Of a stretch of DNA of 64,000 bases, positions 1 to 64,000 are shown piece by piece. The DNA is from Thalassospira lucentensis. GTDB taxonomy: Bacteria > Pseudomonadota > Alphaproteobacteria > Rhodospirillales > Thalassospiraceae. The stretch spans positions 62,001 to 126,000 of the forward strand of contig NZ_JAATOV010000003.1 in assembly GCF_011806425.1 (NCBI RefSeq). The letters run 5' to 3'. The notes beneath the pieces were generated by a model. That model saw only the letters and a list, made by a program, of their open reading frames with translations. It made no database searches and was not told where the DNA came from. The translations under genes and the position numbers were made by a program. Numbering within the stretch: the first letter of the stretch is position 1; every line of letters begins with the position of its first letter.

Positions 1-1299
1 CATGCACATTCAGGCCTGCTTCAAGGAATTGGTTATACGCCAAAGAGAGCCGCAAGACTATTTTTGCCACGGCTGGAATCTTGGTTAGATGCCGGCGGGG
101 ATCGGATCAATGGCGCAGATAACGCGACTGGGATGACCGAAAGGGTTCGGAACGTCACACGGGTTATCTTGAAGCATGGCAATGATTTGGAAATTGAGAG
201 ACTTCGAGAACGGGCACTCCAAAGATTGGAGCAGCAATTGCCGTTTGCGCTGCGTGTTGTTTGGTTGCGTACCTTGATGCGGAGTGATCCGCGGGCGGGT
301 GTCGAAAAGCTGGCTGATCAGATCGAGATAGTTGAACCATCTGAGCGATCAGACGCTGTGACATGGCTGGCCAGGCTCTTTGGAGATAGCCAATACGGAA
401 TTGGGTTGAGTGACGAAAGATTCACGCCGCAATTACTGCTGCGGCTGCTTCGCCTGGCCTATCGCCACGTTCGAATTAGAGACGATGTGCACCACGAAGG
501 AACCTATTCACCGGACACTCGAGACAACGCAGAGCAGGCACGCAATAACATTGTATCGGCGTTGTTCAACGCGAAGGGCGAGGGGGGCTTCGCTGCAAAA
601 CTCGAGATGGCCGCAGATCCTTTGTGCGCTCATTTCAAGGATCGCATTTTGGCTGTGGCAGAAGAGAATTGGGCGCAAGAGATTGATGCTAACGCATTTG
701 ATGAGGCTCAAGCGGTAGCGCTTGATCGAAGGGGGGAAGCGTCTGCCTCAACGAATGAAGCCATGTTTGCGATTATGAAGGATAGGCTGTCTGATCTCGA
801 TGACCTTCTTCTCCGTGATGCTTCACCGCGAGAGGCTTGGGCAAGGATATCAGATGAGAAGGTCATGCGTCGAGAAATCGCGCGAGAGCTGAGCCATACC
901 GCCAACTCGATCTACACTGTGGACCAAGAGGCCGTAACCGCAGACGAAAAAGAAACTGATATCAGATTGCGTTCCGTAGCCTCTAACTATGAGGCGGTGA
1001 TCGAACTCAAGCTCGGGGATAAACGAACAGCTAAAGACTTGCGCGATACAATCGAGAATCAGCTGGTGAAAAAGTACATGGCAGCGGAGCACAGCCGGGC
1101 CGGTGCTTTGATGGTGACCCTTGCGAAAGATCGGACGTGGAAACATCCGGATGAAGGCCATAGTATCAACGTGGACGAACTTTTCTCCCTGCTGCGCAAA
1201 GAGGCGGAACGGATTGAAGAAGCGTTGGGTGGTGCCGTCTCAGTAGCTGTACATTTTCTTGACTTGCGGCCTCGGTTACCCCTTGAGAATGCCCGTTAA
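1..1299 (+). CDS. C-terminal part of a large probable defence protein with PD-(D/E)XK-like nuclease end
   Basis: The reading frame is open from base 1, so the gene starts upstream of the window; about 432 residues are visible. The first 250 residues are helical and repeat-like, as in the sensor region of NACHT/STAND-type proteins. Near the C-terminus an acidic stretch with ETDIRL is followed by AVIELKLGDKR and then a helix with NQLVKKY, an arrangement like D-x(n)-ExK-Q of PD-(D/E)XK nucleases. Codon use (AGA, CGA, TTG, AAT) differs from the neighbouring genes, which suggests transfer. The last codons and the TAA lie inside remnant lysE sequence. The family assignment is from motif pattern only; the nuclease reading is moderate and the defence role is inference. 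Confidence 0.55.
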   Translation, partial: HAHSGLLQGIGYTPKRAARLFLPRLESWLDAGGDRINGADNATGMTERVRNVTRVILKHGNDLEIERLRERALQRLEQQLPFALRVVWLRTLMRSDPRAGVEKLADQIEIVEPSERSDAVTWLARLFGDSQYGIGLSDERFTPQLLLRLLRLAYRHVRIRDDVHHEGTYSPDTRDNAEQARNNIVSALFNAKGEGGFAAKLEMAADPLCAHFKDRILAVAEENWAQEIDANAFDEAQAVALDRRGEASASTNEAMFAIMKDRLSDLDDLLLRDASPREAWARISDEKVMRREIARELSHTANSIYTVDQEAVTADEKETDIRLRSVASNYEAVIELKLGDKRTAKDLRDTIENQLVKKYMAAEHSRAGALMVTLAKDRTWKHPDEGHSINVDELFSLLRKEAERIEEALGGAVSVAVHFLDLRPRLPLENAR

Positions 1300-1422
1300 A
1301 TAACCAAGGGCGGGCCGCACCCCAAAGGCAGAGCCGGTTGCGGCCAGGCTGATGGTGGCGGGGCCGGGGCTGCCCATCAGGGGCAAGGCCGCCAGCCAGA
1401 GAAGAAGAAGATTTTCCATCAT
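1276..1422 (-). pseudogene. Truncated LysE/RhtB-type exporter, N-terminal 48 codons only
   Basis: On the minus strand ATG-ATG at 1422-1417 opens a frame whose product begins MMENLLLLWLAALPLMGSPG and continues through GPATISLAATGSAFGVRPA to GYLTGI. This is the conserved first transmembrane segment and SPGP motif of LysE family translocators, which are normally about 200 residues. After GYLTGI the similarity stops and a TAA follows at 1278-1276. The rest of the gene is missing from this side, and its cut end overlaps the 3' end of the foreign nuclease gene, so the junction lies near 1280-1290. Confidence 0.75.
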
Positions 1423-1529
1423 TGTCGATGCGCCCGATCTGTAAATGCCGGTTTGGCTAAGCCGTTCGGATCAAGAGTGACATGTTTTGCGCGGGGGCGT
1501 CTTGAACGATATTGGCAATTTTGTGCGGA

Positions 1530-2291
1530 TTAATCTTTTCCGTACAGGACGTGCTGGGCGTTTTCGGCGGCTTGGGTCAGGGCGTTTAATAAGGTATCGC
1601 GGTTTTGATCGAGCAAGGTGGGCGATGCGCCAAAGACCGAAAAGGCCGAAACCATGGTGCCGTGGCGCGTGGTGATGGGGACGGCGATGGCGTAAATATC
1701 GTGTTCGCGTTCGCCATTGTTGGTGGCAAAGCCCGCCTTGCGGATTTGGGCCAATTCGGATTTGAGTGCGGCCAGATCGGTGATGGTGTGATCGGTCATG
1801 CGGGCAAGCGTGGCCTTGGCGAAATAGCGGTCCTGATCGGCCGGTTTCATGTGGGCCAGCCATAGTTTGCCATGCGCGGTGCAAAAGGCATCAAGCTGTG
1901 ATCCGATGCGGATATCGACATACAGCGCCCGGTGGGGCAGGGCCTTGGCAATGCAAACCGCCATATCGTGATCAAAGGCGGTGGCCATGCAGGCCTCGCC
2001 CGTTTCAGAGGCCAATTGATCCAAAATCGGTTGAAGGATGCCCGGCAAGTTGCCGTCATGCATCACCCGGTCCCCAAGATCGGCAAACATATATCCCAAC
2101 CGAAAGACCCCGCGCGATGTGACGCGCAACGCCCCGGCATGAACCAGTGTGTGCAAAAACCGGTGGGCGGTGATCATGTTGATGCCCAGCGCGTCGGCGG
2201 TTTCCTGTGCGGTCAGTTCAACTTTGCCGACCGCAAACAGATCAAGAATTTTAAACGCCTTAAGCACGGAGCCATTGAGCTGACTGGTCAT
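1530..2291 (-). CDS. IclR family transcriptional regulator
   Basis: The 253-residue protein has an N-terminal winged helix (about residues 8-65, with LTAQETADALGINMITAHRF as the recognition region) and a C-terminal IclR effector-binding domain (about 75-248, with GEACMATAFDHDMAVCIAK and AIAVPITTRHG). Length and domain order are normal for the family. It is transcribed away from the thiamine-diphosphate enzyme at 2415, with a 123-bp AT-rich intergenic region between them, so it probably controls that gene and itself. The effector is unknown; members usually sense small carboxylic or aromatic acids. Confidence 0.9.
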   Translation of the reverse strand: MTSQLNGSVLKAFKILDLFAVGKVELTAQETADALGINMITAHRFLHTLVHAGALRVTSRGVFRLGYMFADLGDRVMHDGNLPGILQPILDQLASETGEACMATAFDHDMAVCIAKALPHRALYVDIRIGSQLDAFCTAHGKLWLAHMKPADQDRYFAKATLARMTDHTITDLAALKSELAQIRKAGFATNNGEREHDIYAIAVPITTRHGTMVSAFSVFGASPTLLDQNRDTLLNALTQAAENAQHVLYGKD

Positions 2292-2353
2292 GTTGGTTTC
2301 CGGGGTTGTTTGCGTGCGCGGTTGCTTGACGGCAGGCTTCGTTCACGAATAAA

Positions 2354-2382
2354 CTATATTATAAATCATATTTCAAATATAG
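2354..2382. promoter_or_regulatory. Candidate operator in the IclR/TPP-enzyme divergent promoter
   Basis: CTATATT (2354-2360) and AATATAG (2376-2382) form an inverted repeat in the AT-rich region between the divergent genes. Binding by the adjacent IclR protein is inference from position only. Confidence 0.3.
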
Positions 2383-2414
2383 AATTATCAAATGCGAAGG
2401 GCAAGAGGCGTCTG

Positions 2415-4196
2415 ATGACGAACGAGAACCGGCACGTAAGCGAAACATCCGAAACATCCGCAGCATTGGAGGCATCTGGTGCATCCAAGCCAGCTGGCCA
2501 AATTACCCTGACCGCCGGTGGGGCGGTGTTGGCCCGGATGAAGGCGATTGGGATTGATTATATCTTTGCCAATTCGGGTACGGATTTTCCGCCGATCATC
2601 GAAGGACTGGCCGAGGCCGCCGCCAAGGACATCAAGCTTCCGCATGCGTTGATCATGCCGCATGAAAATGCCGCGATGGGCATGGCGCATGGCTATTACT
2701 TGGCGACCGGCAAGGCGCAGGCGGTGATGGCGCATACCAATGTGGGGCTTGCCAATTGTGCGATTGGGGCCATCAATGCCGCCACCGAACATGTGCCGGT
2801 TGTGTTGATGTCGGGCCGGACGCCGGTGATGGAAAAGGGCCGCCTTGGCGCGCGCACCGTGCCGATTGGCTGGGGCCAGGAAATGCGCGATCAGGCGGCG
2901 ATGGTCCGTGAATCCACCAAATGGGAATATGAACTTAAATTTCCCGAACAGGTGCCCGATGTGGTGGACCGGGCCTATGCGATTGCGTCCTCTGTGCCCA
3001 AGGGGCCGGTTTATGTCAGCCTGCCGCGCGAAGTTTTGTGTGAACCGTGCCCGGGCGATCAGATTGACAGTCCGCTTCGCATGCAGCCAGTTCAGGTTGC
3101 CCCGCCGCAACCGAGTGTTGAGGCCGCCGCCGATATTCTGGCGAATGCCAAAAACCCGGTGATCATTGCCCAGCGCGGGACGGGAACCGAGCAGGCGTTT
3201 GGGCGCTTTGCCGAACTGGTTGATCAATGGGGCATTCCGGTGGTGCAATACTGGGCGATCCAGCTTGCCCTTGATACCGATCATCCGATGCAGGCGGGCA
3301 TGGACCCGGCCCGGTGGTTAAAGGATGCCGATGCGGTGGTGGTGATTGATTGTTTGGCCCCATGGTCGCCTGATATTCATGAATTGCGCGGCGATTGCAA
3401 AGTGGTGCAGATCGGGCAAAATCCACTTTATTCCCGGTTCCCGGGGCGGAATTTTGCCGCCGATCTTTCGCTGTGTGGGGAAACCGGCGATGTGATCATG
3501 ATGCTGGCCGATGCGATGGATTGCCGGTATGGGGATCATAAATCGGTGTGCGCGGATCGTCGGGAAACGGTCGCTGCCATCAATGCCGAAACCCGCAAAA
3601 AGGCGCTGGCAACGGCGGATGCCGGGGCGGTGGACCCGATGAGCAAGGCCTTTGTTTCGCGTTGCTTGTCCGAAGCAATCGCCAATCGCCCGGCGACGGT
3701 GTTTTCCGAGCTTGGCTGCCCGCTGGAGCCGTTGTCGTTATCGGACCATAGCAGTTGGTTCCAAGAACCGCATTCAGGTGGGCTTGGCTGGTCGTTCCCG
3801 GCATCGATGGGCTATCAATTGGCCGATAAGGATAAGCTTGTCGTCGCGACCATGGGCGATGGGTCCTATATGTTTGCCAACCCGACGGCGTGCCATCAGA
3901 TTGCCGAGGCGCTTGAACTGCCGATCCTGATCCTTGTTTTGAACAACAATGAATGGGGGGCGGTGCGCCAATCGGTGGCGGGGATGTATCCGGATGGCTA
4001 TGCGGCGAAAACCAATGAAATGCCGTTAACCGCCCTTAAACCCAGCCCGGATTTCACCAAGGTTGCCGAGGCCAGCCGCGCCTGGGTTGCCAAGGCCAAC
4101 CGTGCCGAAGATTTGCCCGGAATTTTACGCGATGCGATCAAGCATATCGATACCAACCGCACCCATGCGCTGGTTGAGGTGACGATTGCGCCGTAA
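2415..4196 (+). CDS. Thiamine-diphosphate-dependent enzyme, acetolactate synthase-like large subunit family
   Basis: ATG at 2415 follows an AGAGG ribosome site and gives 593 residues; the frame is open further upstream but only in IclR antisense sequence. It has the three domains of the family: N-terminal Pyr domain with the conserved catalytic glutamate in MPHEN (Glu84), a middle domain (about 220-350), and a C-terminal PP domain with the Mg/ThDP motif GDG at 481 and NNN at 510-512. The first 30 residues are Ser/Glu/Ala-rich and probably disordered. It shares the divergent promoter with IclR and is followed by a cupin gene. It probably decarboxylates or ligates a 2-keto acid other than in branched-chain synthesis; the substrate cannot be read from sequence. 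Confidence 0.85.
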   Translation: MTNENRHVSETSETSAALEASGASKPAGQITLTAGGAVLARMKAIGIDYIFANSGTDFPPIIEGLAEAAAKDIKLPHALIMPHENAAMGMAHGYYLATGKAQAVMAHTNVGLANCAIGAINAATEHVPVVLMSGRTPVMEKGRLGARTVPIGWGQEMRDQAAMVRESTKWEYELKFPEQVPDVVDRAYAIASSVPKGPVYVSLPREVLCEPCPGDQIDSPLRMQPVQVAPPQPSVEAAADILANAKNPVIIAQRGTGTEQAFGRFAELVDQWGIPVVQYWAIQLALDTDHPMQAGMDPARWLKDADAVVVIDCLAPWSPDIHELRGDCKVVQIGQNPLYSRFPGRNFAADLSLCGETGDVIMMLADAMDCRYGDHKSVCADRRETVAAINAETRKKALATADAGAVDPMSKAFVSRCLSEAIANRPATVFSELGCPLEPLSLSDHSSWFQEPHSGGLGWSFPASMGYQLADKDKLVVATMGDGSYMFANPTACHQIAEALELPILILVLNNNEWGAVRQSVAGMYPDGYAAKTNEMPLTALKPSPDFTKVAEASRAWVAKANRAEDLPGILRDAIKHIDTNRTHALVEVTIAP

Positions 4197-4332
4197 CGGC
4201 GTTGATGGGCACCAGTGACGAAGACGGGCACGGATCAGATCGGTGCCCGTTTTTATATGTACACAGATCGCCATCGCCCTATGATCGCGGGCGGTATGCC
4301 AGATAAAAACCAAAAAGGTCGAAAGCGCAGCG

Positions 4333-4806
4333 ATGACAATCACGAAAGACGATGGGGTAACTCAGGGAAATGCTGCGCAAAAGAATGTTGGGTCAAAGCC
4401 CGACATTGATGTGCATGACGGGGTGGTGTTGCTTGATAGCGGGGTGAACTTTGTGGGCGAGCAGGTGCATTACCCAAAAGGTGTCGCCAAGATCAAATCA
4501 ATGCTGGCGACCATGGAACCCGGGCAAACCACCGGCTGGCACAAACATGGTGTGCCGACGTATGGCTATATCCTTGAGGGTCAGATTACGGTTGATTACG
4601 GCGATGCGGGTAAGACGACCTATTATGCCGGGGACGGGGTTCTTGAGGCGATGGATCATTGGCATGATGGGGTGAATGATGGGGATGTGCCCGCCCGTGT
4701 CGTGGTTGTCTTTATGGGGGCCGAAGGGGCACAGAACGTGATTTATCCGGATGATCAGCTAGGCGATGATGCCGGTCAAGCGAACGCGTTGGGCAAAAAG
4801 CCGTAA
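4333..4806 (+). CDS. Cupin-domain protein
   Basis: A 157-residue single-cupin protein. Motif 1 is visible as GWHKHGVPTYGYILEGQI (metal-ligand histidines and glutamate) and motif 2 around DHWHDGVNDG. It follows the thiamine-diphosphate enzyme by 136 bp in the same direction, so it may act on the same substrate or product. Cupins of this size are dioxygenases, isomerases or simple binding proteins; no choice is possible here. Confidence 0.8.
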   Translation: MTITKDDGVTQGNAAQKNVGSKPDIDVHDGVVLLDSGVNFVGEQVHYPKGVAKIKSMLATMEPGQTTGWHKHGVPTYGYILEGQITVDYGDAGKTTYYAGDGVLEAMDHWHDGVNDGDVPARVVVVFMGAEGAQNVIYPDDQLGDDAGQANALGKKP

Positions 4807-4922
4807 TCGCGTGCGGTGTTTTGCGGGCTGTTTATCCAGAATTTTCTGTGTGGAAAACGATATTTCACAAAGTGTTAAGTGATTTTTTGAATATTTATGC
4901 CTAGTTTGCTAGCAGGTTGAAA

Positions 4923-4943
4923 TGCCTGCTTGCATCGCAGGCA
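4923..4943. promoter_or_regulatory. Inverted repeat upstream of the GH13_18 gene
   Basis: TGCCTGC (4923-4929) and GCAGGCA (4937-4943) form a perfect 7-bp inverted repeat with 7-bp spacing, 45 bp before the start codon at 4988. No T-run follows, so it is more likely an operator than a terminator. The binding protein is unknown. Confidence 0.35.
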
Positions 4944-4987
4944 AATTCATTATTTGATTGATGCGATATTTCTTAAAAGGAGCCACC

Positions 4988-6802
4988 ATGGATCGTGTTG
5001 TTGGAACATCAGGACGGATTGCGTTTGCCAGTGCGATGCGCAACCTGCTTGCGGATGTGTATCCCGAACATGACCATGCCGAATTGGTGCGCCGCGTGTT
5101 TGAGGTTCTTGGCCTGCCGCTTGAGGGGGATGGACCGGAACCGTGCGAAGAAAACCTGCGCAAGTGGGATCAGCGCGATGCGTTTTTGATCACCTATGGC
5201 GATAGCATCCATCAGGACGGCAAAAACGGCCTTGAGAGCCTGAACGCGTTTCATAGCAAATGGCTTAAAGACTGGCTGACCGGGGTGCATATCCTGCCGT
5301 TTCATCCGTTTACGTCTGATGATGGCTTTTCGGTCAGTGATTTTAGCATGCTTCGCCCGGAACTTGGCACGTGGGAAGATGTCGCCGCGTTATCGGAAAA
5401 TGCCACCGTGATGGCCGACCTTGTCGCCAACCATATTTCCGCATCCCACCCATGGTATCAGCAGTTTTTGGCCGGGGAAAAACCCGGTGTCGATTACATC
5501 AAAACAGCCAGCCTTGAGGATGATTTATCCGACGTGGTGCGCCCGCGCAGCCATGCGTTGCTGAATGATGTTGTGACCAAAAATGGCGAAAAACACGTTT
5601 GGTGTACGTTTAGCTATGATCAGGTCGATCTGGATTACGGCAACCCGGATGTGTTTTTTGAAATCCTGAAAATTGTTCTGGAGTACCTTAAGCACGGGGT
5701 GCGGGTTGTGCGCCTTGATGCGATTGGGTTTATCTGGAAAGAAGCCGGGACCACGTCGATCAATCTTGAACAAACCCACAAGATTATCAAGGCGTTGCGA
5801 TTGGCGACCAATGCGGTGCATCCGGACGCGATTTTCATCACGGAAACCAATTTGCCGCTGTTGGAAAACCTTTCTTATTTCGGCAATCAGGATGAAGCGC
5901 ACCTGATTTATAACTTCTCGCTGCCGCCAGTGATTATTCACGCGTTGCTGAGCGGGCGGAGCAATTATATCCGCAAATGCATCATGGCGATGCCACCGGC
6001 CCCGGCGGGCTGCACGTTCTTTAACTTTACCGCCAGCCATGATGGTATTGGGTTGCGCCCGGCCGAAAACCTGATCCCGGATGAGGATATTGATGGTTTG
6101 CGCGATCATGCGGTCAAGATGGGTGGCCAGGTCAGTTACCGTGCGCTTAAGGGCGGCGGGCAAAAGCCTTATGAGTTGAATGTCACCCTGTTTAGCATGT
6201 TGGCCGAAAACTTTGCCGGTGAAGCGACCATGGGGCTTGAGCGGTTTGTCATGAGCCAGGCGATTGCCATGTCGCTTGAAGGTATTCCAGCCATTTACAT
6301 TCAAACCATCCTGTCGACGCAAAATGATCAAAAGGCGTTTGAGGAAACCGGCATTCCGCGCCGCCTTAATCGCAAGGTCTGGCAGCTTGACGATGCCGAA
6401 CGGGTCTTGACCGAAGAAGGTCCGGCCAAATCGGCATTTGATCAGTTGCGCGCATTGATGTCGATCCGCGAAGGGCAGCCCGCATTTCACCCCAATGCCA
6501 CGCAATATACCCTTAACCTTGGGTCGGAATTGCTGGGTGTTTGGCGTCAGTCACATTTGAATGAACAAAGCATTTTCTGTGTGTTTAACCTGACGGAAAG
6601 GCCACAAGAGCTTGATCTGTCGAAAATCAATCTGATCATGACCGAAGGCTGGCAAGAGCTGATTACCCAGCAAGTGATCGAGGATTATGATGGGGTTTTG
6701 ACACTGGCGCCGTATCAGATCGTCTGGATTTCCAACACAGATGGCCGCAACCGCACCGAAAGCCGCCTGTTGCAGCGGTACCGGGATGCGATGCCGGTGT
6801 AA
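4988..6802 (+). CDS. GH13 subfamily 18 glycoside phosphorylase, probably glucosylglycerate phosphorylase
   Basis: ATG at 4988 sits 7 bp after AAAAGGAG and gives 604 residues. The alpha-amylase barrel of the sucrose phosphorylase group is clear: nucleophile Asp244 in RLDAIG, acid/base Glu286 in ITETN, and transition-state Asp352 in SHDGIG. Length is slightly above sucrose phosphorylases (about 490-560). The next genes downstream, gpgS and gpgP on the opposite strand, make glucosylglycerate, which favours reversible phosphorolysis of glucosylglycerate over sucrose. GH13_18 membership is well supported; the substrate is inferred from context. It would recycle the solute when osmotic or nitrogen stress ends. 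Confidence 0.82.
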   Translation: MDRVVGTSGRIAFASAMRNLLADVYPEHDHAELVRRVFEVLGLPLEGDGPEPCEENLRKWDQRDAFLITYGDSIHQDGKNGLESLNAFHSKWLKDWLTGVHILPFHPFTSDDGFSVSDFSMLRPELGTWEDVAALSENATVMADLVANHISASHPWYQQFLAGEKPGVDYIKTASLEDDLSDVVRPRSHALLNDVVTKNGEKHVWCTFSYDQVDLDYGNPDVFFEILKIVLEYLKHGVRVVRLDAIGFIWKEAGTTSINLEQTHKIIKALRLATNAVHPDAIFITETNLPLLENLSYFGNQDEAHLIYNFSLPPVIIHALLSGRSNYIRKCIMAMPPAPAGCTFFNFTASHDGIGLRPAENLIPDEDIDGLRDHAVKMGGQVSYRALKGGGQKPYELNVTLFSMLAENFAGEATMGLERFVMSQAIAMSLEGIPAIYIQTILSTQNDQKAFEETGIPRRLNRKVWQLDDAERVLTEEGPAKSAFDQLRALMSIREGQPAFHPNATQYTLNLGSELLGVWRQSHLNEQSIFCVFNLTERPQELDLSKINLIMTEGWQELITQQVIEDYDGVLTLAPYQIVWISNTDGRNRTESRLLQRYRDAMPV

Positions 6803-6873
6803 GGACTGCGTAGCGCGAGCTATTCATCCTTCCCGCGTGCGGTATCTGAAAACACAAAGCTGAATTTCCAAAG

Positions 6874-6916
6874 AACGAAGTGTCCCACCTTGCGTGGGCC
6901 GCTTCGTTGCGGCGTT
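6874..6916 (+). terminator. Stem-loop terminator after the GH13_18 gene
   Basis: Two nested stems, AACGAAG (6874-6880)/CTTCGTT (6902-6908) and CCCAC (6884-6888)/GTGGG (6894-6898), are followed by GTTTTTG. It lies 72 bp after the stop codon. Confidence 0.5.
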
Positions 6917-7075
6917 TTTGACGGTGCGCTGGTGAGGCGTGGTGGGTGAAAACCGGCAATTTCGGGGTGTGTTAGCCTTGTCCTGGCGGGGTGGCTTTCC
7001 CATTTTTGGTTTTAGGGGATAAGAGGCTGGCCGTTTTGGGTTTTGGGGCAGCGCGGTGGTTCTGAGAGGGAAGGT

Positions 7076-7570
7076 ATGGCGCGGTTTCGACCAAGAGAGA
7101 GCAAGGAGCTTGTATCTGACGCGATCCCTGTGGAAGCGCCGTATGAAGCCCATCGGCTGTTGGCGTTTTGGAAAGACCATGCGCGCGATGGGATGATCCC
7201 CAGTCGTGATGATTTTACGCCCGATAACTTGCTGCTGTGGATCGAAGATATCAGCATTTATGAATATCATCCGGAAAAGGACGATTATCAGATTTTGCTG
7301 GAAGGTGAGAATATTGTCGCGTTGAGCGGGGAAGACTGGCGCGGGGCCTATGCCCGCGAAATCGATTGTCGCTATGCCGCATCGTTGCATGCAGCATTGT
7401 CAAAGGCGCGCCGCACGGGGCAGGCGCAAATTCATCTGGTTCATATTTTTCAGAAACAGTGGCTGCGCGGGGTGCGGTTGTTATTGCCCGTGCGCCGGGT
7501 TGGCAAGCGTGAGGGGGAGGAAGATCTTCTTCAAATCTTCCTCGCCATTTTTCCGATGCCAGCCGAATAG
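7076..7570 (+). CDS. PAS-domain protein of the PAS_5 type
   Basis: ATG at 7076 follows GAGAGGGAAGG and gives 164 residues. The body matches the small stand-alone PAS_5 proteins common in Rhodospirillales: HRLLAFWKDHARDGMIPSRDDFTP, then LLLWIEDISIYEYHPEKDDY, and a C-terminal sheet LRGVRLLLPVRR. No output domain is present. It lies between the glucosylglycerate phosphorylase and the gpgS gene, to which it is convergent, so a role in sensing related to this pathway is possible but unproven. Confidence 0.75.
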   Translation: MARFRPRESKELVSDAIPVEAPYEAHRLLAFWKDHARDGMIPSRDDFTPDNLLLWIEDISIYEYHPEKDDYQILLEGENIVALSGEDWRGAYAREIDCRYAASLHAALSKARRTGQAQIHLVHIFQKQWLRGVRLLLPVRRVGKREGEEDLLQIFLAIFPMPAE

Positions 7571-7644
7571 CGCACAAGCCGGTTATGATCAGGGATCAGC
7601 AGGAGATGCGTGGGCTGATCACAGGGGCCGAGTTATTCGGCGGG

Positions 7645-8874
7645 TTATTTGCCAATATCCATGTCGTTGAGGTCATCTTCGACCGCACCCGAGAGATGTT
7701 CGAAGATATCGCCCATCGCACTTTCAACGCGCTGCCAGCTTGGAATGAACGGGCTTTCGAGCGGGTTTTCAAGATAGTGCTGACCGGCACTGATGATGAC
7801 TTCGGACAGGACCTCGACGCATTTTTCTTCTTCGTCACGGTTGATCTTTAGCCCGTTAAACAGGGCATCGGCGCGGTATTGTTCGATCAAATCCAAGGCC
7901 ACACGATAATAGGTCGCCTTTAGGGTGCGGAAGGTTTCCGGGGTAAATACCGTGCCCTGGGTGGCGAGTTTGCGGAACAGGGATTTGGCAATGTCACTTG
8001 CCATGCGTGACAGGCCGTCATCTTTTTCGGCCGGGTCAAATTCGCGGTGTTTATGGTCATAAATATCGGCGATATCGACCTGGGCCAAACGATGGACCGT
8101 ATGGTTGCGATACATTTCCGACAGCATGGAAACTTCAAGCCCCCAATCGGACGCCACGCGCAGGCCATAGGCCACATCGGTGCGAATGGCAATTTCGCCC
8201 GACAGCGCGTAGCGGAAGGAATCAAGATAATTGAGGAAATCGGTTTTGCCGACCACCTGTTTGAGTGCGCGGATCAAGGGGGTGACAAACAGGCGGCAAA
8301 CGCGGCCCTTAAGCGTGCCATTGGCAACGCGGGCGTAATATCCCTTGGCAAAGGCGAAGTTAAACGCCGGATTGGCAATCGGATACATCAGTTTGGCCGG
8401 AAGGTCGGGCGTGTAGGTCGCGATATCGCAATCATGGATACCAATGACCGAACTGCGCCCGGTGGCCAGTGTATAGCCCATGCAATACCAAACATTTCGG
8501 CCCTTGCCCGGCTCGTACCGCGCCAGATCAAAATCAGCCAGACGATCATGCACACCGCGCAGGCGCGGGCCATCATTCCACAGAATGCGCACATGTTGCG
8601 GCAGGTCTTTGAAAAATTCGCGCGCGTGCAAATATTGCTGTGCATTCGCACGATCAAGCCCGACAACGATTTGATCGATATAGGTGGCTTGTTTCAGGCC
8701 ATTGAGGATGGTCGTCATGGCCGGTGTTTCAAGTTCGGAATACAGGCAGGGCAGGATAAGTGTTTGGCGCCGTTGTCTTGCGAAGGCGCTCATTTCATAG
8801 GCGAGTTCTTCGGGGTTGCGGTCAAGAATACGGTGCAGCGTCGTGATGGGGCCGCCCTGATGAAAATCAGCCAT
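7645..8874 (-). CDS. gpgS: Glucosyl-3-phosphoglycerate synthase (GT81)
   Basis: Start chosen at 8874 (MADFHQGGPITT), with GAGG seven bases upstream and an 8-bp overlap with the end of the phosphatase gene; product 409 residues. It is a GT-A glycosyltransferase with the metal-binding motif HDCD (Asp148/Asp150) and a C-terminal helical region typical of proteobacterial GpgS. Known members transfer glucose from an NDP-glucose to 3-phosphoglycerate. Coupling to the MPGP-type phosphatase gene upstream completes the two-step route to glucosylglycerate, a compatible solute. A mannosyl specificity is the main alternative. Confidence 0.82.
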   Translation of the reverse strand: MADFHQGGPITTLHRILDRNPEELAYEMSAFARQRRQTLILPCLYSELETPAMTTILNGLKQATYIDQIVVGLDRANAQQYLHAREFFKDLPQHVRILWNDGPRLRGVHDRLADFDLARYEPGKGRNVWYCMGYTLATGRSSVIGIHDCDIATYTPDLPAKLMYPIANPAFNFAFAKGYYARVANGTLKGRVCRLFVTPLIRALKQVVGKTDFLNYLDSFRYALSGEIAIRTDVAYGLRVASDWGLEVSMLSEMYRNHTVHRLAQVDIADIYDHKHREFDPAEKDDGLSRMASDIAKSLFRKLATQGTVFTPETFRTLKATYYRVALDLIEQYRADALFNGLKINRDEEEKCVEVLSEVIISAGQHYLENPLESPFIPSWQRVESAMGDIFEHLSGAVEDDLNDMDIGK

Positions 8875-9748
8875 GAAGTACCTCGCTTTTCTTATTGGTA
8901 TTGGTGATGTGATCAAGAATGGATTGAAGTGCCGCATTCCAGCCCGCCGGGCCGGGATAAGGTGCGATCCTAAGATCGGGATGTGTCAGAAGGGGTTCGG
9001 TGTTTGTGCCGCGTTTTGGCGGAATTTGCACCGCGATATCGGCCGCGGCCAACATCGGAATATCATTGGCGGAATCGCCCAGCGCGATGGTGGTGATGCC
9101 GCTGGTTTTCGCGGTGCTGTCCCTCTCATTTGCGTCATCGGTACCGGTGGTGCTTGGCGCGCCGTTAAGGCGCCCGCCAGCAATCAGCCGTTCGATCATC
9201 CGCGTCATGGCCGCCCCCTTGTTGGATGGGCCGCACAGAGTATGGAAACGTCCGCCTTTGACTAGCTTTAGCGAAAATTGCGCGGCGATGTCGGTGGCAA
9301 TCGCGATGTCTTGTTCGCTGGGTTGCCAGATCAACGGGTCAGAGCAATGGCGTTGCCCGGCCCGGATCGCATCATCAAGCGGCAGGCCGGTTTCAGTCGC
9401 GATGATTTCGGGCGATACGGTGCGAAAGCTGCCCAGCGGGACATTGATCGCGGCCCGGATTTTTTCGCGCGCATCATCGATTTTTTGCGGCAGGGGGCCG
9501 GGTTGTTCGATTTCATCACCCAGCGAAATGACCCCGCCATTTTCGCCAATCAACCCGTCAAACAGGCCGAAATTTTGTTGGATATGATTAAGTTCGGCCA
9601 GTGTTTTCGATGATACCGCGATCAGTGGGATGCCGGATGCATGAATGCGTTCGATCGCAGGACGGGCATCGTCCCAGCGATAGTCATCATGATCAAGAAG
9701 TGTGCCGTCAAGATCGGTGAAAATGGCGATGTTACCTGATTTTTGCAT
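8867..9748 (-). CDS. gpgP: Glucosyl-3-phosphoglycerate phosphatase (HAD-IIB, MPGP family)
   Basis: Start chosen at 9748 (MQKSGNIAIFTDLDGTLLD), giving 293 residues; a longer frame to 9811 is less likely. HAD motif I is DLDGT (nucleophile Asp near residue 12), motif III is the lysine in SNKGAAM, and motif IV is GDSANDIPM. This is the mannosyl/glucosyl-3-phosphoglycerate phosphatase family. Its stop overlaps the gpgS start (ATG-GC-TGA), so the two are translationally coupled. The expected reaction removes phosphate from glucosyl-3-phosphoglycerate to give glucosylglycerate. Confidence 0.8.
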   Translation of the reverse strand: MQKSGNIAIFTDLDGTLLDHDDYRWDDARPAIERIHASGIPLIAVSSKTLAELNHIQQNFGLFDGLIGENGGVISLGDEIEQPGPLPQKIDDAREKIRAAINVPLGSFRTVSPEIIATETGLPLDDAIRAGQRHCSDPLIWQPSEQDIAIATDIAAQFSLKLVKGGRFHTLCGPSNKGAAMTRMIERLIAGGRLNGAPSTTGTDDANERDSTAKTSGITTIALGDSANDIPMLAAADIAVQIPPKRGTNTEPLLTHPDLRIAPYPGPAGWNAALQSILDHITNTNKKSEVLHG

Positions 9749-9982
9749 CGTCCCGTTCTGCCCGTATTTTTTTGAATTATTAGACACCCCTGGATGAAGG
9801 GCCGGACGCACAGCTTAGCACAGCGATTGTGGCAGTGCGACAGTAGCACGATGAATTTTTACGCAAGATGTTGTTTTGATGAAAAATAATGCGTATTGCC
9901 CCGCAGGCGATTTTGATGGTGTGATGCATTCGTTTGGCGTTAGGGTGATTTTACGCACGGCTGTAAAGGTTTGGGGTTTTAA

Positions 9983-10930
9983 ATGGCATCTTGCCGATGG
10001 TTCCCGGTGGTTTTGTTCTGCTTGATGGCGGTGTTTGCCACCATCGACCAAATACGACCATCGCATGCGGCGGGTCACTCAGGTGTACATCACGTAAGTC
10101 ACGGATCGTTGTGGCATGCCCCCGGATCGGATGGGGCGCGTGGGCGTGGGCAAAAGCCCCTTAACGGGGATGCCAAAACACGCCCGATGACATCAGATGC
10201 CTCAGCACCCTCGCGCGAGATTGTTTTTGCGGTGGGCAATTGGGCGCCGATGGTTGGCGAAAATGCCGAGGGGTTTGGCATTCATTCCAAACGCGTTATC
10301 GCGGTGTTTAAGGCAATGGGGTATCACCCGCGACTTGAATTTATGCCGTGGCGGCGGGCCTATGAACTAACGCGCCGCGGGGAATATGCCGCGACATTTT
10401 CATGGGTGCAGTCATTTGATCGTGGCGAACAGTTTTACATTCCCGAGCATCCGATCGCGCAATCCAATCAAACGTTCTTTTATAAAAAGTCGCGCTTCCC
10501 CAATGGGCTTGATCTTACGTCGCTCAGCGATTTGGCCGACTTTGGCCTGCGCCCGGTTGGGGTGGCGTCCTATTGGTATGAAGAGGCCTATGATTATTTG
10601 GGGATTCCGGCCGATATGGTGACCAATCCGGAATCCGCGTGGCGGTTTTTGGATGCCAACCGTGCGGACGTGTTTTTAGAAGAAGAAGAGGTCGGCAAGC
10701 GTGATATGGCGGCGTATCTTGGCCCTGATGCGCAAGAACGCTATGTGATTTCGGCGCCGGTCAAAACAGACGATATGTTCGTTTTCTTTTCCCGGCAGCA
10801 TCCCGATGGCTGGTCACTTGCCACGGCGTTTGATGCGTTTCTTGAGACAGAAGAAGGTCTGGCATTATGTCGCCAATGGCGCGCCTGTGCCAAGGCTGCC
10901 AAGGTGCCGGTCAGCAACTACCCGCAATAA
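9983..10930 (+). CDS. Periplasmic solute-binding protein, family 3-like
   Basis: The 315-residue product has an N-terminal signal peptide (about 1-29, ending SHAA), a His/Gly-rich linker to about 75, and a type II periplasmic binding fold (about 78-305) with AVGNWAPMVGENAEGFGIHSKRVIAVFKAMGY at its start. No permease or ATPase gene is next to it, so it may serve a distant transporter or a signalling protein. It is separated from pobA by 221 bp and lies divergent from gpgP. The ligand is unknown. Confidence 0.72.
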   Translation: MASCRWFPVVLFCLMAVFATIDQIRPSHAAGHSGVHHVSHGSLWHAPGSDGARGRGQKPLNGDAKTRPMTSDASAPSREIVFAVGNWAPMVGENAEGFGIHSKRVIAVFKAMGYHPRLEFMPWRRAYELTRRGEYAATFSWVQSFDRGEQFYIPEHPIAQSNQTFFYKKSRFPNGLDLTSLSDLADFGLRPVGVASYWYEEAYDYLGIPADMVTNPESAWRFLDANRADVFLEEEEVGKRDMAAYLGPDAQERYVISAPVKTDDMFVFFSRQHPDGWSLATAFDAFLETEEGLALCRQWRACAKAAKVPVSNYPQ

Positions 10931-10976
10931 TTCGCGGCCCGTTCGCTGGGCTATGATCGGCTGTTAAAACCAATCG

Positions 10977-10995
10977 CACAGTATCCATAACTGTG
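10977..10995. promoter_or_regulatory. Palindrome upstream of pobA
   Basis: CACAGT (10977-10982) and ACTGTG (10990-10995) with 7-bp spacing lie about 157 bp before the pobA start. A PobR/AraC operator is possible, but the distance is long and no second copy was found in the window. Confidence 0.3.
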
Positions 10996-11133
10996 TCGCC
11001 ATACATGTTCGATTTGTCCGGTTATTATCCCGGTTTGTCCATTCTTCCCACAGATGTTCAGGCGTATTGTTTCCTTGGGCAGGGCCGTTGAACGGTTCTT
11101 AATCCCGATAAAAAAAGAAACATAAAACATTGA

Positions 11134-12318
<1,185 letters not shown>

Positions 12319-12496
12319 TTTTTGCGCGGTGTGCTGATTTATTATTGGCGGAGTATCGCGGTTTTTTGGCGTTTTTTGCAAATGTGCGGATCGTGTGTTG
12401 GGGCTGCCCGCAAAAGATCACAATTAAATGCGGAACTCATGGCGTACCAAACACGTTCTTTGTGTGTAGCTGTTTTCAATCAAATAGGAGAAAACC

Positions 12497-12790
12497 ATGG
12501 TTGCCAAGACCGATACGACTGCTGATAGCGCGAAACTTCAGGCTGATGTCGACATGCTTCGCAAAGATCTGGCGGAAGTAACCCGCACCCTGAAGACCAT
12601 GGGTAGCGACGCCGCACACAGCACGACCCAGGCTGCTGCCGAGCGCATTCGCGAGGTTTCCGGCCAGGCGCGTGATCAGATTGACCACGCACGTGACGTG
12701 GCTGTTGAACATGTGCGTGACCGTCCGCTGACTTCTGTTGCTGTAACATTTGGTGTGGGCTTGCTGATCGGGCGTCTGCTTCAGAAATGA
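12497..12790 (+). CDS. DUF883 (ElaB/YqjD-like) membrane-anchored protein
   Basis: ATG at 12497 is preceded by AGGAG. The 97-residue product is a long amphipathic helix (about 10-70) followed by a C-terminal transmembrane segment (about 77-93, VAVTFGVGLLIGRLL), the usual DUF883 plan. E. coli relatives (ElaB, YqjD, YgaM) sit in the inner membrane and bind ribosomes in stationary phase. Its stop overlaps the next start (ATGA at 12787-12790), so the two genes are coupled, as with YqjD and YqjE. Confidence 0.88.
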   Translation: MVAKTDTTADSAKLQADVDMLRKDLAEVTRTLKTMGSDAAHSTTQAAAERIREVSGQARDQIDHARDVAVEHVRDRPLTSVAVTFGVGLLIGRLLQK

Positions 12791-13389
12791 TCGATCAGTT
12801 AACCGACGCACTGACCGAACTGGCAAAGGCCGCAGCTGCAAAGCTTGCGGTTTTTGCCATGATCGGCGTGGTCTTGTTGATTGGGATCGGGTTCCTGTTG
12901 GCCGCGGCCTTTATGGCGGTGGCCGCCAAGTTTGGTGCGATTGCAGCAGCCGTTGCATTCGGGTTGGGCATGATCGTTCTGGCATTGGTTGGCCTTGCCA
13001 TCATGATGCAGCGCGATCCGGGCGAGTTCATTGCACGCCCCGCCGCCGAGCAAAAACCGGCACGTACCGAAGATGACGTTGTGTTTGATCTTTTGATCCA
13101 TGCCGCAACGGCAGGGTACGCCACCGGGCAGGGCAATAAGCCCGGCATGCAAAGCGGGCTGGAGCAGATGGTCGATGATTTAAACGCGCTTGGCGTGTTT
13201 GATCGCCCATCACAGAAGGCCGAAAAGGCCGCACGTGAAGCACAAGCACAGGCCGAGGAACATGCCAAGGCCGCAGCGGCGGCTGCTGCAACTGCGGCGG
13301 CACAGCACCCGACACCGGAACCATCAGCCGGACTTGATGTTGATCCAAAATTTGATCCGACGGCGGATATAAAAATGGCGGGACGCTAA
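12787..13389 (+). CDS. Phage-holin-superfamily-like (YqjE-type) inner membrane protein
   Basis: A 200-residue protein with two transmembrane segments (about 19-46 and 50-74, very Ala/Leu/Val rich), as in the putative actinobacterial holin-X / YqjE family, then a soluble tail with an Ala/Gln/Glu-rich helix (about 140-170). It overlaps the DUF883 gene by 4 bp. The pair is probably a membrane stress module. A strong terminator begins at the end of the gene. Confidence 0.75.
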   Translation: MIDQLTDALTELAKAAAAKLAVFAMIGVVLLIGIGFLLAAAFMAVAAKFGAIAAAVAFGLGMIVLALVGLAIMMQRDPGEFIARPAAEQKPARTEDDVVFDLLIHAATAGYATGQGNKPGMQSGLEQMVDDLNALGVFDRPSQKAEKAAREAQAQAEEHAKAAAAAAATAAAQHPTPEPSAGLDVDPKFDPTADIKMAGR

Positions 13390-13410
13390 TGCGGGCCCGC
13401 CATTTTTTTA
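13371..13410 (+). terminator. Rho-independent terminator of the DUF883 operon
   Basis: AATGGCGGG (13374-13382) pairs with CCCGCCATT (13396-13404), followed by a T-run. The left arm overlaps the last codons of the upstream gene. Confidence 0.85.
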
Positions 13411-13449
13411 TGACTAAATATCTCTTTGGGGTTTAGGCCCCGCAGCGGC

Positions 13450-13986
13450 TTATTCGCCGTGGAAATGCACCGTGCCGATAAAGGGCAGGTTGCGGTTGTT
13501 CTGGGCATAGTCGATGCCATACCCAACCACGAATTCATCGGGAATATCAAAGCCACAGAAATTGATCGGAATTTCGACTTCGCGGCGCGACGGCTTATTC
13601 AAAAGCGTGCAGATTTCCAGACGATTTGGATCGCGGGTATTGAGCAGGCGGACAACTTCCGACAGGGTATAACCGGTATCGATGATGTCTTCGACCAGAA
13701 GGACGTCCTTGCCACGGATTTGACCATCAAGGTCTTTGACGATGCGCACATTGCGCGAACTTTCCGTGGAATCGCCATAGCTTGAAGCAACCATGAAGTC
13801 GACTTCGACCGGAACGGTCAGTTTGCGGGCCAGATCGGCGATGAAAACAAAAGAACCCCGCAGAAGGCCAACAACAATCAGCTTTTCGGTATCTTTGAAA
13901 CTTTCATTGATCTCGGCGGCAAGCGCATCAATCTTCACAGAAATTTCGTCCGCTGTAATCAGCGGCTTAACATCGTAATCGGCCAT
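13450..13986 (-). CDS. hpt: Hypoxanthine phosphoribosyltransferase
   Basis: Start chosen at 13986 ([15 protein letters not shown]), giving 178 residues, the usual size; a frame opens 16 codons earlier without support. The PRPP-binding loop is [13 protein letters not shown] (about 95-107), with the flexible-loop [20 protein letters not shown] before it and the C-terminal [19 protein letters not shown] that stacks on the base. It salvages hypoxanthine and guanine to IMP and GMP in the cytoplasm. It is monocistronic and convergent with the DUF883 operon. Confidence 0.93.
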
Positions 13987-14190
13987 AAAATCCGGTCCTG
14001 AAGCGTTATGATGTGGTGTGCTGTTTGCTAGCATAGGCAGCGCGCCTTGACCAGCCTATGAATGGTAACAGAAGTATATATGGGCAAGGTCGGTGGATAT
14101 TTGTCGCGTTAACCGCGAAGCATGCATCGCTATTGCACGTATTGGTGCGAATAGCGTGATCAGGTGACAAATGACGATGTGATTTAAAAA

Positions 14191-14910
14191 TCACGCGGCC
14201 TTAAAAATGACGGGTGTGTCGCCGTCGTGCCATTGGTCGTATTTGGTCATGGCGCGTTCAAAGTAGCTTGAGGCCAGAAAGTCCGACAGCCAGCGTTGCA
14301 CATGGACAAACGGCATGGCGTCAAAGGCGTCCTTGTCGGTATTGGCAAATTGGCGGACAAAGGGCGCGATCGCAAAATCGGCCAAGGCCGGGCGCGTGCC
14401 AAACAGATATTTGCCAACCGCCAAACGACCATCAAGGCGATTGAGGATTTTCTCGGCATCGCGGCGATGTTCGGCCGGATCGGCATTTTCGTAGCGGGTA
14501 TGATATTTGTAGCGATCCAGATGATGTTTGAACGGCCCATCATTTTGCGCGATCAGGCTGAGCATATCGTCGAGCGTGCCGCTTTCGGGTGTCAGCCATT
14601 CATTGGGATCGTTTTCGGCCAAGGCCCAGACCATGATTTCCAGGCTTTCGTCGATCACACTGCCATCGGGCAGGATCAGAACCGGCACGGTTGCCTTGGG
14701 CGATGCGTCGATCATGCTTTGGGGTTTGTCGCGCAACACAACTTCGCGCAGTTCGACGTCAATCTGTGCGGCAAGCAACGCCATGCGTGCGCGCATCGCA
14801 TAGGGACAGCGCCGGAAGCTATAAAGCACCGGGCGGTCTTGCTGGCTGGTGCCTTTGGGGGCGGTTTTACCGTCGCTTTGCGGCTGTGGGGCAGGGTTGG
14901 TTTCGGTCAT
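14191..14910 (-). CDS. Glutathione S-transferase family protein
   Basis: A 239-residue protein. After a polar 25-residue lead comes a thioredoxin-fold N-domain with YSFRRCPYAMRARMAL (Cys35 in CPYA, an omega- or glutaredoxin-like site), TVPVLILPDGSVIDESLEIM (glutathione cis-Pro and ES motif), then an all-helical C-domain with FGTRPALADFAIAPFVRQF. This matches the GST/YibF-type proteins of alphaproteobacteria. The physiological substrate is unknown. Confidence 0.85.
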   Translation of the reverse strand: MTETNPAPQPQSDGKTAPKGTSQQDRPVLYSFRRCPYAMRARMALLAAQIDVELREVVLRDKPQSMIDASPKATVPVLILPDGSVIDESLEIMVWALAENDPNEWLTPESGTLDDMLSLIAQNDGPFKHHLDRYKYHTRYENADPAEHRRDAEKILNRLDGRLAVGKYLFGTRPALADFAIAPFVRQFANTDKDAFDAMPFVHVQRWLSDFLASSYFERAMTKYDQWHDGDTPVIFKAA

Positions 14911-15323
14911 ATATTTGGCTTACCTGCTGCTTGGTGTGATTGCAACCGCTTTGCCGATGTTTGCTGATAAAACCAGAAAAGGGCGATGTTCGATTGGAAA
15001 TTTCGCGCAATGGTCCCTATCTGTGAGGCAGGTTTAATTGGCCGGTATTGACCAGTATGTCCTGTTTGGGAATGGGCGTTGTCTTTGCGGGCCGTTAACA
15101 CCAGAAGCCTTGGTTCAGACATATCTTACCCCTGATGGCGGTAAATTTTGATCAAATCGGTCTTTTTTGCCGCTGCACACTTGATTTCAGGGGCGGATTT
15201 GTGAAAGGACAATAGCTTATAGATGAAAGTCGCACAGGAAGACGGGCAGCCATGACATGGCGCTTTTGATTTCCTGTATTCTGACAGATAGACGCCGAGT
15301 GGAAAGAACGAGGGACAAGTCCT
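14911..15323. other. 413-bp intergenic region without a recognised gene
   Basis: It separates the GST gene (-) from the DUF3126 gene (+) and should hold both promoters. No convincing ORF, RNA fold or repeat was seen. Confidence 0.5.
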
Positions 15324-15542
15324 ATGACACCGACCGAAATTGCGCGCGTTACCGATTACCTGCGCCGCACCTTTGACAATAAACTCATTGCAATCGATGC
15401 GCCGAAGAAAAAAGGCCAACCGATCGAAATGCGTGTTGGCGATGAATTCGTCGGTGTCGTGCATCGTGACGAAGATGAAGGCGAGGTCAGCTATTCGCTG
15501 AATTTGGTCATTCTTGAAGAAGACCTGCCGCCGGCACCGTAA
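15324..15542 (+). CDS. DUF3126 family protein
   Basis: A 72-residue acidic protein whose whole length (TPTEIARVTDYLRRTFDNKLI ... VGDEFVGVVHRDEDEGEVSYSLNLVILEEDLP, given in part) fits the alphaproteobacterial DUF3126 family of unknown function. It is closely followed by a strong terminator and appears monocistronic. Confidence 0.85.
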   Translation: MTPTEIARVTDYLRRTFDNKLIAIDAPKKKGQPIEMRVGDEFVGVVHRDEDEGEVSYSLNLVILEEDLPPAP

Positions 15543-15581
15543 TTTTCGGGCATTGCGCGAACCACCATAAAAACCCAATAC

Positions 15582-15615
15582 AAAACGCCCCGTGCCATAT
15601 GGCCGGGGCGTTTTT
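15582..15615 (+). terminator. Rho-independent terminator after the DUF3126 gene
   Basis: AAAACGCCCCG (15582-15592) pairs with CGGGGCGTTTT (15604-15614), with A and T tracts on either side, so it can work in both directions. Confidence 0.85.
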
Positions 15616-15720
15616 GTATGTCCTGATTGTACCGCTTGATCGATGTGGGGAAACAAAAGCCATGCGCGCACGTTGATAAAGAAACTGGTTTACACCCTGT
15701 TTTTTCATCAAAGGACGCAC

Positions 15721-16392
15721 ATGGAAACATGGATTGAACAACACGCCACATTGCTTCAGGTCGGGGTAAGTTTGGCGACATTGCTGATCTGGATTTTCTA
15801 TGCGCAACTGCTGTTTGCAAGTTACCGGCGCGTGCGCAGACCAAAAATCGTGATCAATCAGATGATGGGCCATTCCGACAAAGCCCGGTTCATGATCAGC
15901 AATATGAGCCAGGAAGCCATTCATATTGATAAGGTTCTGGTCTGTATGGGCACCGGGGATGACTGCGTTTACCAACAGGTCACAGACATTGATCCCGACC
16001 AAGAAGCCAAACGCGAAGACCCCAAATCCATGCTCTCGGCCAAGCTTAATGAAGTCACCGTGCAAGGGCCGCTGGAGGCGGGCAAGTGCATTGAATTGGG
16101 CGCGTTTCAGAACCTTTTGGATCGGGTCGGGCGTCAGCAATATCAGAAAACGGGTGACGCGGGCCAAGCGGATAGCCTGCCAAACTGTGATGCCGTGGGC
16201 AATGGCGCGGAATGCCGGGTCGAGATCATTGTGATCGCGGTTTATAGCTCGGAAAAAGGGGTGATTGGTGCCAGCCGGGCGTTTGTTTGCCAAGAAGACG
16301 GCCTGTTACGCCCGGAAAACGTTCAGACCACCCAGCATGCCGGTTTCTTCGCACGCCGCCGAATGGCGCGGCTGCATGAGCAGTATGTTTAA
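15721..16392 (+). CDS. Single-pass membrane protein of unknown function
   Basis: Start chosen at 15721 (METWIEQHATLLQ), giving 223 residues; an upstream frame to 15643 lacks support. One transmembrane segment is clear (about 14-34, VGVSLATLLIWIFYAQLLFAS), followed by a cytoplasmic basic patch (YRRVRRPK) and a beta-rich soluble domain containing several cysteines. I do not recognise the family. It stands alone between two terminators. Confidence 0.65.
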   Translation: METWIEQHATLLQVGVSLATLLIWIFYAQLLFASYRRVRRPKIVINQMMGHSDKARFMISNMSQEAIHIDKVLVCMGTGDDCVYQQVTDIDPDQEAKREDPKSMLSAKLNEVTVQGPLEAGKCIELGAFQNLLDRVGRQQYQKTGDAGQADSLPNCDAVGNGAECRVEIIVIAVYSSEKGVIGASRAFVCQEDGLLRPENVQTTQHAGFFARRRMARLHEQYV

Positions 16393-16439
16393 GGTGCGCC
16401 TGTCTTAAAACTCCAATTCGCCGGCGCAATACCGGGGGC

Positions 16440-16474
16440 AACAATCGGGCGGGGCGTATCGCCCGATTGTTTTG
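16440..16474. terminator. Bidirectional terminator between convergent genes
   Basis: AACAATCGGGCG (16440-16451) pairs with CGCCCGATTGTT (16460-16471), followed by TTGTGG. It lies between the membrane protein (+) and the SIP gene (-). Confidence 0.8.
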
Positions 16475-16499
16475 TGGTGATGTGATGGGCCTGCGGAAT

Positions 16500-17282
16500 T
16501 TAGGCGGCTGTTTTGGCGTCTTCGGATTTGATGACTTTGTGGTTGTCTTCGTTCATCCCAAGTTTCCAATAGCTTGAGATGTAAAAGTCATCTTTGCCAA
16601 GGCCGCGATCAGTGCGGAAATAGCTGCGCAGTTCCTTCATCGAGGTGAATTCACAGGCCGCCCACACCGACGGGCGTCCGTCATGCCAAGGCAGCTTTTT
16701 GACAACGTCGCTAAGCGCTGTGTTTTGCGTGCCCGGATGGGGATTGATTACCCATTCGATGGTGATGTTATCGGGTTTGATCAAATTTTGCATGTCGGCT
16801 TCGGATTGGACTTCGATCACCGCATAGCCGCGGGCATCGGCGGGCAGAATTTCAAGATTGACCGACATGGCGGGAAGGGCGGTCATATCGCCGGCAATCA
16901 AGAACCAGTCCGCAGTTGGGTCCACAAGCTTTTTCGGGCCGGGGCCGCCGACGGTGATCACGTCACCGGGTTTGCAATCAACCGCCCAGTTTGACGCCGG
17001 GCCGCCATGATCATGGTCATCATCGGATGCGCCATGCATGACGAAATCAAGATCGATCACGCGGCCCTGATCGGTGATGCGGTCATGACGCACGGTATAG
17101 GTCCGGCGCAAAACGCGGTCCTTTTCATCGTCCTTAATCGGGAAGATCAGTTTGACATAGGCACTTGCCTGATCTTTTGGGAAGTCTTTGATGCCATCAC
17201 CGCCAAGGGTGACGCGCAGCATGTTTGGGGTGACGTATTGTTTGCCAATCACGGTCAGATCGCGCGGGGCAGGTTTACTCAT
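16500..17282 (-). CDS. SIP-family (siderophore-interacting) NADPH-dependent ferric reductase
   Basis: A 260-residue protein with an FAD-binding beta-barrel (about 8-125, RRTYTVR at 59-65 and PASNWA near 94-100) and a C-terminal SIP/NAD(P)H domain (about 128-248, AACEFTSMKELRSYFRTDRG and SYWKLGMNED). Known members reduce Fe(III)-siderophores in the cytoplasm to release iron. It is the third of three co-oriented minus-strand genes (MFS, MarR, SIP), with 60 bp to the MarR gene. Iron control is expected from the family, but no clear Fur box was seen. Confidence 0.88.
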   Translation of the reverse strand: MSKPAPRDLTVIGKQYVTPNMLRVTLGGDGIKDFPKDQASAYVKLIFPIKDDEKDRVLRRTYTVRHDRITDQGRVIDLDFVMHGASDDDHDHGGPASNWAVDCKPGDVITVGGPGPKKLVDPTADWFLIAGDMTALPAMSVNLEILPADARGYAVIEVQSEADMQNLIKPDNITIEWVINPHPGTQNTALSDVVKKLPWHDGRPSVWAACEFTSMKELRSYFRTDRGLGKDDFYISSYWKLGMNEDNHKVIKSEDAKTAA

Positions 17283-17342
17283 TTCAAACTCCTAAGTCCG
17301 GTTCGCGATGTTTGATTTTGGATCGCGTTTTATGCTGTGGGC

Positions 17343-17867
17343 TTAATCGCAACCATCAAGGTTATCGGCCATCAGATTGGCGATATTGACGAAATCTGCG
17401 ATTTGCTGCTGGCTAAGGCCGCGGGTCATGCGGGTTCTGACTTCTTGTTCGACACTGCGAAACTTGGTCATCAGGGTTTCGCCCGCGGCGGTCAAATGCA
17501 GGGTTTGGCTCCGTCGATCTTCGGGGTGGGGGCGTCTTTCTATTAGCCCCTCGTTTTCGATTTCTTTGATCAGCCGGGTGATCCGGCCTTTGTCCTGACC
17601 GGATTTTTCGGCCATTTGCTGGGCGGTGATGCCCGGCAGTTTGATGATCCATTTCAACACGCGCTTGTGCGACATCGGCATGGGCATGTCAGCAGCTTGC
17701 ATGGCGTTCATTGTTTTGCGCTTATAGGCATGCACCAACCGATGCAGGGTTTCGCCGGGCACATGGATGTTGGTTTGCGCCACATCGTCGCCGTTTTGTG
17801 CGGGATTGGCGACGTTGGTGATGTGCGCGGTGTCGTTGTCTGTGTCAGCGGTGCGATCTTGGGTCAT
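17343..17867 (-). CDS. MarR family transcriptional regulator
   Basis: A 174-residue protein with a winged-helix core (about 55-125): LPGITAQQMAEKSGQDKGRITRLI is the recognition region and IERRPHPEDRRSQTLHLT the wing. An N-terminal lead of about 45 polar residues is longer than usual. It lies 69 bp downstream of the MFS exporter in the same direction, the common MarR/efflux arrangement, and the tandem palindromes upstream of the exporter (19523-19570) are its probable operators. Confidence 0.88.
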   Translation of the reverse strand: MTQDRTADTDNDTAHITNVANPAQNGDDVAQTNIHVPGETLHRLVHAYKRKTMNAMQAADMPMPMSHKRVLKWIIKLPGITAQQMAEKSGQDKGRITRLIKEIENEGLIERRPHPEDRRSQTLHLTAAGETLMTKFRSVEQEVRTRMTRGLSQQQIADFVNIANLMADNLDGCD

Positions 17868-17936
17868 GGCGGGACACTGTTGCTTTACTAGGGTGCTTTA
17901 CTAGGGTGCTTTGCTACGGGGCTTTGTGACTGTGTG

Positions 17937-19358
17937 TTAGGCGTTGGTCGGGCTGGCGATCAGCCCGGTGCGAAGCGCATGGCGACGGCCTTCGCAAATC
18001 AGGGTGGACAAAACTGCGGCAATGGTCGCGGCAATCATCACCGAATTCAGATCAAATTGACCAGTTGTGCCAATCAGGATCGCGGCAAGCGCCGCACCGA
18101 TGGATTGGCCGGTCAGGCGCGCGGTCGACAGCAGGCCACTGGCCCCGCCAGCCCGATCACGCGGCGCACTGGTCAGGATCAGGCGGTTGTTGGGCGCCTG
18201 AAACAGGCCAAAGCCCGCACCACAGACCGAAAGGGCGGCGATCATGCCGATATAGCTGCCCTCGGCCGGGACAAAGGTGGTGGCAAACAGGCCAACGGCA
18301 AACAATCCCATGCCCATACCGGTCAGGCGAATAGGCGAATATTTATCGGCCAAACGCCCGGCGATTGGGGCGACGATGGCGGTTGTCACTGGCCATGGCG
18401 TCATCAACAGCCCGGTCACCGGGATGCTATAACCCAATACATCATGGAAATAGAAAGGCAGGGTGACGAACGCAATCATCTGACCGCAAAAACCGCAAAT
18501 CGATGACCCGATGGAGCAGGTAAAAATCGGCAGGCGCAGCAAATCAATCGGCAGCATAGGCCGATCTTTGGACAATTGGCGATGCACCAGCGCGATCCCC
18601 GCAACAATGGCGACGACAAATTGGACAATGATCAAGGCCAGCGAACTTTCGGTGCCGACATTGCCAAGCGCAGACACCAAGCCGCCAAAGGTCAGCATGT
18701 TTAAAAACGCGCTGATGAAATCAAACCGGTTGCGGGTTGGCGTGTTAAACGGCAGGGCGAAATAGCCAATGATCACGGCAAAGATCGAGATCGGCACATT
18801 GATCAAAAACAGCCAGTGCCAGGTTGCGACCGCCAAAATGCCCGACGCAATAGTCGGCCCGCCGGCTGCTGAGACCGATACCGTCATCGCGATCCAGCCA
18901 ATCGCACGGCCGAGTTTCGATTGCGGGAAGATGTGGCGCATGATCGCGCCGTTGATGCTCATGAGCGCCGCACCGCCAAAGCCCTGAAGCACGCGCGCGG
19001 CAGTCAAAAATTCGATATTCGGCGCCATGGCGCACAAGCCCGATGCCAAGCCAAAGATCGCAATGCCGCTAAGGTACACTTTGCGAAAGCCAATCGCTTC
19101 GCCAAGTGCGGAAAACGGCAACAGGGCCACCACAATGGCCAACTGATAGGCGGTGACCACCCAAATCGCATGGGCAGGGGACACCCCCTGATCATGGGCG
19201 ATGGTTGGCAGGGCGACATTCATGATCGTGCCATCAAGCACAGCCATGACAATGGTCAGCAACACGGCGGCGGCGGCAAATTTGCTGCGCGGGGCGGGCA
19301 GGCCGTCTGGATAGACCTTGTTTGAAACGTGGAGCAGATTGGATTTTGGCACGGTCAT
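17937..19358 (-). CDS. MFS drug/solute exporter, DHA2-like
   Basis: ATG at 19358 gives 473 residues; a GTG at 19388 would add ten. The membrane segments begin around residue 25, with the family motifs LDGTIMNVALPTIAHD (motif D1 of DHA2), LPFSALGEAIGFRKVYLSG (motif A) and RVLQGFGGAALMSINGAI (motif C region). It should pump a toxic or secreted compound out across the inner membrane. Coupling to MarR suggests induction by its substrate. The SIP ferric reductase downstream raises the possibility of siderophore export, but this is inference. Confidence 0.88.
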   Translation of the reverse strand: MTVPKSNLLHVSNKVYPDGLPAPRSKFAAAAVLLTIVMAVLDGTIMNVALPTIAHDQGVSPAHAIWVVTAYQLAIVVALLPFSALGEAIGFRKVYLSGIAIFGLASGLCAMAPNIEFLTAARVLQGFGGAALMSINGAIMRHIFPQSKLGRAIGWIAMTVSVSAAGGPTIASGILAVATWHWLFLINVPISIFAVIIGYFALPFNTPTRNRFDFISAFLNMLTFGGLVSALGNVGTESSLALIIVQFVVAIVAGIALVHRQLSKDRPMLPIDLLRLPIFTCSIGSSICGFCGQMIAFVTLPFYFHDVLGYSIPVTGLLMTPWPVTTAIVAPIAGRLADKYSPIRLTGMGMGLFAVGLFATTFVPAEGSYIGMIAALSVCGAGFGLFQAPNNRLILTSAPRDRAGGASGLLSTARLTGQSIGAALAAILIGTTGQFDLNSVMIAATIAAVLSTLICEGRRHALRTGLIASPTNA

Positions 19359-19522
19359 CGGGGCACAGTTGCTTTCGTATAAGTGCACCGGGCGGTGGTG
19401 GCGCGCGGGGTGCAGAGTGACAGAGCGACAAAGTTTACATGTCGTTCGTGATGCCGGGATGATGAGGGGCCGAATGCCAAGCGTGGGGCGCTTGGTACGG
19501 CGGAGAAACCCCGCATCACGAT

Positions 19523-19543
19523 ATGGTTGACATAATCAACTAT
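19523..19543. promoter_or_regulatory. MarR-type operator 1 upstream of the MFS gene
   Basis: ATGGTTGA (19523-19530), 5-bp spacer, TCAACTAT (19536-19543): an imperfect palindrome with one mismatch. It repeats the arms and spacing of operator 2. Confidence 0.65.
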
Positions 19544-19549
19544 CCAAAA

Positions 19550-19570
19550 ATGGTTGACCCTGTCAACCAT
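19550..19570. promoter_or_regulatory. MarR-type operator 2 upstream of the MFS gene
   Basis: ATGGTTGAC and GTCAACCAT form a perfect 9-bp inverted repeat around CCT. On the minus strand TTGACA within it is followed after 17 bp by ATAGTT, a possible -35/-10 pair for the exporter, so a bound repressor would block transcription. Confidence 0.7.
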
Positions 19571-19574
19571 AATT

Positions 19575-19591
19575 TTGCGACTAATTCGCAA
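19575..19591. promoter_or_regulatory. Third palindrome upstream of the MFS gene
   Basis: TTGCGA (19575-19580) and TCGCAA (19586-19591) with a 5-bp spacer, next to operator 2 but with different arms; possibly a site for a second regulator. Confidence 0.35.
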
Positions 19592-19666
19592 TTATGATCT
19601 GCGAAAGATGCTGTTTTGATCGTGAATGGGGGTTAGGTGGTTGAAAAGAAGCGGGGATTTGCAGGC

Positions 19667-20338
19667 CTATTTAACGCGGTACACATCATAGAAAATGTGT
19701 TTTTCATCGCCGAAATCTTTGTGATTTGGCAGATAGGGCATCGGATCGGAATGCGATACCTGTTCCCAGAGCCCCGCGCGGCTTGTCGCACTTATGGCCT
19801 TGATGAAGGCACCGTCATAAAGGTCAGCACGCTGGGTAAAGGAAACAATGCCGCCGCGTTTGACTACCCGGCAGAACTCGGCAAACAGTTTTCGTTTTTC
19901 AGTGACATAGGTCAGGGTGCCGATGCATTGCGCGGCGGCAAACCCATTATCGCCAAAGGCCAGCGGCTTATTCATGTTGCGCTTTTTCAGGTGGCGATAA
20001 ACGTCTTTGGCTTCGGCCTCTTGCAGGCATTCGAGCGAAATATCAATGCCGGTAATGTCGCGGTAGCCAAGGCGGGCCAGTTCAAGCCCGGTCAGGCCGG
20101 TACCACATCCGGCATCCAAAATCGGTGCGTCAAGCGCGATATCGTGGTCGCGCATGATTTGGGCGGCGCGAATTGGCGCGTCATAGCCCATTTTGGGCAA
20201 ATCTGCGTCATAGCTTCCGGCCCATTTATCGTAATAGGCGGCCAATGCTTCGGGGGTGGCATTGGTCATGCTGCTTAAATCTGATGCGCTGTCAGAAACA
20301 TCGTGACGTGGGGCATCGCCAGTGCTGGCATCCACCAT
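19667..20338 (-). CDS. Class I SAM-dependent methyltransferase
   Basis: A 223-residue protein with SAM motif I ILDAGCGTGLTGLEL (about 73-87), the acidic ribose-binding GIDIS, and a late strand KRGGIVSFTQRADLY. The start at 20338 has GAGG upstream; a later ATG (TNATPEALAAYY) is an alternative. The fold is that of the Methyltransf_11/25 group; the substrate is unknown. It has no operon partner. Confidence 0.82.
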   Translation of the reverse strand: MVDASTGDAPRHDVSDSASDLSSMTNATPEALAAYYDKWAGSYDADLPKMGYDAPIRAAQIMRDHDIALDAPILDAGCGTGLTGLELARLGYRDITGIDISLECLQEAEAKDVYRHLKKRNMNKPLAFGDNGFAAAQCIGTLTYVTEKRKLFAEFCRVVKRGGIVSFTQRADLYDGAFIKAISATSRAGLWEQVSHSDPMPYLPNHKDFGDEKHIFYDVYRVK

Positions 20339-20566
20339 GGTTCTTGCCTCGTTGTTTTTGTTTTTGGAGGGTTATTCAGTTCGTACTTATTAAGGCACAG
20401 GCTTGGCATTATTGCAAATTGCACGACGATTTTTATTGGTAAAACCCACCGGAAATCCCCGTGATCCAAGGGTTTGGGCGCGCAAAACCGACCTGACCTT
20501 TTGGGTGGTATGCGCCCACAGGTTTCATGCGTATCATCACATGAATATCAAAAGGGAGGGAAGGGT

Positions 20567-20767
20567 ATGAAAATCATGATGCTTTTGGCGATCAGCGGGG
20601 TGTTTGCAGTTAGCACGGGATCAATGCCGGTGCAGGCGGGTGGTGTGACGGGGGCAAACCAAACCCTCACGCAAAGCGTTGAGCATGGCGGCGGCTGCCG
20701 CAAAAGCTCCCCACCGGGTCAGTGTTGCCACATGGATAACAAGGTGGGGACGGTGCATTGTCATTGA
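20567..20767 (+). CDS. Small secreted Cys/His-rich protein
   Basis: ATG at 20567 follows GGGAGGGAAGGG and gives 66 residues. A signal peptide is clear (about 1-24, ending VQAGG). The mature part ends GGGCRKSSPPGQCCHMDNKV then GTVHCH: four cysteines and three histidines in the last 26 residues, which would suit metal binding or disulfides. I do not recognise the family. Confidence 0.6.
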   Translation: MKIMMLLAISGVFAVSTGSMPVQAGGVTGANQTLTQSVEHGGGCRKSSPPGQCCHMDNKVGTVHCH

Positions 20768-20834
20768 AGGGGGCATTGTCTTGAGTACAAAATAAGTCTG
20801 CCCCCTTTTTTCAAAAGTAAGAGAGATATTTGCT

Positions 20835-21401
20835 TTGATATATACATTTCTCGATCACGATGACTTTAAAAAATCTAGGAAGGCCGTTGTGGTTTCTGCC
20901 GCCGTCGTAATTTCTCTCTCAAGTTTCAAGGTGACTGGGACAGATTTCGATTTTTCAGGTGTGAAGGTTTCTGCTGACCTGAACCAGTTTATCTTTCTAG
21001 CAAACTTAGCCCTTCTGTATTTTTTGGTAGTGTTCGTGATGCGACTTAGCGAGCATTTTGTGGAGGATGGCTATAAGCATTTTGAAGAACTGTACGCCAT
21101 TGAAAAAACGACGTTTGAAGAGAGTCTAGAGCGAGAGCTCGAGCAAGAGAAGCTTCATGGCAAGTTTTCCAGAAAGGATTATTTCTATAAAGAAAAACAA
21201 GATGAATCTGCTTTAATTGAGGCGGAATATTTGGCTTATAAGAGAAGGGCTAAGCTTGAATTTGTGGAGAGAATGCAGAAAAAAGTAAAGAATATGAGGT
21301 TTAGATTGCGTGTTGTAAAAGTGTTTACTTGGTTTGTTGCCGACGTCGGCATCGTAGTATTTGTCGCGGCTTACGCGATGAAAAAGTCAAATTTCATTTA
21401 A
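20835..21401 (+). CDS. AT-rich membrane protein with central coiled coil, probably acquired
   Basis: A 188-residue product from a TTG start at 20835 (GAGAG upstream). It has hydrophobic segments at about 17-31, 49-70 and 163-182, and a long charged helix between (about 78-155, rich in Glu and Lys). Codons such as AAA, GAA, TTT, AGA and TCT dominate, unlike the G/C-ending codons of the neighbours. It directly abuts a decayed flavoprotein fragment, so it probably arrived by insertion. Function unknown. Confidence 0.6.
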   Translation: MIYTFLDHDDFKKSRKAVVVSAAVVISLSSFKVTGTDFDFSGVKVSADLNQFIFLANLALLYFLVVFVMRLSEHFVEDGYKHFEELYAIEKTTFEESLERELEQEKLHGKFSRKDYFYKEKQDESALIEAEYLAYKRRAKLEFVERMQKKVKNMRFRLRVVKVFTWFVADVGIVVFVAAYAMKKSNFI

Positions 21402-21412
21402 GAATTAATAGT

Positions 21413-21597
21413 GAAAAAAAACACTCAACAAATACCCGTCCGTGGGTGCTTGCCAATCGACCATTCCGCTGAGGCAATAGGTGCCGGGGCATTTTTTGAG
21501 TTGGAAAGTTTCGTCGAGTTCTTCCACGCGCCAGGTGGTGCCGACCGGTTAGTCGATGGGGCGAGGGGTGTTGATTTTGGGACGGAGGTCATAAACT
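21413..21597 (-). pseudogene. Decayed second copy of the 3' end of the flavoprotein gene at 22897
   Basis: Read on the minus strand it gives a broken version of the intact protein's C-terminus: PRPID then a TAA, a disrupted stretch, then VEELDETFQLKKCPGTYCLS and GMVDWQAPTDGYLLS. The intact gene has PRPIDEAIST, EELDENFQLKKRPGTYCLGE and MVDWEAPTGGYLLS. The last residues (GCFAAAAHHNW) are missing where the AT-rich gene begins, so that gene or its carrier cut the copy. Confidence 0.8.
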
Positions 21598-21638
21598 AAA
21601 TCCGCCGCCTTTTCTTGCGCGAAGGCGTCAAAACGGAC

Positions 21639-21672
21639 GAAAGCCCATACCTTTGGAAAGGCATGGGCTTTG
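21639..21672. terminator. Hairpin between the flavoprotein remnant and the outer-membrane protein gene
   Basis: AAAGCCCAT (21640-21648) pairs with ATGGGCTTT (21663-21671), with a further CCTTT/AAAGG inside. It probably terminates the minus-strand outer-membrane protein gene. Confidence 0.55.
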
Positions 21673-21749
21673 TTTGTTGCTTGTGGCGTAAGCTTGTCGG
21701 CGTTTGTTCAGATTCTTAAATCGCAGAGATCGACGCAAAAATCGGAATG

Positions 21750-22565
21750 TTACAAATCGACGGCGTCGAGTGGTGCAGGTGCCGGTGCTGGTTCTTCTTC
21801 GCGCTTATTGACGATCTCGTTCACGGCTTGACCGCCGCCGCCTGAACCGCTGGTGAAGCCAGTGACGATATTGGGCGGGTCATATTCGCGGTGCTGTTTT
21901 TTCAGATTGCTGTTTTCGGCGCCAAAGCTAAACCGCAGGCCAATCGTGCCAAATCCGCCATTTTCGGTACCCGCCCCAACATCGGCAAACAGGGACAGCG
22001 GACTGTCATCCATCGGGCGCCATTCGGAACCGACATATAGCGCACGATAATCGCTATAGCCTGAGACCCCGCCTTTTAAAAACAGATCATCGTTTATGTA
22101 GTAGCCGAGCTCTATATTGCCATATCCCGTGTCGCGCGCGCCGACGTTTTGCAGGCCGAGCGATGAGGACAGGGTATAGTCATTCAGGTAAAATTCTGTT
22201 TCGAGGCCATTGCGCCACAAATCCTGACCATCAATGCGTATCCACATGCTGGCAAGACCGGCCATATAAGCATCCGGATCGCGGGTAAAGAAGTGCCCGG
22301 CAACGCCGCCGCTATTCGCCGAGGGGCTATGGCTTAGCGCGGTGTCAATCTGGACCGCAAAGGAATGCGCGACCGGAATGCTGACGGTGCCGCCAACTGC
22401 CCCGGAGCCTTCGCGCCCGACCGAGCCGCCTTGAAGGTCCATCTTGCCATTCACATCGGCAACGGCGGGCTTGGTTTCCTGTGCCAAGACCTTTGCCGGA
22501 AACGCCAGAGAACCCAAAACAAAGACCGATGGCAGTATAAATTTCCGATAGGTACGGTTTTTCAT
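21750..22565 (-). CDS. Secreted beta-rich protein, probable outer-membrane beta-barrel
   Basis: A 271-residue protein with a signal peptide (about 1-28, VFVLGSLAFPAKVLA). The mature part shows alternating hydrophobic strands with aromatic girdles (YGNIELGYYINDDLFLKGGV, GTIGLRFSFGAE) as in porin-like barrels, then a Gly-rich and Pro/Ala-rich tail (EEEPAPAPAPLDAVDL). The family was not recognised. It lies between the decayed and intact flavoprotein copies. Confidence 0.6.
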   Translation of the reverse strand: MKNRTYRKFILPSVFVLGSLAFPAKVLAQETKPAVADVNGKMDLQGGSVGREGSGAVGGTVSIPVAHSFAVQIDTALSHSPSANSGGVAGHFFTRDPDAYMAGLASMWIRIDGQDLWRNGLETEFYLNDYTLSSSLGLQNVGARDTGYGNIELGYYINDDLFLKGGVSGYSDYRALYVGSEWRPMDDSPLSLFADVGAGTENGGFGTIGLRFSFGAENSNLKKQHREYDPPNIVTGFTSGSGGGGQAVNEIVNKREEEPAPAPAPLDAVDL

Positions 22566-22896
22566 TCGGGTCCCCCAAAATATACCGTGGTTAGAACGCT
22601 GTTATCTTGTTGCACGGCATCAGATCATCTTGCGATAGGCGACTTGCGTTCACTTAAAAACACATTTTTCGCGATGGATCGATTGGTTGAGAATGTTTTT
22701 CACATTCAACCAATGCGCTTTGATTTTTGATGCATGCAGAAAACAAATCTGTCCCGTTTGCTTTAATGTCTTGAAGACAAAAGCATCCTTGATTTCCCAT
22801 GTCCTGAGAAACCTACGCTGTTCTTGATCTTTGAAATACTATGCGTAAGGGTACCGAAAAGTGTTTTTTCTACTTTTCAGGTGCTGGGATGCTGAC
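22566..22896. other. 331-bp AT-rich intergenic region
   Basis: It holds the promoter of the outer-membrane protein gene (-) and a small hairpin, GAAAAGT/ACTTTTC (22857-22879), just past the flavoprotein stop. No gene was seen. Confidence 0.5.
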
Positions 22897-24156
22897 TCAA
22901 AGCCAATTGTGATGGGCAGCTGCGGCAAAACACCCACTCAGCAAATACCCGCCCGTTGGGGCTTCCCAATCGACCATTTCGCCCAGGCAATAGGTGCCGG
23001 GGCGTTTTTTGAGTTGGAAATTCTCGTCGAGTTCTTCCCATGCCACACCGCCGGCGGTGCTGATGGCCTCGTCAATGGGGCGGGGTTTGGTGATTTTGAT
23101 CGGCAGGGCCTTAATCGCGGTGGCGAGTTTTGTTGGGTCGTTTAGCGTTTCGCGCGGGGTGACTTCGAAAACGAGTGCGGTTTTGGTGGCATCAAGGCCG
23201 AGCGTTTTGCGCAGGTGATTGCCCATGGAGTTTTTGCCGCGCGGTTTGGCGAGACGATTGGTGACATCCTCAAGACTGCGGTCCGGGGTGAGGTCGAGTG
23301 TGACGGTGGCATCGCCGGTTTCAAGCCATTGATCGCGAAGCGGTGCTGAGATGGCATAAACCGCGCTGCCTTCGATGCCGGTTTTGGAAATGACGAACTC
23401 GCCGCGCACAGTTTGGGTGCCGCAGGTCAGCGTGACGGCCTTGACCGGCGCGCCCGCACATTTATCGATCAAATGGTCGGTCCAGTTGACGTCAAAGCCG
23501 CAATTGGCGGGTTTAAAAGGCGTGCATTTGATCCCGGCATTTTGCAGGATGTCCATCCATTTGCCATCTGATCCCAGTCGTTTCCAGCTTCCGCCGCCCA
23601 AGGCCAGCACAGTGATGTCCGCCGTTGCGGTAACGTCACCGTTTGTTGGGCTGTCGGGGGTTTTGAAAACGGCCTGACCGGCATCTTTCCAGCCCGTCCA
23701 GTAATGGCGGTAGTGGATTTTACAGCCCAAACCATCAAGGCGTTTAAGCCACGCACGCAAAAGCGGGCTTGCCTTCATTGCGGTGGGGAACACCCGGCCC
23801 GACGAACCCACAAAGGTTTCCACACCCAACCCGGCACACCAGTCGCGGATTTGATCCGGGCCGAATGTGCGCAAATGCGGTTCAAGGCGGTCGCGCGATG
23901 TGCCGTAGCGGGTCAGAAACGTTTCCAAATCTTCGCTATGTGTGATGTTGAGGCCCGATTTCCCCGCCATCAGGAATTTGCGCCCGGCGCTTGGCATGCC
24001 TTCATAAAGTGTCACCGCATATCCTTTGCCCGCCAACCGTTCAGCCGCCATTAAGCCAGCCGGGCCCGCGCCAATGATCATGGCGGTTTTGCCGTTGGGG
24101 CTGGATTTGGTGGCGGCGACGGCATTGGCGGCAGTGGTGTTTGAGGGGTGGGGCAT
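22897..24156 (-). CDS. TIGR03862/BaiN-like NAD(P)/FAD-dependent oxidoreductase
   Basis: A 419-residue flavoprotein of the HI0933/BaiN family: FAD-binding IIGAGPAGLMAAERLA (GxGxxG at 29-34), KFLMAGKSGLNITHSE, ALGGGSWKRLGSDG and a C-terminal second FAD motif PGTYCLGEMVDWEAPTGGYL. The first 23 residues are a polar extension. Relatives reduce steroid or other enone substrates or have no known role; here no pathway context is given. A decayed copy of its 3' end lies at 21413-21597. Confidence 0.85.
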   Translation of the reverse strand: MPHPSNTTAANAVAATKSSPNGKTAMIIGAGPAGLMAAERLAGKGYAVTLYEGMPSAGRKFLMAGKSGLNITHSEDLETFLTRYGTSRDRLEPHLRTFGPDQIRDWCAGLGVETFVGSSGRVFPTAMKASPLLRAWLKRLDGLGCKIHYRHYWTGWKDAGQAVFKTPDSPTNGDVTATADITVLALGGGSWKRLGSDGKWMDILQNAGIKCTPFKPANCGFDVNWTDHLIDKCAGAPVKAVTLTCGTQTVRGEFVISKTGIEGSAVYAISAPLRDQWLETGDATVTLDLTPDRSLEDVTNRLAKPRGKNSMGNHLRKTLGLDATKTALVFEVTPRETLNDPTKLATAIKALPIKITKPRPIDEAISTAGGVAWEELDENFQLKKRPGTYCLGEMVDWEAPTGGYLLSGCFAAAAHHNWL

Positions 24157-24263
24157 GTTTGGCCTTGTGACGGGGGTTAAGCTTGTGTGCTGGTTTTATC
24201 TTGTTTCGGATGAGGTGGCAATTTGTGACGGTATTTGTCGGGTGGCAAGGGGAGCATGCGGGT

Positions 24264-24318
24264 CGAGATTCCCGTACCGCGCCTTCGCGGGCACAGGCTC
24301 TGCGCGGGAATGACGGGA
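24264..24318. repeat. REP-like palindromic element A
   Basis: GAGATTCCCG ... CGCGGGAATGACGG forms a hairpin of the CGTCATTCCCGCG type that is widespread between genes in many alphaproteobacteria. It is 24 bp from element B. Confidence 0.55.
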
Positions 24319-24341
24319 CTTAAAGCAATTGTATGGAACGA

Positions 24342-24424
24342 ACGTCATCCCCGCGTAGGCGGGGATCCATTTGGCCGCTGCGGCTTTTGTCCGAGATGGG
24401 TTCCCGCCTTCGCGGGAACGACGG
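24342..24424. repeat. REP-like palindromic element B (paired hairpins)
   Basis: Two hairpins in head-to-head order: GTCATCCCCGC/GGCGGGGATCC (24344-24366) and TTCCCGC CTT CGCGGGAA (24401-24418), ending in ACGACGGG. The layout is that of a BIME-type REP pair. Confidence 0.6.
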
Positions 24425-24625
24425 GAAGGGGGCGGGGGAATGTTGGGGCATTTGCGGGTGTTGTTTGCGGGGTGGATGGAATATCGTTACGGCGCGTTTT
24501 GGTTTTGAGGTTGAATCTGCCCTTTTTGATCTTTTTAACGCCAAACATTGGCAATTGGCGGTGAGATCGGCTAACAAAATTCCCAAGATGTGATTTTGAA
24601 AAAAAGAGACCATGAAGGAGGAAGC

Positions 24626-25687
24626 ATGCGTTCACGTGATTTGATGAGTGGGGCCGGGAAAACTGCGCGCCGTTCGCTATTGGCACTGGCGGTTGGGGCC
24701 ACGGTATTTGGGGCCGGCATTGCCAATGCGGCTGAGAAAATCAACATTGCGGCCCTGACGTTTGTATCCAGCTCGCCCCTGTTTATCGCCAAGGAAAAGG
24801 GCTATTTCGACGATGAGGGGCTGGATGCGGAAATTACGTTTTTCCGATCTGCGCAGCCGGTCGCGGTGGCGATTGCATCGGGGGATGCCGATTTTGGCGT
24901 GACCGCATTTACGGGGGGCTTCTTTAACCTTGCGGGCAAAGGTGCGCTTAAGGTGATTGGCGCGCAGCTTCATGAAGATGCAGCCTATGACGGATCGGCG
25001 ATTTTGGCGTCCAACAAGGCGTTTGATGCCGGTTTGACATCGGTTGATAAGCTGGGCGGGCATAGCTTTGCCCTGTCGCAGGTTGGATCGAGCTTCCATT
25101 ACATGATGGGCAATGTGGCCGAGAAGGCCGGTGTTGATCTTGCAAGCATGGAGCTTAAGCCGCTTCAGTCCGTGCCAAACATGATTGGCGCGCTGAAAAG
25201 CGGGCAGGTCGATAGCATGATCATTGTCCCGCACATTGCCAAGCCGCTGGCCAATGCCGGTGCGGCGCATATCATTGGCTGGGTAAAGGATTATGTGCCT
25301 TATCAGGTTGGTGGTTTGTTCACATCCGCACGCAATGTGGAAGAACGCCGCGACGTGGTTGAAAAGTTTGTGCGCGCCTATCAAAAAGGGGTTGCGGATT
25401 ACCGCGCGGGCCTTTTGGCGACGGACGCGGATGGTAAGCTTGTCAAAAGTGATACCACCGACGAAATCCTTGAGATCGTGCATAAATATGTCTATGCCGA
25501 TCAGCCAGCGGACAAGGCCTATGCCAAAATTCGCAATGGCGCGATGTTCATCACCGAGGAAGCCAAACTTGATGTGCAAGACGTCAAGGCGCAGGTGAAA
25601 TGGTATCAGGACCGTGGTTATGTGTCGGCCGATGCCAACCCCGATGAGTTCATCGATACCAGCTTTATCGCGCCGCTGGGCGAGTAA
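24626..25687 (+). CDS. ABC transporter substrate-binding protein, NitT/TauT (NMT1/SsuA-like)
   Basis: ATG at 24626 follows AAGGAGGAAGC and gives 353 residues. The signal peptide (about 1-35, with an Arg-Arg pair in KTARRSLLALAV, so a Tat route is possible) is followed by an SsuA/THI5-like fold: FVSSSPLFIAKEKGYFDDEGLDAEI, then AIASGDADFGVT and SGQVDSMIIVPHIA. Such proteins bind sulfonates, nitrate, or pyrimidine/thiamine precursors in the periplasm. It heads an operon with ATPase and permease. The ligand is unknown; the TPP-enzyme and TenA-like genes elsewhere are not close enough to decide. Confidence 0.88.
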   Translation: MRSRDLMSGAGKTARRSLLALAVGATVFGAGIANAAEKINIAALTFVSSSPLFIAKEKGYFDDEGLDAEITFFRSAQPVAVAIASGDADFGVTAFTGGFFNLAGKGALKVIGAQLHEDAAYDGSAILASNKAFDAGLTSVDKLGGHSFALSQVGSSFHYMMGNVAEKAGVDLASMELKPLQSVPNMIGALKSGQVDSMIIVPHIAKPLANAGAAHIIGWVKDYVPYQVGGLFTSARNVEERRDVVEKFVRAYQKGVADYRAGLLATDADGKLVKSDTTDEILEIVHKYVYADQPADKAYAKIRNGAMFITEEAKLDVQDVKAQVKWYQDRGYVSADANPDEFIDTSFIAPLGE

Positions 25688-25778
25688 GGTCTGAGGGTTT
25701 TTACGCCGGGCCGAAGCATGCCTTCGGCCCGGTTTGCATTTGTTTATTTGATTATTTAACGCACCAAAAGAGAGCACC

Positions 25779-26552
25779 ATGCGGCTTCAGATTCAAAATG
25801 TCAGTCACAGCTATGATCAGGTCGAAGCGCTTCGTGATATTGAGTTTGGCATTGAGCCGGGCGAGGTCGTGGCCCTGATCGGGCCGTCAGGCTGTGGGAA
25901 ATCGACGTTATTGTCGATCATTGGCGGCATGTTAAAGCCGACATCGGGTGCGGTTGTGATGTGTGATCAGGCAAAGCCCGAAGGGTGCCTGAACCCGCTG
26001 ACATATGTGTTTCAGGATTTCGCACTTTTGCCGTGGCGGACCGTGGCGGGCAATATCAGCCTGGTGTTGGAAGACCATCCGCTGAGCAAGTCCGAGCGCG
26101 ATGAACGCATTGCCGAAGTTTTGGCGCAAACAAACCTTTCGGATTTTGCCAATGCGTATCCCAAACAATTGTCGGGCGGCATGAAGCAGCGTGTGGGGAT
26201 TGCACGCGCATTGGCCGTGCGCCCGGCGGTGTTGTTGATGGACGAGCCGTTATCGGCACTGGATGCGCAGACGCGTATTTTGTTGCTTGATGAGTTTTCT
26301 GATTTGTTTGCCCGCACCGGCATGACGGCGGTTTATGTGACCCATAACCTGAACGAGGCGGTGCGGTTGGCCCATAAGGTGGTGGCGTTGCGGCGTCGTC
26401 CCGGCACGATCAAGGAAATCCATACCATTGATGTGCCGATCAACGAGCGCCGCGAAGGGATGCCGGAATTGATTGCCCATGAGCAGGCACTTTGGAACCT
26501 GATCCGGGATGAAGCGATTGCAGCGGATAAGGAACTTGAAAATGTCGCATGA
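25779..26552 (+). CDS. ABC transporter ATP-binding protein (SsuB/TauB-like)
   Basis: A 257-residue ATPase with Walker A GPSGCGKST (35-43), Q-loop VFQDFALLPWR, signature LSGGMKQRVGIARAL (about 128-142), Walker B VLLMDEPLSALD and the switch histidine in VTHNLNEA. Alternative ligands apart, the NitT/TauT subfamily is clear from FALLPWRTV. Its end overlaps the permease start by 11 bp. Confidence 0.92.
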   Translation: MRLQIQNVSHSYDQVEALRDIEFGIEPGEVVALIGPSGCGKSTLLSIIGGMLKPTSGAVVMCDQAKPEGCLNPLTYVFQDFALLPWRTVAGNISLVLEDHPLSKSERDERIAEVLAQTNLSDFANAYPKQLSGGMKQRVGIARALAVRPAVLLMDEPLSALDAQTRILLLDEFSDLFARTGMTAVYVTHNLNEAVRLAHKVVALRRRPGTIKEIHTIDVPINERREGMPELIAHEQALWNLIRDEAIAADKELENVA

Positions 26553-27369
26553 GGGCGCAAAACAGATGGCACAGACGCCAGACACCAATAGCGAACCTGT
26601 GCGGTTCCGCGCGACGGGCTTTAACCCGAAATCCAACCCGGTTGCCGCATGGGGCAGCTTTATCCTTGTGATTGCGCTGTGGCAGTTGGGATCAAGTACC
26701 GGCTTTATCAGTGAACTTGCCATGCCAAGCCCGATTGCGGTGGCCAAGGCCCTTTGGCAGTTGATCATATCGGGGGATCTTTGGTTGCACCTTGGTGCAT
26801 CGTTGCAGCGCCTTGTGGGCGGGTGGATCATGGGCACGGTTGCCGGGCTTGTGGTTGGGTTTTTGGTTGGCATGTTTACCTGGGCGCGGTCGCCCGGTGT
26901 GGCGTTGGTGTCGGCCCTGTTTCCAATCCCGAAAATCGCGCTATTGCCGCTGTTTATTATTTGGTTTGGTATTGGCGAACCGTCGAAATTTGCCACCATC
27001 GCCTTTGGCGTGTTTTTCCCGACCGTGATCAACACCTTTGGCGGGGTGGATAATGTGCAGCGTAACCTGATCCGCATGGGGCAAAGCTTTGATTTGCCGA
27101 TGTGGTCGGTGATCCGCAAAATCATCCTGCCCGGTGCGTTGCCGACGATTTTGTCAGGCTTTCGCATTTCCTCATCCATCGCGATCATCTTGTTGATTGC
27201 GGCCGAAATGATTGGGGCGCAATACGGGATTGGTGCGCTTATTCTGGCGGCGGGGAACCTGTATCAAACCGATCAGCTGATTGCAGGTGTGGTGGTTTTG
27301 TCGCTGATGGGGCTGTGTGTTTCGTGGCTGCTCGGCCGGTTGGATCGTTGGTTGTTGGGCTGGCGCTAA
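26542..27369 (+). CDS. ABC transporter permease (SsuC/TauC-like)
   Basis: ATG at 26542 has AAGGA nine bases upstream and overlaps the ATPase stop (ATGTCGCATGA); product 275 residues, with another ATG at 26566. Six transmembrane segments and the EAA-like loop MGQSFDLPMWSVIRKIILPGALPTILSGFR are present. The last 67 codons are repeated, with only synonymous changes, at 28075-28275. Confidence 0.92.
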   Translation: MSHEGAKQMAQTPDTNSEPVRFRATGFNPKSNPVAAWGSFILVIALWQLGSSTGFISELAMPSPIAVAKALWQLIISGDLWLHLGASLQRLVGGWIMGTVAGLVVGFLVGMFTWARSPGVALVSALFPIPKIALLPLFIIWFGIGEPSKFATIAFGVFFPTVINTFGGVDNVQRNLIRMGQSFDLPMWSVIRKIILPGALPTILSGFRISSSIAIILLIAAEMIGAQYGIGALILAAGNLYQTDQLIAGVVVLSLMGLCVSWLLGRLDRWLLGWR

Positions 27370-27422
27370 ACAAACACCAGCAAGGCTTTCGGCTGGTTTA
27401 GGAAGGCAATCAAGGAGACGTT

Positions 27423-27902
27423 ATGTCAGCTGATATATGGCGAAACCCGCAAGCTGATGACATTGACAGGATTTTGGCCTCGCTTGCTGATCCGGCCCAT
27501 GCCGGGGTGCTGACACTTGTCCCGCGTGAGGATTTGGAAACGGCAAATGATAGCGCGGATCGTGCTTTGTGGGTGTATGGCCCGGATGGCGCCCCACAGG
27601 CATATGCCTATTTGTCGCATATGGCGACGGAGACGCCAAAGCTTGAGGAATTTGCCGTTTTCATCAAGGGGCAGGGAATTGGGGCAAGGGCGCTTGCTGC
27701 CCTGGTCGACCGTTTGCACCAAAACCCGGACTTTAATTGGTTCTGGCTTCATGTGGCGACAACAAACGAACCGGCAATTCGGCTTTATCGCAAGCTGGGT
27801 TTTGGCAAGGATGAATTCCTGCCGGCACACTGGACCAACCGGTTAGGCAACACGATTGATCTTTTCCGTTTGTGGCGGGCGCTGGATCATCCGGTGACGT
27901 AA
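27423..27902 (+). CDS. GNAT family N-acetyltransferase
   Basis: A 159-residue GNAT protein: beta strands YAYLSHMATETPKLEEFAVF, acetyl-CoA loop KGQGIGARALAALV (about 82-95) and the C-terminal motif NEPAIRLYRKLGFGKDE. It begins 53 bp after the permease and may belong to that transcript, but no functional link is evident. The acceptor is unknown. Confidence 0.82.
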   Translation: MSADIWRNPQADDIDRILASLADPAHAGVLTLVPREDLETANDSADRALWVYGPDGAPQAYAYLSHMATETPKLEEFAVFIKGQGIGARALAALVDRLHQNPDFNWFWLHVATTNEPAIRLYRKLGFGKDEFLPAHWTNRLGNTIDLFRLWRALDHPVT

Positions 27903-27983
27903 AGAATGATGCGGTGCCGATTTCTGCCTGATGGATGTTTGATGGGGTTTGATGGTGTTTAAACCGAAAAATTGTCAGGGTAT

Positions 27984-28079
27984 TTATCGATACAGCGCGC
28001 GATAACGGGCGGGGGGCATCCCCGCCTTTTTTGTGAAAAAGCGGGAAAAATATCCGGCATCCTGATAGCCCAGTTCATC
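27984..28079 (-). pseudogene. C-terminal stub of an AraC family regulator
   Basis: The minus strand reads DELGYQDAGYFSRFFTKKAG then MPPARYRALYR and TAA. This is the second helix-turn-helix and end of AraC-type proteins; everything upstream is missing, replaced at 28075-28080 by a permease tail on the other strand. It is not a copy of the AraC gene at 28979, whose end differs. Confidence 0.85.
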
Positions 28080-28275
28080 ATCGATTGCGATCATCTTGTT
28101 GATTGCAGCCGAAATGATCGGGGCGCAATACGGGATTGGCGCGCTTATTCTCGCGGCGGGGAACCTGTATCAGACCGATCAGTTGATTGCCGGTGTGGTG
28201 GTGTTGTCGCTGATGGGGCTGTGTGTTTCGTGGCTTTTGGGGCGGTTGGATCGTTGGTTGTTGGGCTGGCGATAA
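28075..28275 (+). pseudogene. Second copy of the ABC permease 3' end
   Basis: Sixty-six codons plus TAA that encode exactly the same residues as the end of the permease at 26542-27369. By hand comparison 16 of 201 bases differ and all changes are synonymous. No start or upstream part exists, and the sequence joins the AraC stub directly. It is followed by its own terminator. Confidence 0.9.
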
Positions 28276-28323
28276 CCGCCGACCAGGCGTGATATCAGAA
28301 TTGGCGATATCAGAATTAAGGTG

Positions 28324-28355
28324 AAAAGGGCGGGTCGGTTGGACCGGCCCTTTTT
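28324..28355 (+). terminator. Terminator after the permease remnant
   Basis: AAAAGGGC-G-GGTC pairs with GACC-G-GCCCTTTTT around GGTTG, ending in a T-run. Confidence 0.7.
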
Positions 28356-28452
28356 GCATTTGGGACGGGTTGCATTTTCGTTGGCGACATATGGAACATC
28401 ATTGGTTTTGCGTGCGTTGAAAAGATGCGTGCAACAAAAATGGAGGTCTTTG

Positions 28453-28911
28453 ATGCCCCATAACAACCAATGGATTCTTGTCGCAGATGGTGGCCGCGCC
28501 CATGTGGTCGCCGTTAAAAACAACGAAGACGGCCCGCAATTGGAAACCGTCCATGAAATGATTGCCGATAACCGATCAAGTTCGGAAATCGCCAGTGACA
28601 AACCGGGGCGCGGTTTTGCCAATCCCGGTGGCAATCAACAACGTCACGCCATGCCGCCCAGCACCGATCCCCATGAACATGCCCAAATGGAATTTGTCGA
28701 TGACGTCATGTCCTATTTGACGGCGAAACGAAACGCCGAAAAATTTGATAGTTTGATCGTCGTCGCCCCGCCGAAAATCATGGGTGAAGCGCGACAGAAA
28801 ATGTCCAAGCCGGTGTCGCAGGCGCTTGACGGTGAAATCACCAAGGATTTGACCAAGCTGCCGCTGAGTGAACTTCCGCAACATTTAAGCGGGACGGCGG
28901 GTTGGCTTTAA
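28453..28911 (+). CDS. Host-attachment-protein-like (PF10116-type) protein
   Basis: ATG at 28453 follows TGGAGG and gives 152 residues. It begins NQWILVADGGRAHVVAVKNN and ends with SLIVVAPPKIMGEARQKMS and ITKDLTKLPLSELPQHL, the pattern of the bacterial host attachment family first described for plant-associated bacteria. The fold resembles eRF1/baeRF proteins, so a translation-related role is possible. It is monocistronic. Confidence 0.8.
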   Translation: MPHNNQWILVADGGRAHVVAVKNNEDGPQLETVHEMIADNRSSSEIASDKPGRGFANPGGNQQRHAMPPSTDPHEHAQMEFVDDVMSYLTAKRNAEKFDSLIVVAPPKIMGEARQKMSKPVSQALDGEITKDLTKLPLSELPQHLSGTAGWL

Positions 28912-28947
28912 GCCGCAGTTACGTTGATTGGTTTGATACCAAGATCA

Positions 28948-28975
28948 AGGCCGGGCCATGTGCCCGGTCTTTTTC
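28948..28975 (+). terminator. Terminator after the host-attachment-like gene
   Basis: CCGGGC (28951-28956) pairs with GCCCGG (28962-28967), extended by AGG/TCT and followed by TTTTTCT. Confidence 0.7.
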
Positions 28976-28978
28976 TAT

Positions 28979-29968
28979 CTAGCGGTGGTTTTTGCGAAAT
29001 TGTGCGGGGGAGGTATTTTGTTTTTTGGCAAAGAAACGCGAAAAATACCCGGCATCGCGAAAGCCCAATTCGCCCGCGATTTGCTGCACGGCGATGTCGG
29101 TATAGATCAGCGTTCGTTTGGCTTCTAACATCAGGCGGTTTTGCAGGACTTCGCGCGCGGTGATGCCATAGATATCCTTGGCAATGCGGTTCAGCTGTGT
29201 GGTGGTGACGCCGATTTCGCGGGCGTAGAATTCAAGCGGTTTGTGCTGCTTGTAAAATGTTTCGACCAGCGATTGGAATTTGCGGAATTTATCGGTTTTC
29301 TGTTCCTGACGCGACAGGCGGGCGGGATCGTTACTGGGAATATGGCGGCCAATCGCCAGCAGCAATAATCCAAGAATGTGACGCAGGGCAAACAGCCGCC
29401 CGGTTTGGTGGCTGTCATATTCCGCGACCAGTTGCGTGATCAGAAAATCCATCGGGCTTGGTTGATCCGAGGTGGCTTTAACATCGACACAGATTGCCTG
29501 ATCAAGCCGTGCGCGTAATTTGGGGGCCGGGGCCAGAATTTGACCCAAATGATAATCGGTCAGCGAGATCACCCAGCCATCAATATCATCACTGAATTTA
29601 AAGCCATGCACAGTCCCCGGCGGCACGGTGATCAATTGACCCGATTGCATGGTGAAATGTTGATCGTCAAAGGTGATGTTGGCATCCCCATGCGTAATAT
29701 ACAGCAACTGAAACAGGTTGGTATGCCGGTGCGGTTTGATGTGCCAGTCATGCAGGCGTGACCGTTCGGGGATGCTTTCAAGGTGAAAGAATTCCGGCTC
29801 GGTGATCTGTTGTCGGGGGCTTGGCAGTGATGCCTCCCGGCCCGTGGGGTTGGCGTCATCAAGCGCGTGGTCAAAATCATCCCGTGCTGTCGCGGTCGCG
29901 GTGACGTCGACATTCGCAGTGGCGTCACGTTCACCATAAAGCTTATAGATCGGGATGCTGTTGCGCAT
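28979..29968 (-). CDS. AraC family regulator, probably PobR-like
   Basis: A 329-residue protein with an N-terminal cupin sensor (about 55-150: HDWHIKPHRHTNLFQLLYI, VPPGTVHGFKF) and two C-terminal helix-turn-helix units (about 230-329: FYAREIGVTTTQLNRIAKDI and VQQIAGELGFRDAGYFSRFF). The sensor motif and position beside aromatic-acid genes resemble PobR activators of pobA. pobA itself lies 17 kb away, so the target is inferred. The first 45 residues are polar and the true start may be later. Confidence 0.8.
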   Translation of the reverse strand: MRNSIPIYKLYGERDATANVDVTATATARDDFDHALDDANPTGREASLPSPRQQITEPEFFHLESIPERSRLHDWHIKPHRHTNLFQLLYITHGDANITFDDQHFTMQSGQLITVPPGTVHGFKFSDDIDGWVISLTDYHLGQILAPAPKLRARLDQAICVDVKATSDQPSPMDFLITQLVAEYDSHQTGRLFALRHILGLLLLAIGRHIPSNDPARLSRQEQKTDKFRKFQSLVETFYKQHKPLEFYAREIGVTTTQLNRIAKDIYGITAREVLQNRLMLEAKRTLIYTDIAVQQIAGELGFRDAGYFSRFFAKKQNTSPAQFRKNHR

Positions 29969-30046
29969 GGCGGTGATGAAGACCTTTTTTAAGCGGTGAA
30001 AAAGGTATGCGTTGGGCAGTTTACCGCGTTTTGGCGGTGATCAAAA

Positions 30047-30096
30047 GCAAAGCCCGCCAGCGGTGATGTTGATGTCGTGACGGACGGGCTTTGCAT
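30047..30096 (-). terminator. Terminator of the dctPQM operon at 30-33 kb
   Basis: GCAAAGCCCG (30047-30056) pairs with CGGGCTTTGC (30085-30094); on the minus strand TTTTGAT follows. The hairpin starts 17 bp past the dctM-type stop. Confidence 0.65.
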
Positions 30097-30110
30097 TGCA
30101 TGTGTTCTGG

Positions 30111-31502
30111 CTATCCGCCCAGCAATGTTGGCACAAACAATGTCAGGGCCGGGATGAAGATCAGGATCAGGATGCGCACAATTTCCGCAGCAAAGAATGG
30201 CATCACACCGCGGAAGGTCTGGCTCATGGGGACACCCTCGGCCAGGGCATTAATGATAAAGACATTCAGCCCCACGGGTGGGGTTATCAGCCCCAGCTCC
30301 ACGACAATCAGGGCCAGAATACCAAACCAGATTTTAAGATCTTCGGCCCCCATGCCATAGGCCGCGGTGGCCGCCGTTGCCCAATCGCCGCCATTGATGT
30401 CAACAAGGGCCGGCCAGAAGAACGGGATGACGACGACAATCATCGACAGGCTTTCCATGAAGCAGCCGAGAACCACCAAGGCCAACAACATCAAAACCAT
30501 GATCATCCACGGATCAAGTCCGCTGGTGGCCGCCGCATCAGCCATATAGGCCGGAAGGTTGGCACGGCTAAAGAACCCTTTGAGGACTTCGGCGCCGAGC
30601 AGGATGAAGAAGATCATCGAGGATGTTACGGCGGTGTCTTTTAGGGCCTGGCGCAGGCCGGGCCATGTCAGGCCACCTTTGCCGCGAAGGCGCATATATC
30701 CGCCATAGAGCAAAATCGCGAACACACCGACACCGGCCGCAGGGGTTGGGGTAAACAAACCGGCCCCCAGACCCAAGATGATGGAGCCAAAAATCACCAT
30801 CACCGGGATCAGGCGCAGCAATGCCTGTTTGCGTTCCGCCGGTGCCATCGGTTCGGGGATCGGGGCCAAGGATGGGTTGATGCGCACCTGAATGGCAATT
30901 ACCGCCATAAAGAACAGGACCGCAATGATGCCCGGCAGAATGGCGGCCTGAAACATCTGAATGATGGATGCTTCGACCGTCACGGCATAAATCACAAGGG
31001 CAACAGAGGGCGGTATTAGAATGCCAAGCGTGCCGCCCGCCGCAAGGGTGCCGGTGGCAAGGCGCGGGGAATATTTCAGGCGGCGCAATTCAGGCAGGGC
31101 CACCTTGCCCATGGTTGATGCGGTCGCAAGCGATGATCCACATACCGCGCCAAACCCGGCACACGCACCAATGGCGGCCATGGCGACACCGCCGCGATAG
31201 CGGCCCAAAATGGCATTTACGCCCTGAAACAGATCGCGCGACAGGTTTGCCTGACTGGCAAGATAGCCCATCAGGACAAATAGCGGCACGACGGACAGTT
31301 CATAGTTTGAAACAATCCCATAGAGCAGAGATTTGAATTGCTGCAAATACGGATCAAAGCGCAGGAACGGGAAAAACAGGCTGAGCACATAATTGCCGCC
31401 AATGCCCACCCCGACCATGGCAAGGCCGACCGGAACGCGTAACGACAAAATAACGAATAAAAGGGCAAGGCCGCCAAGGCCGATAAGTTCGCGTTCAGAC
31501 AT
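30111..31502 (-). CDS. TRAP transporter large permease (DctM type)
   Basis: Start at 31502 (MSERELIGLGGLALLF) overlaps the small permease stop by 8 bp (ATG-TC-TGA); product 463 residues. About twelve to thirteen membrane segments are visible, with the DctM signatures GASAGFGAVCGSSLATASTM-like (ACAGFGAVCGSSLATASTMG) and LIPPSVALVIYA, and ITPPVGLNVFIIN near the end. It is the sodium-coupled transport subunit of a tripartite TRAP system. PcaQ-like repeats before the operon point to an aromatic acid such as protocatechuate as substrate. Confidence 0.9.
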   Translation of the reverse strand: MSERELIGLGGLALLFVILSLRVPVGLAMVGVGIGGNYVLSLFFPFLRFDPYLQQFKSLLYGIVSNYELSVVPLFVLMGYLASQANLSRDLFQGVNAILGRYRGGVAMAAIGACAGFGAVCGSSLATASTMGKVALPELRRLKYSPRLATGTLAAGGTLGILIPPSVALVIYAVTVEASIIQMFQAAILPGIIAVLFFMAVIAIQVRINPSLAPIPEPMAPAERKQALLRLIPVMVIFGSIILGLGAGLFTPTPAAGVGVFAILLYGGYMRLRGKGGLTWPGLRQALKDTAVTSSMIFFILLGAEVLKGFFSRANLPAYMADAAATSGLDPWMIMVLMLLALVVLGCFMESLSMIVVVIPFFWPALVDINGGDWATAATAAYGMGAEDLKIWFGILALIVVELGLITPPVGLNVFIINALAEGVPMSQTFRGVMPFFAAEIVRILILIFIPALTLFVPTLLGG

Positions 31503-32037
31503 GGGCTTCTCTTTCGAAAACCTGCGTTCCGGCAATCAGCGCCCATAGGAACATGGATAGGATGCCCGGCACATAGAACGGCCAAATCTGCCAGCCGAGA
31601 ATGGCCGACAGGGTATTGTCGCTGCGGACTTCGATCAGGCCATTGATCATCATATAGCCAAGGAAAAGGGCAAGCAGCGTCATGCCGATGCCCGAAATGA
31701 CATTGACCCCGCGCGCGACCCAAGACGGCAACATTTTGATAAAGACATCGACGGCGACATGGCCATGGCGTGCTTGGCAATAGGGGAAGAACATCAAGGC
31801 GGCCGAGCTTACGATCATGGTGACGAAATCTTCGTAGCCGATGATTGCCGGGACATTGGCATCAAACAGGCGGGCCAGTTTATCAAGGCCAAACGCCGTG
31901 ACATTGACCATGGTGACGATGGAAATCATCAATGCAAGGACCCCGCCGACAATGGCAAACCAGACAGCGGCGGTATTGAGCACGTTTTTCATGGGGGAGA
32001 ACCAAACAATCTTGCGGGGGGATATGGGATCACGCAT
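31495..32037 (-). CDS. TRAP transporter small permease (DctQ type)
   Basis: A 180-residue protein with four membrane segments and the family motif around GYEDFVTMIVSSAALMFFPY and ARHGHVAVDVFI. The frame begins at 32037; an internal ATG at 31992 (MKNVLNTAAVWFA) would remove 15 polar residues and neither start has a clear ribosome site. It lies 46 bp after the binding-protein gene and overlaps the large-permease gene. Confidence 0.87.
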   Translation of the reverse strand: MRDPISPRKIVWFSPMKNVLNTAAVWFAIVGGVLALMISIVTMVNVTAFGLDKLARLFDANVPAIIGYEDFVTMIVSSAALMFFPYCQARHGHVAVDVFIKMLPSWVARGVNVISGIGMTLLALFLGYMMINGLIEVRSDNTLSAILGWQIWPFYVPGILSMFLWALIAGTQVFEREAHV

Positions 32038-32083
32038 CGATCAAGATACGTGACCCCACAAGATTTTCCAGCAACGTTGGATG

Positions 32084-33115
32084 TTACTTCGTATGAGCCA
32101 AAACGGCGGCCTTGGCGTCCTTGACCAGTTTCGCGCCGTCGATGCCGTTTGAGTTGGCTTCTTCGATCCAGCGATTGGCAACGGTTTCAGCCGGGCCATC
32201 AAAGGTGGCTTTTTGTTCTGGGGTCAGTTTCACAACCTGACCTTTGCCGTCATTGATCATTTTTTTGCCGACTTCTTCGACGTCATTCCAGACAGTGCCA
32301 ATTTCAGCGGCAAAATCACGGCCGGAGTTCCGATCAATGATTTCCTTAAGGTCGTCAGGCAGGCTGTCATAGCGGTCCTTGTTCATGGCAAACAGGAAGG
32401 TCGAGGTGCCAAAGCGTGAATTTACACCTTCGCCTTCGACGGAATAGGACACCAGTTCAGCCAGTTTAAGCGGCGGGACAACTTCGAACGGTACCAAGCC
32501 ACCATCCACCACGCCAAGCGACATGGCCTGTGGCAGATCGGGGACGGGCATGCCAACAGGTTCGGCACCCCATGCTTCGATCATCCAGGAACCGGTCCGG
32601 GTTGGCGTGCGCAGTTTTAGGCCCTTAACATCATCAACCGTGCGGACGTCCTTTTTGGTCAGGTGGATGGCCTGACCGGCATGAACATGTGCGGCAAGAA
32701 CGTGAACGTCTTTGAGGTCCTCGGCGTAGGCGTCTTTCATGTCCCACATCGCAAGGTTGGTTGCGCGCGCATCACCAAGATGCACACCGGGAAGTTCAAA
32801 CACTTCGAGGCGCGGGAAAACGCCCGGCGTATAGCCCGGCAGTGTCCAGATGATGTCGGCAACGCCGTCACGGACCTGACGATATAATTCTGGCGGTTTG
32901 CCGCCAAGCGACATGGACGGGAAGATTTCAAACTTGATGCGACCGTTTGATTCTTCTTCGATTTTCTTGGCCCACGGTTCGATCATTTTCGACTGAGCCG
33001 GTGCTTTGGGGCCCAGGAAATGATGAATGGTCAGGGTGACTTCCTGTGCGTGTGCGCCAAACGACACCATGGTCGCGACAGCAGCACCAGCCAGCAATTT
33101 GGTGATGTGTTTCAA
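32084..33115 (-). CDS. TRAP transporter substrate-binding protein (DctP type)
   Basis: ATG at 33115 follows GGAGGAAAAATT; product 343 residues with a signal peptide (about 1-23, GAHAQ). The DctP fold is clear: LTIHHFLGPKAPAQSKMIEPWAKKIEE, then GLKLRTPTRTGSWMIEAWGA with the carboxylate-binding arginine region, and LPQAMSLGVVDGGLVPFEVV. It is the first gene of a dctP-dctQ-dctM operon. A 36-bp inverted repeat identical in design to the pcaQ-pcaD site lies 210 bp upstream, so aromatic-acid binding is inferred. Confidence 0.9.
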   Translation of the reverse strand: MKHITKLLAGAAVATMVSFGAHAQEVTLTIHHFLGPKAPAQSKMIEPWAKKIEEESNGRIKFEIFPSMSLGGKPPELYRQVRDGVADIIWTLPGYTPGVFPRLEVFELPGVHLGDARATNLAMWDMKDAYAEDLKDVHVLAAHVHAGQAIHLTKKDVRTVDDVKGLKLRTPTRTGSWMIEAWGAEPVGMPVPDLPQAMSLGVVDGGLVPFEVVPPLKLAELVSYSVEGEGVNSRFGTSTFLFAMNKDRYDSLPDDLKEIIDRNSGRDFAAEIGTVWNDVEEVGKKMINDGKGQVVKLTPEQKATFDGPAETVANRWIEEANSNGIDGAKLVKDAKAAVLAHTK

Positions 33116-33324
33116 TTTTTCCTCCTTTGAACGTCTTGTCGCGTCATGACATCGACAAACGTTTTCGAAACGATGCGTATCTTGCGTACGAAGTTTTCCG
33201 AGTTCGTTTCTTATTCTTGTCGTTATTTTTGGGACGTTATTTTTGAACTGTTATTTTGAGGCTGGCGTGCGCTGTGCGCAATGCTGCCATGCCCAATTGC
33301 AGTCAATCTAAGCGGGTCGAGATG

Positions 33325-33360
33325 GTTATGTATAATGATATATAAGCGCCTATGCATAAC
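33325..33360. promoter_or_regulatory. PcaQ-like site 1, before the TRAP operon
   Basis: GTTATG (33325-33330), 24 bp, CATAAC (33355-33360). Arms and total length equal those of site 2 in the pcaQ-pcaD promoter. It lies between pcaQ and dctP, upstream of the TRAP operon. Confidence 0.6.
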
Positions 33361-33367
33361 TAAACGA

Positions 33368-34309
33368 TTATGTTCCTCGGCTCGAAAGTGTTTTGTGATG
33401 GGTCGATGCTTCTTCGCGGACGGCGTTGATCAGCATTTCGACCGGCGGGGATACCGGGCTGTCAATTCGGGTGGTTAAACCGACTGGGCCAAAGGTGTCG
33501 CTGGTATCAATTGGCAGTTCGACCAAATTCCCCTCGGCGATGTCAGACGCAACCGCGCCATTTGAAATGATCCAGATCGCATCGGTTTCGCGGGTAAAGG
33601 CGCGGCCAAACGATGTTGAAACGGTTTCAATCCGGTCGGGCAGGGCACCAATGCCATGCGCAATCAGCATTTTATTCACCGTGGAATGAATGATCGCCTG
33701 TTTGGGCGGGACCAGCACGGTAAATTCGCGAATGCGGGTGATGTCGGGGTTTTTATCGGCCAATAACGGATGGCCGGGGCGCGCGACCAAGGAAATATGT
33801 TCGGAATAAAGATGGATGAACGATAAGCCCGACATTTGATCGGGTTCGGCCAACCGCCCGACGACAAGATCCAATTCACCAACGCGTAATTGCCCCATCA
33901 ACATGACATTCGGGCCAGCCACAACCTTCACCGTGGTGTCGGGGCTTAATGCCTTAAACCGGCGGATGGCGGCGGGCATCACACTGGCCGCGACCGTGGG
34001 AAGAACCCCCAGATTGATCGATAACCCGCCTTGCATGCGCACTTGGCTGATGCTGTCGACCCCTTGGCGCAGGGCGGTGACACTGGCCCCGGCATAGCGC
34101 AAAAACACCTTGCCAAAATCGGTCAGGGTCACACCGCGTTTGGAACGGTCAAACAGGCGCGCATCAAGGTGTTCTTCAAGTTCGCGAAGGGTTTTTGAAA
34201 CGGCGGGCTGGGTGATGGCCAATGTATCGGCGGCCTTGCCGACACTGCGTTGGCGGGCGACCTCAAGAAAACAGGTGAGGTGGCGGAACTTAATACGTTG
34301 GTCAAGCAT
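33368..34309 (-). CDS. pcaQ: LysR family regulator of protocatechuate genes
   Basis: A 313-residue LysR protein. The N-terminal winged helix RIKFRHLTCFLEVARQRSVG, KAADTLAITQPAVSKTLREL is characteristic of PcaQ, and a substrate-binding co-inducer domain follows (about 95-300). It is divergent from pcaD with 143 bp between starts, the usual PcaQ arrangement. In Agrobacterium and Sinorhizobium PcaQ activates pcaDCHGB with 3-carboxy-cis,cis-muconate or its lactone as co-inducer. Confidence 0.92.
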   Translation of the reverse strand: MLDQRIKFRHLTCFLEVARQRSVGKAADTLAITQPAVSKTLRELEEHLDARLFDRSKRGVTLTDFGKVFLRYAGASVTALRQGVDSISQVRMQGGLSINLGVLPTVAASVMPAAIRRFKALSPDTTVKVVAGPNVMLMGQLRVGELDLVVGRLAEPDQMSGLSFIHLYSEHISLVARPGHPLLADKNPDITRIREFTVLVPPKQAIIHSTVNKMLIAHGIGALPDRIETVSTSFGRAFTRETDAIWIISNGAVASDIAEGNLVELPIDTSDTFGPVGLTTRIDSPVSPPVEMLINAVREEASTHHKTLSSRGT

Positions 34310-34369
34310 GCTTCCCTGCGTTTTGTTGTTATGCGGTTCTTTTATTCATGCTCGTTTCATACTGATATA

Positions 34370-34405
34370 GTTATGCAAAATACGCAAATCCTCATTTTAC
34401 ATAAC
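34370..34405. promoter_or_regulatory. PcaQ-like site 2, between pcaQ and pcaD
   Basis: GTTATGCAAAA (34370-34380) and TTTTACATAAC (34395-34405), 10 of 11 positions paired, 36 bp overall, ending 47 bp before the pcaD start and starting 61 bp from the pcaQ start: the usual place for a LysR activator site. Confidence 0.7.
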
Positions 34406-34452
34406 CAAAACCATCTGGGAATGTAGGGTCACATAAGCAGGGTGGAAACCAA

Positions 34453-35253
34453 ATGAGTTTGCAAGTCGCCCCGGTCAACGGGACCCATATTCATTACGCC
34501 GAAACCGGCCCAAAAGACGGCCCGGTCTTGGTGCTTTCCAATTCGTTGGGCACGGATTTTCGCATCTGGAATGACGTTGTTACCGATCTTTCGGATCGCT
34601 TTCACATTGTGACCTATGACAAGCGGGGCCATGGGCTTTCGGGTGTGGGGGACGCGCAATATGATTTGGCATTGCATGGCAATGATTTGATCGGGTTGCT
34701 GGACTATTTGGGCCTTGATCAGGTGATTTTGTGCGGGCTTTCAGTTGGTGGATTGATTGCGCAACACGTGGTGGCCACACAGCCCCACCGGGTACGTGGT
34801 TTGATCCTGTGTGATACCGCGGCAAAACTTGGCGATTATGACGGTTGGAATAGCCGGATTGAGGCGATTAAAGCCGACGGCATTGCGGTTTTGGGCGACG
34901 CAATTATGGAACGGTGGTTATCCGCCGATTACCGCGCAAACCGCCCATTGGAAACCGCGATGTATCGCGACATGTTGGTGCGCACGACGCAGGCTGGATA
35001 TATCGGCACCTGTGTGGCGCTGCGTGATGGGGATTTGCGCGACGCGGCGGGCAAAATTTCGGTTCCGACCCTGTGTGTCTGCGGATCAGAAGACCTTGCA
35101 ACGCCGCCCGATGTGGTGCGCGCAACGGCGGACATGATCCCGAATGCGACATTTGAATTGATTGACGGGGTTGGGCATTTGCCGTGCCTTGAAACCCCGG
35201 AATTACTGGCCCGGTTAATCAACCGATTTATCAAGGAGAACAACCTTGTCTGA
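34453..35253 (+). CDS. pcaD: 3-oxoadipate enol-lactonase
   Basis: A 266-residue alpha/beta hydrolase. Nucleophile Ser97 is in GLSVGG, the acid lies in GSEDLATPP (about 215) and the histidine in DGVGHLPCLE (about 243). LSNSLGTDFRIWND near the N-terminus is typical of PcaD. It hydrolyses 3-oxoadipate enol-lactone to 3-oxoadipate. First gene of the pcaDCHG run and overlapping pcaC by 8 bp. Confidence 0.94.
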   Translation: MSLQVAPVNGTHIHYAETGPKDGPVLVLSNSLGTDFRIWNDVVTDLSDRFHIVTYDKRGHGLSGVGDAQYDLALHGNDLIGLLDYLGLDQVILCGLSVGGLIAQHVVATQPHRVRGLILCDTAAKLGDYDGWNSRIEAIKADGIAVLGDAIMERWLSADYRANRPLETAMYRDMLVRTTQAGYIGTCVALRDGDLRDAAGKISVPTLCVCGSEDLATPPDVVRATADMIPNATFELIDGVGHLPCLETPELLARLINRFIKENNLV

Positions 35254-35674
35254 GAACCGGTATGACATCGGCATGAAGACCCGCCGGTCCGTTTTGGGCG
35301 ATGCACATGTGGACCGCGCATCGAAAAACGTCACCGAAATTGACGAAGGGTTTCAACGCTATATCACGGAAAATGTGTGGAATGGTGTTTGGACCAGCGA
35401 CAACTTTACCAAGCGCGAACGGTCGATTGTGACCATCGCCCTTTTGGCCGGTCTTGGTCATGAAGAAGAATTGGCCATGCATATTCGCGCCACCCTGAAT
35501 ACCGGGGCAACGCGCGACGATGTCCGTGAAACGTTGATGCATGTTGCGGTCTATGCCGGTGTTCCGGCGGCCAATACGGCATTTCGCATTGCCAAACAAA
35601 CCTATGCCGAGATCGACGCGGCCGACAAGGCTGCCAAGGCTGATAAGACCGATAAGGCCGATAAGGGAGAGTAG
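35246..35674 (+). CDS. pcaC: 4-carboxymuconolactone decarboxylase
   Basis: Starts with TTG at 35246, after GGAGAACAACC, overlapping the pcaD stop; product 142 residues. The CMD domain is complete: MKTRRSVLGDAHVDRA, KRERSIVTIALLAGLGHEEEL and ATRDDVRETLMHVAVYAGVP. The last 18 residues are an Ala/Asp/Lys repeat (ADKAAKADKTDKADKGE) that is not part of the fold. It converts 4-carboxymuconolactone to 3-oxoadipate enol-lactone. Four bases separate it from pcaH. Confidence 0.93.
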   Translation: MSENRYDIGMKTRRSVLGDAHVDRASKNVTEIDEGFQRYITENVWNGVWTSDNFTKRERSIVTIALLAGLGHEEELAMHIRATLNTGATRDDVRETLMHVAVYAGVPAANTAFRIAKQTYAEIDAADKAAKADKTDKADKGE

Positions 35675-35678
35675 CCAC

Positions 35679-36380
35679 ATGTCCAGCTTTAAACCGCGTG
35701 ATTGGGGATCGCACGCCCCCTATATCGCACCAGGATATAAATCGACCATCCTGCGCGGCCCAACGCGGCCCTTGGTCGCGATCAAACCCGGTTTGACAGA
35801 GGGCACCGGCCCGCGTTTTGCCCCGGCGGCGGTGCGCAAACTTGATTTCGACCTGACCAAAAATGGTGTGACGAATGGCGAACCGATCGGCGAGCGCATT
35901 GTGGTGCATGGCCGGGTAACCGATACCGATGGCCGCCCGCAGCCCAACCTTGTTGTTGAGGTTTGGCAGGCCAATGCGGCCGGGCGTTATGTGCACAAAG
36001 TAGATCAGCATGACGCGCCGCTGGACCCGAATTTCCGTGGATCAGGGCGCTGCATCACGGATGCCAATGGCAATTACATGTTCTATACGATCAAGCCGGG
36101 GGCTTATCCGTGGGGCAATCATTTCAATGCGTGGCGGCCAAACCACATTCACCTGTCGCTGTTTGGGCCGGGCTTTGCCACGCGGTTGGTGACGCAGATG
36201 TATTTCCCCGGCGATCCGTTGTTGGAACTTGATCCCATTTTCCTTGAGACCAAAGACCCGGTCGCGCGTGAACGTCTGATTTCCAAATTCTCGCTTGATA
36301 AAACCGAGGAGGGCTTTGCCCTTGGATATCAGTTTGACATTGTCCTGCGCGGACGCAACGCCACCCCGATGGAGAATTAA
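35679..36380 (+). CDS. pcaH: Protocatechuate 3,4-dioxygenase beta subunit
   Basis: ATG at 35679 follows GGGAGAGTAGCC; product 233 residues. The non-heme Fe(III) ligands are visible: Tyr104 (AGRY), Tyr143 (PGAYPW), His156 and His158 (RPNHIHLSLFG). The alpha-beta pair performs intradiol cleavage of protocatechuate to 3-carboxy-cis,cis-muconate. pcaG follows after 3 bp. Confidence 0.96.
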   Translation: MSSFKPRDWGSHAPYIAPGYKSTILRGPTRPLVAIKPGLTEGTGPRFAPAAVRKLDFDLTKNGVTNGEPIGERIVVHGRVTDTDGRPQPNLVVEVWQANAAGRYVHKVDQHDAPLDPNFRGSGRCITDANGNYMFYTIKPGAYPWGNHFNAWRPNHIHLSLFGPGFATRLVTQMYFPGDPLLELDPIFLETKDPVARERLISKFSLDKTEEGFALGYQFDIVLRGRNATPMEN

Positions 36381-36383
36381 GTT

Positions 36384-36983
36384 ATGGCATATGGTGAAAC
36401 CCCTTCGCAGACGGTTGGTCCGTATTTCGCCTATGGCTTGACCCCCGGGCAATATGGGTATGACTTTACCGATATTGTGGACCCGACCATTGCCGGGCCG
36501 GATGCCGAGGGCGAACATATCCGCATTACCGGCACCGTTTATGACGGTGAAGGCAATCCTGTGAATGATGCGATGATTGAGATTTGGCAGGCGGATGCCA
36601 ACGGCGTTTACAACGACAATCCGATTGATGTTTCCGATACCGGGTTCCGCGGGCTTGGTCGTTGTGGCACGGGTACGGATGCCAATAACCGGTTCTGGTT
36701 TGATACGGTAAAGCCCGGTGTCGTCGAAGACGCACACGCCCCGTTTGTCAACGTGATTGTCTTTATGCGCGGCATGTTAAGCCACGCCTTTACCCGGTTT
36801 TATTTCGATGACGAGGCAGACCGCAACGCCAAGGATGCGGTGTTGCAATCGGTCCCAGAAGACCGCCGCGACACATTGATTGCCAAGCGCAACCAAACGT
36901 CATCAACCAGCCCCGCCGGGATTGAATACCGGATTGATATTCACATGCAAGGGGATCGGGAAACCGTGGTTTTTGACGTGTAA
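36384..36983 (+). CDS. pcaG: Protocatechuate 3,4-dioxygenase alpha subunit
   Basis: A 199-residue protein: ETPSQTVGPYFAYGLTPGQYG opens the intradiol dioxygenase alpha fold, followed by DAMIEIWQADANGVY, FWFDTVKPGVVEDAHAPFVN and FMRGMLSHAFTRFYF. As usual for PcaG it lacks the full set of iron ligands and shapes the active site with PcaH. It is the last gene before a hairpin terminator. Confidence 0.95.
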   Translation: MAYGETPSQTVGPYFAYGLTPGQYGYDFTDIVDPTIAGPDAEGEHIRITGTVYDGEGNPVNDAMIEIWQADANGVYNDNPIDVSDTGFRGLGRCGTGTDANNRFWFDTVKPGVVEDAHAPFVNVIVFMRGMLSHAFTRFYFDDEADRNAKDAVLQSVPEDRRDTLIAKRNQTSSTSPAGIEYRIDIHMQGDRETVVFDV

Positions 36984-36995
36984 ATCGATCTGGCG

Positions 36996-37050
36996 CGATG
37001 GCTGTGTTTGCTGCTGTGGGAAAGCCAGTCATCACAGCCATCGACCTTTT
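36996..37050 (+). terminator. Hairpin between pcaG and pcaI
   Basis: CGATGGCTGTG (36996-37006) pairs perfectly with CACAGCCATCG (37033-37043), followed by ACCTTTTA. It would end or reduce the pcaDCHG transcript before pcaIJF. Confidence 0.6.
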
Positions 37051-37135
37051 ATGTCTGATTTTCTGACGCAGCGCGGTCTTTGACCCGGCGTTTGTTCTGT
37101 TTCGTTTTGTTGGTTTGACACCACAGGAGTTTGCC

Positions 37136-37990
37136 GTGGTTGCACGTTTCATGACGCTTAAAGAAGCTGTCGCATCCTGCGTTAAGGATGGGGATACCAT
37201 CGCGATGGAAGGGTTCACCCATCTGATCCCGCATGCCGCCGGGAATGAAATCATCCGTCAGGGGATCAAGGATTTGACCCTGATCCGGATGACGCCCGAT
37301 ATGATTTATGATCAGCTGATCGGGGCGGGCTGTGCCAAGAAACTGGTGTTTTCATGGGGCGGTAATCCCGGTGTTGGATCGTTGCATCGCCTGCGCGAAG
37401 CCATTCAGGACCATTGGCCCCACAAACTTGAGATCGAAGAACACAGCCACGCGGCAATGGCGAATGCCTATGACGCGGGGGCGGCGGGCCTGCCCTGTGC
37501 GGTGTTTAAGGGATATCGCGGGGCGGAATTGCCGCGCGTGAACAAAAATATCAAATTCATCGAATGCCCATTTACGGGTGAAAGGCTGGCGGCGGTGCCA
37601 TCGATCCGCCCGGACGTGACGGTTGTGCATGCCCAGAAAGCCAACAAAAAGGGTGATATTTTGTTTGAAGGCATTGTCGGTGTGCAAAAAGAGGCGGTTT
37701 TGGCCGCCCAGAAATCGATCATCACGGTTGAGGAAATTGTCGATGATTTCGGTGATGTTTCGCCCAATGCCGTGATGCTGCCCAATTGGGCGGTGACCGC
37801 GATTGTCGAGGTGCCCGGTGGGGCGCATCCATCATATGCCCAAGGATATTATAAGCGCGACAACGCGTTTTATAAGGCGTGGGACCCGATTGCGCGTGAT
37901 CGTGAGGCGTTTAAAGCCTGGATCGAAGAACATGTGATGAATGGTGGCCCCGAAGATTTCGCGGCCAAACGCGACGCAAACAAGGCCTGA
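37136..37990 (+). CDS. pcaI: 3-oxoadipate CoA-transferase subunit A
   Basis: GTG at 37136 is chosen because CAGGAG lies six bases before it; product 284 residues. It is a CoA-transferase alpha subunit: CVKDGDTIAMEGFTHLIPHA, VFSWGGNPGVGSLHRLREA and KFIECPFTGERLAAVPSIRP. With PcaJ it transfers CoA from succinyl-CoA to 3-oxoadipate. The long subunit type (about 285 residues) is the one seen with PcaJ of about 257 in alphaproteobacteria. PcaJ starts 14 bp downstream. Confidence 0.92.
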   Translation: MVARFMTLKEAVASCVKDGDTIAMEGFTHLIPHAAGNEIIRQGIKDLTLIRMTPDMIYDQLIGAGCAKKLVFSWGGNPGVGSLHRLREAIQDHWPHKLEIEEHSHAAMANAYDAGAAGLPCAVFKGYRGAELPRVNKNIKFIECPFTGERLAAVPSIRPDVTVVHAQKANKKGDILFEGIVGVQKEAVLAAQKSIITVEEIVDDFGDVSPNAVMLPNWAVTAIVEVPGGAHPSYAQGYYKRDNAFYKAWDPIARDREAFKAWIEEHVMNGGPEDFAAKRDANKA

Positions 37991-38004
37991 GCGGAGAAAA
38001 GATC

Positions 38005-38778
38005 ATGGTTGACTATAGCCCGACTGAAATGATGACGGTATCCGCTGCGCGCGCGCTCAAAAACGACGATGTGTGCTTTGTCGGTATTGGGATGCCGTCC
38101 GCGGCCTGTAACTTGGCCCGACTGACCCATGCGCCGGAACTGACCCTGATTTATGAAAGTGGCACGATTGGCACCAAGCCCGATGTGTTGCCACTATCCA
38201 TCGGCGATGGGGAGCTTTGCGAAACCGCGATGAATACGGTCGCGGTGCCGGAAATGTTCCGCTATTGGCTTCAGGGCGGTAAGATTTCGGTCGGGTTCTT
38301 AGGGGCCGCCCAGCTTGATAAATATGGCAATATCAACACCACGGTGATTGGCGATTACGACAATCCCAAAGTGCGCCTGCCCGGTGGGGGCGGGGCGCCG
38401 GAAATTGCGACCAGTTGCGGCGAAGTTTTTATCGTCATGAAGCAAAGCAAGCGCGGCTTTGTCGAGAAGATCGATTTTGTCACGTCGCTTGGTCATGGGA
38501 CGGGCGGGGAAGACCGCGCATCTTATGGGGTTGAGACCAAAGGCCCGTCGCGTTTGATCACCGATCTTTGCATCATGGAACCCCACCCGATGGGGAAACA
38601 ATTCATCGTGACGTCGATCCATCCGGGGGTAACGCGCGAAGATATCATCGAAAATACGGGTTGGGACGTTGAATTTGCCGATGAAGTTGCGCAAACTCCG
38701 ATCCCGAACGAAAACGAATTAAGCGTTTTACGCGCATTGCATGCCCGGACCGCCAAGGCCCATGAAGGCCAGCAGTAA
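38005..38778 (+). CDS. pcaJ: 3-oxoadipate CoA-transferase subunit B
   Basis: A 257-residue beta subunit. The catalytic glutamate that forms the CoA thioester is Glu51 in LIYESGTIG. VGIGMPSAACNLARLTHAPEL and FLGAAQLDKYGNINTTVIG are also typical. It lies between pcaI and pcaF, 14 and 63 bp away. Confidence 0.93.
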   Translation: MVDYSPTEMMTVSAARALKNDDVCFVGIGMPSAACNLARLTHAPELTLIYESGTIGTKPDVLPLSIGDGELCETAMNTVAVPEMFRYWLQGGKISVGFLGAAQLDKYGNINTTVIGDYDNPKVRLPGGGGAPEIATSCGEVFIVMKQSKRGFVEKIDFVTSLGHGTGGEDRASYGVETKGPSRLITDLCIMEPHPMGKQFIVTSIHPGVTREDIIENTGWDVEFADEVAQTPIPNENELSVLRALHARTAKAHEGQQ

Positions 38779-38841
38779 GGTGCATGCCAACAAAAAGATG
38801 AGCAGTATGATTTTGAAATGCTGCAAATAAGGATCAGGAAA

Positions 38842-40047
38842 ATGGCTGACGCATATATTTGCGATTATATTCGCACCCCGATTGGCCGCTTTGGCGGTTG
38901 CCTGTCGCAGGTGCGCACCGATGATTTGGGGGCGGTTCCGCTTAAGGCGTTAATGGATCGCAATCCCGGTGTTGATTTTGGCGCGGTGGATGACATCATT
39001 TTTGGTTGCGCCAATCAGGCGGGCGAAGACAACCGCAATGTGGCGCGCATGGCGTCGCTTTTGGCAGGCATGCCTGAAACCGTTACCGGGACTACGGTCA
39101 ACCGTTTGTGCGGATCGGGTATGGACGCCATCATTATGGCTGCGCGCGCGATCAAGGCCGGTGAAGCCGATTTGATGATTGCGGGCGGTGTTGAAAGCAT
39201 GTCGCGTGCGCCGTTTGTCATGCCAAAGGCAACTTCGGCCTTTTCGCGTAATGCGGAAATCTTTGACACGACGATTGGCTGGCGGTTTGTGAACCCGGTG
39301 ATGAAAAAGCAGTACGGCGTGGAATCCATGCCCGAAACCGGTGAAAACGTGGCCGAGGATTTCAATGTATCGCGCCAAGATCAGGACGCCTTTGCCGCCC
39401 GATCACAGGATAAGGCGGTTGCGGCCCAAGAAAACGGTATTCTGAGCGAAGAAATCACCCCGGTCAGCATCCCCCAACGCAAAGCCGATCCGGTGATTGT
39501 CGATCAGGATGAACATCCGCGTCCGGGCACCACGGCCGAAAAACTGGCGAAATTGCCCACCCCGTTCCGCGAAGGTGGTTCGGTGACAGCGGGCAATGCA
39601 TCGGGTGTCAATGATGGGGCAGCGGCCCTTATTATTGCGTCTGAGGCCGCCATTGAGAAATACGGCCTGACACCGATTGCCAAGGTGGTTGGTGGTGCGA
39701 CGGCGGGCGTTGCGCCGCGTATTATGGGCTTTGGCCCGGCACCGGCCAGCAAGAAGCTTTTGACGCGGTTGGGGTGGAGTATTGATCAGCTTGATGTGAT
39801 TGAGCTGAACGAAGCATTTGCATCGCAAGGATTGGCGACGTTGCGTGACCTTGGCATTGCTGATGATGATGCGCGGGTGAACCCGAATGGCGGGGCGATT
39901 GCGCTGGGCCATCCGTTGGGGATGTCTGGTGCACGCATTGCCGGGACCGCCGCCCTTCAGCTTAAACGCAGTGGCGGGAAATACGCGCTGGCGACGATGT
40001 GCATTGGGGTTGGTCAGGGCATCGCGATTGCGCTTGAAGCGGTTTAA
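38842..40047 (+). CDS. pcaF: 3-oxoadipyl-CoA thiolase
   Basis: ATG at 38842 (GATCAGGAAA upstream) gives 401 residues. Thiolase catalytic residues are Cys90 (NRLCGSGMDA), His357 (ALGHPLGMSGAR) and Cys387 (TMCIGVGQG). RTPIGRFGGCLSQVRTDDLGA at the N-terminus favours PcaF over acetyl-CoA acetyltransferase, as does the position after pcaIJ. It splits 3-oxoadipyl-CoA into succinyl-CoA and acetyl-CoA. Confidence 0.94.
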   Translation: MADAYICDYIRTPIGRFGGCLSQVRTDDLGAVPLKALMDRNPGVDFGAVDDIIFGCANQAGEDNRNVARMASLLAGMPETVTGTTVNRLCGSGMDAIIMAARAIKAGEADLMIAGGVESMSRAPFVMPKATSAFSRNAEIFDTTIGWRFVNPVMKKQYGVESMPETGENVAEDFNVSRQDQDAFAARSQDKAVAAQENGILSEEITPVSIPQRKADPVIVDQDEHPRPGTTAEKLAKLPTPFREGGSVTAGNASGVNDGAAALIIASEAAIEKYGLTPIAKVVGGATAGVAPRIMGFGPAPASKKLLTRLGWSIDQLDVIELNEAFASQGLATLRDLGIADDDARVNPNGGAIALGHPLGMSGARIAGTAALQLKRSGGKYALATMCIGVGQGIAIALEAV

Positions 40048-40062
40048 GGCCGATTGAGTTTT

Positions 40063-40110
40063 AAAAGCCAAGCCTGTCGCCGGTTTAAACGCGACGGGTT
40101 TGGCTTTTTT
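40063..40110 (+). terminator. Strong terminator after pcaF
   Basis: AAAAGCCAAGCC with GTCGC (40063-40080) pairs with GCGAC and GGTTTGGCTTTT (40091-40108), followed by T residues. It separates pcaF from pcaB, so pcaB probably has its own promoter. Confidence 0.85.
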
Positions 40111-40248
40111 CGTTCGCCATCGGGCTTTTTGATCAATAAGGTTGGCGTTCAATGCATCGGCCCATAAAATCATGGGTGCCTTTGAGCCGTCGAACTGATT
40201 TATCGCCTGTTTCCTTTCGTGCCTGTTTACCGTGGTGGATACCGCCTG

Positions 40249-41586
40249 ATGACCATTTCGCCATTTGATTCCGCGCTGCTTGGTGACCTTTTTGCCGATC
40301 CTGAAATTGCGGCCCTGTTTGATGACAGCGCACAGATCGCATCGATGTTGCTGTTTGAATCGGCCCTGGCATCGGCGCAAGCACATGCGGGGCTGATCCC
40401 CGATGAAAGTGCGCGCAAAATCGCCGAAATATGCCGCGATTTTCAGCCCGACCCGGCATCCTTGGCGGCGGGGACAGCACGTGCGGGCGTTTCGGTGCCC
40501 GCCTTGGTCAAGGCGCTTAAGGCCGAAATTGGTGTGGAGGATGCGCGCTTTGTCCATTTTGGGGCGACCAGTCAGGATGTCGTGGATACCGCACTTGTGT
40601 TGCGGTTGCGCGATGTGGTGTCGATCATTCGCCGCCGCATTCGCAAATTGGCCAAGCTGCTGTCGACCCATGCTGAGACACATCGCAACACGGTGATGAT
40701 GGGCCGAACCCGATCCCAACAGGCGGTGCCGACGACATTTGGCCTTAAGGCGGCGGGATGGTTGGCGCCGTTGGTGCGGATTGATCGGCGGATTGAAGGG
40801 CTTTCGCAGGATTTGCTGCGTTTATCCTTTGGCGGGGCGGCGGGGACGTTGGCGTCCCTTGGTGCCAAGGCGGCAGAGGTTGAAAGCAATCTGGCCGAGG
40901 AACTTGAACTTGAAACCAGTGACATGCCATGGCACGCGCAGCGCGATGTTTTGGTCGATTTTGCCGCGCAGTTAACAGCGTTAACCGGGGCGCTGGGTAA
41001 GATGGGACAGGACCTTGTTTTGCTGGCGCAATCGGAAATCGCCGAGGTTCAGCCGGGCAAGGGCGGTGGATCATCGACCATGCCGCACAAATCCAATCCG
41101 GTTCAGGCCGAAATGCTGGTGACCTTGGCACAGTTTAACGCCGGGCAATTGGGCGTGTTTAGCCAAGCACAGGTTCATGCGCATGAACGCAGTGGATCAA
41201 GCTGGCTTTTGGAATGGTTGACTTTGCCGCAGATGATTATGGCCGCGGGGACGGCGTTGGCGCAGGCGGTGGATATAGTGCCGAATTTGAAAATCAATGC
41301 CGACCGGATGGCCGAAAACCTTGATCTTTCGCGTGGGGCAATGTTGGCAGAGGCGGCGACATTTGCCCTTGCCGATCATGTCGGGCGGGACGCAGCCGAA
41401 ACGCTGGTGAAGGATGGCTTGGCAAAATCGGCCGAAAACGCGACAAATCTGTTTGATGAATTGCCCAAATTGACAGATGCGCCGTTGGATTGGGCGGCGT
41501 TGCGCGATCCGGCGAATTATGTTGGGCAATCAAATGCCTATATCGACCGGGTGGTTGCGACGGCCAAGCGCGGATTGCGTGAATAG
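40249..41586 (+). CDS. pcaB: 3-carboxy-cis,cis-muconate cycloisomerase
   Basis: ATG at 40249 (GGTGGAT upstream) gives 445 residues; a GTG at 40219 is less likely. It belongs to the fumarase/aspartase superfamily with the signature GGSSTMPHKSNPVQAEM (about 275-290) and FGATSQDVVDTALVLRLRD. It cyclises 3-carboxymuconate to 4-carboxymuconolactone, between PcaGH and PcaC. It is set apart from the other pca genes by the terminator before it. Confidence 0.93.
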   Translation: MTISPFDSALLGDLFADPEIAALFDDSAQIASMLLFESALASAQAHAGLIPDESARKIAEICRDFQPDPASLAAGTARAGVSVPALVKALKAEIGVEDARFVHFGATSQDVVDTALVLRLRDVVSIIRRRIRKLAKLLSTHAETHRNTVMMGRTRSQQAVPTTFGLKAAGWLAPLVRIDRRIEGLSQDLLRLSFGGAAGTLASLGAKAAEVESNLAEELELETSDMPWHAQRDVLVDFAAQLTALTGALGKMGQDLVLLAQSEIAEVQPGKGGGSSTMPHKSNPVQAEMLVTLAQFNAGQLGVFSQAQVHAHERSGSSWLLEWLTLPQMIMAAGTALAQAVDIVPNLKINADRMAENLDLSRGAMLAEAATFALADHVGRDAAETLVKDGLAKSAENATNLFDELPKLTDAPLDWAALRDPANYVGQSNAYIDRVVATAKRGLRE

Positions 41587-41672
41587 GCCATCGGTTCGGG
41601 TTGCGCGAAGATGATAAAGAGGCTGCTTTCGGGCGGACTTTTTCTTTGGATGTATCGCGGTTCTTTGGCGGC

Positions 41673-42155
41673 TTAGCTTTCTGCGCGCAGGTTCTTTTCC
41701 ATTGCGTAATTATGAATGGGTACACCGGCCACTTCAAAGTCGCGGCGTTGAATGACCGTAAATCCACGTTTAAGCAGGAAGCTTTTGGCAAGTTCGCTGG
41801 CTTCGACATAAAGCCGGGTCAGGTTATCTGCGGTGGCCTTGGCTTCGATCGCGTCATAAAGCATTGCGGCAACACCGGTTCCCGCGACATCGGGATCGGC
41901 ATATAGAAATTCGATATGGCCGTCAGATTCCAGATCGCCAAAGGCCAGCACTTTGTCGTTGGTATTTACCGCGACAAAACCGGTGCGCCCATCCCCCATC
42001 ATGTCCGTCAGGCGATCCGCCGTTGGGGTTAGATCCGCCCAAACTGCGACTTGTTCGGGGCTATAGCGAAGCACGCCAAGTTCGGTGACCGCACGGCGGT
42101 AAATCACGCGCATTTGGGCCGCGTCATCGGGTTTGAAAGTACGAATGGTCGTCAT
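41673..42155 (-). CDS. GNAT family N-acetyltransferase
   Basis: ATG at 42155 overlaps the upstream TenA-like stop (ATGA), giving 160 residues: TTIRTFKPDDAAQMRVIYRR at the start, FLYADPDVAGTGVAAMLYDA as the acetyl-CoA region, and YVEASELAKSFLLKRGFTVI at the end. It is translationally coupled to the TenA-like gene, so the two may act together. The acceptor is unknown. Confidence 0.85.
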   Translation of the reverse strand: MTTIRTFKPDDAAQMRVIYRRAVTELGVLRYSPEQVAVWADLTPTADRLTDMMGDGRTGFVAVNTNDKVLAFGDLESDGHIEFLYADPDVAGTGVAAMLYDAIEAKATADNLTRLYVEASELAKSFLLKRGFTVIQRRDFEVAGVPIHNYAMEKNLRAES

Positions 42156-42874
42156 TCTTGTGCAGCCCACGCGGTATCAAAGAACGCGACTTCAAGGGAT
42201 GTGGCCTTGCGGAAATGGTCAAGGCATTGCGCACGTTCATCGGCATTCAAATCAGGCCCATATTGATCAAGCTGGCCATTTAGATACGCAATCACGCTTT
42301 CGAAATATGTGCCGACATGAAGATCAAGCCATTCGTAATACCAAAAATCAGCCGGGCGTTCGGCGATGGCTTTATTCACCCGATCCGCCCAGCCAAGATA
42401 GGTGCCCTCGGCCACGGCCAACACGGCGAGCATATTGGTGTATGACGTGCTTTCGCTGGCATCGCGCATCAGTTGCTTAAATCCCGCAGTGGCAGGCCAG
42501 TCGGCGGGTTGGTTGCGGTCGTCATCGGTGACGCCAAGGGCGCTAAAGCTGCGTTCGAAATAGGTGTTTTCCGCCCCGGTCAGGACCGCCAAAAACTGAC
42601 AACCCGGAATGCGGTCCTTGAGCGTTGGCGCACGAGACACCGCCGCAGCCAAAAGGGCAACGAACCGGTCGATAAAGCGATGATCCTGAATAAGGTAGTT
42701 TTTAAGATTGGCCTGGGGCAGGGCGGCAGCCCCCCATGCATCGGTAAAGGGATGATGCGTGACCCGTTTCCAATCATCGGCAACAGAGGCCTTTAGCCAG
42801 TCGGAAAATGTGCCCGATGGGTTCGTTTCAAGCCAGATCGGAAAGTCATCAAGCGTCGCGGTGAGCGTGTTCAT
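42152..42874 (-). CDS. TenA/thiaminase-II-like protein
   Basis: Start chosen at 42874 (MNTLTATLDDFPIWLE) for 240 residues; earlier starts would add up to 53 residues of poor quality. The all-helical TenA fold is seen in HPFTDAWGAAALPQANLKNYLIQDHRFIDRF and the closing WYYEWLDLHVGTYFESVIAYLN. In place of the usual catalytic-Cys segment it has VLAVAEGTYLGWADR, with a glutamate, as in the cysteine-less TenA_E class. Known members act in salvage of thiamine pyrimidine breakdown products. Confidence 0.78.
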   Translation of the reverse strand: MNTLTATLDDFPIWLETNPSGTFSDWLKASVADDWKRVTHHPFTDAWGAAALPQANLKNYLIQDHRFIDRFVALLAAAVSRAPTLKDRIPGCQFLAVLTGAENTYFERSFSALGVTDDDRNQPADWPATAGFKQLMRDASESTSYTNMLAVLAVAEGTYLGWADRVNKAIAERPADFWYYEWLDLHVGTYFESVIAYLNGQLDQYGPDLNADERAQCLDHFRKATSLEVAFFDTAWAAQE

Positions 42875-43081
42875 GGGGCATGGTTTCCAATTTGAAAATT
42901 TATCCTCTTTTGCCATGAAGACAGACATACGACAAGAATAGCGTCCTGAGGTTTGCCGATTTTTCAACGCGTTAGCGCGCCTGTTCGTGCGCGATATTTT
43001 GATGCTAGATTGCCAAATCGCAATGTAAACCATTATTTCATGATGTAATAATTATAGGATGTTTTAACCCAAGAAATCAGG

Positions 43082-43327
43082 ATGCAAAAAATGAAAAATG
43101 TTGGTGGATTTGATCGTGTGCTTCGACTGGTTGTCGGACTGGTTTTGATCGCCGTGCCGTTTGTGATGGCGGCACCAGAAAGCGGGATTGTTGCATTTGG
43201 TGCATATGGCTGGGTGATGGTGGCGGCGGGTCTTGTGGCGCTGTTAACAGCGGCATTTGGATTTTGCCCGCTTTATCGTGTGCTCGGTGTGCAGACCTGT
43301 TCGGTGCGCAGCAAAACAGCCAACTAA
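43082..43327 (+). CDS. DUF2892 (YgaP-type) inner membrane protein
   Basis: An 81-residue protein with NVGGFDRVLRLVVGLVLIAV, then two membrane segments and GFCPLYRVLGVQTC at the end, the standard DUF2892 pattern. A second ATG nine bases later is an equal start. The next gene on the same strand encodes a rhodanese-like protein, matching the YgaP theme of rhodanese plus this membrane domain. Confidence 0.9.
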   Translation: MQKMKNVGGFDRVLRLVVGLVLIAVPFVMAAPESGIVAFGAYGWVMVAAGLVALLTAAFGFCPLYRVLGVQTCSVRSKTAN

Positions 43328-43588
43328 GCCCGTCCTTAATGATGGTCGTTATCTGCCCCGTCGTGATGTGCTGGACCCGTGATTGGTTTGGCGCGTCGTG
43401 CGGGCAGGGCGGGGGGAAACGTTCAAACCTAAAAATTGATCGTGTTTGACCCTGTTTTCGTTCTGTTTTCTGTTGGTTTTCGTTTCTGGCGGTTGCCATC
43501 GCCGCCAGATAATGGCATCGGTTATTGGTACCGCAATAAAGGGACGGGTGTTTTGCGTCCCATGGCCATGAAGAACGGAAAGACAAAC

Positions 43589-44002
43589 ATGAAACGACTG
43601 AGTGATGAGCTGACCGTATCGCCGCAATTGCCCATTGAGGCCATTGACGAGGTTGCCAAGGAAGGGTTCAAAACCATCATTTGCAATCGCCCCGATAACG
43701 AAGACCCGGGTCAGCCATCCTTTGCGGAAATTGCCGCCAGGGCCGAAAGCAATGGCATGAAAGCGATTTTCCAACCCGTCGCCAGTGGCAATGTTTCCGA
43801 TGCCGACGCCGATGCGTTTGCCGCCAATCTTAAGGCCGCGGAAAAGCCTGTGTTTGCCTATTGCCGCAGTGGAACGCGTTGCACGATCCTGTGGTCCTTG
43901 GCCAGTTCGGGCAGCCTTCCGGTTCAGGATATTATCAAATCAGCATCCGATGCCGGATATGATATGTCGCCCTTGATGGCGCGTATTGCTGCACGCGGTT
44001 GA
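43589..44002 (+). CDS. TIGR01244-type rhodanese/phosphatase-like protein
   Basis: ATG at 43589 (GGAAAGA upstream) gives 137 residues. The N-terminal KRLSDELTVSPQLPIEAIDE and FKTIICNRPDNEDPGQPSF lead to an active loop with Cys92 in YCRSGTRC, which fits the TIGR01244 family (the sulfur-transferase-like half of Blh proteins). Relatives act in sulfide handling. It is 261 bp after the DUF2892 gene. Confidence 0.87.
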   Translation: MKRLSDELTVSPQLPIEAIDEVAKEGFKTIICNRPDNEDPGQPSFAEIAARAESNGMKAIFQPVASGNVSDADADAFAANLKAAEKPVFAYCRSGTRCTILWSLASSGSLPVQDIIKSASDAGYDMSPLMARIAARG

Positions 44003-44376
44003 CGTTTTTGGGATGGGGCGTTTAGACGCCCCGTCTTAGCCCCGCAGGCCGCATCAGCCAACAGCCACCAGCCATCACGCACCATCCACCGTCGGCCGAC
44101 CGCACATCATCCACCATCATGCACCATCGGCCACTCTCACTTGGCCACCGAAGCTTGCCACTAGCAACTTTGTCCTCGCGCCGTGCTGTTGCGTCATGCG
44201 CGAAGAGCCTTCTGGCCATCGCATAAACGCGCGGCACGCCTTCCGAAAATGCACTATCGCTTTTTTGGGTTTCGTGACGATATGAAGGGATGACATGCGG
44301 TTGCATGGGGCATTTGCCGTGACGTCGTTTTATGAATGCTGCGATGTTGCGGCATTGAGGGTGTGAAGGTGCGAAT
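44003..44376. other. 374-bp intergenic region with hairpin and degenerate CACCATC repeats
   Basis: A hairpin, GGGGCGT (44015-44021)/ACGCCCC (44026-44032), probably ends the previous gene. From 44050 to 44135 short units like CACCATC, CAGCCA and TCGGCC recur without a fixed period. A 94-codon minus-strand frame exists here but its Trp/Gly/Met-rich product is a product of the repeats. Confidence 0.5.
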
Positions 44377-45504
44377 TTGGGCCAAGCTGATGATTGCGGC
44401 GTGATATTTCGATTAGCAGATGACCGGGATATTGATGCCCTGTGTCAGATCGAAAGTGTTTCCTTTGACGTTGATCGGTTGAACCGCCGGGCGTTTAAAC
44501 GCTTTGTCGGCAGTGAAACCGCGCGCCTGTGTGTCGCCGAAATCCACGGCGTGGTTGTTGGCTACGCGGTGGTGATTTTCCGGCGCAATGTGGCGCTGGC
44601 ACGGCTATATTCGGTGGCGGTGGCACCGGATCATCGAAGGATGGGCATTGGGCGTGCGCTTGTTGCACAGGCCGAGGACCTTAGCCTTGATTTTGGGGCA
44701 CCGATTTTGCGTCTTGAAGTCGCACAGGGCAACAAAGATGCCATCGCGCTGTTTCATGGCAAGGGATACCAAGAATTCGCGCTGTATCCCGATTATTATC
44801 CCGATCATTCCGATGCGCTGCGCATGGAGCGGGTTTTGGTCCCCCATGCCATGCGGTTGCCATCCCCGATCCAGTTTTATCACCAGACTTTGCCATTTAC
44901 CTGTGGGCCAGCGTCGTTGATGATGGCGATGAATGCGCTTGATCCATCGGTTGAGATGGACAGAAGCCTTGAGATCGCCCTTTGGCGCGAAGCCACAACG
45001 ATTTTCATGACGTCCGGGCATGGCGGGTGCGGGCCGTTGGGTTTGGCCTTGGCAGCAGATCGGCGGGGCTTCGCGGTTGAGGTTTTGCGCAGCCGTGACG
45101 GCCCGATGTTTGTTGATTCTGTGCGCAAACCCAAAAGCCGGGAAGTGGTCGAACTGGTGCACTATGATTTTGCCCAGCAGATCGAACAGGCCGGTATTCC
45201 CGTGAGTGTCGGGCCGTTTGGTGTGGCGGATATTGAAAACCGGATGCGCGAAGGGCAAATGGCGCTGGTTTTGATCAGTCAGTACCGCATTTACGGCGAT
45301 AAAATTCCCCATTGGGTGGTCGTGTCGGGCTTTGATGACCGGTTTGTGTATGTTACGGACCCCGATATTGGTGATGACCATGATCCGTTTACGGGCAGTG
45401 ATTGCCTGTCCTTTCCGATCCTGCGCCATGAGTTTGATCTGATGGCGCGCTATGGCCGGGATAAATTGCAGGCGGCTGTTTTTGTGCGCAAAAAAGCCGG
45501 GTGA
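44377..45504 (+). CDS. GNAT acetyltransferase fused to a C39-like cysteine peptidase
   Basis: Starts with TTG at 44377, six bases after AAGGTG; a GTG at 44401 is possible. The 375-residue product has a GNAT domain (about 8-155, acetyl-CoA loop RRMGIGRAL at 87-95) and a papain-like C39 domain (about 160-372). The peptidase residues are all present: oxyanion Gln170, Cys176 (TCGPAS), His312 (PHWVVVSG) and Asp328 (VTDPD). It is convergent with the GNAT-RLAN-ATP-grasp gene, 47 bp away. Such pairs were predicted in comparative genomics of ATP-grasp ligases to make and trim peptide modifications. The target is unknown. Confidence 0.85.
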   Translation: MGQADDCGVIFRLADDRDIDALCQIESVSFDVDRLNRRAFKRFVGSETARLCVAEIHGVVVGYAVVIFRRNVALARLYSVAVAPDHRRMGIGRALVAQAEDLSLDFGAPILRLEVAQGNKDAIALFHGKGYQEFALYPDYYPDHSDALRMERVLVPHAMRLPSPIQFYHQTLPFTCGPASLMMAMNALDPSVEMDRSLEIALWREATTIFMTSGHGGCGPLGLALAADRRGFAVEVLRSRDGPMFVDSVRKPKSREVVELVHYDFAQQIEQAGIPVSVGPFGVADIENRMREGQMALVLISQYRIYGDKIPHWVVVSGFDDRFVYVTDPDIGDDHDPFTGSDCLSFPILRHEFDLMARYGRDKLQAAVFVRKKAG

Positions 45505-45551
45505 TCATGGTGTTGATCCCCGGCCTTTGATCTCATGTGGTTGTTGCGCGT

Positions 45552-47531
45552 TTACGGGCGGGCGATCTTGCCCAGAAGGTGGGCGATGATGCGCCGGTAA
45601 AGCTCCATCCCCAGAACGGCATCTTCGACGCCGCCATCGATGTTGGGGTTGTCATTCACCTCGATCACCATCGGGCCTTGTGGGGTTTGTTTCATATCCA
45701 CACCATAAAGCCCGTCGCCCATCAATCGTGCCGCGGCAAGGGCGGTTGTCACGATGTCTTCGGGGGCGTCTTCGATGGCGACGGTTTCAAATCCGCCTTC
45801 TTCGTAACTTTTGCCGTCATCTTCGTGTTTGACGATCTGCCAGTGGCCCGGTGCCATGAAATAGCGGCTGGCAAAGATGGCTTCGCCGCCCAAAACCCCA
45901 ATGCGCCAATCAAACGTGGTTTCGACATATTCCTGAATGACCAGCAATTCCGAGTTTTTAAACATCTCGGTGGCGACTTCGGACAGATGTTGCGGTGATT
46001 TGACCTTGCGCACACCGCGTGAGAAGCAGCCGTCAGGTACCTTAAGGACCGACGGGAAGCTAAATTGTTCGCCGATTTCACCAATGCGGCGTTTATCAAA
46101 AATCGCACTTTTGGGCGCCGGAATGCGGTGGGTGCGCAGCAATTCAGCCAGATAGACCTTGTTGGTACAACGCAGCATCGAGTCCGGGTCGTCAATCACC
46201 GGAATGCCTTCCTTTACCGCCCGTTTGGCAAAGCGATAGGTGTGATGATCAAGGGCGGTGGTTTCGCGGATCAACAGCGCATCAAATTCCGAAAGATGAT
46301 GGAAATCCTTTGCCGTGATCAGTTCGGCACGCGCGCCAAGGTCGGCGGCGGCCTGAACGAAAAGGGCAAGGGCGTCTTTGTCTGACGGTGGCATGACTTC
46401 ATCGGGATCGTGCAAGATCGCGACCAAGGCGGTTGGTTGGGTGACGTTGCCCTGTTTGCGGACACGGCCGCGCAAATAGGCCCGCAAGGCGGCTTCAAAC
46501 TCCGTGATGTTTTCGGTGCCGAGCTGGCTTAGCGACGGGGCTTCGATTTCGCGCAAGGATACTTTGCCGTCCTTGTTGGTCAGATGCAGGCGCAGGATCG
46601 GGCAGCGGAACTGATCAAATACCCGTTGGGCGATGTGACGAAACCGTTTGTCGTGGCTGCGGCCAAAATAGATATCAACGTGGGTTGGCTGATCGCCGGG
46701 TTTTGTCAGGGCGTCGACAATTTGTGGGCTAAGATCAAGACGGGCGGCCTTTTGCAGGCGTTTCCAGTTGAGATCGAGCAAGACGTCGGCCTCGGGGATG
46801 ACGCGTTCGGCCCGTGCGGCGGCCAGCAGGCTGCAATAATAGCCGCGCGACAAATATTCGTAAGACCGGCACAGGTTAATCACACGCCGATTACGTACCC
46901 CATGATCCAGTGCAAGGTAATCACGCACCCGCATGACGCGCGCACCCGATACCGCAAAGGGCAGGTCAGACAATCGATCAACCAAAATAAGCGGCGCGCC
47001 AGTTGAAACCGCAGGCGATTTTTCGGCAATCACATCATAAAGATCATGCTGCAATCGGATGCCATCGCCCCCATCTTCATAATATCCGGGCAGGTCGGAA
47101 ACTTTTTGGTATCCGTGGCGTTCGTATAATGCACGTGCCGTATCATTTTCGATGCGGACTTCAAGGCGGATGCGATGGCATCCGGCGTCGATGGCAAAGT
47201 TTTCCAACCCGGCCAGAAGTTGCGTGCCAAGGCCAATGCCGCGCCATTCGTTTGAAATTGCGAGAGAATAAATTCGTGCCGTTACCGTATTTTCGCGCAA
47301 CAACAATAATCCATAGCCGACCACGTTGGGATGATCGCTATCCCCGGCATCGGCGACCAAAAGGCGGGCCGAGCTGCCGCGCAGAAACCGCAAAAAGGAT
47401 GCGCGCGAAATGCGATCACTTGTGAAATTGTTTGTTTCAAGCGCGCAAAGCCCATCGATATCGGCGGGCATGGCATTGCGAAGAATAACGGCATTGGACT
47501 GGGTCGAAGCCACGTGGTGGTTCTCCTGCAA
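45552..47531 (-). CDS. GNAT-RLAN-RimK-like ATP-grasp ligase
   Basis: A 659-residue three-part protein. A GNAT domain (about 15-165, EWRGIGLGTQLLAG) resembles the one in the convergent C39 gene. A RimK-like N-terminal (RLAN) domain follows (about 180-335, with VINLCRSYEYLSRGYYCSLL), then an ATP-grasp domain (about 370-655: VPDGCFSRGVRKVK, LLVIQEYVETTFDWRIGVLG and the metal site VIEVNDNPNIDGG near 625-637). ATP-grasp enzymes of the RimK type form peptide bonds between amino acids and a carboxylate. Whether the acceptor is a protein or a small molecule cannot be told. Confidence 0.87.
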   Translation of the reverse strand: MQENHHVASTQSNAVILRNAMPADIDGLCALETNNFTSDRISRASFLRFLRGSSARLLVADAGDSDHPNVVGYGLLLLRENTVTARIYSLAISNEWRGIGLGTQLLAGLENFAIDAGCHRIRLEVRIENDTARALYERHGYQKVSDLPGYYEDGGDGIRLQHDLYDVIAEKSPAVSTGAPLILVDRLSDLPFAVSGARVMRVRDYLALDHGVRNRRVINLCRSYEYLSRGYYCSLLAAARAERVIPEADVLLDLNWKRLQKAARLDLSPQIVDALTKPGDQPTHVDIYFGRSHDKRFRHIAQRVFDQFRCPILRLHLTNKDGKVSLREIEAPSLSQLGTENITEFEAALRAYLRGRVRKQGNVTQPTALVAILHDPDEVMPPSDKDALALFVQAAADLGARAELITAKDFHHLSEFDALLIRETTALDHHTYRFAKRAVKEGIPVIDDPDSMLRCTNKVYLAELLRTHRIPAPKSAIFDKRRIGEIGEQFSFPSVLKVPDGCFSRGVRKVKSPQHLSEVATEMFKNSELLVIQEYVETTFDWRIGVLGGEAIFASRYFMAPGHWQIVKHEDDGKSYEEGGFETVAIEDAPEDIVTTALAAARLMGDGLYGVDMKQTPQGPMVIEVNDNPNIDGGVEDAVLGMELYRRIIAHLLGKIARP

Positions 47532-47832
47532 ATGGGGGCAGCTTATGAAGTGTACTCAACCCGCGGTACGCTTAATATGTTTTTCTGACAAGTGCGTTTA
47601 CGGTTCATAGCCATGCCATTTTTACATGCGATTTGGCATGAAGGGTCTTCTACCTGTACAGTCGTTTAAAGCAGGGTGTTTTCAGATATCTGATTTAAAA
47701 ATTGCACAAATACCAAACTGCGATATGACCATATAAGATTGAACATAACAGATCGAAAATCGATCACCATAAAACCGCGCGAAAAGCCGGTTGGGCCGCA
47801 GCAAAAGGATACCACGTTTTTTGACCGACTAC
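47532..47832. other. 301-bp divergent promoter region between the ATP-grasp gene and tamA
   Basis: AT-rich, no gene or clear palindrome seen. AAAAGGAT at 47802-47809 is the only ribosome-site-like sequence before tamA. Confidence 0.5.
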
Positions 47833-49866
47833 ATGTTCCGCAACTTCCGGTGTAATCGCCGACGCGCAGCATTCATCCCGCTTTTGATGGCGGGCACGTT
47901 GCTTGCGGGCTGTTCGTCAGATGACGGCATATCGGGCTTTGGGTTTGGTTCCGATGGCGCGGTACAGCATAATGATTTGCGCACCACGGTTCCCTATAGT
48001 GTGGAACTGACCGGGATTGATCCGCATGAAGAAAAACTGATCGAAAGCCTGAACGAAACAAGCACCGCACGCAGGTTGCAATCCCAACCGCCCGGATCAC
48101 GCGCAGGCCTGCAACGCCGTGCCGAAGATGATCTTGAACGGTTTCAGGCGGTGTTGCGGTCAAACGGGTTTTATGACGCCGAAATCACCTTTGATATCGA
48201 AGAAAAAGAGGCTTCCGGAACCGCACAAGTGTCTGATGACGGTAGCGATACCGATAATGACGCCGATAGCGATGCAGATACCAAGTCCAACACCGACACT
48301 GGCAATTCCGATACGGATGCCGCGGACGGTGATCAGGAAAATAGCGATACCGTGGCGGGATCAGATGCCCCCAAACCGGTTGTCCTGACCTATCATGTTG
48401 ATCCGGGAACGCCGTATTTGCTTGATGGGGTGACGTTTAAAACCACCTATACTGATAAGGTGGTCGAGCGCGCGGCAACGGATGCGGAGCTTGAACAAAT
48501 TCATTTGGAAATCGGGCAGCGTGCGCGTGCAAACCCGATCATTTTGGCCGAACAATTTGGTGTGGATGTGCTGCGCCAAGATGGTTATCCGTTGGCCAAG
48601 GCCGGGGATCGCAGGGTGGTTGCCAATACGGCCGAAAAGACCCTGTCGGTGACATATGCATTTGATGCTGGCGCACAGGCCAATTTTGGCGCGGTCGAGG
48701 TAAAAGGGGCCGAGGAAGTCGACCCTGATTTTATTGCCGGATATCGCAGCTGGGGCCCGGGGCAAAAATTCAATCCCGATGAAATCAGAACCACGCGTCA
48801 GGATTTGGCAAAATCGAACCTGTTTGACAGTGTGGTGGTAAAGCCAGTTGGACCGGTTGGTGAAACCGGTGAAGTGCCCATCGAAATCACCGTGGTCGAG
48901 CGCAAGCATCGTTCTGTCGGGGGCGGGGTGAACTTTTCGACCGCCGATGGTCCGGGTGCGAATGCGTTTTGGGAACACCGCAACCTGTTTGGGCGGGGCG
49001 AGAAACTGCGCCTTGGCATTGAGGCATCGGGCCTTGAGCAGGGGTTAACTGCCGAGTTCCGTAAGCCGCAATTTTTGCGTCGGCGTCAGGCGCTTGTCGC
49101 GGAAAGTAACGCCAAAAACCATGATACGGATGCCTATCAGGGGACATTGTTCGATAACTTTGTCGGGGTTGAACGCAAACTTGGTGAAAACTGGTCGGGC
49201 ACCTTTGGGGTGACGGCGGAATATTCCGACCTGACCGGGACAGATTCCCCCAACGAGCAGTTTTATCTGGGCGGTTTGCGCGGCATTTTAAAACACGACA
49301 ATACGGATAATCCCCTTGATCCCACAGAAGGCAACCGTTTTGAAATCAATGTGTCGCCCTATGTCGGCCTGAATGATTCCAGCACAAGCTTTACGTCTGT
49401 ATCGCTGAGCGGGTCGCAATATCTTTCGATTGATGATGACGGTGATTACGTCATGGCGGCGCGTGCGCGGACCGGGACGATCATTGGTGAAGAGCGCGGC
49501 AATTTGCCATCAAACAAACGGTTCTATTCCGGCGGTGGTGGATCGATCCGTGGGTATGAATACCAAAAGGTCGGGCCACTGGCCGAGGACGGTGATCCAC
49601 TTGGTGGGCGGTCGGTCTTGGAAGTCGGGTTTGAATTCCGTGCCCGCATTACCGAAAGTTTCGGCATCGTGCCCTTTATCGAAGGGGGCAACGTATATGA
49701 ACGCAGTGAGCCCGGCGATATTTCATTGCTGTGGGCGACCGGGCTTGGTTTCCGGTACTACACGGCCGTGGGGCCGCTGCGTTTTGATATCGCCGTACCG
49801 CTTGATAAACGTGAAAATGTTGATGACGACTATCAGTTCTATATCAGTCTGGGGCAGGCGTTTTGA
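47833..49866 (+). CDS. tamA: TamA-like outer-membrane assembly protein
   Basis: ATG at 47833 gives 677 residues; in-frame TTG codons at 47791 and 47821 are alternatives. The signal ends in LLAGC with Cys27, a possible lipobox, unusual for TamA. POTRA-like domains follow (about 45-320), then a 16-strand BamA/TamA barrel (about 340-677) with RRFYSGGGGSIRGYEYQKVG-type loop (SNKRFYSGGGGSIRGYEYQK). Residues 135-178 are an Asp/Ser/Thr/Asn low-complexity insert within the POTRA region. With TamB, whose gene overlaps, it helps place proteins or lipids in the outer membrane. Confidence 0.92.
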   Translation: MFRNFRCNRRRAAFIPLLMAGTLLAGCSSDDGISGFGFGSDGAVQHNDLRTTVPYSVELTGIDPHEEKLIESLNETSTARRLQSQPPGSRAGLQRRAEDDLERFQAVLRSNGFYDAEITFDIEEKEASGTAQVSDDGSDTDNDADSDADTKSNTDTGNSDTDAADGDQENSDTVAGSDAPKPVVLTYHVDPGTPYLLDGVTFKTTYTDKVVERAATDAELEQIHLEIGQRARANPIILAEQFGVDVLRQDGYPLAKAGDRRVVANTAEKTLSVTYAFDAGAQANFGAVEVKGAEEVDPDFIAGYRSWGPGQKFNPDEIRTTRQDLAKSNLFDSVVVKPVGPVGETGEVPIEITVVERKHRSVGGGVNFSTADGPGANAFWEHRNLFGRGEKLRLGIEASGLEQGLTAEFRKPQFLRRRQALVAESNAKNHDTDAYQGTLFDNFVGVERKLGENWSGTFGVTAEYSDLTGTDSPNEQFYLGGLRGILKHDNTDNPLDPTEGNRFEINVSPYVGLNDSSTSFTSVSLSGSQYLSIDDDGDYVMAARARTGTIIGEERGNLPSNKRFYSGGGGSIRGYEYQKVGPLAEDGDPLGGRSVLEVGFEFRARITESFGIVPFIEGGNVYERSEPGDISLLWATGLGFRYYTAVGPLRFDIAVPLDKRENVDDDYQFYISLGQAF

Positions 49867-52800
49867 CCAAGTCTGATCCCACATCCCCAAGGCCACGCAA
49901 GTCCCCCCGTAAGGGCAAGCCAAACGGTTCGAAGCGCCAACTGAATAAGTGGGCGCGCCGAAGTGCGATTGCGGTTGGTGGCGGCGTTGTGCTTGTACTG
50001 GTCGGTGTTGGCATTGCTGGCACCGGGCCGGTTTTGCGCGCCATTACGCCGATGATCAACGAAACCGTATCGGGCGCAACCGACAGCCAGTTTGAATTGG
50101 GCCGGGTTGAGGGCAGCATTTGGACGGGCTTGCAGCTTGATCATGTGTCGATGTCGCGTGCGGTGGATGGGTTTGATCTGGACCTTGGCAATGTTGTGTT
50201 TGACTGGTCGCCAAGTGCGTTGTTTGGCGGGAAGTTAAAGGTCAACCGGCTTTCGGTCGCACAGACACATGTGATCTTGCCCGACGGATCGGCACCCAGC
50301 ACCCCCGATGCGCCCGAAGACGAAGATAGTTCCGGTTTTTCACTGCCAATCGAAATTGCCATTGATGATGTGGCGTTTGACGAAATTGCGGTTGTTGATC
50401 CGGTCACGGGCAAAAGCTTTTTATACGGTCTTCAGGCCAGTGCGGCGGCGGGCAGTGACCTTTCGGGCAAGGCCAAGCTTGATCTAAAACCGCTTGATGG
50501 TGGGACGGATCGGTTGGCGGTTGATCTGGATTTCGATGGTCCCGAACAGCGCCTGCGCGCCGAAATTGACGGCGAAATTGATCGCAATGGCATTGTCATG
50601 ACGCTGGCGGGGGTTGATCCAGAAAGTGCGGCCGATATTACCGTTTCGCTGAATGGGAAAGGGCCTGCCAATGATTGGCGGGGCAAGATTGACGTGGCTG
50701 CACGCGGATATGCGTCGCTGAACGGCGATATTGGTGTGCAGCTGTCATCAGAACGCGTTGATTTTGGCTTTGATGGCGATCTGGACCCGCTTGAAAAGAT
50801 TGCGGACCAATTGCCAGAGCCATTGCGTAGCGCCATCACGCTTGGCGTTACCGGCGCGTTTGATCTTGATGAAGAACAGCTTTCATTTGAACGGCTGTCG
50901 GTCGTTCAGCCGGGCACATTGGATGTGTCAGGCACGGCGGATATTGATTTGGCCGATGAGCAGGTTAAGGCACAAATCGCGGCCCATGTTGATCCGGCCC
51001 TGTCATCCCTGATGGACGATCAGGTGGGCTGGGATGGGCTTAACCTTGATGTGTCAGCCGATGGTGATTTGGCCCTGCCGACGTTGGTGGTCAAACTAAA
51101 CGGGCAAAATATCACCACACCGGTTTCAACGATTGATCGAGTAACCGCGACCGCCAATGTTGAAGGAAAATCGAGTTTTGACGGGGATTTAGCCGCGAAA
51201 CTTGCCGTCATGACCGAAGGTGCCAAATGGCAGGATGAAGGCCTTGGCGCGATTATCGGATCATCCCCGGAAGCCACGATTGATGCCACGATTGCATCGG
51301 ACTTTTCCAAAATCCTTATCGATCAGTTGGCGGTCAAAATGCCGGGTGTTTCGGTAAAGGGGCAGGCGGAACTTGATGATGCCATGGCGGTTTCTGATGC
51401 CAATTTGACGGTTGATGCCGCAGACCTTTCGGTATTTGCGCCGATTTCGGGGATGGATTTATCCGGGCAGGGTGAAATCACGCTTTCGGATGGGGCATGG
51501 TCAGCCGACAAGGGCGGTCAATTTGATGTTGCCGTTACCGCAAACAAAGCCGGATTTGGCATTTCGGATCTGGATCGGATTGTCGGCCCGTCACCGGTTA
51601 TTTCGGGCGCGGTCACGATCAGCCCGGCATTGGATATGCTGGTCGACCTTGATCAGGTTGAAACCGCGATGATTGGCGGGACGGCCAAGGTGAACCTGAC
51701 CGATACATTTGCGCAGATGGCGATTGATGCAAATCTTGATGTGGCGCCGGGCACTGTGCCGCCCGGTATTGGTGTTGAAATTGCACCGGCCACGCTTGCC
51801 ATTGATCTTGATGGCCCGACAGCGGCCCCGGCAGGGGTGATCAACCTGACTACGGCAAAGGTTGATGCCGCGGGGCAGGTTCTTCGGGATGTGAAACTTA
51901 CCAGCAAGATGCAATGGTCGCCGCAATCGGTGTTGTCCTTGAACAACAAAGTTAAGTTTGCGCGCGGCAAAAATACCTATGACCTTGCGGCGAATGTGGT
52001 GTTGCCAAGTGACGCCCTTCGGGTTGAGGCGATTTCACTGCGCGGCGGGCAGATTGACCTGCGCGGGGGAATTACCCTGCCAGATTATAGTGTGCCGATG
52101 CGCGGTGAGTTAAAGCTATCAAAGCTTTCGGCAGTGGCGCTGTCGGAGTTTGGGGTGCCGTTTGCCAATGGCGAAATGAGTGCGGATATCGGGTTTAAGC
52201 CCGAAAGCGGCACGCAAACGGTTACGATTAACGCGACCGCCAAGGGCCTGCGTATGGATGCGCAAGCGGGCGAAGACGCGATCCGGCTTGAAGATATTGA
52301 TCTTAGCGGGACCGTGCGCAACGCATTTGATACGCCAAAGATCGATGCGACGCTGAATGGCAAGGATATTTTTGCCAGTGACGTTGCGATCAAGACGATT
52401 ACGGCGAAGCTAAACGGCGGTTTGGATGCGCTTGATTTGTCGCTGGACACCGACGGGACGTGGCAGGCCAATGTGCCGATCAGCCTTGAAGCCGATACGC
52501 GCATTGCACTTGGCGATGATATTCGGGTAGATGCCAGCACGTTTAATGCAAACATTGCCGATCAGGTGATCAGCCTGCGTAAGCCGCTTACTTTTGTTCA
52601 GAAAAGCGACGGCGGGCAGCAGCTTGACGCGGACCTGAATGTGGGCAGTGGGCATTTAACTGCGGTGCTGGATCATAAGGCAAAGAAGCTGATTTCAGCC
52701 GATGTCACCCTTGATGCGCTTAAGCTTGGCCCGTGGGGTGCCATTGCCGGGTTTGATGGCCTGGATGGGACTGCGACCCTTTCGGCGAAATTGGATGAAA

Positions 52801-54317
52801 AACCCGGCCAGCAACCAAGTGCATCAATCAAGGGTGAAATCACCGGGATTACGGCCAAGGCCGCCCGGGGTATTAAGCCGCTTAAGATGGATTTGGATGT
52901 GCGCCTGAACGAGGGCGAGTTGGCCGGTAAGGCATTTTTGGGCAATGATAATGCCCAGATATTGACGGCCAATGGGACAATGCCGCTGGCGATTTCGGTC
53001 CTGAAACAGGAATTTAGCCCGAATATGTCAGCCCCGGTTGATGGGTCGGTGCGCCTGGATGGTGAAATTGCTGAGTTCTGGCCCTATGTCCCGGCCCCTG
53101 ATCATTCCCTTTCGGGCAATATCAAAATGGCGCTGGATGTATCGGGGCGTTTGGATGATATCGCGTGGCAGGGCAATATCGCGCTTGCCGATGCGCGGTA
53201 TGAAAACCTTGAATATGGCACGATTATCGATGCCATCACCCTTGATGGGACGTTTGATCAGGATGGGCTTTCGATCCCGTCGATCACGGCAAATGATGGC
53301 GGGTCGGGCACGCTTGATGGTTCGGTGGATTTGGCCTTAAACCAAGGGTCGATGGTGAAATATGATGTCGCGTTGAAGCTGGTGAATATGGCGCTGACGC
53401 GTAAGGATGAGCTGCAAATGTGGGCCGATGTCGATACATCTGTCACCGGCAGCGAAGAAAAAGCAGACATCAAAAGTACCGTCACCCTTCAGCGCGGCGA
53501 AGTCGATATCAGCTTGGCGTTGCCGGAATCGGTTCCGACCCTTGATGTTGTGAACTTGCCCGACGCCGGCGAAACACAAGAAGCCAAAGAAGAAGCCGAG
53601 GAACAAGGCGGGTTTGTTGGCAATCTGGACGTGACGGTGAATATTCCGGGGCGTCTGTTCGTGCGCGGCAAGGGGCTTGATTCCGAGTGGGGTGGCAACC
53701 TTGATATTTCGGGCACCACCGATGATCCACGTATTGTCGGCAAGCTTTCAGCCCTGCGCGGGCAGCTTGATATCATTGGCAAAACCTTTGTCGTGAAAGA
53801 TTCCAACATTACGTTTTCGGGCGGATCGCCCCCCGATCCGTTACTTGATATCAAGGGTGTCTATTCGACGTCTGAGCTTGAGGTGACGGCTGGTTTCCGT
53901 GGTCCTTCGAGTGATCCCGAACTGGTTTTGACGTCTAACCCGTCCTTGCCAGAGGACGAAATTTTGTCGCAGGTTCTGTTTGGTAAATCGCAAGGCAGCC
54001 TGAGCGCGATTGAGGCCGTGCAGCTTGCCAGTGCGCTGAGCGAACTGTCGGGCGACGGTGGTGGGCTTGATGTGGTCGGCAGTGTGCGCCGGTTTATCGG
54101 GGCGGATGTTTTGCAGGTCGGGGGTGGCGAAGACGGCCCCGAAGTGAAGCTGGGTAAATATCTGACCGATGGGGTTTATGTTGGCACCAAGGCCGGTTCC
54201 ACGCCGGGGTCAAGCGGGGTTGAGGTCGAAATTGAATTGACCCCGAATATCAGCGTGACCAGCGAAACCACCGAGATCGACAGCAAGGCCGGCATTCAGT
54301 ATCGGCTGGATTACTAA
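49863..54317 (+). CDS. tamB: TamB-like translocation and assembly module protein
   Basis: Starts with TTG at 49863 overlapping the tamA stop (TTGA); 1484 residues. A basic cytoplasmic lead (residues 1-38) and one membrane segment (about 39-60, AIAVGGGVVLVLVGVGIAG) are followed by a very long beta-rich periplasmic region of AsmA/VPS13-like groove repeats. The conserved DUF490 domain ends the protein (about 1150-1484, closing IDSKAGIQYRLDY). TamB bridges the inner membrane to TamA and may also carry phospholipid. Length is above the E. coli protein (1259). Confidence 0.93.
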   Translation: MTKSDPTSPRPRKSPRKGKPNGSKRQLNKWARRSAIAVGGGVVLVLVGVGIAGTGPVLRAITPMINETVSGATDSQFELGRVEGSIWTGLQLDHVSMSRAVDGFDLDLGNVVFDWSPSALFGGKLKVNRLSVAQTHVILPDGSAPSTPDAPEDEDSSGFSLPIEIAIDDVAFDEIAVVDPVTGKSFLYGLQASAAAGSDLSGKAKLDLKPLDGGTDRLAVDLDFDGPEQRLRAEIDGEIDRNGIVMTLAGVDPESAADITVSLNGKGPANDWRGKIDVAARGYASLNGDIGVQLSSERVDFGFDGDLDPLEKIADQLPEPLRSAITLGVTGAFDLDEEQLSFERLSVVQPGTLDVSGTADIDLADEQVKAQIAAHVDPALSSLMDDQVGWDGLNLDVSADGDLALPTLVVKLNGQNITTPVSTIDRVTATANVEGKSSFDGDLAAKLAVMTEGAKWQDEGLGAIIGSSPEATIDATIASDFSKILIDQLAVKMPGVSVKGQAELDDAMAVSDANLTVDAADLSVFAPISGMDLSGQGEITLSDGAWSADKGGQFDVAVTANKAGFGISDLDRIVGPSPVISGAVTISPALDMLVDLDQVETAMIGGTAKVNLTDTFAQMAIDANLDVAPGTVPPGIGVEIAPATLAIDLDGPTAAPAGVINLTTAKVDAAGQVLRDVKLTSKMQWSPQSVLSLNNKVKFARGKNTYDLAANVVLPSDALRVEAISLRGGQIDLRGGITLPDYSVPMRGELKLSKLSAVALSEFGVPFANGEMSADIGFKPESGTQTVTINATAKGLRMDAQAGEDAIRLEDIDLSGTVRNAFDTPKIDATLNGKDIFASDVAIKTITAKLNGGLDALDLSLDTDGTWQANVPISLEADTRIALGDDIRVDASTFNANIADQVISLRKPLTFVQKSDGGQQLDADLNVGSGHLTAVLDHKAKKLISADVTLDALKLGPWGAIAGFDGLDGTATLSAKLDEKPGQQPSASIKGEITGITAKAARGIKPLKMDLDVRLNEGELAGKAFLGNDNAQILTANGTMPLAISVLKQEFSPNMSAPVDGSVRLDGEIAEFWPYVPAPDHSLSGNIKMALDVSGRLDDIAWQGNIALADARYENLEYGTIIDAITLDGTFDQDGLSIPSITANDGGSGTLDGSVDLALNQGSMVKYDVALKLVNMALTRKDELQMWADVDTSVTGSEEKADIKSTVTLQRGEVDISLALPESVPTLDVVNLPDAGETQEAKEEAEEQGGFVGNLDVTVNIPGRLFVRGKGLDSEWGGNLDISGTTDDPRIVGKLSALRGQLDIIGKTFVVKDSNITFSGGSPPDPLLDIKGVYSTSELEVTAGFRGPSSDPELVLTSNPSLPEDEILSQVLFGKSQGSLSAIEAVQLASALSELSGDGGGLDVVGSVRRFIGADVLQVGGGEDGPEVKLGKYLTDGVYVGTKAGSTPGSSGVEVEIELTPNISVTSETTEIDSKAGIQYRLDY

Positions 54318-54358
54318 GGCACGCGTGCTGCGTCAGGTGATTGATGAGGAAAGCTAGC

Positions 54359-54401
54359 CCATTCCTTGGAGATCGAGTTGGTTTCCAAGGAATGGTTTTT
54401 T
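54359..54401. terminator. Strong bidirectional terminator after tamB
   Basis: CCATTCCTTGGA (54359-54370) pairs perfectly with TCCAAGGAATGG (54384-54395), followed by six T. It serves tamAB and possibly the convergent kinase gene. Confidence 0.9.
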
Positions 54402-54420
54402 GGGCGCGGGGCGCGCGACG

Positions 54421-55395
54421 CTAGGCGAAGGTCAGGTCGCTGATGTCGACCAAGGCGCCGTGACGGCAAATCACCCGACCGGCAACTTTTTGGGCAATTT
54501 CAATGGCCTGTTGTGTCGTCTTGCCATGTGCCTTGGCCCCCAGGAAGGCGCCATTAAATGAATCGCCCGCCGATGTCGTATCGACAATGTCGGTTATCAC
54601 CGGGGGCGCAATGGTGCCGATGTCGCCCTTTTGGCTGGCAAAGGTCGTTGGATCGCCACCCGATTTTACAATGACTTCCGATGCGCCAGCATCAAGCCAG
54701 CGTTTGGCTGTGTCGTGCGGTGAAGCATCGCCAAACAGGGCCGCGTCATCATCAAAAGTCGGAAGCATCGTATGGCATAGCGGGGCGATTGCATCATAGG
54801 CGGCAATTGCGGTTTGGTCATTGGCCCAAAGACGCGGGCGGTGATTGGTATCAAAGTAAACTTTGCCACCTTGATCGGCGAAATCACGCGCCAGCTGGAT
54901 CATTTTTTGACGATCTTTATCCGACAGGATCGCCAACGTAATTCCCGACAGATAGATGCCATCCATCTGGCCAAAGGCGTTTCTGATTTTGTCATCATGA
55001 CCATCAGAGAGCATCTGCTTGGCGGCGGCATTGGCGCGCCAATAGGAAAAGCTGCGTTCCCCCGCCGCATCGGTTTGGATGGCATAAAGGCCGGGCAATG
55101 CCCCGTCAATCTGGCGGACAAGGTCGGTTGCAATGCCGTCTTGTTGCCAGGCATTTAGCATCGCGTCGCTATAGGCATCTGTGCCAAGTGCGGTGATGTA
55201 GGATGCCGTGTTCGCGTTGGCATCCTTGCTGGCATTTGTGGTTTGTTGATCAAGCAGCTGGGATGTGCGCGCCATATAGGTCGCTGCATTTAACGTATCC
55301 CCGGCAAAGCCAAGTTGTGCAGAGCCAAAAATCGCATCGGGTTTTGATCCCGACAGTTCGATCATGCATTCACCGATAAAGGCAATATGGGGCAT
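54421..55395 (-). CDS. PfkB-family sugar kinase, 2-dehydro-3-deoxygluconokinase-like
   Basis: A 324-residue ribokinase-type protein: IAFIGECMIELSG at the start, the KdgK-like FSYWRANAAAKQM for substrate phosphate or carboxylate binding, and the catalytic base Asp278 in TTSAGDSFNGAFLG. KdgK phosphorylates 2-keto-3-deoxygluconate. It is downstream of the rpiR gene in the same direction (86 bp), so it may be part of the same regulon. Another hexonate or amino-sugar substrate is possible. Confidence 0.82.
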   Translation of the reverse strand: MPHIAFIGECMIELSGSKPDAIFGSAQLGFAGDTLNAATYMARTSQLLDQQTTNASKDANANTASYITALGTDAYSDAMLNAWQQDGIATDLVRQIDGALPGLYAIQTDAAGERSFSYWRANAAAKQMLSDGHDDKIRNAFGQMDGIYLSGITLAILSDKDRQKMIQLARDFADQGGKVYFDTNHRPRLWANDQTAIAAYDAIAPLCHTMLPTFDDDAALFGDASPHDTAKRWLDAGASEVIVKSGGDPTTFASQKGDIGTIAPPVITDIVDTTSAGDSFNGAFLGAKAHGKTTQQAIEIAQKVAGRVICRHGALVDISDLTFA

Positions 55396-55481
55396 GTGGG
55401 GACCTTTGATTTAAGACGTGATTTTGGGCGTGATGCAGGGTGTTGTTCTGGGTGCGGCCAAGGTGGGATGATATGGCGCGA

Positions 55482-56366
55482 TCAGTCGCCAATCGGCTGG
55501 CGGCCCGTTGGGGGATTGATGGTCAGCAGGGAAGACCGGATGCGGCGCAATTTTTCTTTGGCCTGATTGGGCATGCGGCGCGCAACAGCGGTGGCGATCA
55601 CATCAATCGTTGCCAGAAAAGCATGGCGCGTGGCCGTCGGTTTATAGATATCGGGGTTTTCAGGCATATCAATCGCCACGACCAGATCACTTTCGGCGGC
55701 AAGCGGGCTATCGGGGTGTGTCAGCGAAATGACTTTCGCTCCGTATTGGCGTGCAATGGCAGCGGAATGGATCAGTTCGGTCGGGCGGCCGCTGGTGGAA
55801 ATGGCAAACACCACATCGTCCGGACCAAGGGTCGAGGACAACATGCGTTGCAGATATCCATCACTTTGCGATTGTGCTGGAATGCCAAGGCGGAAAAATC
55901 GGTTGGCGGCATCAAAGGCCACCGTGGTCGAACCGCCGCCCACACCAAAGAACGCAATTTGGCGGGCCTTGGCCAAAATATCGGCGGCTTGGTCAATCTG
56001 GTCAGACGAAATCTGATCGCGCAAGAGACGCAGGTTATCAATGATCACGCCCAGAACGTGGTTGGATAAAACGTCGGCAGCGGTCGTGTCGTCCGAAATG
56101 TCGTCCGGGGTCAGGTATTGGATACTGACTGCAAGGTTTTGCGCCAGACGCATCTTGAAATCACGAAACCCGTCACATCCCAAAGTGCGGCAAAACCGGA
56201 TCACGGTTGGTTCGCTAACCCCAATGTTTTTGGCAAGATCCGAAAGGGCAATGGTGGTTACCGCTTCGAGATGGTCGCTGACATAATCGGCAACCTGTTG
56301 TTCCCGGTTCGGGAATTTGCCCGATTGGCTGCGCAACAAGCTGATAATGTCGGCGGTCGGTTGCAT
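55482..56366 (-). CDS. RpiR/MurR family transcriptional regulator
   Basis: A 294-residue protein with an N-terminal HTH_6 domain (about 1-77: ALSDLAKNIGVSEPTVIRFC) and a C-terminal SIS phosphosugar-binding domain (about 120-255: IAFFGVGGGSTTVAFDAANR, VFAISTSGRPTELIHSA). The layout is that of HexR. Three HexR-like palindromes lie in the ridA-dctQ intergenic region, so it probably represses or activates both directions. The expected effector is a phosphorylated sugar acid, in line with the kinase gene next to it. Confidence 0.9.
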   Translation of the reverse strand: MQPTADIISLLRSQSGKFPNREQQVADYVSDHLEAVTTIALSDLAKNIGVSEPTVIRFCRTLGCDGFRDFKMRLAQNLAVSIQYLTPDDISDDTTAADVLSNHVLGVIIDNLRLLRDQISSDQIDQAADILAKARQIAFFGVGGGSTTVAFDAANRFFRLGIPAQSQSDGYLQRMLSSTLGPDDVVFAISTSGRPTELIHSAAIARQYGAKVISLTHPDSPLAAESDLVVAIDMPENPDIYKPTATRHAFLATIDVIATAVARRMPNQAKEKLRRIRSSLLTINPPTGRQPIGD

Positions 56367-56418
56367 GGGGATATCCGGTTCTGTGAAAAGACCAAGGTCT
56401 GGCGATCGGGTTTAAATT

Positions 56419-56446
56419 CAATGGGGTGCAAATTTGCACCCCATTG
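56419..56446. terminator. Perfect 28-bp palindrome between ridA and rpiR
   Basis: CAATGGGGTGCAAA and its exact complement TTTGCACCCCATTG are adjacent with no spacer. It lies 10 bp past the ridA stop. A terminator without a strong T-run, or an operator, are both possible. Confidence 0.5.
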
Positions 56447-56456
56447 GAAAATATCA

Positions 56457-56843
56457 CTATTCAGGCTTATATGCGATAGCTTCAATTTCAATCTTGGCGT
56501 CAACCATCATCTGGGACTGTACCGTGGAACGGGCAGGGCGCTCGCCCGGGAAGTATTCGGCATAGACGCGGTTAAATGTCCAAGAATCGCGGGTGTCGGC
56601 CAGCCAGACATTCGTCTTGAACACATCATCAAGCGTGCAATCGGCAAGTGCTAATGCGGCCTTGACGTTTTCCATGGTGCGACGGGGCTGGTCTTCGATG
56701 CCGCCATATTCAATTTCACCATTTTCTTTCATGGCAACCTGTCCTGAAATATAGACGTAGTCGCCTGCTCGAACAGCCGGTGAAAATGGCAGTTTCTGAC
56801 CACCGGCGCCGCTGCGTTCATTGTCGTAATGTTTGATCGCCAT
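56457..56843 (-). CDS. RidA family protein
   Basis: A 128-residue YjgF/YER057c/UK114 protein: SPAVRAGDYVYISGQVAMKENGEI, the short helix PRRTMENVKAALALADCTLDDV and the end ARSTVQSQMMVDAKIEIEAIAYK with the conserved acidic residue. RidA proteins hydrolyse reactive enamines and imines formed by PLP dehydratases. That suits the PLP enzyme at the other end of the divergent cluster. It may belong to a Rid subfamily other than archetypal RidA, as several such genes lie in catabolic operons. Confidence 0.88.
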   Translation of the reverse strand: MAIKHYDNERSGAGGQKLPFSPAVRAGDYVYISGQVAMKENGEIEYGGIEDQPRRTMENVKAALALADCTLDDVFKTNVWLADTRDSWTFNRVYAEYFPGERPARSTVQSQMMVDAKIEIEAIAYKPE

Positions 56844-56899
56844 GGATAATCTCCCTGTTGTGACTGGTGGGGCCGATTGAAAACGACGACCGTTTAAAA

Positions 56900-56914
56900 T
56901 GTAGTTTAACTACC
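56900..56914. promoter_or_regulatory. HexR/RpiR-like operator 1
   Basis: TGTAG-TTTAA-CTACC matches the HexR consensus TGTAR-N5-YTACA except for the last base. It lies 57 bp upstream of ridA. Confidence 0.55.
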
Positions 56915-56973
56915 TAATTAAACTCTACTACAACGTCAATAGGGTAAAAAATGCGTATTTGATGTCAAAAATA

Positions 56974-56988
56974 TGTAGACAAGCTACA
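56974..56988. promoter_or_regulatory. HexR/RpiR-like operator 2
   Basis: TGTAG-ACAAG-CTACA, perfect arms with the same 5-bp spacer, between ridA and the TRAP genes. Confidence 0.65.
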
Positions 56989-57003
56989 AAATGATACTCA
57001 GTA

Positions 57004-57018
57004 TGTAGAAAAAGTACA
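57004..57018. promoter_or_regulatory. HexR/RpiR-like operator 3
   Basis: TGTAG-AAAAA-GTACA, one mismatch in the arms, 30 bp after operator 2 (about three helical turns) and 33 bp before the dctQ-type start. Confidence 0.55.
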
Positions 57019-57050
57019 TAAAATATTCATCAGCGGAGAGTTTGGCGAAG

Positions 57051-57572
57051 ATGGCATTACGCCGTGTTGAAACAACTGCAGCAACCATGAGCCGATCTTT
57101 GAACTGGGTCGTCGAACGCGTTATCGCGGTTCTGATGTTGACCTTGGTTCTCGATGTCTGGCTTGGCGTTATTGATCGATACATCTTTCATTGGCAATTG
57201 CCGTGGCCCGAAGAATTGGCGCGCTATTTGATGATCTGGTCAGCGTTGCTGGCGATCTCGGCCGGGATTGCGCGGCGCGAACATATCGGCATTGGCATGG
57301 TCGTTTTGAATTTGCCGATCCGGTTGCAGCGAACTGTACTGTTTCTGGTCGATCTGATTGCGCTTTTGGCATTCCTGTATCTGGCAATTTACGGATTTGA
57401 TTTTGCCATGGGCGGCATGAGCCGACAGGCAATGATTTTTGGCATGTCCTTGGCGTTGCCTTATGCGGCTGTGCCCGTCGCATCCTTGTTGGCCGCGATA
57501 CAGCTTCTTCTTGTTGCCTTGCGCGATCAGGGTCGTTTCGTTCCGATTGATCTTACGGAGGGCGCGGAATGA
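57051..57572 (+). CDS. TRAP transporter small permease (DctQ type)
   Basis: ATG at 57051 (GGAGAG upstream) gives 173 residues; a TTG nine bases earlier is possible. Four membrane segments and the family motif WPEELARYLMIWSALLAISAG with RREHIGIGM are present. It opens the operon dctQ-dctM-dctP-mlrC-like-PLP enzyme. Its stop overlaps the large permease start (ATGA). Confidence 0.9.
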   Translation: MALRRVETTAATMSRSLNWVVERVIAVLMLTLVLDVWLGVIDRYIFHWQLPWPEELARYLMIWSALLAISAGIARREHIGIGMVVLNLPIRLQRTVLFLVDLIALLAFLYLAIYGFDFAMGGMSRQAMIFGMSLALPYAAVPVASLLAAIQLLLVALRDQGRFVPIDLTEGAE

Positions 57573-58849
57573 TCGTCGCCATTATCTTTGTCGTTCTGAT
57601 GGTTTTGGGGATGCCGATTGGCTTTGCCCTTGGTGTTGCAGGGGTTGTTGGCCTGTTTGACATGGGCGGGGGGATGTTTTTATCCCAGGGTCCAAGCAAG
57701 GTCTTTAACGGTTTGAACGTGTTTCCGTTCCTTGCAATGCCGTTCTTTATTCTGGCGGGTGAAATCATGAACCACATCGGCATTACCAGCCGGTTGGTGA
57801 AGTTTGCCCAAGCACTTGTCGGGCATTTACGTGGTGGCCTTGCGCATACCAACATGTTGGCATCGGTGTTCTTTGCCGGTTTGACCGGGGCTGCGACCGC
57901 GGATGCGGCGGCCTTTGGCAAGACCCTTGTGCCAGCCATGGTTGAGCGCGGGTATCGTCGTGATTATGCCTGTGCGGTGACGGCCGCCGGATCGATCATT
58001 GGTCCGACCATTCCGCCATCGGGTTTGATGGTTGTGTATGGATCGCTGATGGGGGTTTCGATTGGCGGGCTGTTTGCAGCGGGTATTTTGCCCGGTCTTA
58101 TGATCTGCCTGATTTGCATGACCGTGATTGCGGTGACCGCACGGTCCAAGAACCTGCCGAAAAATGAACGTCGCGCGTCCTTGTTGGAAATCTGGAAGAT
58201 TTTCAAATCGTCGATTACAGCCCTGATCATGCCGTTGATTATTTTGGGCGGTATTTTGGGCGGGATTGTCACCCCGACCGAGGCCGCATCGGTTGCGGTT
58301 GCCTATGCCCTGTTTATCGGTGTGTTCGTCTATCGCGCCCTGACATTCAACGATTTCTTTAAAATGTTGATCAGAACGGCGCGGGTGACGGGGGTGATTT
58401 TCGTCATTATTGCCTTTGCATCGATCCTTGGCTGGTGGCTGAGCTTTAACCGCATCCCGCAAGAAATCGCCAATATGGTTCTGGGCGTTTCGGATAACCG
58501 ATACATCATCATCTTTATGATCGTCGGCATGCTGTTGATGATCGGCATGGTGATGGATATCAACGCGATCCTGATCATTCTTGCCCCGGTTCTTGTGCCG
58601 CTGACGTTGCAGATCGGTATGGATCCGATCCATGCGGGGATCATCTTTGTTCTGGCACTTAATATCTCGCTGATGACGCCGCCCGTTGGGGCCTGTCTAT
58701 TTGTGCTGTCATCGGTGACCGGGGAAAAACTTGAAAAAATTGCAGCCCAGCTTTGGCCGTTTCTGTTGGCCGAATTGGGTGTGTTGTTCCTGTTTGCCTT
58801 TTGGGGTGACCTTGCACTCGCCATACCGCGATTGCTTGGGTTCCGCTAG
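57569..58849 (+). CDS. TRAP transporter large permease (DctM type)
   Basis: A 426-residue protein of the usual length with about twelve membrane segments. Signatures include GLTGAATADAAAFGKTLVPAM, GSIIGPTIPPSGLMVVYGSL and LMTPPVGACLFVLSSVTG. It overlaps the small permease gene by 4 bp. A hairpin of 10 bp stem separates it from the binding-protein gene. Confidence 0.93.
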   Translation: MIVAIIFVVLMVLGMPIGFALGVAGVVGLFDMGGGMFLSQGPSKVFNGLNVFPFLAMPFFILAGEIMNHIGITSRLVKFAQALVGHLRGGLAHTNMLASVFFAGLTGAATADAAAFGKTLVPAMVERGYRRDYACAVTAAGSIIGPTIPPSGLMVVYGSLMGVSIGGLFAAGILPGLMICLICMTVIAVTARSKNLPKNERRASLLEIWKIFKSSITALIMPLIILGGILGGIVTPTEAASVAVAYALFIGVFVYRALTFNDFFKMLIRTARVTGVIFVIIAFASILGWWLSFNRIPQEIANMVLGVSDNRYIIIFMIVGMLLMIGMVMDINAILIILAPVLVPLTLQIGMDPIHAGIIFVLALNISLMTPPVGACLFVLSSVTGEKLEKIAAQLWPFLLAELGVLFLFAFWGDLALAIPRLLGFR

Positions 58850-58867
58850 GCCGAAGGGTTTGAAATA

Positions 58868-58894
58868 GCCCCCGATCGGGTCCGGATCGGGGGC
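58868..58894 (+). terminator. Intra-operon hairpin between dctM- and dctP-type genes
   Basis: GCCCCCGATC (58868-58877) pairs with GATCGGGGGC (58885-58894) with a 7-base loop and no T-run. More likely an mRNA-stabilising or attenuating structure that sets the binding protein's expression than a full terminator. Confidence 0.5.
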
Positions 58895-58949
58895 ACATAA
58901 ACCAACAATCGGACAATCATAAAGTCGTTAATCAAGGAGAGGCACTATC

Positions 58950-60008
58950 ATGAAAGCCGTAAAACGTTTTGGCGCAGCAGCCCTGGCAACCGCGATGCTG
59001 ATGGGCAGCACATCAATGGCATTTGCCGATGCGAAAGTTTTGAAATTCGCGCATGACAACAAGGCCGATCCGTTCGAGAACCCGGCCCATGCCTGCACGG
59101 CTGTTTTTGCCAACATCGTCGAAGCCGACACCAATGGCGAAATTGAAGTCGAAATTTATCCGTCTAACCAGCTTGGTTCCGCCGCTGAACATGTTCAGAT
59201 GATGCGTAATGATATCATTCAGGCGACCCTGACATCGACCGGCGCGCTGGCATCTTATTACCCGCGCATTGACGTTTTGAACCTTGCGTTTGCTTTTGAC
59301 AGCAACGCATCGACCTATGACGTGTTTGATGGTCCGTTTGGTGAAAAACTGGCGCAAGACATCGAAGCAACCCTTGGCGATGTTAAGGTTCTTGGTTTCC
59401 CCGATACCGGCGGGTTCTTTGCGGTGACCAACTCCAAACATCCGATTGCCAAGCTTGAAGATTTCGATGGTATTCGCGTGCGCACCATGTCGCTGCCGTC
59501 CCATCAGAAAATCATGCAGGCGCTTGGTGCAGAAGCTTATCCGATGGCGTGGGGCGAAGTTTATGCCGGTCTTCAGACGGGTGTGATCGATGGTCAGATG
59601 AACCCGGTTCCGACCGTGACATTTGCCAAGTTCAACGAAGTGCAGGGCTATCTTACCCTGACCAACCACTTGTTCTCGCCTTACACCATGATGCTTTCGA
59701 AATCATTCTGGGATGACTTGACCCCGGATCAGCAGAAAATCGTGCGTTATGCAGCGCAGTCTTGCGTTGTTGCCAGCCGCGGTGTTTCACGCGTGATCGA
59801 AGCATCCGATCGTGGTTTGGCTGGTCTTAAGGACAAAATGGAAATCACCGCATTGTCGGCTGAAGACCGTGAAAAGTTCAAAGCAGCGACCCAGCCGGTC
59901 GTGGTCAAACACGTTCAGGAAAGCCTTGGCGACGAAGGTGTTGCTTTGCTTGACCTGTTCAAAGCCGAGGTCGAGAAAGCCAACGCACGCCGTTACATGG
60001 AAGACTAA
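58950..60008 (+). CDS. TRAP transporter substrate-binding protein (DctP type)
   Basis: ATG at 58950 follows AAGGAGAGGC; 352 residues with signal peptide (about 1-27, SMAFAD). The DctP fold shows in LKFAHDNKADPFENPAHACT, GIRVRTMSLPSHQKIMQALGA (carboxylate-binding arginine region) and YAGLQTGVIDGQMNPVPTV. It delivers the substrate to the two permeases encoded before it. Ligand unknown; downstream enzymes point to a hydroxy- or D-amino acid derivative. Confidence 0.9.
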   Translation: MKAVKRFGAAALATAMLMGSTSMAFADAKVLKFAHDNKADPFENPAHACTAVFANIVEADTNGEIEVEIYPSNQLGSAAEHVQMMRNDIIQATLTSTGALASYYPRIDVLNLAFAFDSNASTYDVFDGPFGEKLAQDIEATLGDVKVLGFPDTGGFFAVTNSKHPIAKLEDFDGIRVRTMSLPSHQKIMQALGAEAYPMAWGEVYAGLQTGVIDGQMNPVPTVTFAKFNEVQGYLTLTNHLFSPYTMMLSKSFWDDLTPDQQKIVRYAAQSCVVASRGVSRVIEASDRGLAGLKDKMEITALSAEDREKFKAATQPVVVKHVQESLGDEGVALLDLFKAEVEKANARRYMED

Positions 60009-60019
60009 TCCATTTTGGT

Positions 60020-60054
60020 GCCGAAGGGGCGGTTCGCGTCCCTTCGGCATTTAT
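60020..60054 (+). terminator. Hairpin between the dctP-type and mlrC-like genes
   Basis: TGCCGAAGGG (60020-60029) pairs with CCCTTCGGCA (60041-60050), followed by TTTA. With so short a T-run it may only reduce read-through. Confidence 0.5.
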
Positions 60055-60093
60055 GAAGCCACGATCAAAAGACCAATAACAAAGGCACGGGCC

Positions 60094-61563
60094 ATGCGGA
60101 TTTTTTGCGCCTCGATTGCAACCGAGACAAATACATTTTCCCCCCTTCGAACTGATTTTTCAGATTTTAAAGAAAGCTTTTATGCCCCACCGGGTCAGCA
60201 CCCGGTCACACCGACCCTGTGCAGTGCCGTTTTCACCGAGGCGCGCCTTCGTGCCGCCAAAGAAGGCTGGGATTTGATCGAAGGGACCGCCACATGGGCA
60301 GAACCAGGTGGCTTGGTTAATCGCCAAACCTATGAAGATTTGCGCGACGAAGTTCTTGGGCAATTGCGCGCGGCCATGCCGGTTGATGCGGTGATCCTTG
60401 GCCTTCATGGGGCCATGGTGGCGCAAGATTACCTTGATTGCGAAGGCGATTTGATTTCGCGTGTGCGTGACATGGTTGGCCCGGACGTTGTGATTGGTAC
60501 CAGTTTTGACCCGCACAGCCATTTGACCGATTTGCGGATCAATAATTCGGACATCATTGTTGCGTTCAAGGAATTCCCCCATACCGATTTTGTCGAAACC
60601 GGGCGTGCGGTTGTTGATCTTGTGTTGAAAACCCTGCGCGGCGAAATCAACCCGACCAAGGCGGTATTTGATTGCCGCATGATCGAGGTGTTGCCGACAT
60701 CACGTGAACCGATGCGGTCGTTTATCGACCGGGCCAAGGATATGGAGGGGACAGGCGATATTCTGTCGGTTTCATTCATTCATGGATTTATGGCTGGTGA
60801 CGTGCCTGACCTTGGGGCCAAGGTGATTGTCACCACCAACAATAACCCTGCGGAAGCCACGCAGCTTGCAAAAGACCTGGGGGTCGAGCTGTTTGGGTTT
60901 CGTGGGGCCACCCGCCCGAGTTTTGTGACACCAGACATTGCCCTTGATCAGGCGACGGCATCTGATGCAGCGCCGATTGTTCTGGCCGATGTTTGGGACA
61001 ATCCGGGCGGCGGGGTGCCGGGCGACAGCACGATTTTGCTGCGCGCTGTGATGGAACGGGGCCTTCGTGATTTTGCCGTGGGAACCCTGTGGGACCCGAT
61101 GGCGGTTCGCACATGTTTCTCCGCCGGCGAGGGGGCGACATTGCCACTTCGTTTTGGCGGTAAAACCGGTGCCCATGCCGGGGCGCCGGTTGATGCCGAG
61201 GTCAAAGTCAAAAAACTCGAACGCAATGCGTGGCAGTATTTTGGCGAAAGCATCGTGCCACTTGGCGATTGTGCGGTGATTGAGCTGCCCGGTGGGGGCG
61301 AAGTGATCCTAAATAGCAACAGATCGCAAAGTTTCGATCCCAGCCTGTTTTCGAATATGGGCATTGATCCGACCGCGAAGAAATATCTGTTCATTAAATC
61401 GACCAATCACTTCCACGATTCATTTGCCAAAATTGCCGGTGAAATCATCTATGTGGATGTGCATGGTCCGTATCCGTCGGATCCCAAAACCAATGGATAC
61501 CGTCATGTGAAACGTCCGTTGTGGCCGATTGTTGATGATCCATTTGCCGCCAACGCAAGTTGA
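60094..61563 (+). CDS. M81 family (MlrC-like) metallohydrolase
   Basis: ATG at 60094 gives 489 residues; the frame is open upstream only through dctP antisense-like sequence. It starts RIFCASIATETNTFSPLRTD and contains VILGLHGAMVAQDYLDCEGD, GTSFDPHSHLT and VLADVWDNPGGGVPGDST, all typical of MlrC proteins with zinc ligands among these Asp/His residues. The name comes from microcystin degradation, but most family members lie in catabolic operons with TRAP or ABC transporters, as here. Substrate unknown, probably an amide or peptide-like compound. Confidence 0.88.
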   Translation: MRIFCASIATETNTFSPLRTDFSDFKESFYAPPGQHPVTPTLCSAVFTEARLRAAKEGWDLIEGTATWAEPGGLVNRQTYEDLRDEVLGQLRAAMPVDAVILGLHGAMVAQDYLDCEGDLISRVRDMVGPDVVIGTSFDPHSHLTDLRINNSDIIVAFKEFPHTDFVETGRAVVDLVLKTLRGEINPTKAVFDCRMIEVLPTSREPMRSFIDRAKDMEGTGDILSVSFIHGFMAGDVPDLGAKVIVTTNNNPAEATQLAKDLGVELFGFRGATRPSFVTPDIALDQATASDAAPIVLADVWDNPGGGVPGDSTILLRAVMERGLRDFAVGTLWDPMAVRTCFSAGEGATLPLRFGGKTGAHAGAPVDAEVKVKKLERNAWQYFGESIVPLGDCAVIELPGGGEVILNSNRSQSFDPSLFSNMGIDPTAKKYLFIKSTNHFHDSFAKIAGEIIYVDVHGPYPSDPKTNGYRHVKRPLWPIVDDPFAANAS

Positions 61564-61612
61564 TGATCAAATAGCCCCCTTGCGTCACCACCGAAATTAA
61601 AGGACGGTTTTT

Positions 61613-62683
61613 ATGACCCGCTCGCCGCAATATTCTGAACTTGATACGCCGTGCGCGGTGATCAATCTTGATACCGTGGATCGCAACGTAAATGCCTATC
61701 AGGCCTATTGCGATGAGCATGGCATTGCATTGCGCCCGCATATCAAAACCCACAAAATCCCGGCATTCGCCCAGCAACAATTGGCCGCCGGGGCAAAGGG
61801 GATCACCTGTCAGAAAATTGGCGAGGCCGAAGTTATGGCCGATGCCGGTCTTGATGACATTCTGCTGACCTATAACGTTATTGGATCGCGCAAACTTTCA
61901 CGCTTGCGGGCGTTATTTGACCGGGTTAAAAGCCTGCGTGTTGTTGCCGATAATGCGGCTGTGGTCGAAGGCCTTTCGCGGGCGTTTGCCGACAGTGCCA
62001 AGCCGCTTGAAATCTTGGTTGAATGTGACACAGGCGGCGGACGTTGCGGGGTTCAGACCCCCGATGATGCGGTTAAACTTGCGCAGATCATTGAAGACCT
62101 TCCGGGGATTAAGTTTGCCGGTTTGATGACCTATCCGGCGGCGGGCGGTGGTGCCAAGGTTGGCGGGTTCTTTGGCGATGCGATGGCAAAGCTTGACGAA
62201 CGTGGCATTGCATGCCCGATCAGAAGTTCTGGCGGGACGCCCGATATGTGGAAAGCCCACGAGGTTGCCAACGTCACCGAACATCGGATCGGGACCTATA
62301 TTTACAATGACCGGTCGCTGATGGCGCGCGATGTGTGCGGTGAAGATGACTGCGCATTGCGCGTTCTGGCCGAGGTGGTTTCACTTCCGGCACCGGGACG
62401 GGCGGTAATTGATGCCGGGTCCAAGGTTTTGACGTCTGATTTGCTCGGACTGGACGGGTTTGGTTATGTCGTGGGGCATCCCGAAGTTGATGTGGTCGGC
62501 CTTTCGGAAGAACACGGTGTTTTGCAGTTCGAACGGGATTTAACCCCGTTTGAAATTGGCGAGCGGATCGAAATCATCCCCAACCATGTTTGCGTGGTCA
62601 GCAATATGCTTGATCAGGTGCATCTGGTGCGCGGCGATACCATCAAAACCGTTGATGTGGCCGCACGGGGTAAGGTCCTTTAA
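61613..62683 (+). CDS. DSD1-family PLP enzyme (D-threonine aldolase/D-serine dehydratase-like)
   Basis: A 356-residue fold-type III PLP enzyme. The PLP lysine is Lys45 in RPHIKTHKIP, with the alanine-racemase-like barrel to about 250 and a C-terminal DSDH domain with metal ligands His325 and Cys327 (NHVCVVSNM). Known relatives cleave D-threonine or 3-hydroxy-D-aspartate, or dehydrate D-serine. It is the last gene of the TRAP operon, 49 bp after mlrC. With RidA across the promoter, dehydratase chemistry releasing an enamine is attractive but unproven. Confidence 0.88.
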   Translation: MTRSPQYSELDTPCAVINLDTVDRNVNAYQAYCDEHGIALRPHIKTHKIPAFAQQQLAAGAKGITCQKIGEAEVMADAGLDDILLTYNVIGSRKLSRLRALFDRVKSLRVVADNAAVVEGLSRAFADSAKPLEILVECDTGGGRCGVQTPDDAVKLAQIIEDLPGIKFAGLMTYPAAGGGAKVGGFFGDAMAKLDERGIACPIRSSGGTPDMWKAHEVANVTEHRIGTYIYNDRSLMARDVCGEDDCALRVLAEVVSLPAPGRAVIDAGSKVLTSDLLGLDGFGYVVGHPEVDVVGLSEEHGVLQFERDLTPFEIGERIEIIPNHVCVVSNMLDQVHLVRGDTIKTVDVAARGKVL

Positions 62684-62702
62684 GGGCCGAACATAGAAAA
62701 CA

Positions 62703-62732
62703 GGTTACCCCGGTCATCTAACCGGGGTAACC
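62703..62732. terminator. Hairpin between convergent genes
   Basis: GGTTACCCCGGT (62703-62714) and ACCGGGGTAACC (62721-62732) form a perfect 12-bp stem with a 6-base loop, four bases before the next gene's stop. Confidence 0.75.
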
Positions 62733-62735
62733 GAT

Positions 62736-63230
62736 TTAAGCCGGATCATGGTTGGGCAGATAACCGGTAAATCCGGTGATCAGCCATTTTCCAGTAGCCT
62801 GTTTTTCGCAGTAATAATGCGTTTTCCAAAGCAGACGGTCTTCGGATCCGTCTGCTTTTTTAATGCGTCCGTTAAAGTGTTTGCGGACCAATGCACGATT
62901 GCCGGTGATGTCGATTTTATCAAGCGTCGTGGCGCGGAAAACAGCCGAATATAGGTCCTCGGCATAGCAGGCGTTTTGGGCCGCATCTGCCTGGCGCAAC
63001 CATTCATCGCGGTAAGCGCCAAGGTCGGGAAACATCATTTTCCATGTGTCGGGATCATCGGATGTGCAGGCATCAATGGCGTAAAAGCCATCTGCCTTAA
63101 AATCATCTTCGACCATTGACCAATCGGCTGCGACAAAGGCGGCAATGTCGCGCGGGACAAGCATTTGCCAAATCTGATTGCGGTCATGGTCGGTTGCAGG
63201 GAACGGGCTTTGATGCGTGGCGGCTGTCAT
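62736..63230 (-). CDS. NTF2/SnoaL-like protein of unknown function
   Basis: A 164-residue protein with helices then a curved-sheet pattern: IAAFVAADWSMVEDDFKADGFYAIDAC, and late strands ALVRKHFNGRIKKADGSE, LLWKTHYYCEK, WLITGFTGYLP. This resembles NTF2-like folds, which range from enzymes to binding proteins. It is convergent with the PLP enzyme gene. No closer family was recognised. Confidence 0.55.
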   Translation of the reverse strand: MTAATHQSPFPATDHDRNQIWQMLVPRDIAAFVAADWSMVEDDFKADGFYAIDACTSDDPDTWKMMFPDLGAYRDEWLRQADAAQNACYAEDLYSAVFRATTLDKIDITGNRALVRKHFNGRIKKADGSEDRLLWKTHYYCEKQATGKWLITGFTGYLPNHDPA

Positions 63231-63426
63231 GATCTATCCACTTGATCTGAAATTTATTTTGCCGAGTTTGGCATTGCCATGCGGGGTGATCAATCATTTG
63301 GGGGTGTTTGACGCAAAAAATAGGTAGACCCCATGCGAATTGATTGCAAAGAGGTCCGAATTAAAGAAAGATCATATGCAACGTTGAGATCGCACAAATA
63401 ATAAACCCGTAAAATCGAGGTAATGC

Positions 63427-64000
63427 ATGACTTGGGGTGGCTTCACAGAGGCAGAACTGGAATGGCAATATAACGCGCGCGAAACCGTGCCCGATTTCAT
63501 GACGTATGTTGAACGGTGCGTTAAGCTGTCGGAAGAAACGCGTGCGGATCTTAAGCCCAAGATTGATGTGCGTTATGGCGATGGGCCAAAGGAAACCATG
63601 GATGTGTTTATGGCCGCCGATGCAGGCGCGCCGGTACATATCTTTTTCCATGGCGGTTATTGGCGCAGTCAGGACAAAAAGGATTATGCCTTTGTCGCGC
63701 GTGACCTTGTCGCGGCGGGTTTTACGGTTATTTGCCCCAATTACGATCTTTGCCCCGATGTGACGGTTGCCGATATCACCCAAGAAGCAGTGCGGTGCGT
63801 GCAATATGTCTATGACAACATTGACGACTTTAACGGCGATCGTGACCGCATTTCGATTTCGGGTCATTCGGCGGGCGGGCAGATTGTTGCGCGTTTGGCG
63901 TCTTATGATTGGGAAGACGTGCTTGGGGTGGCTAATCCGTTTTGTGGCGTGATCCCGATTTCTGGCGTGTTTGATCTTGAACCGGTGCGGTTTACGACGA
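63427..64000 (+). CDS. Alpha/beta hydrolase, kynurenine formamidase-like (runs off the window)
   Basis: ATG at 63427 (GAGGTA upstream) opens a frame that continues to the last base, with 191 codons visible. The oxyanion motif HGGYW (75-79) and the nucleophile Ser148 in GHSAGG place it among arylformamidase/esterase-like hydrolases. FTEAELEWQYNARETVPDF at the start is also typical of that group. The acid and histidine lie beyond the window. N-formylkynurenine or an ester could be the substrate. Confidence 0.8.
   Translation, partial: MTWGGFTEAELEWQYNARETVPDFMTYVERCVKLSEETRADLKPKIDVRYGDGPKETMDVFMAADAGAPVHIFFHGGYWRSQDKKDYAFVARDLVAAGFTVICPNYDLCPDVTVADITQEAVRCVQYVYDNIDDFNGDRDRISISGHSAGGQIVARLASYDWEDVLGVANPFCGVIPISGVFDLEPVRFTT

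Follow-up and report, generated by a model that had tools for sequence, protein, structure and literature searches.

We tentatively propose that two convergent genes of Thalassospira lucentensis form a module that builds a small N-acylated oligopeptide, acetylates it and hydrolyses it; the peptide is probably based on glutamate or on another acidic or polar amino acid. The genes lie in a stretch of 64,000 nucleotides, here called the window, and encode a GNAT-DUF3335 protein with a peptidase-like half and a ligase composed of GNAT, RLAN and ATP-grasp domains. The module is recognised by its predicted domains, by conserved catalytic residues, by purifying selection and by the tight linkage in which ligase, GNAT and peptidase recur. 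Iyer, Abhiman, Burroughs and Aravind are said to have predicted the same domains and the same gene pairing in 2009; new here are the double GNAT fusion in Thalassospira and the ranking of the partners. Unlike the DUF3335/GNAT proteins and RLAN ligases of 2009, the ligase described here bears a GNAT domain as well, and the GNAT rather than the peptidase is the steadier partner. We know of no product, substrate or phenotype of this module.

Domain architecture and conservation

Both open reading frames were confirmed at the positions given in Table 1. Pfam assigns Acetyltransf_1 (1.2e-16) and DUF3335, named 'Peptidase_C39 like' (1.6e-81), to the first, and GNAT (6.2e-16), RLAN (2.6e-37) and RimK ATP-grasp (8.4e-10) to the second. 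The matches exceed the gathering scores for DUF3335 (PF11814; 273.1 vs 25 bits), RLAN (PF14401; 128.2 vs 25 bits) and ATP-grasp (PF08443; 39 vs 21 bits), showing that the first-pass annotation, which had read one gene as GNAT plus C39-like peptidase and the other as GNAT plus RLAN plus RimK-type ATP-grasp, was right in its domain calls. A likelier start of the ligase than TTG 47531 is GTG 47513, which an AGGAG precedes by nine bases. No terminator-like site was called in the gap between the stop codons.

Table 1. Positions of the two genes and of their domains in the window
Feature	Position	Strand	Remarks
GNAT-DUF3335 protein	44377..45504	+	375 aa, TTG start; model mean pLDDT 89.5
GNAT of GNAT-DUF3335 protein	44389..44847	+	residues ~5-157, RimI/Ard1 type; Y140/Y141; Phe126
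DUF3335 papain-like domain	44872..45486	+	residues 166-370; Gln170, Cys176 (44902-44904), His312, Asp328
Inter-stop-codon gap	45505..45551		47 nt
GNAT-RLAN-ATP-grasp ligase	45552..47531	-	659 aa from TTG 47531; model mean pLDDT 88.4
GNAT of ligase	47031..47495	-	residues 13-167, RimI/Ard1 type, Tyr136 kept
RLAN domain of ligase	46491..46925	-	residues 203-347; conserved GYYCSLLAEAR-type motif
ATP-grasp of ligase	45555..46430	-	residues 368-659; D612, E624, N626, EVNDNP motif intact

The peptidase-like half carries an active site that had been described as intact, and conservation bears this out: Gln170, Cys176 and His312 do not vary in an alignment of 24 GNAT-DUF3335 proteins or in one of 44, while position 328 is Asp or Glu throughout the 24 and conserved to at least 90% in the 44. 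A GxGGC motif (residues 214-218) is conserved in the same domain, and dN/dS values of 0.09-0.17 in the nine within-Thalassospira comparisons listed indicate purifying selection. The closest PDB sequence matches of DUF3335 are all near chance, with a double-glycine protease at E 0.01 and the BtrH N-terminal domain at E 0.022. Excerpts of a 2023 classification treat DUF3335 among the papain-like families and, citing the 2009 amidoligase paper, describe it as often fused to GNAT (PMC10318531).

Within the ATP-grasp domain, K497, D541, R543, D612, K614, E624, N626 and N628 are invariant in 49 ligases; the metal site had likewise been read as intact. The same eight residues are invariant in all 63 Thalassospira rows, in which some genomes are repeated and some rows are part-length. 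Across 34 within-genus comparisons, median dN/dS is 0.084 for the ligase part and 0.173 for the ligase GNAT, indicating purifying selection on the ligase protein too. The nearest folds of the ATP-grasp part are LysX (Z 29.1; 2.2 Å over 265), ArgX (Z 28.3) and RimK (Z 27.4), the matches among those listed in the fold searches covering the GNAT and ATP-grasp parts only. LysX, ArgX and RimK are all amino-acid ligases and use protein acceptors, which in the case of LysX and ArgX is the carrier protein LysW; the descriptions of PDB entries 3vpb and 5k2m name LysW, and RpsF also occurs in an entry. This nearness is as compatible with a protein target as with a small one. The ligase falls below the family cut-off for RimK (TIGR00768; 81.7 vs 143.4 bits).

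PA1345 is probably the RLAN-type ligase of Pseudomonas. An excerpted table of Cpx-regulated genes contains PA1345 as a hypothetical ATP-binding protein (PMC12802237), which is too thin to serve as evidence.

The two GNAT domains

Both GNAT domains show the N-terminal acetyltransferase fold of the Ard1/RimI type, the one of the GNAT-DUF3335 protein matching Ard1 (Z 22.9; 1.6 Å over 150) and RimI (Z 22.3; 2.1 Å over 148), the one of the ligase matching Ard1 (Z 22.7; 1.5 Å over 145). Ard1 and RimI acetylate N-terminal amines, and GNATs of this type usually act on proteins. Neither domain reaches the RimI equivalog cut-off (TIGR01575; 72.1 and 73.8 vs 86.4 bits), and in five other genomes the GNATs of the system are the next-best matches to the RimI model behind one full RimI. 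A quick tree separates both from 6 RimI or RimI-like rows (SH-aLRT 96). Their placement in one RimI-like tree group, together with the Pfam GNAT match in each protein, agrees with the earlier description of related N-terminal GNATs on two convergent genes. Within this group the quick tree places the window's two GNATs in different sub-groups, yet in AU tests, run without two long rows (L229 and L190), their sister relation is not rejected (p 0.70), and neither is a single clade of DUF3335-linked GNATs (p 0.69) or of ligase-linked GNATs (p 0.72). Tandem duplication as the origin of the two GNATs was not adopted on the basis of the tree, yet is permitted by the AU test.

The GNAT of the GNAT-DUF3335 protein contains the acetyl-CoA motif R87xxG90xG92 and has Phe126 at the site at which most ligase-linked relatives carry Tyr. 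This Tyr is the putative general acid of RimI. It is absent from 19/54 DUF3335-linked GNATs, the window's included, versus 1/25 ligase-linked GNATs, and judged from this residue the Tyr-less domains may lack acetylation.

Linkage and partners across genomes

Among 299 Pseudomonadota genomes, RLAN is present in 55, DUF3335 in 46 and both in 45; in 43 of these 45 less than 2 kb separates the two, and four orientations occur. The two genes had been expected to co-occur across genomes, and with DUF3335 in 45 of the 55 RLAN genomes, as well as alongside RLAN in 24/31 genera, they do.

We further analysed 80 named ligase loci with a GNAT profile derived from DUF3335-linked GNATs. The loci are the top 80 of 587 confirmed matches in order of similarity to the window's ligase, and near relatives are therefore over-weighted. 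A RimI/Ard1-type GNAT is present in 70 of these 80 loci: fused to DUF3335 in 53, as a stand-alone gene in 15 and fused to the ligase only in 2. All 53 DUF3335 genes have the GNAT fused in front, the profile matches lying 4-13 residues apart, whereas three of the four scanned DUF3335 copies distant from RLAN have no recognisable GNAT. GNAT without DUF3335 within a flank of up to 10 kb was found in 17/80 loci, from which follows that hydrolysis need not be local. A GNAT is also present in 33 of 35 further ligase neighbourhoods, taken from the 58 ligase sites of the 299-genome set. The steadiest partner of the ligase is thus the RimI/Ard1-type GNAT, the peptidase being more often missing. Direct fusion of GNAT and ligase occurs in Thalassospira, Cohaesibacter and one archaeal-labelled MAG, and a GNAT gene adjoins the Aeromonas ligase (32% identical); no GNAT was found up to 5 kb on each side of the Pseudomonas aeruginosa (L269) and Legionella (L270) ligases. 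The idea of paired acetyltransferases holds for Thalassospira, of which 7 loci, counted within the 53, have both fusions; among the named loci it was seen in this genus only, the usual layout being one GNAT, either on the peptidase or as a separate gene.

Four of the ten GNAT-less named loci instead contain a different C39-type peptidase, a GCS2 glutamate ligase and/or N-formylglutamate amidohydrolase (FGase), GCS2 being present in 3 and FGase in 2 of the best 80. On a Legionella adelaidensis plasmid, ligase, a glutamate-cysteine ligase family gene and amidohydrolase are consecutive. DUF2817 occurs in 14 and DUF155 in 10 of 120 neighbourhoods, 5 of which have no ligase. At genus level, with kinship ignored, both associate with RLAN (DUF2817 in 12/26 genera, p 8e-4, counting full-length matches only, any match giving 40 genera; DUF155 in 11/17, p 2e-5). 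Both are absent from the window's genome and were rejected as core parts. One DUF2817 member weakly matches the M14 and AstE/AspA models.

An anti-phage role was also considered: neither protein matches PADLOC-DB, which holds described defence systems only, at E 0.001. In 50,697 phage records the ligase matched 15, none spanning 80% of the query, and the ten of these 15 that were listed cover the ATP-grasp half only, at 23-24% identity.

A model for the module and its alternatives

From these features we infer the reactions, their order, the amino acids used and the role of the product. In the favoured model, the ATP-grasp domain would use ATP and metal to activate a carboxylate as acyl phosphate, which the incoming amino acid would then join through its amine, with RLAN aiding the choice of acceptor. 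A RimI-like GNAT would acetylate the starter or the product at its free alpha-amine, resulting in a blocked peptide, and the DUF3335 cysteine hydrolase, presumably a peptidase removing what the ligase adds, would cut this blocked peptide for reclaiming. The GNAT of the DUF3335 protein may acetylate the peptide N-terminus or merely recognise it, and the product might be a store, an osmolyte or a signal. The variant loci with GCS2 and amidohydrolase point to small glutamate-type peptides, GCS2 acylating an amine as GNAT does; they are a minority and could represent a different pathway sharing only the ligase family. N-acetylglutaminylglutamine synthetase, in which GNAT is fused to ATP-grasp, resembles the window's ligase in having both in one chain, but differs in that only the GNAT part of the window's proteins matches its model, and weakly (TIGR03103; 20.4 and 17.4 vs 569 bits).

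The ligase family, with its conserved active sites, is present in 55/299 Pseudomonadota genomes, and an N-acetylated peptide made by it would constitute an unrecognised peptide pool or signal in many bacteria; editing of protein ends would instead amount to a reversible protein modification of a new kind. By the partner ranking, acetylated peptides are to be sought first, with GNAT ahead of the peptidase as the main helper, and the Thalassospira double fusion provides the whole set in two proteins, allowing a simple in vitro reconstitution. In the portions of the literature surveyed we recognised no product, substrate or phenotype of the ligase family, and the excerpts of PMC8939145, PMC4431377, PMC2922099 and PMC7824862 do not name the ligase/peptidase pair.

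The first-pass annotation had proposed a peptide-tag system, in which the ligase extends a protein end, a GNAT acetylates protein or tag and DUF3335 trims the tag. We regard this as possible, if rather unlikely. It is consistent with the closeness of the ATP-grasp fold to enzymes with protein acceptors, and the DUF2817 genes, judged by the weak M14 and AstE/AspA match, would suit C-terminal trimming. RimK and RimB offer a parallel, combining a RimK-type ATP-grasp with a peptidase that takes off RimK-added glutamates from poly-glutamylated S6, as far as the excerpted source describes it (PMC12239564); unlike this pair, the module has RLAN, a GNAT partner, a papain-like rather than an aspartic peptidase and a sub-cut-off RimK score. 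Since a canonical RimK is encoded elsewhere in the host genome (TIGR00768; 265.5 bits), S6 is not an obvious target and was not favoured. The tag reading is likewise not favoured given that no substrate gene, and no candidate protein to be tagged, was recognised at the locus among ORFs of at least 80 aa, and that the GCS2 and FGase of GNAT-less loci belong to families of small-molecule enzymes.

Other readings keep the peptidase and acetyltransferase at an N-terminus or turn DUF3335 into a synthetic enzyme. It is improbable that GNAT-DUF3335 cuts an N-terminal residue or stretch and then acetylates the exposed amine, the ligase acting at the other end of the same substrate or making the peptide that is cut. 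The constant GNAT-DUF3335 fusion and the N-terminal acetyltransferase fold argue for it, as does the animal pair ACTMAP and NAA80, which combines a papain-like protease with an N-terminal acetyltransferase: according to excerpts, actin is cut at its N-terminus and then acetylated by separate enzymes (PMC11465159), and C19orf54 (ACTMAP) is assigned to papain-like cluster I of the classification covering DUF3335 (PMC10318531). The pair differs from the module in consisting of separate animal enzymes with actin as substrate and no ligase, its relation to DUF3335 being at the level of the broad cluster; the frequent loss of Tyr in DUF3335-linked GNATs and the GNAT-less distant DUF3335 copies also speak against this order of events. 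Less probable still is DUF3335 being an acyltransferase or amidase that builds the product, as BtrH does for butirosin or phytochelatin synthase from glutathione. The 2023 classification, in the excerpts concerned, places BtrH_N near C39 (PMC10318531), which together with the BtrH and double-glycine protease matches would fit, but neither match rises far above chance, and a scan of five neighbouring proteins showed no carrier protein. A combined form, bacterial terminus editing, in which GNAT-DUF3335 trims and re-acetylates an N-terminus while the ligase protein elongates and caps the peptide or protein concerned, appears unlikely, though slightly less so than trimming and capping by GNAT-DUF3335 as such. 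Within this terminus editing, the uneven loss of Tyr would point to a specialisation of the two GNATs, the ligase's serving acetylation and the peptidase's serving partly recognition.

The window locus and its two convergent genes

The stretch 44377-47531 holds two convergent ORFs whose stop codons lie 47 nt apart (see table). In the plus-strand protein DUF3335 (Pfam "Peptidase_C39 like") scores 273.1 bits (cut-off 25), and in the minus-strand protein RLAN scores 128.2 bits (cut-off 25) and the RimK-type ATP-grasp 39 bits (cut-off 21); mean pLDDT of the AlphaFold2 models is 89.5 for the GNAT-DUF3335 protein and 88.4 for the ligase. Among the best 80 of 587 confirmed ligase matches (the 80 named loci), a set biased to near relatives, the window's ligase is 82-88% identical to the seven nearest, all Thalassospira, and 54% to the next, which places the window in that genus.

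Features in the window and in loci fetched from other genomes (L-numbers)
Source	Coordinates	Strand	Feature	Domain order or remark
Window	42152-44002	-, +	TenA/PQQC-family gene (-); YgaP-like membrane protein and TIGR01244-family sulfur transferase (+)	
Window	44377-45504	+	GNAT-DUF3335 protein, 375 aa	GNAT, then DUF3335
Window	45552-47531	-	GNAT-RLAN-ATP-grasp ligase, 659 aa	GNAT, then RLAN, then RimK-type ATP-grasp
Window	47791-49866		Omp85/TamA-like gene	divergent from the ligase at 47791
L178	559-2505		GNAT-RLAN-ATP-grasp fusion	48% identical to the window's ligase
L203	9270-13411		C39-type peptidase, RLAN ligase, GCS2, N-formylglutamate amidohydrolase	four adjoining or overlapping genes
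L093	6136-7260		DUF3335	away from RLAN
L093	15186-16394		DUF3335	away from RLAN
L094	7748-8965		DUF3335	away from RLAN
L095	7614-8318		DUF3335	away from RLAN

Both active sites are preserved. Gln170, Cys176 and His312 do not vary across 24 GNAT-DUF3335 proteins nor across 44, position 328 being Asp or Glu in the 24 and conserved to 90% or more in the 44, and ATP-grasp residues K497, D541, R543, D612, K614, E624, N626 and N628 are invariant in 49/49 ligases. Within Thalassospira, dN/dS shows both genes being under purifying selection, with 0.09-0.17 for GNAT-DUF3335 in the nine comparisons listed and, over 34 within-genus comparisons of which some are the same strain repeated, medians of 0.084 for the RLAN plus ATP-grasp part of the ligase and 0.173 for its GNAT. 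The predicted ATP-grasp model is closest in fold to LysX (Z 29.1, 2.2 A over 265 residues), followed by ArgX (Z 28.3) and RimK (Z 27.4). The ligase lies below the RimK family cut-off (81.7 vs 143.4 bits), and a separate RimK above it is encoded elsewhere in the same genome.

Linkage of RLAN and DUF3335 across genomes

The first-pass annotation had given a failure of the two genes to occur together across genomes as one ground for rejecting its candidate peptide-tag system, and the two do occur together: 299 Pseudomonadota genomes contain RLAN in 55, DUF3335 in 46 and both in 45 (Fisher p 2e-42, without correction for kinship), leaving ten with RLAN only and one with DUF3335 only, and the profile matches lie at most 2 kb apart in 43 of the 45. 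Counted by genus (n=154), RLAN occurs in 31, DUF3335 in 25 and both in 24 (p 8e-21). Of the two unlinked genomes, G193 has the genes on separate contigs and G006 has them 2.1 Mb apart. Most linked pairs are co-directional (DUF3335 leads in 26 and RLAN in 3), 13 are divergent, and the sole convergent pair is that of the window's own genome. A family search returned 29 genomes of one genus, all having RLAN and DUF3335, in listed places that are convergent in 28 and on different contigs in one.

The GNAT as the steadier partner of the ligase

Wide stretches were fetched around 35 of 58 ligase places, and a GNAT of the same family was present at 33 of these; of the exceptions, L100 has a contig end inside its DUF3335 gene and L084 has its GNAT-DUF3335 gene on a separate contig of that genome. 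The 80 named loci comprise GNAT-DUF3335 with a plain ligase (46), GNAT-DUF3335 with a GNAT-ligase (7, all Thalassospira), a lone GNAT with a plain ligase (15), a GNAT-ligase alone (2; Cohaesibacter and an archaeal-labelled MAG) and loci with no GNAT of this family (10). The ligase can thus do without DUF3335 and less often without the GNAT. In all 53 DUF3335 genes of named loci the GNAT stands in front, the profile matches being 4-13 residues apart. An Aeromonas ligase also has such a GNAT in its fetched stretch; none was found within at most 5 kb per side of the Pseudomonas aeruginosa and Legionella adelaidensis plasmid ligases.

Some of these places merit separate mention. The contig of L178 is labelled Candidatus Thermoplasmatota and is possibly a misbinned bacterial one. 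In L269 (P. aeruginosa) a glutamate/aspartate ABC transporter lies about 2-5 kb from the RLAN ligase, within 5 kb of which neither GNAT nor DUF3335 was found. The plasmid collection lists as a plasmid L268 (NZ_AP026896.1, Aeromonas caviae), a record whose length of 4.9 Mb suggests a chromosome.

Predicted models of both window GNAT domains have archaeal Ard1 and RimI as nearest folds (Foldseek, VIA-align; Z 22.9 and 22.3 for the DUF3335-linked domain, Ard1 Z 22.7 for the ligase's). In a quick tree the GNATs of the system separate from six RimI or RimI-like rows (SH-aLRT 96). Each of Asp33, Arg76 and Tyr78 is found in 59/60 system GNATs; Arg76 and Tyr78 occur in 0/6 RimI rows, and Asp in 0/4 with a residue given at position 33. 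Automatic annotation may misname such proteins as RimI: against the RimI model (cut-off 86.4) the window's two GNATs score 72-74 bits, and a relative in genome G058 scores above the threshold, at 87.4.

The position of the putative general-acid Tyr of RimI is non-Tyr in 19/54 DUF3335-linked GNATs (Phe in 18 and Val in one), including that of the window, and in only 1/25 ligase-linked ones, counts that include both window proteins and are not corrected for kinship. Among Thalassospira rows, which include repeated strains, the DUF3335-linked GNAT has Phe at this position in 28 and Tyr in 8, and the ligase-linked GNAT has Tyr in all 36 that reach it. Because several Phe-bearing loci have only this one GNAT, the substitution does not necessarily mark an inactive domain. 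The uneven loss hints at a division of labour between the two GNATs.

Proposed function

Domains, active-site residues, selection and linkage are established from sequence; as to function, we tentatively favour a module that would make, acetylate and hydrolyse a blocked peptide product. The ligase would couple amino acids to one another, or to a short peptide, through an amide bond, the GNAT would acetylate the alpha-amine and DUF3335 would hydrolyse the blocked product. The same genes could instead serve a protein-tag cycle, which we consider rather unlikely; that they encode an N-terminal trim-and-cap enzyme appears improbable, and DUF3335 acting as an acyltransferase very improbable.

The 2009 amidoligase survey reportedly already paired RLAN ligases with GNAT-DUF3335 proteins. 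A 2023 paper repeats the GNAT-DUF3335 fusion, citing that survey (PMC10318531). Our literature searches recognised no experimental work on RLAN ligases or GNAT-DUF3335 proteins. The present analysis adds the GNAT-RLAN-ATP-grasp fusion facing a GNAT-DUF3335 fusion, the counts making the GNAT the steadier ligase partner, the unequal frequency with which the two GNAT kinds have lost the active-site Tyr and a GNAT-less variant with GCS2 and amidohydrolase.

GNAT-less loci and other neighbours

Among the ten named loci without a GNAT of this family, L203, L197 and L194 have the ligase adjoining a different C39-type peptidase without GNAT; GCS2 (glutamate-amine ligase family) is present in L203, L194 and L221, and N-formylglutamate amidohydrolase in L203 and L221. 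The L203 gene set suggests another type of module built on this ligase family. On the L. adelaidensis plasmid the ligase, a glutamate-cysteine ligase family gene and an amidohydrolase are consecutive. Both GCS2 and GNAT are amine acylators, which points to a possible common plan of amine acylator, RLAN ligase and hydrolase; a set of this kind was reportedly described in 2009. The GNAT of L196 belongs to another family, the neighbours scanned in L193 and L219 included no recognisable partner, and by their coordinates L225, L226 and L230 are ended by contig boundaries.

DUF2817 occurs in 14 and DUF155 (RMND1-like) in 10 of 120 fetched neighbourhoods, neither being found in the window's genome; one DUF2817 member gives weak matches to M14 and AstE/AspA models. 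DUF155 lies beside or near the ligase or GNAT-DUF3335 in L069, L071, L073, L086, L091, L100, L181, L189, L215 and L224, accompanied by DUF2817 in several. Of the four DUF3335 genes away from RLAN, three are without a recognisable GNAT and one has a weak GNAT match; three of the four have extra N-terminal sequence.
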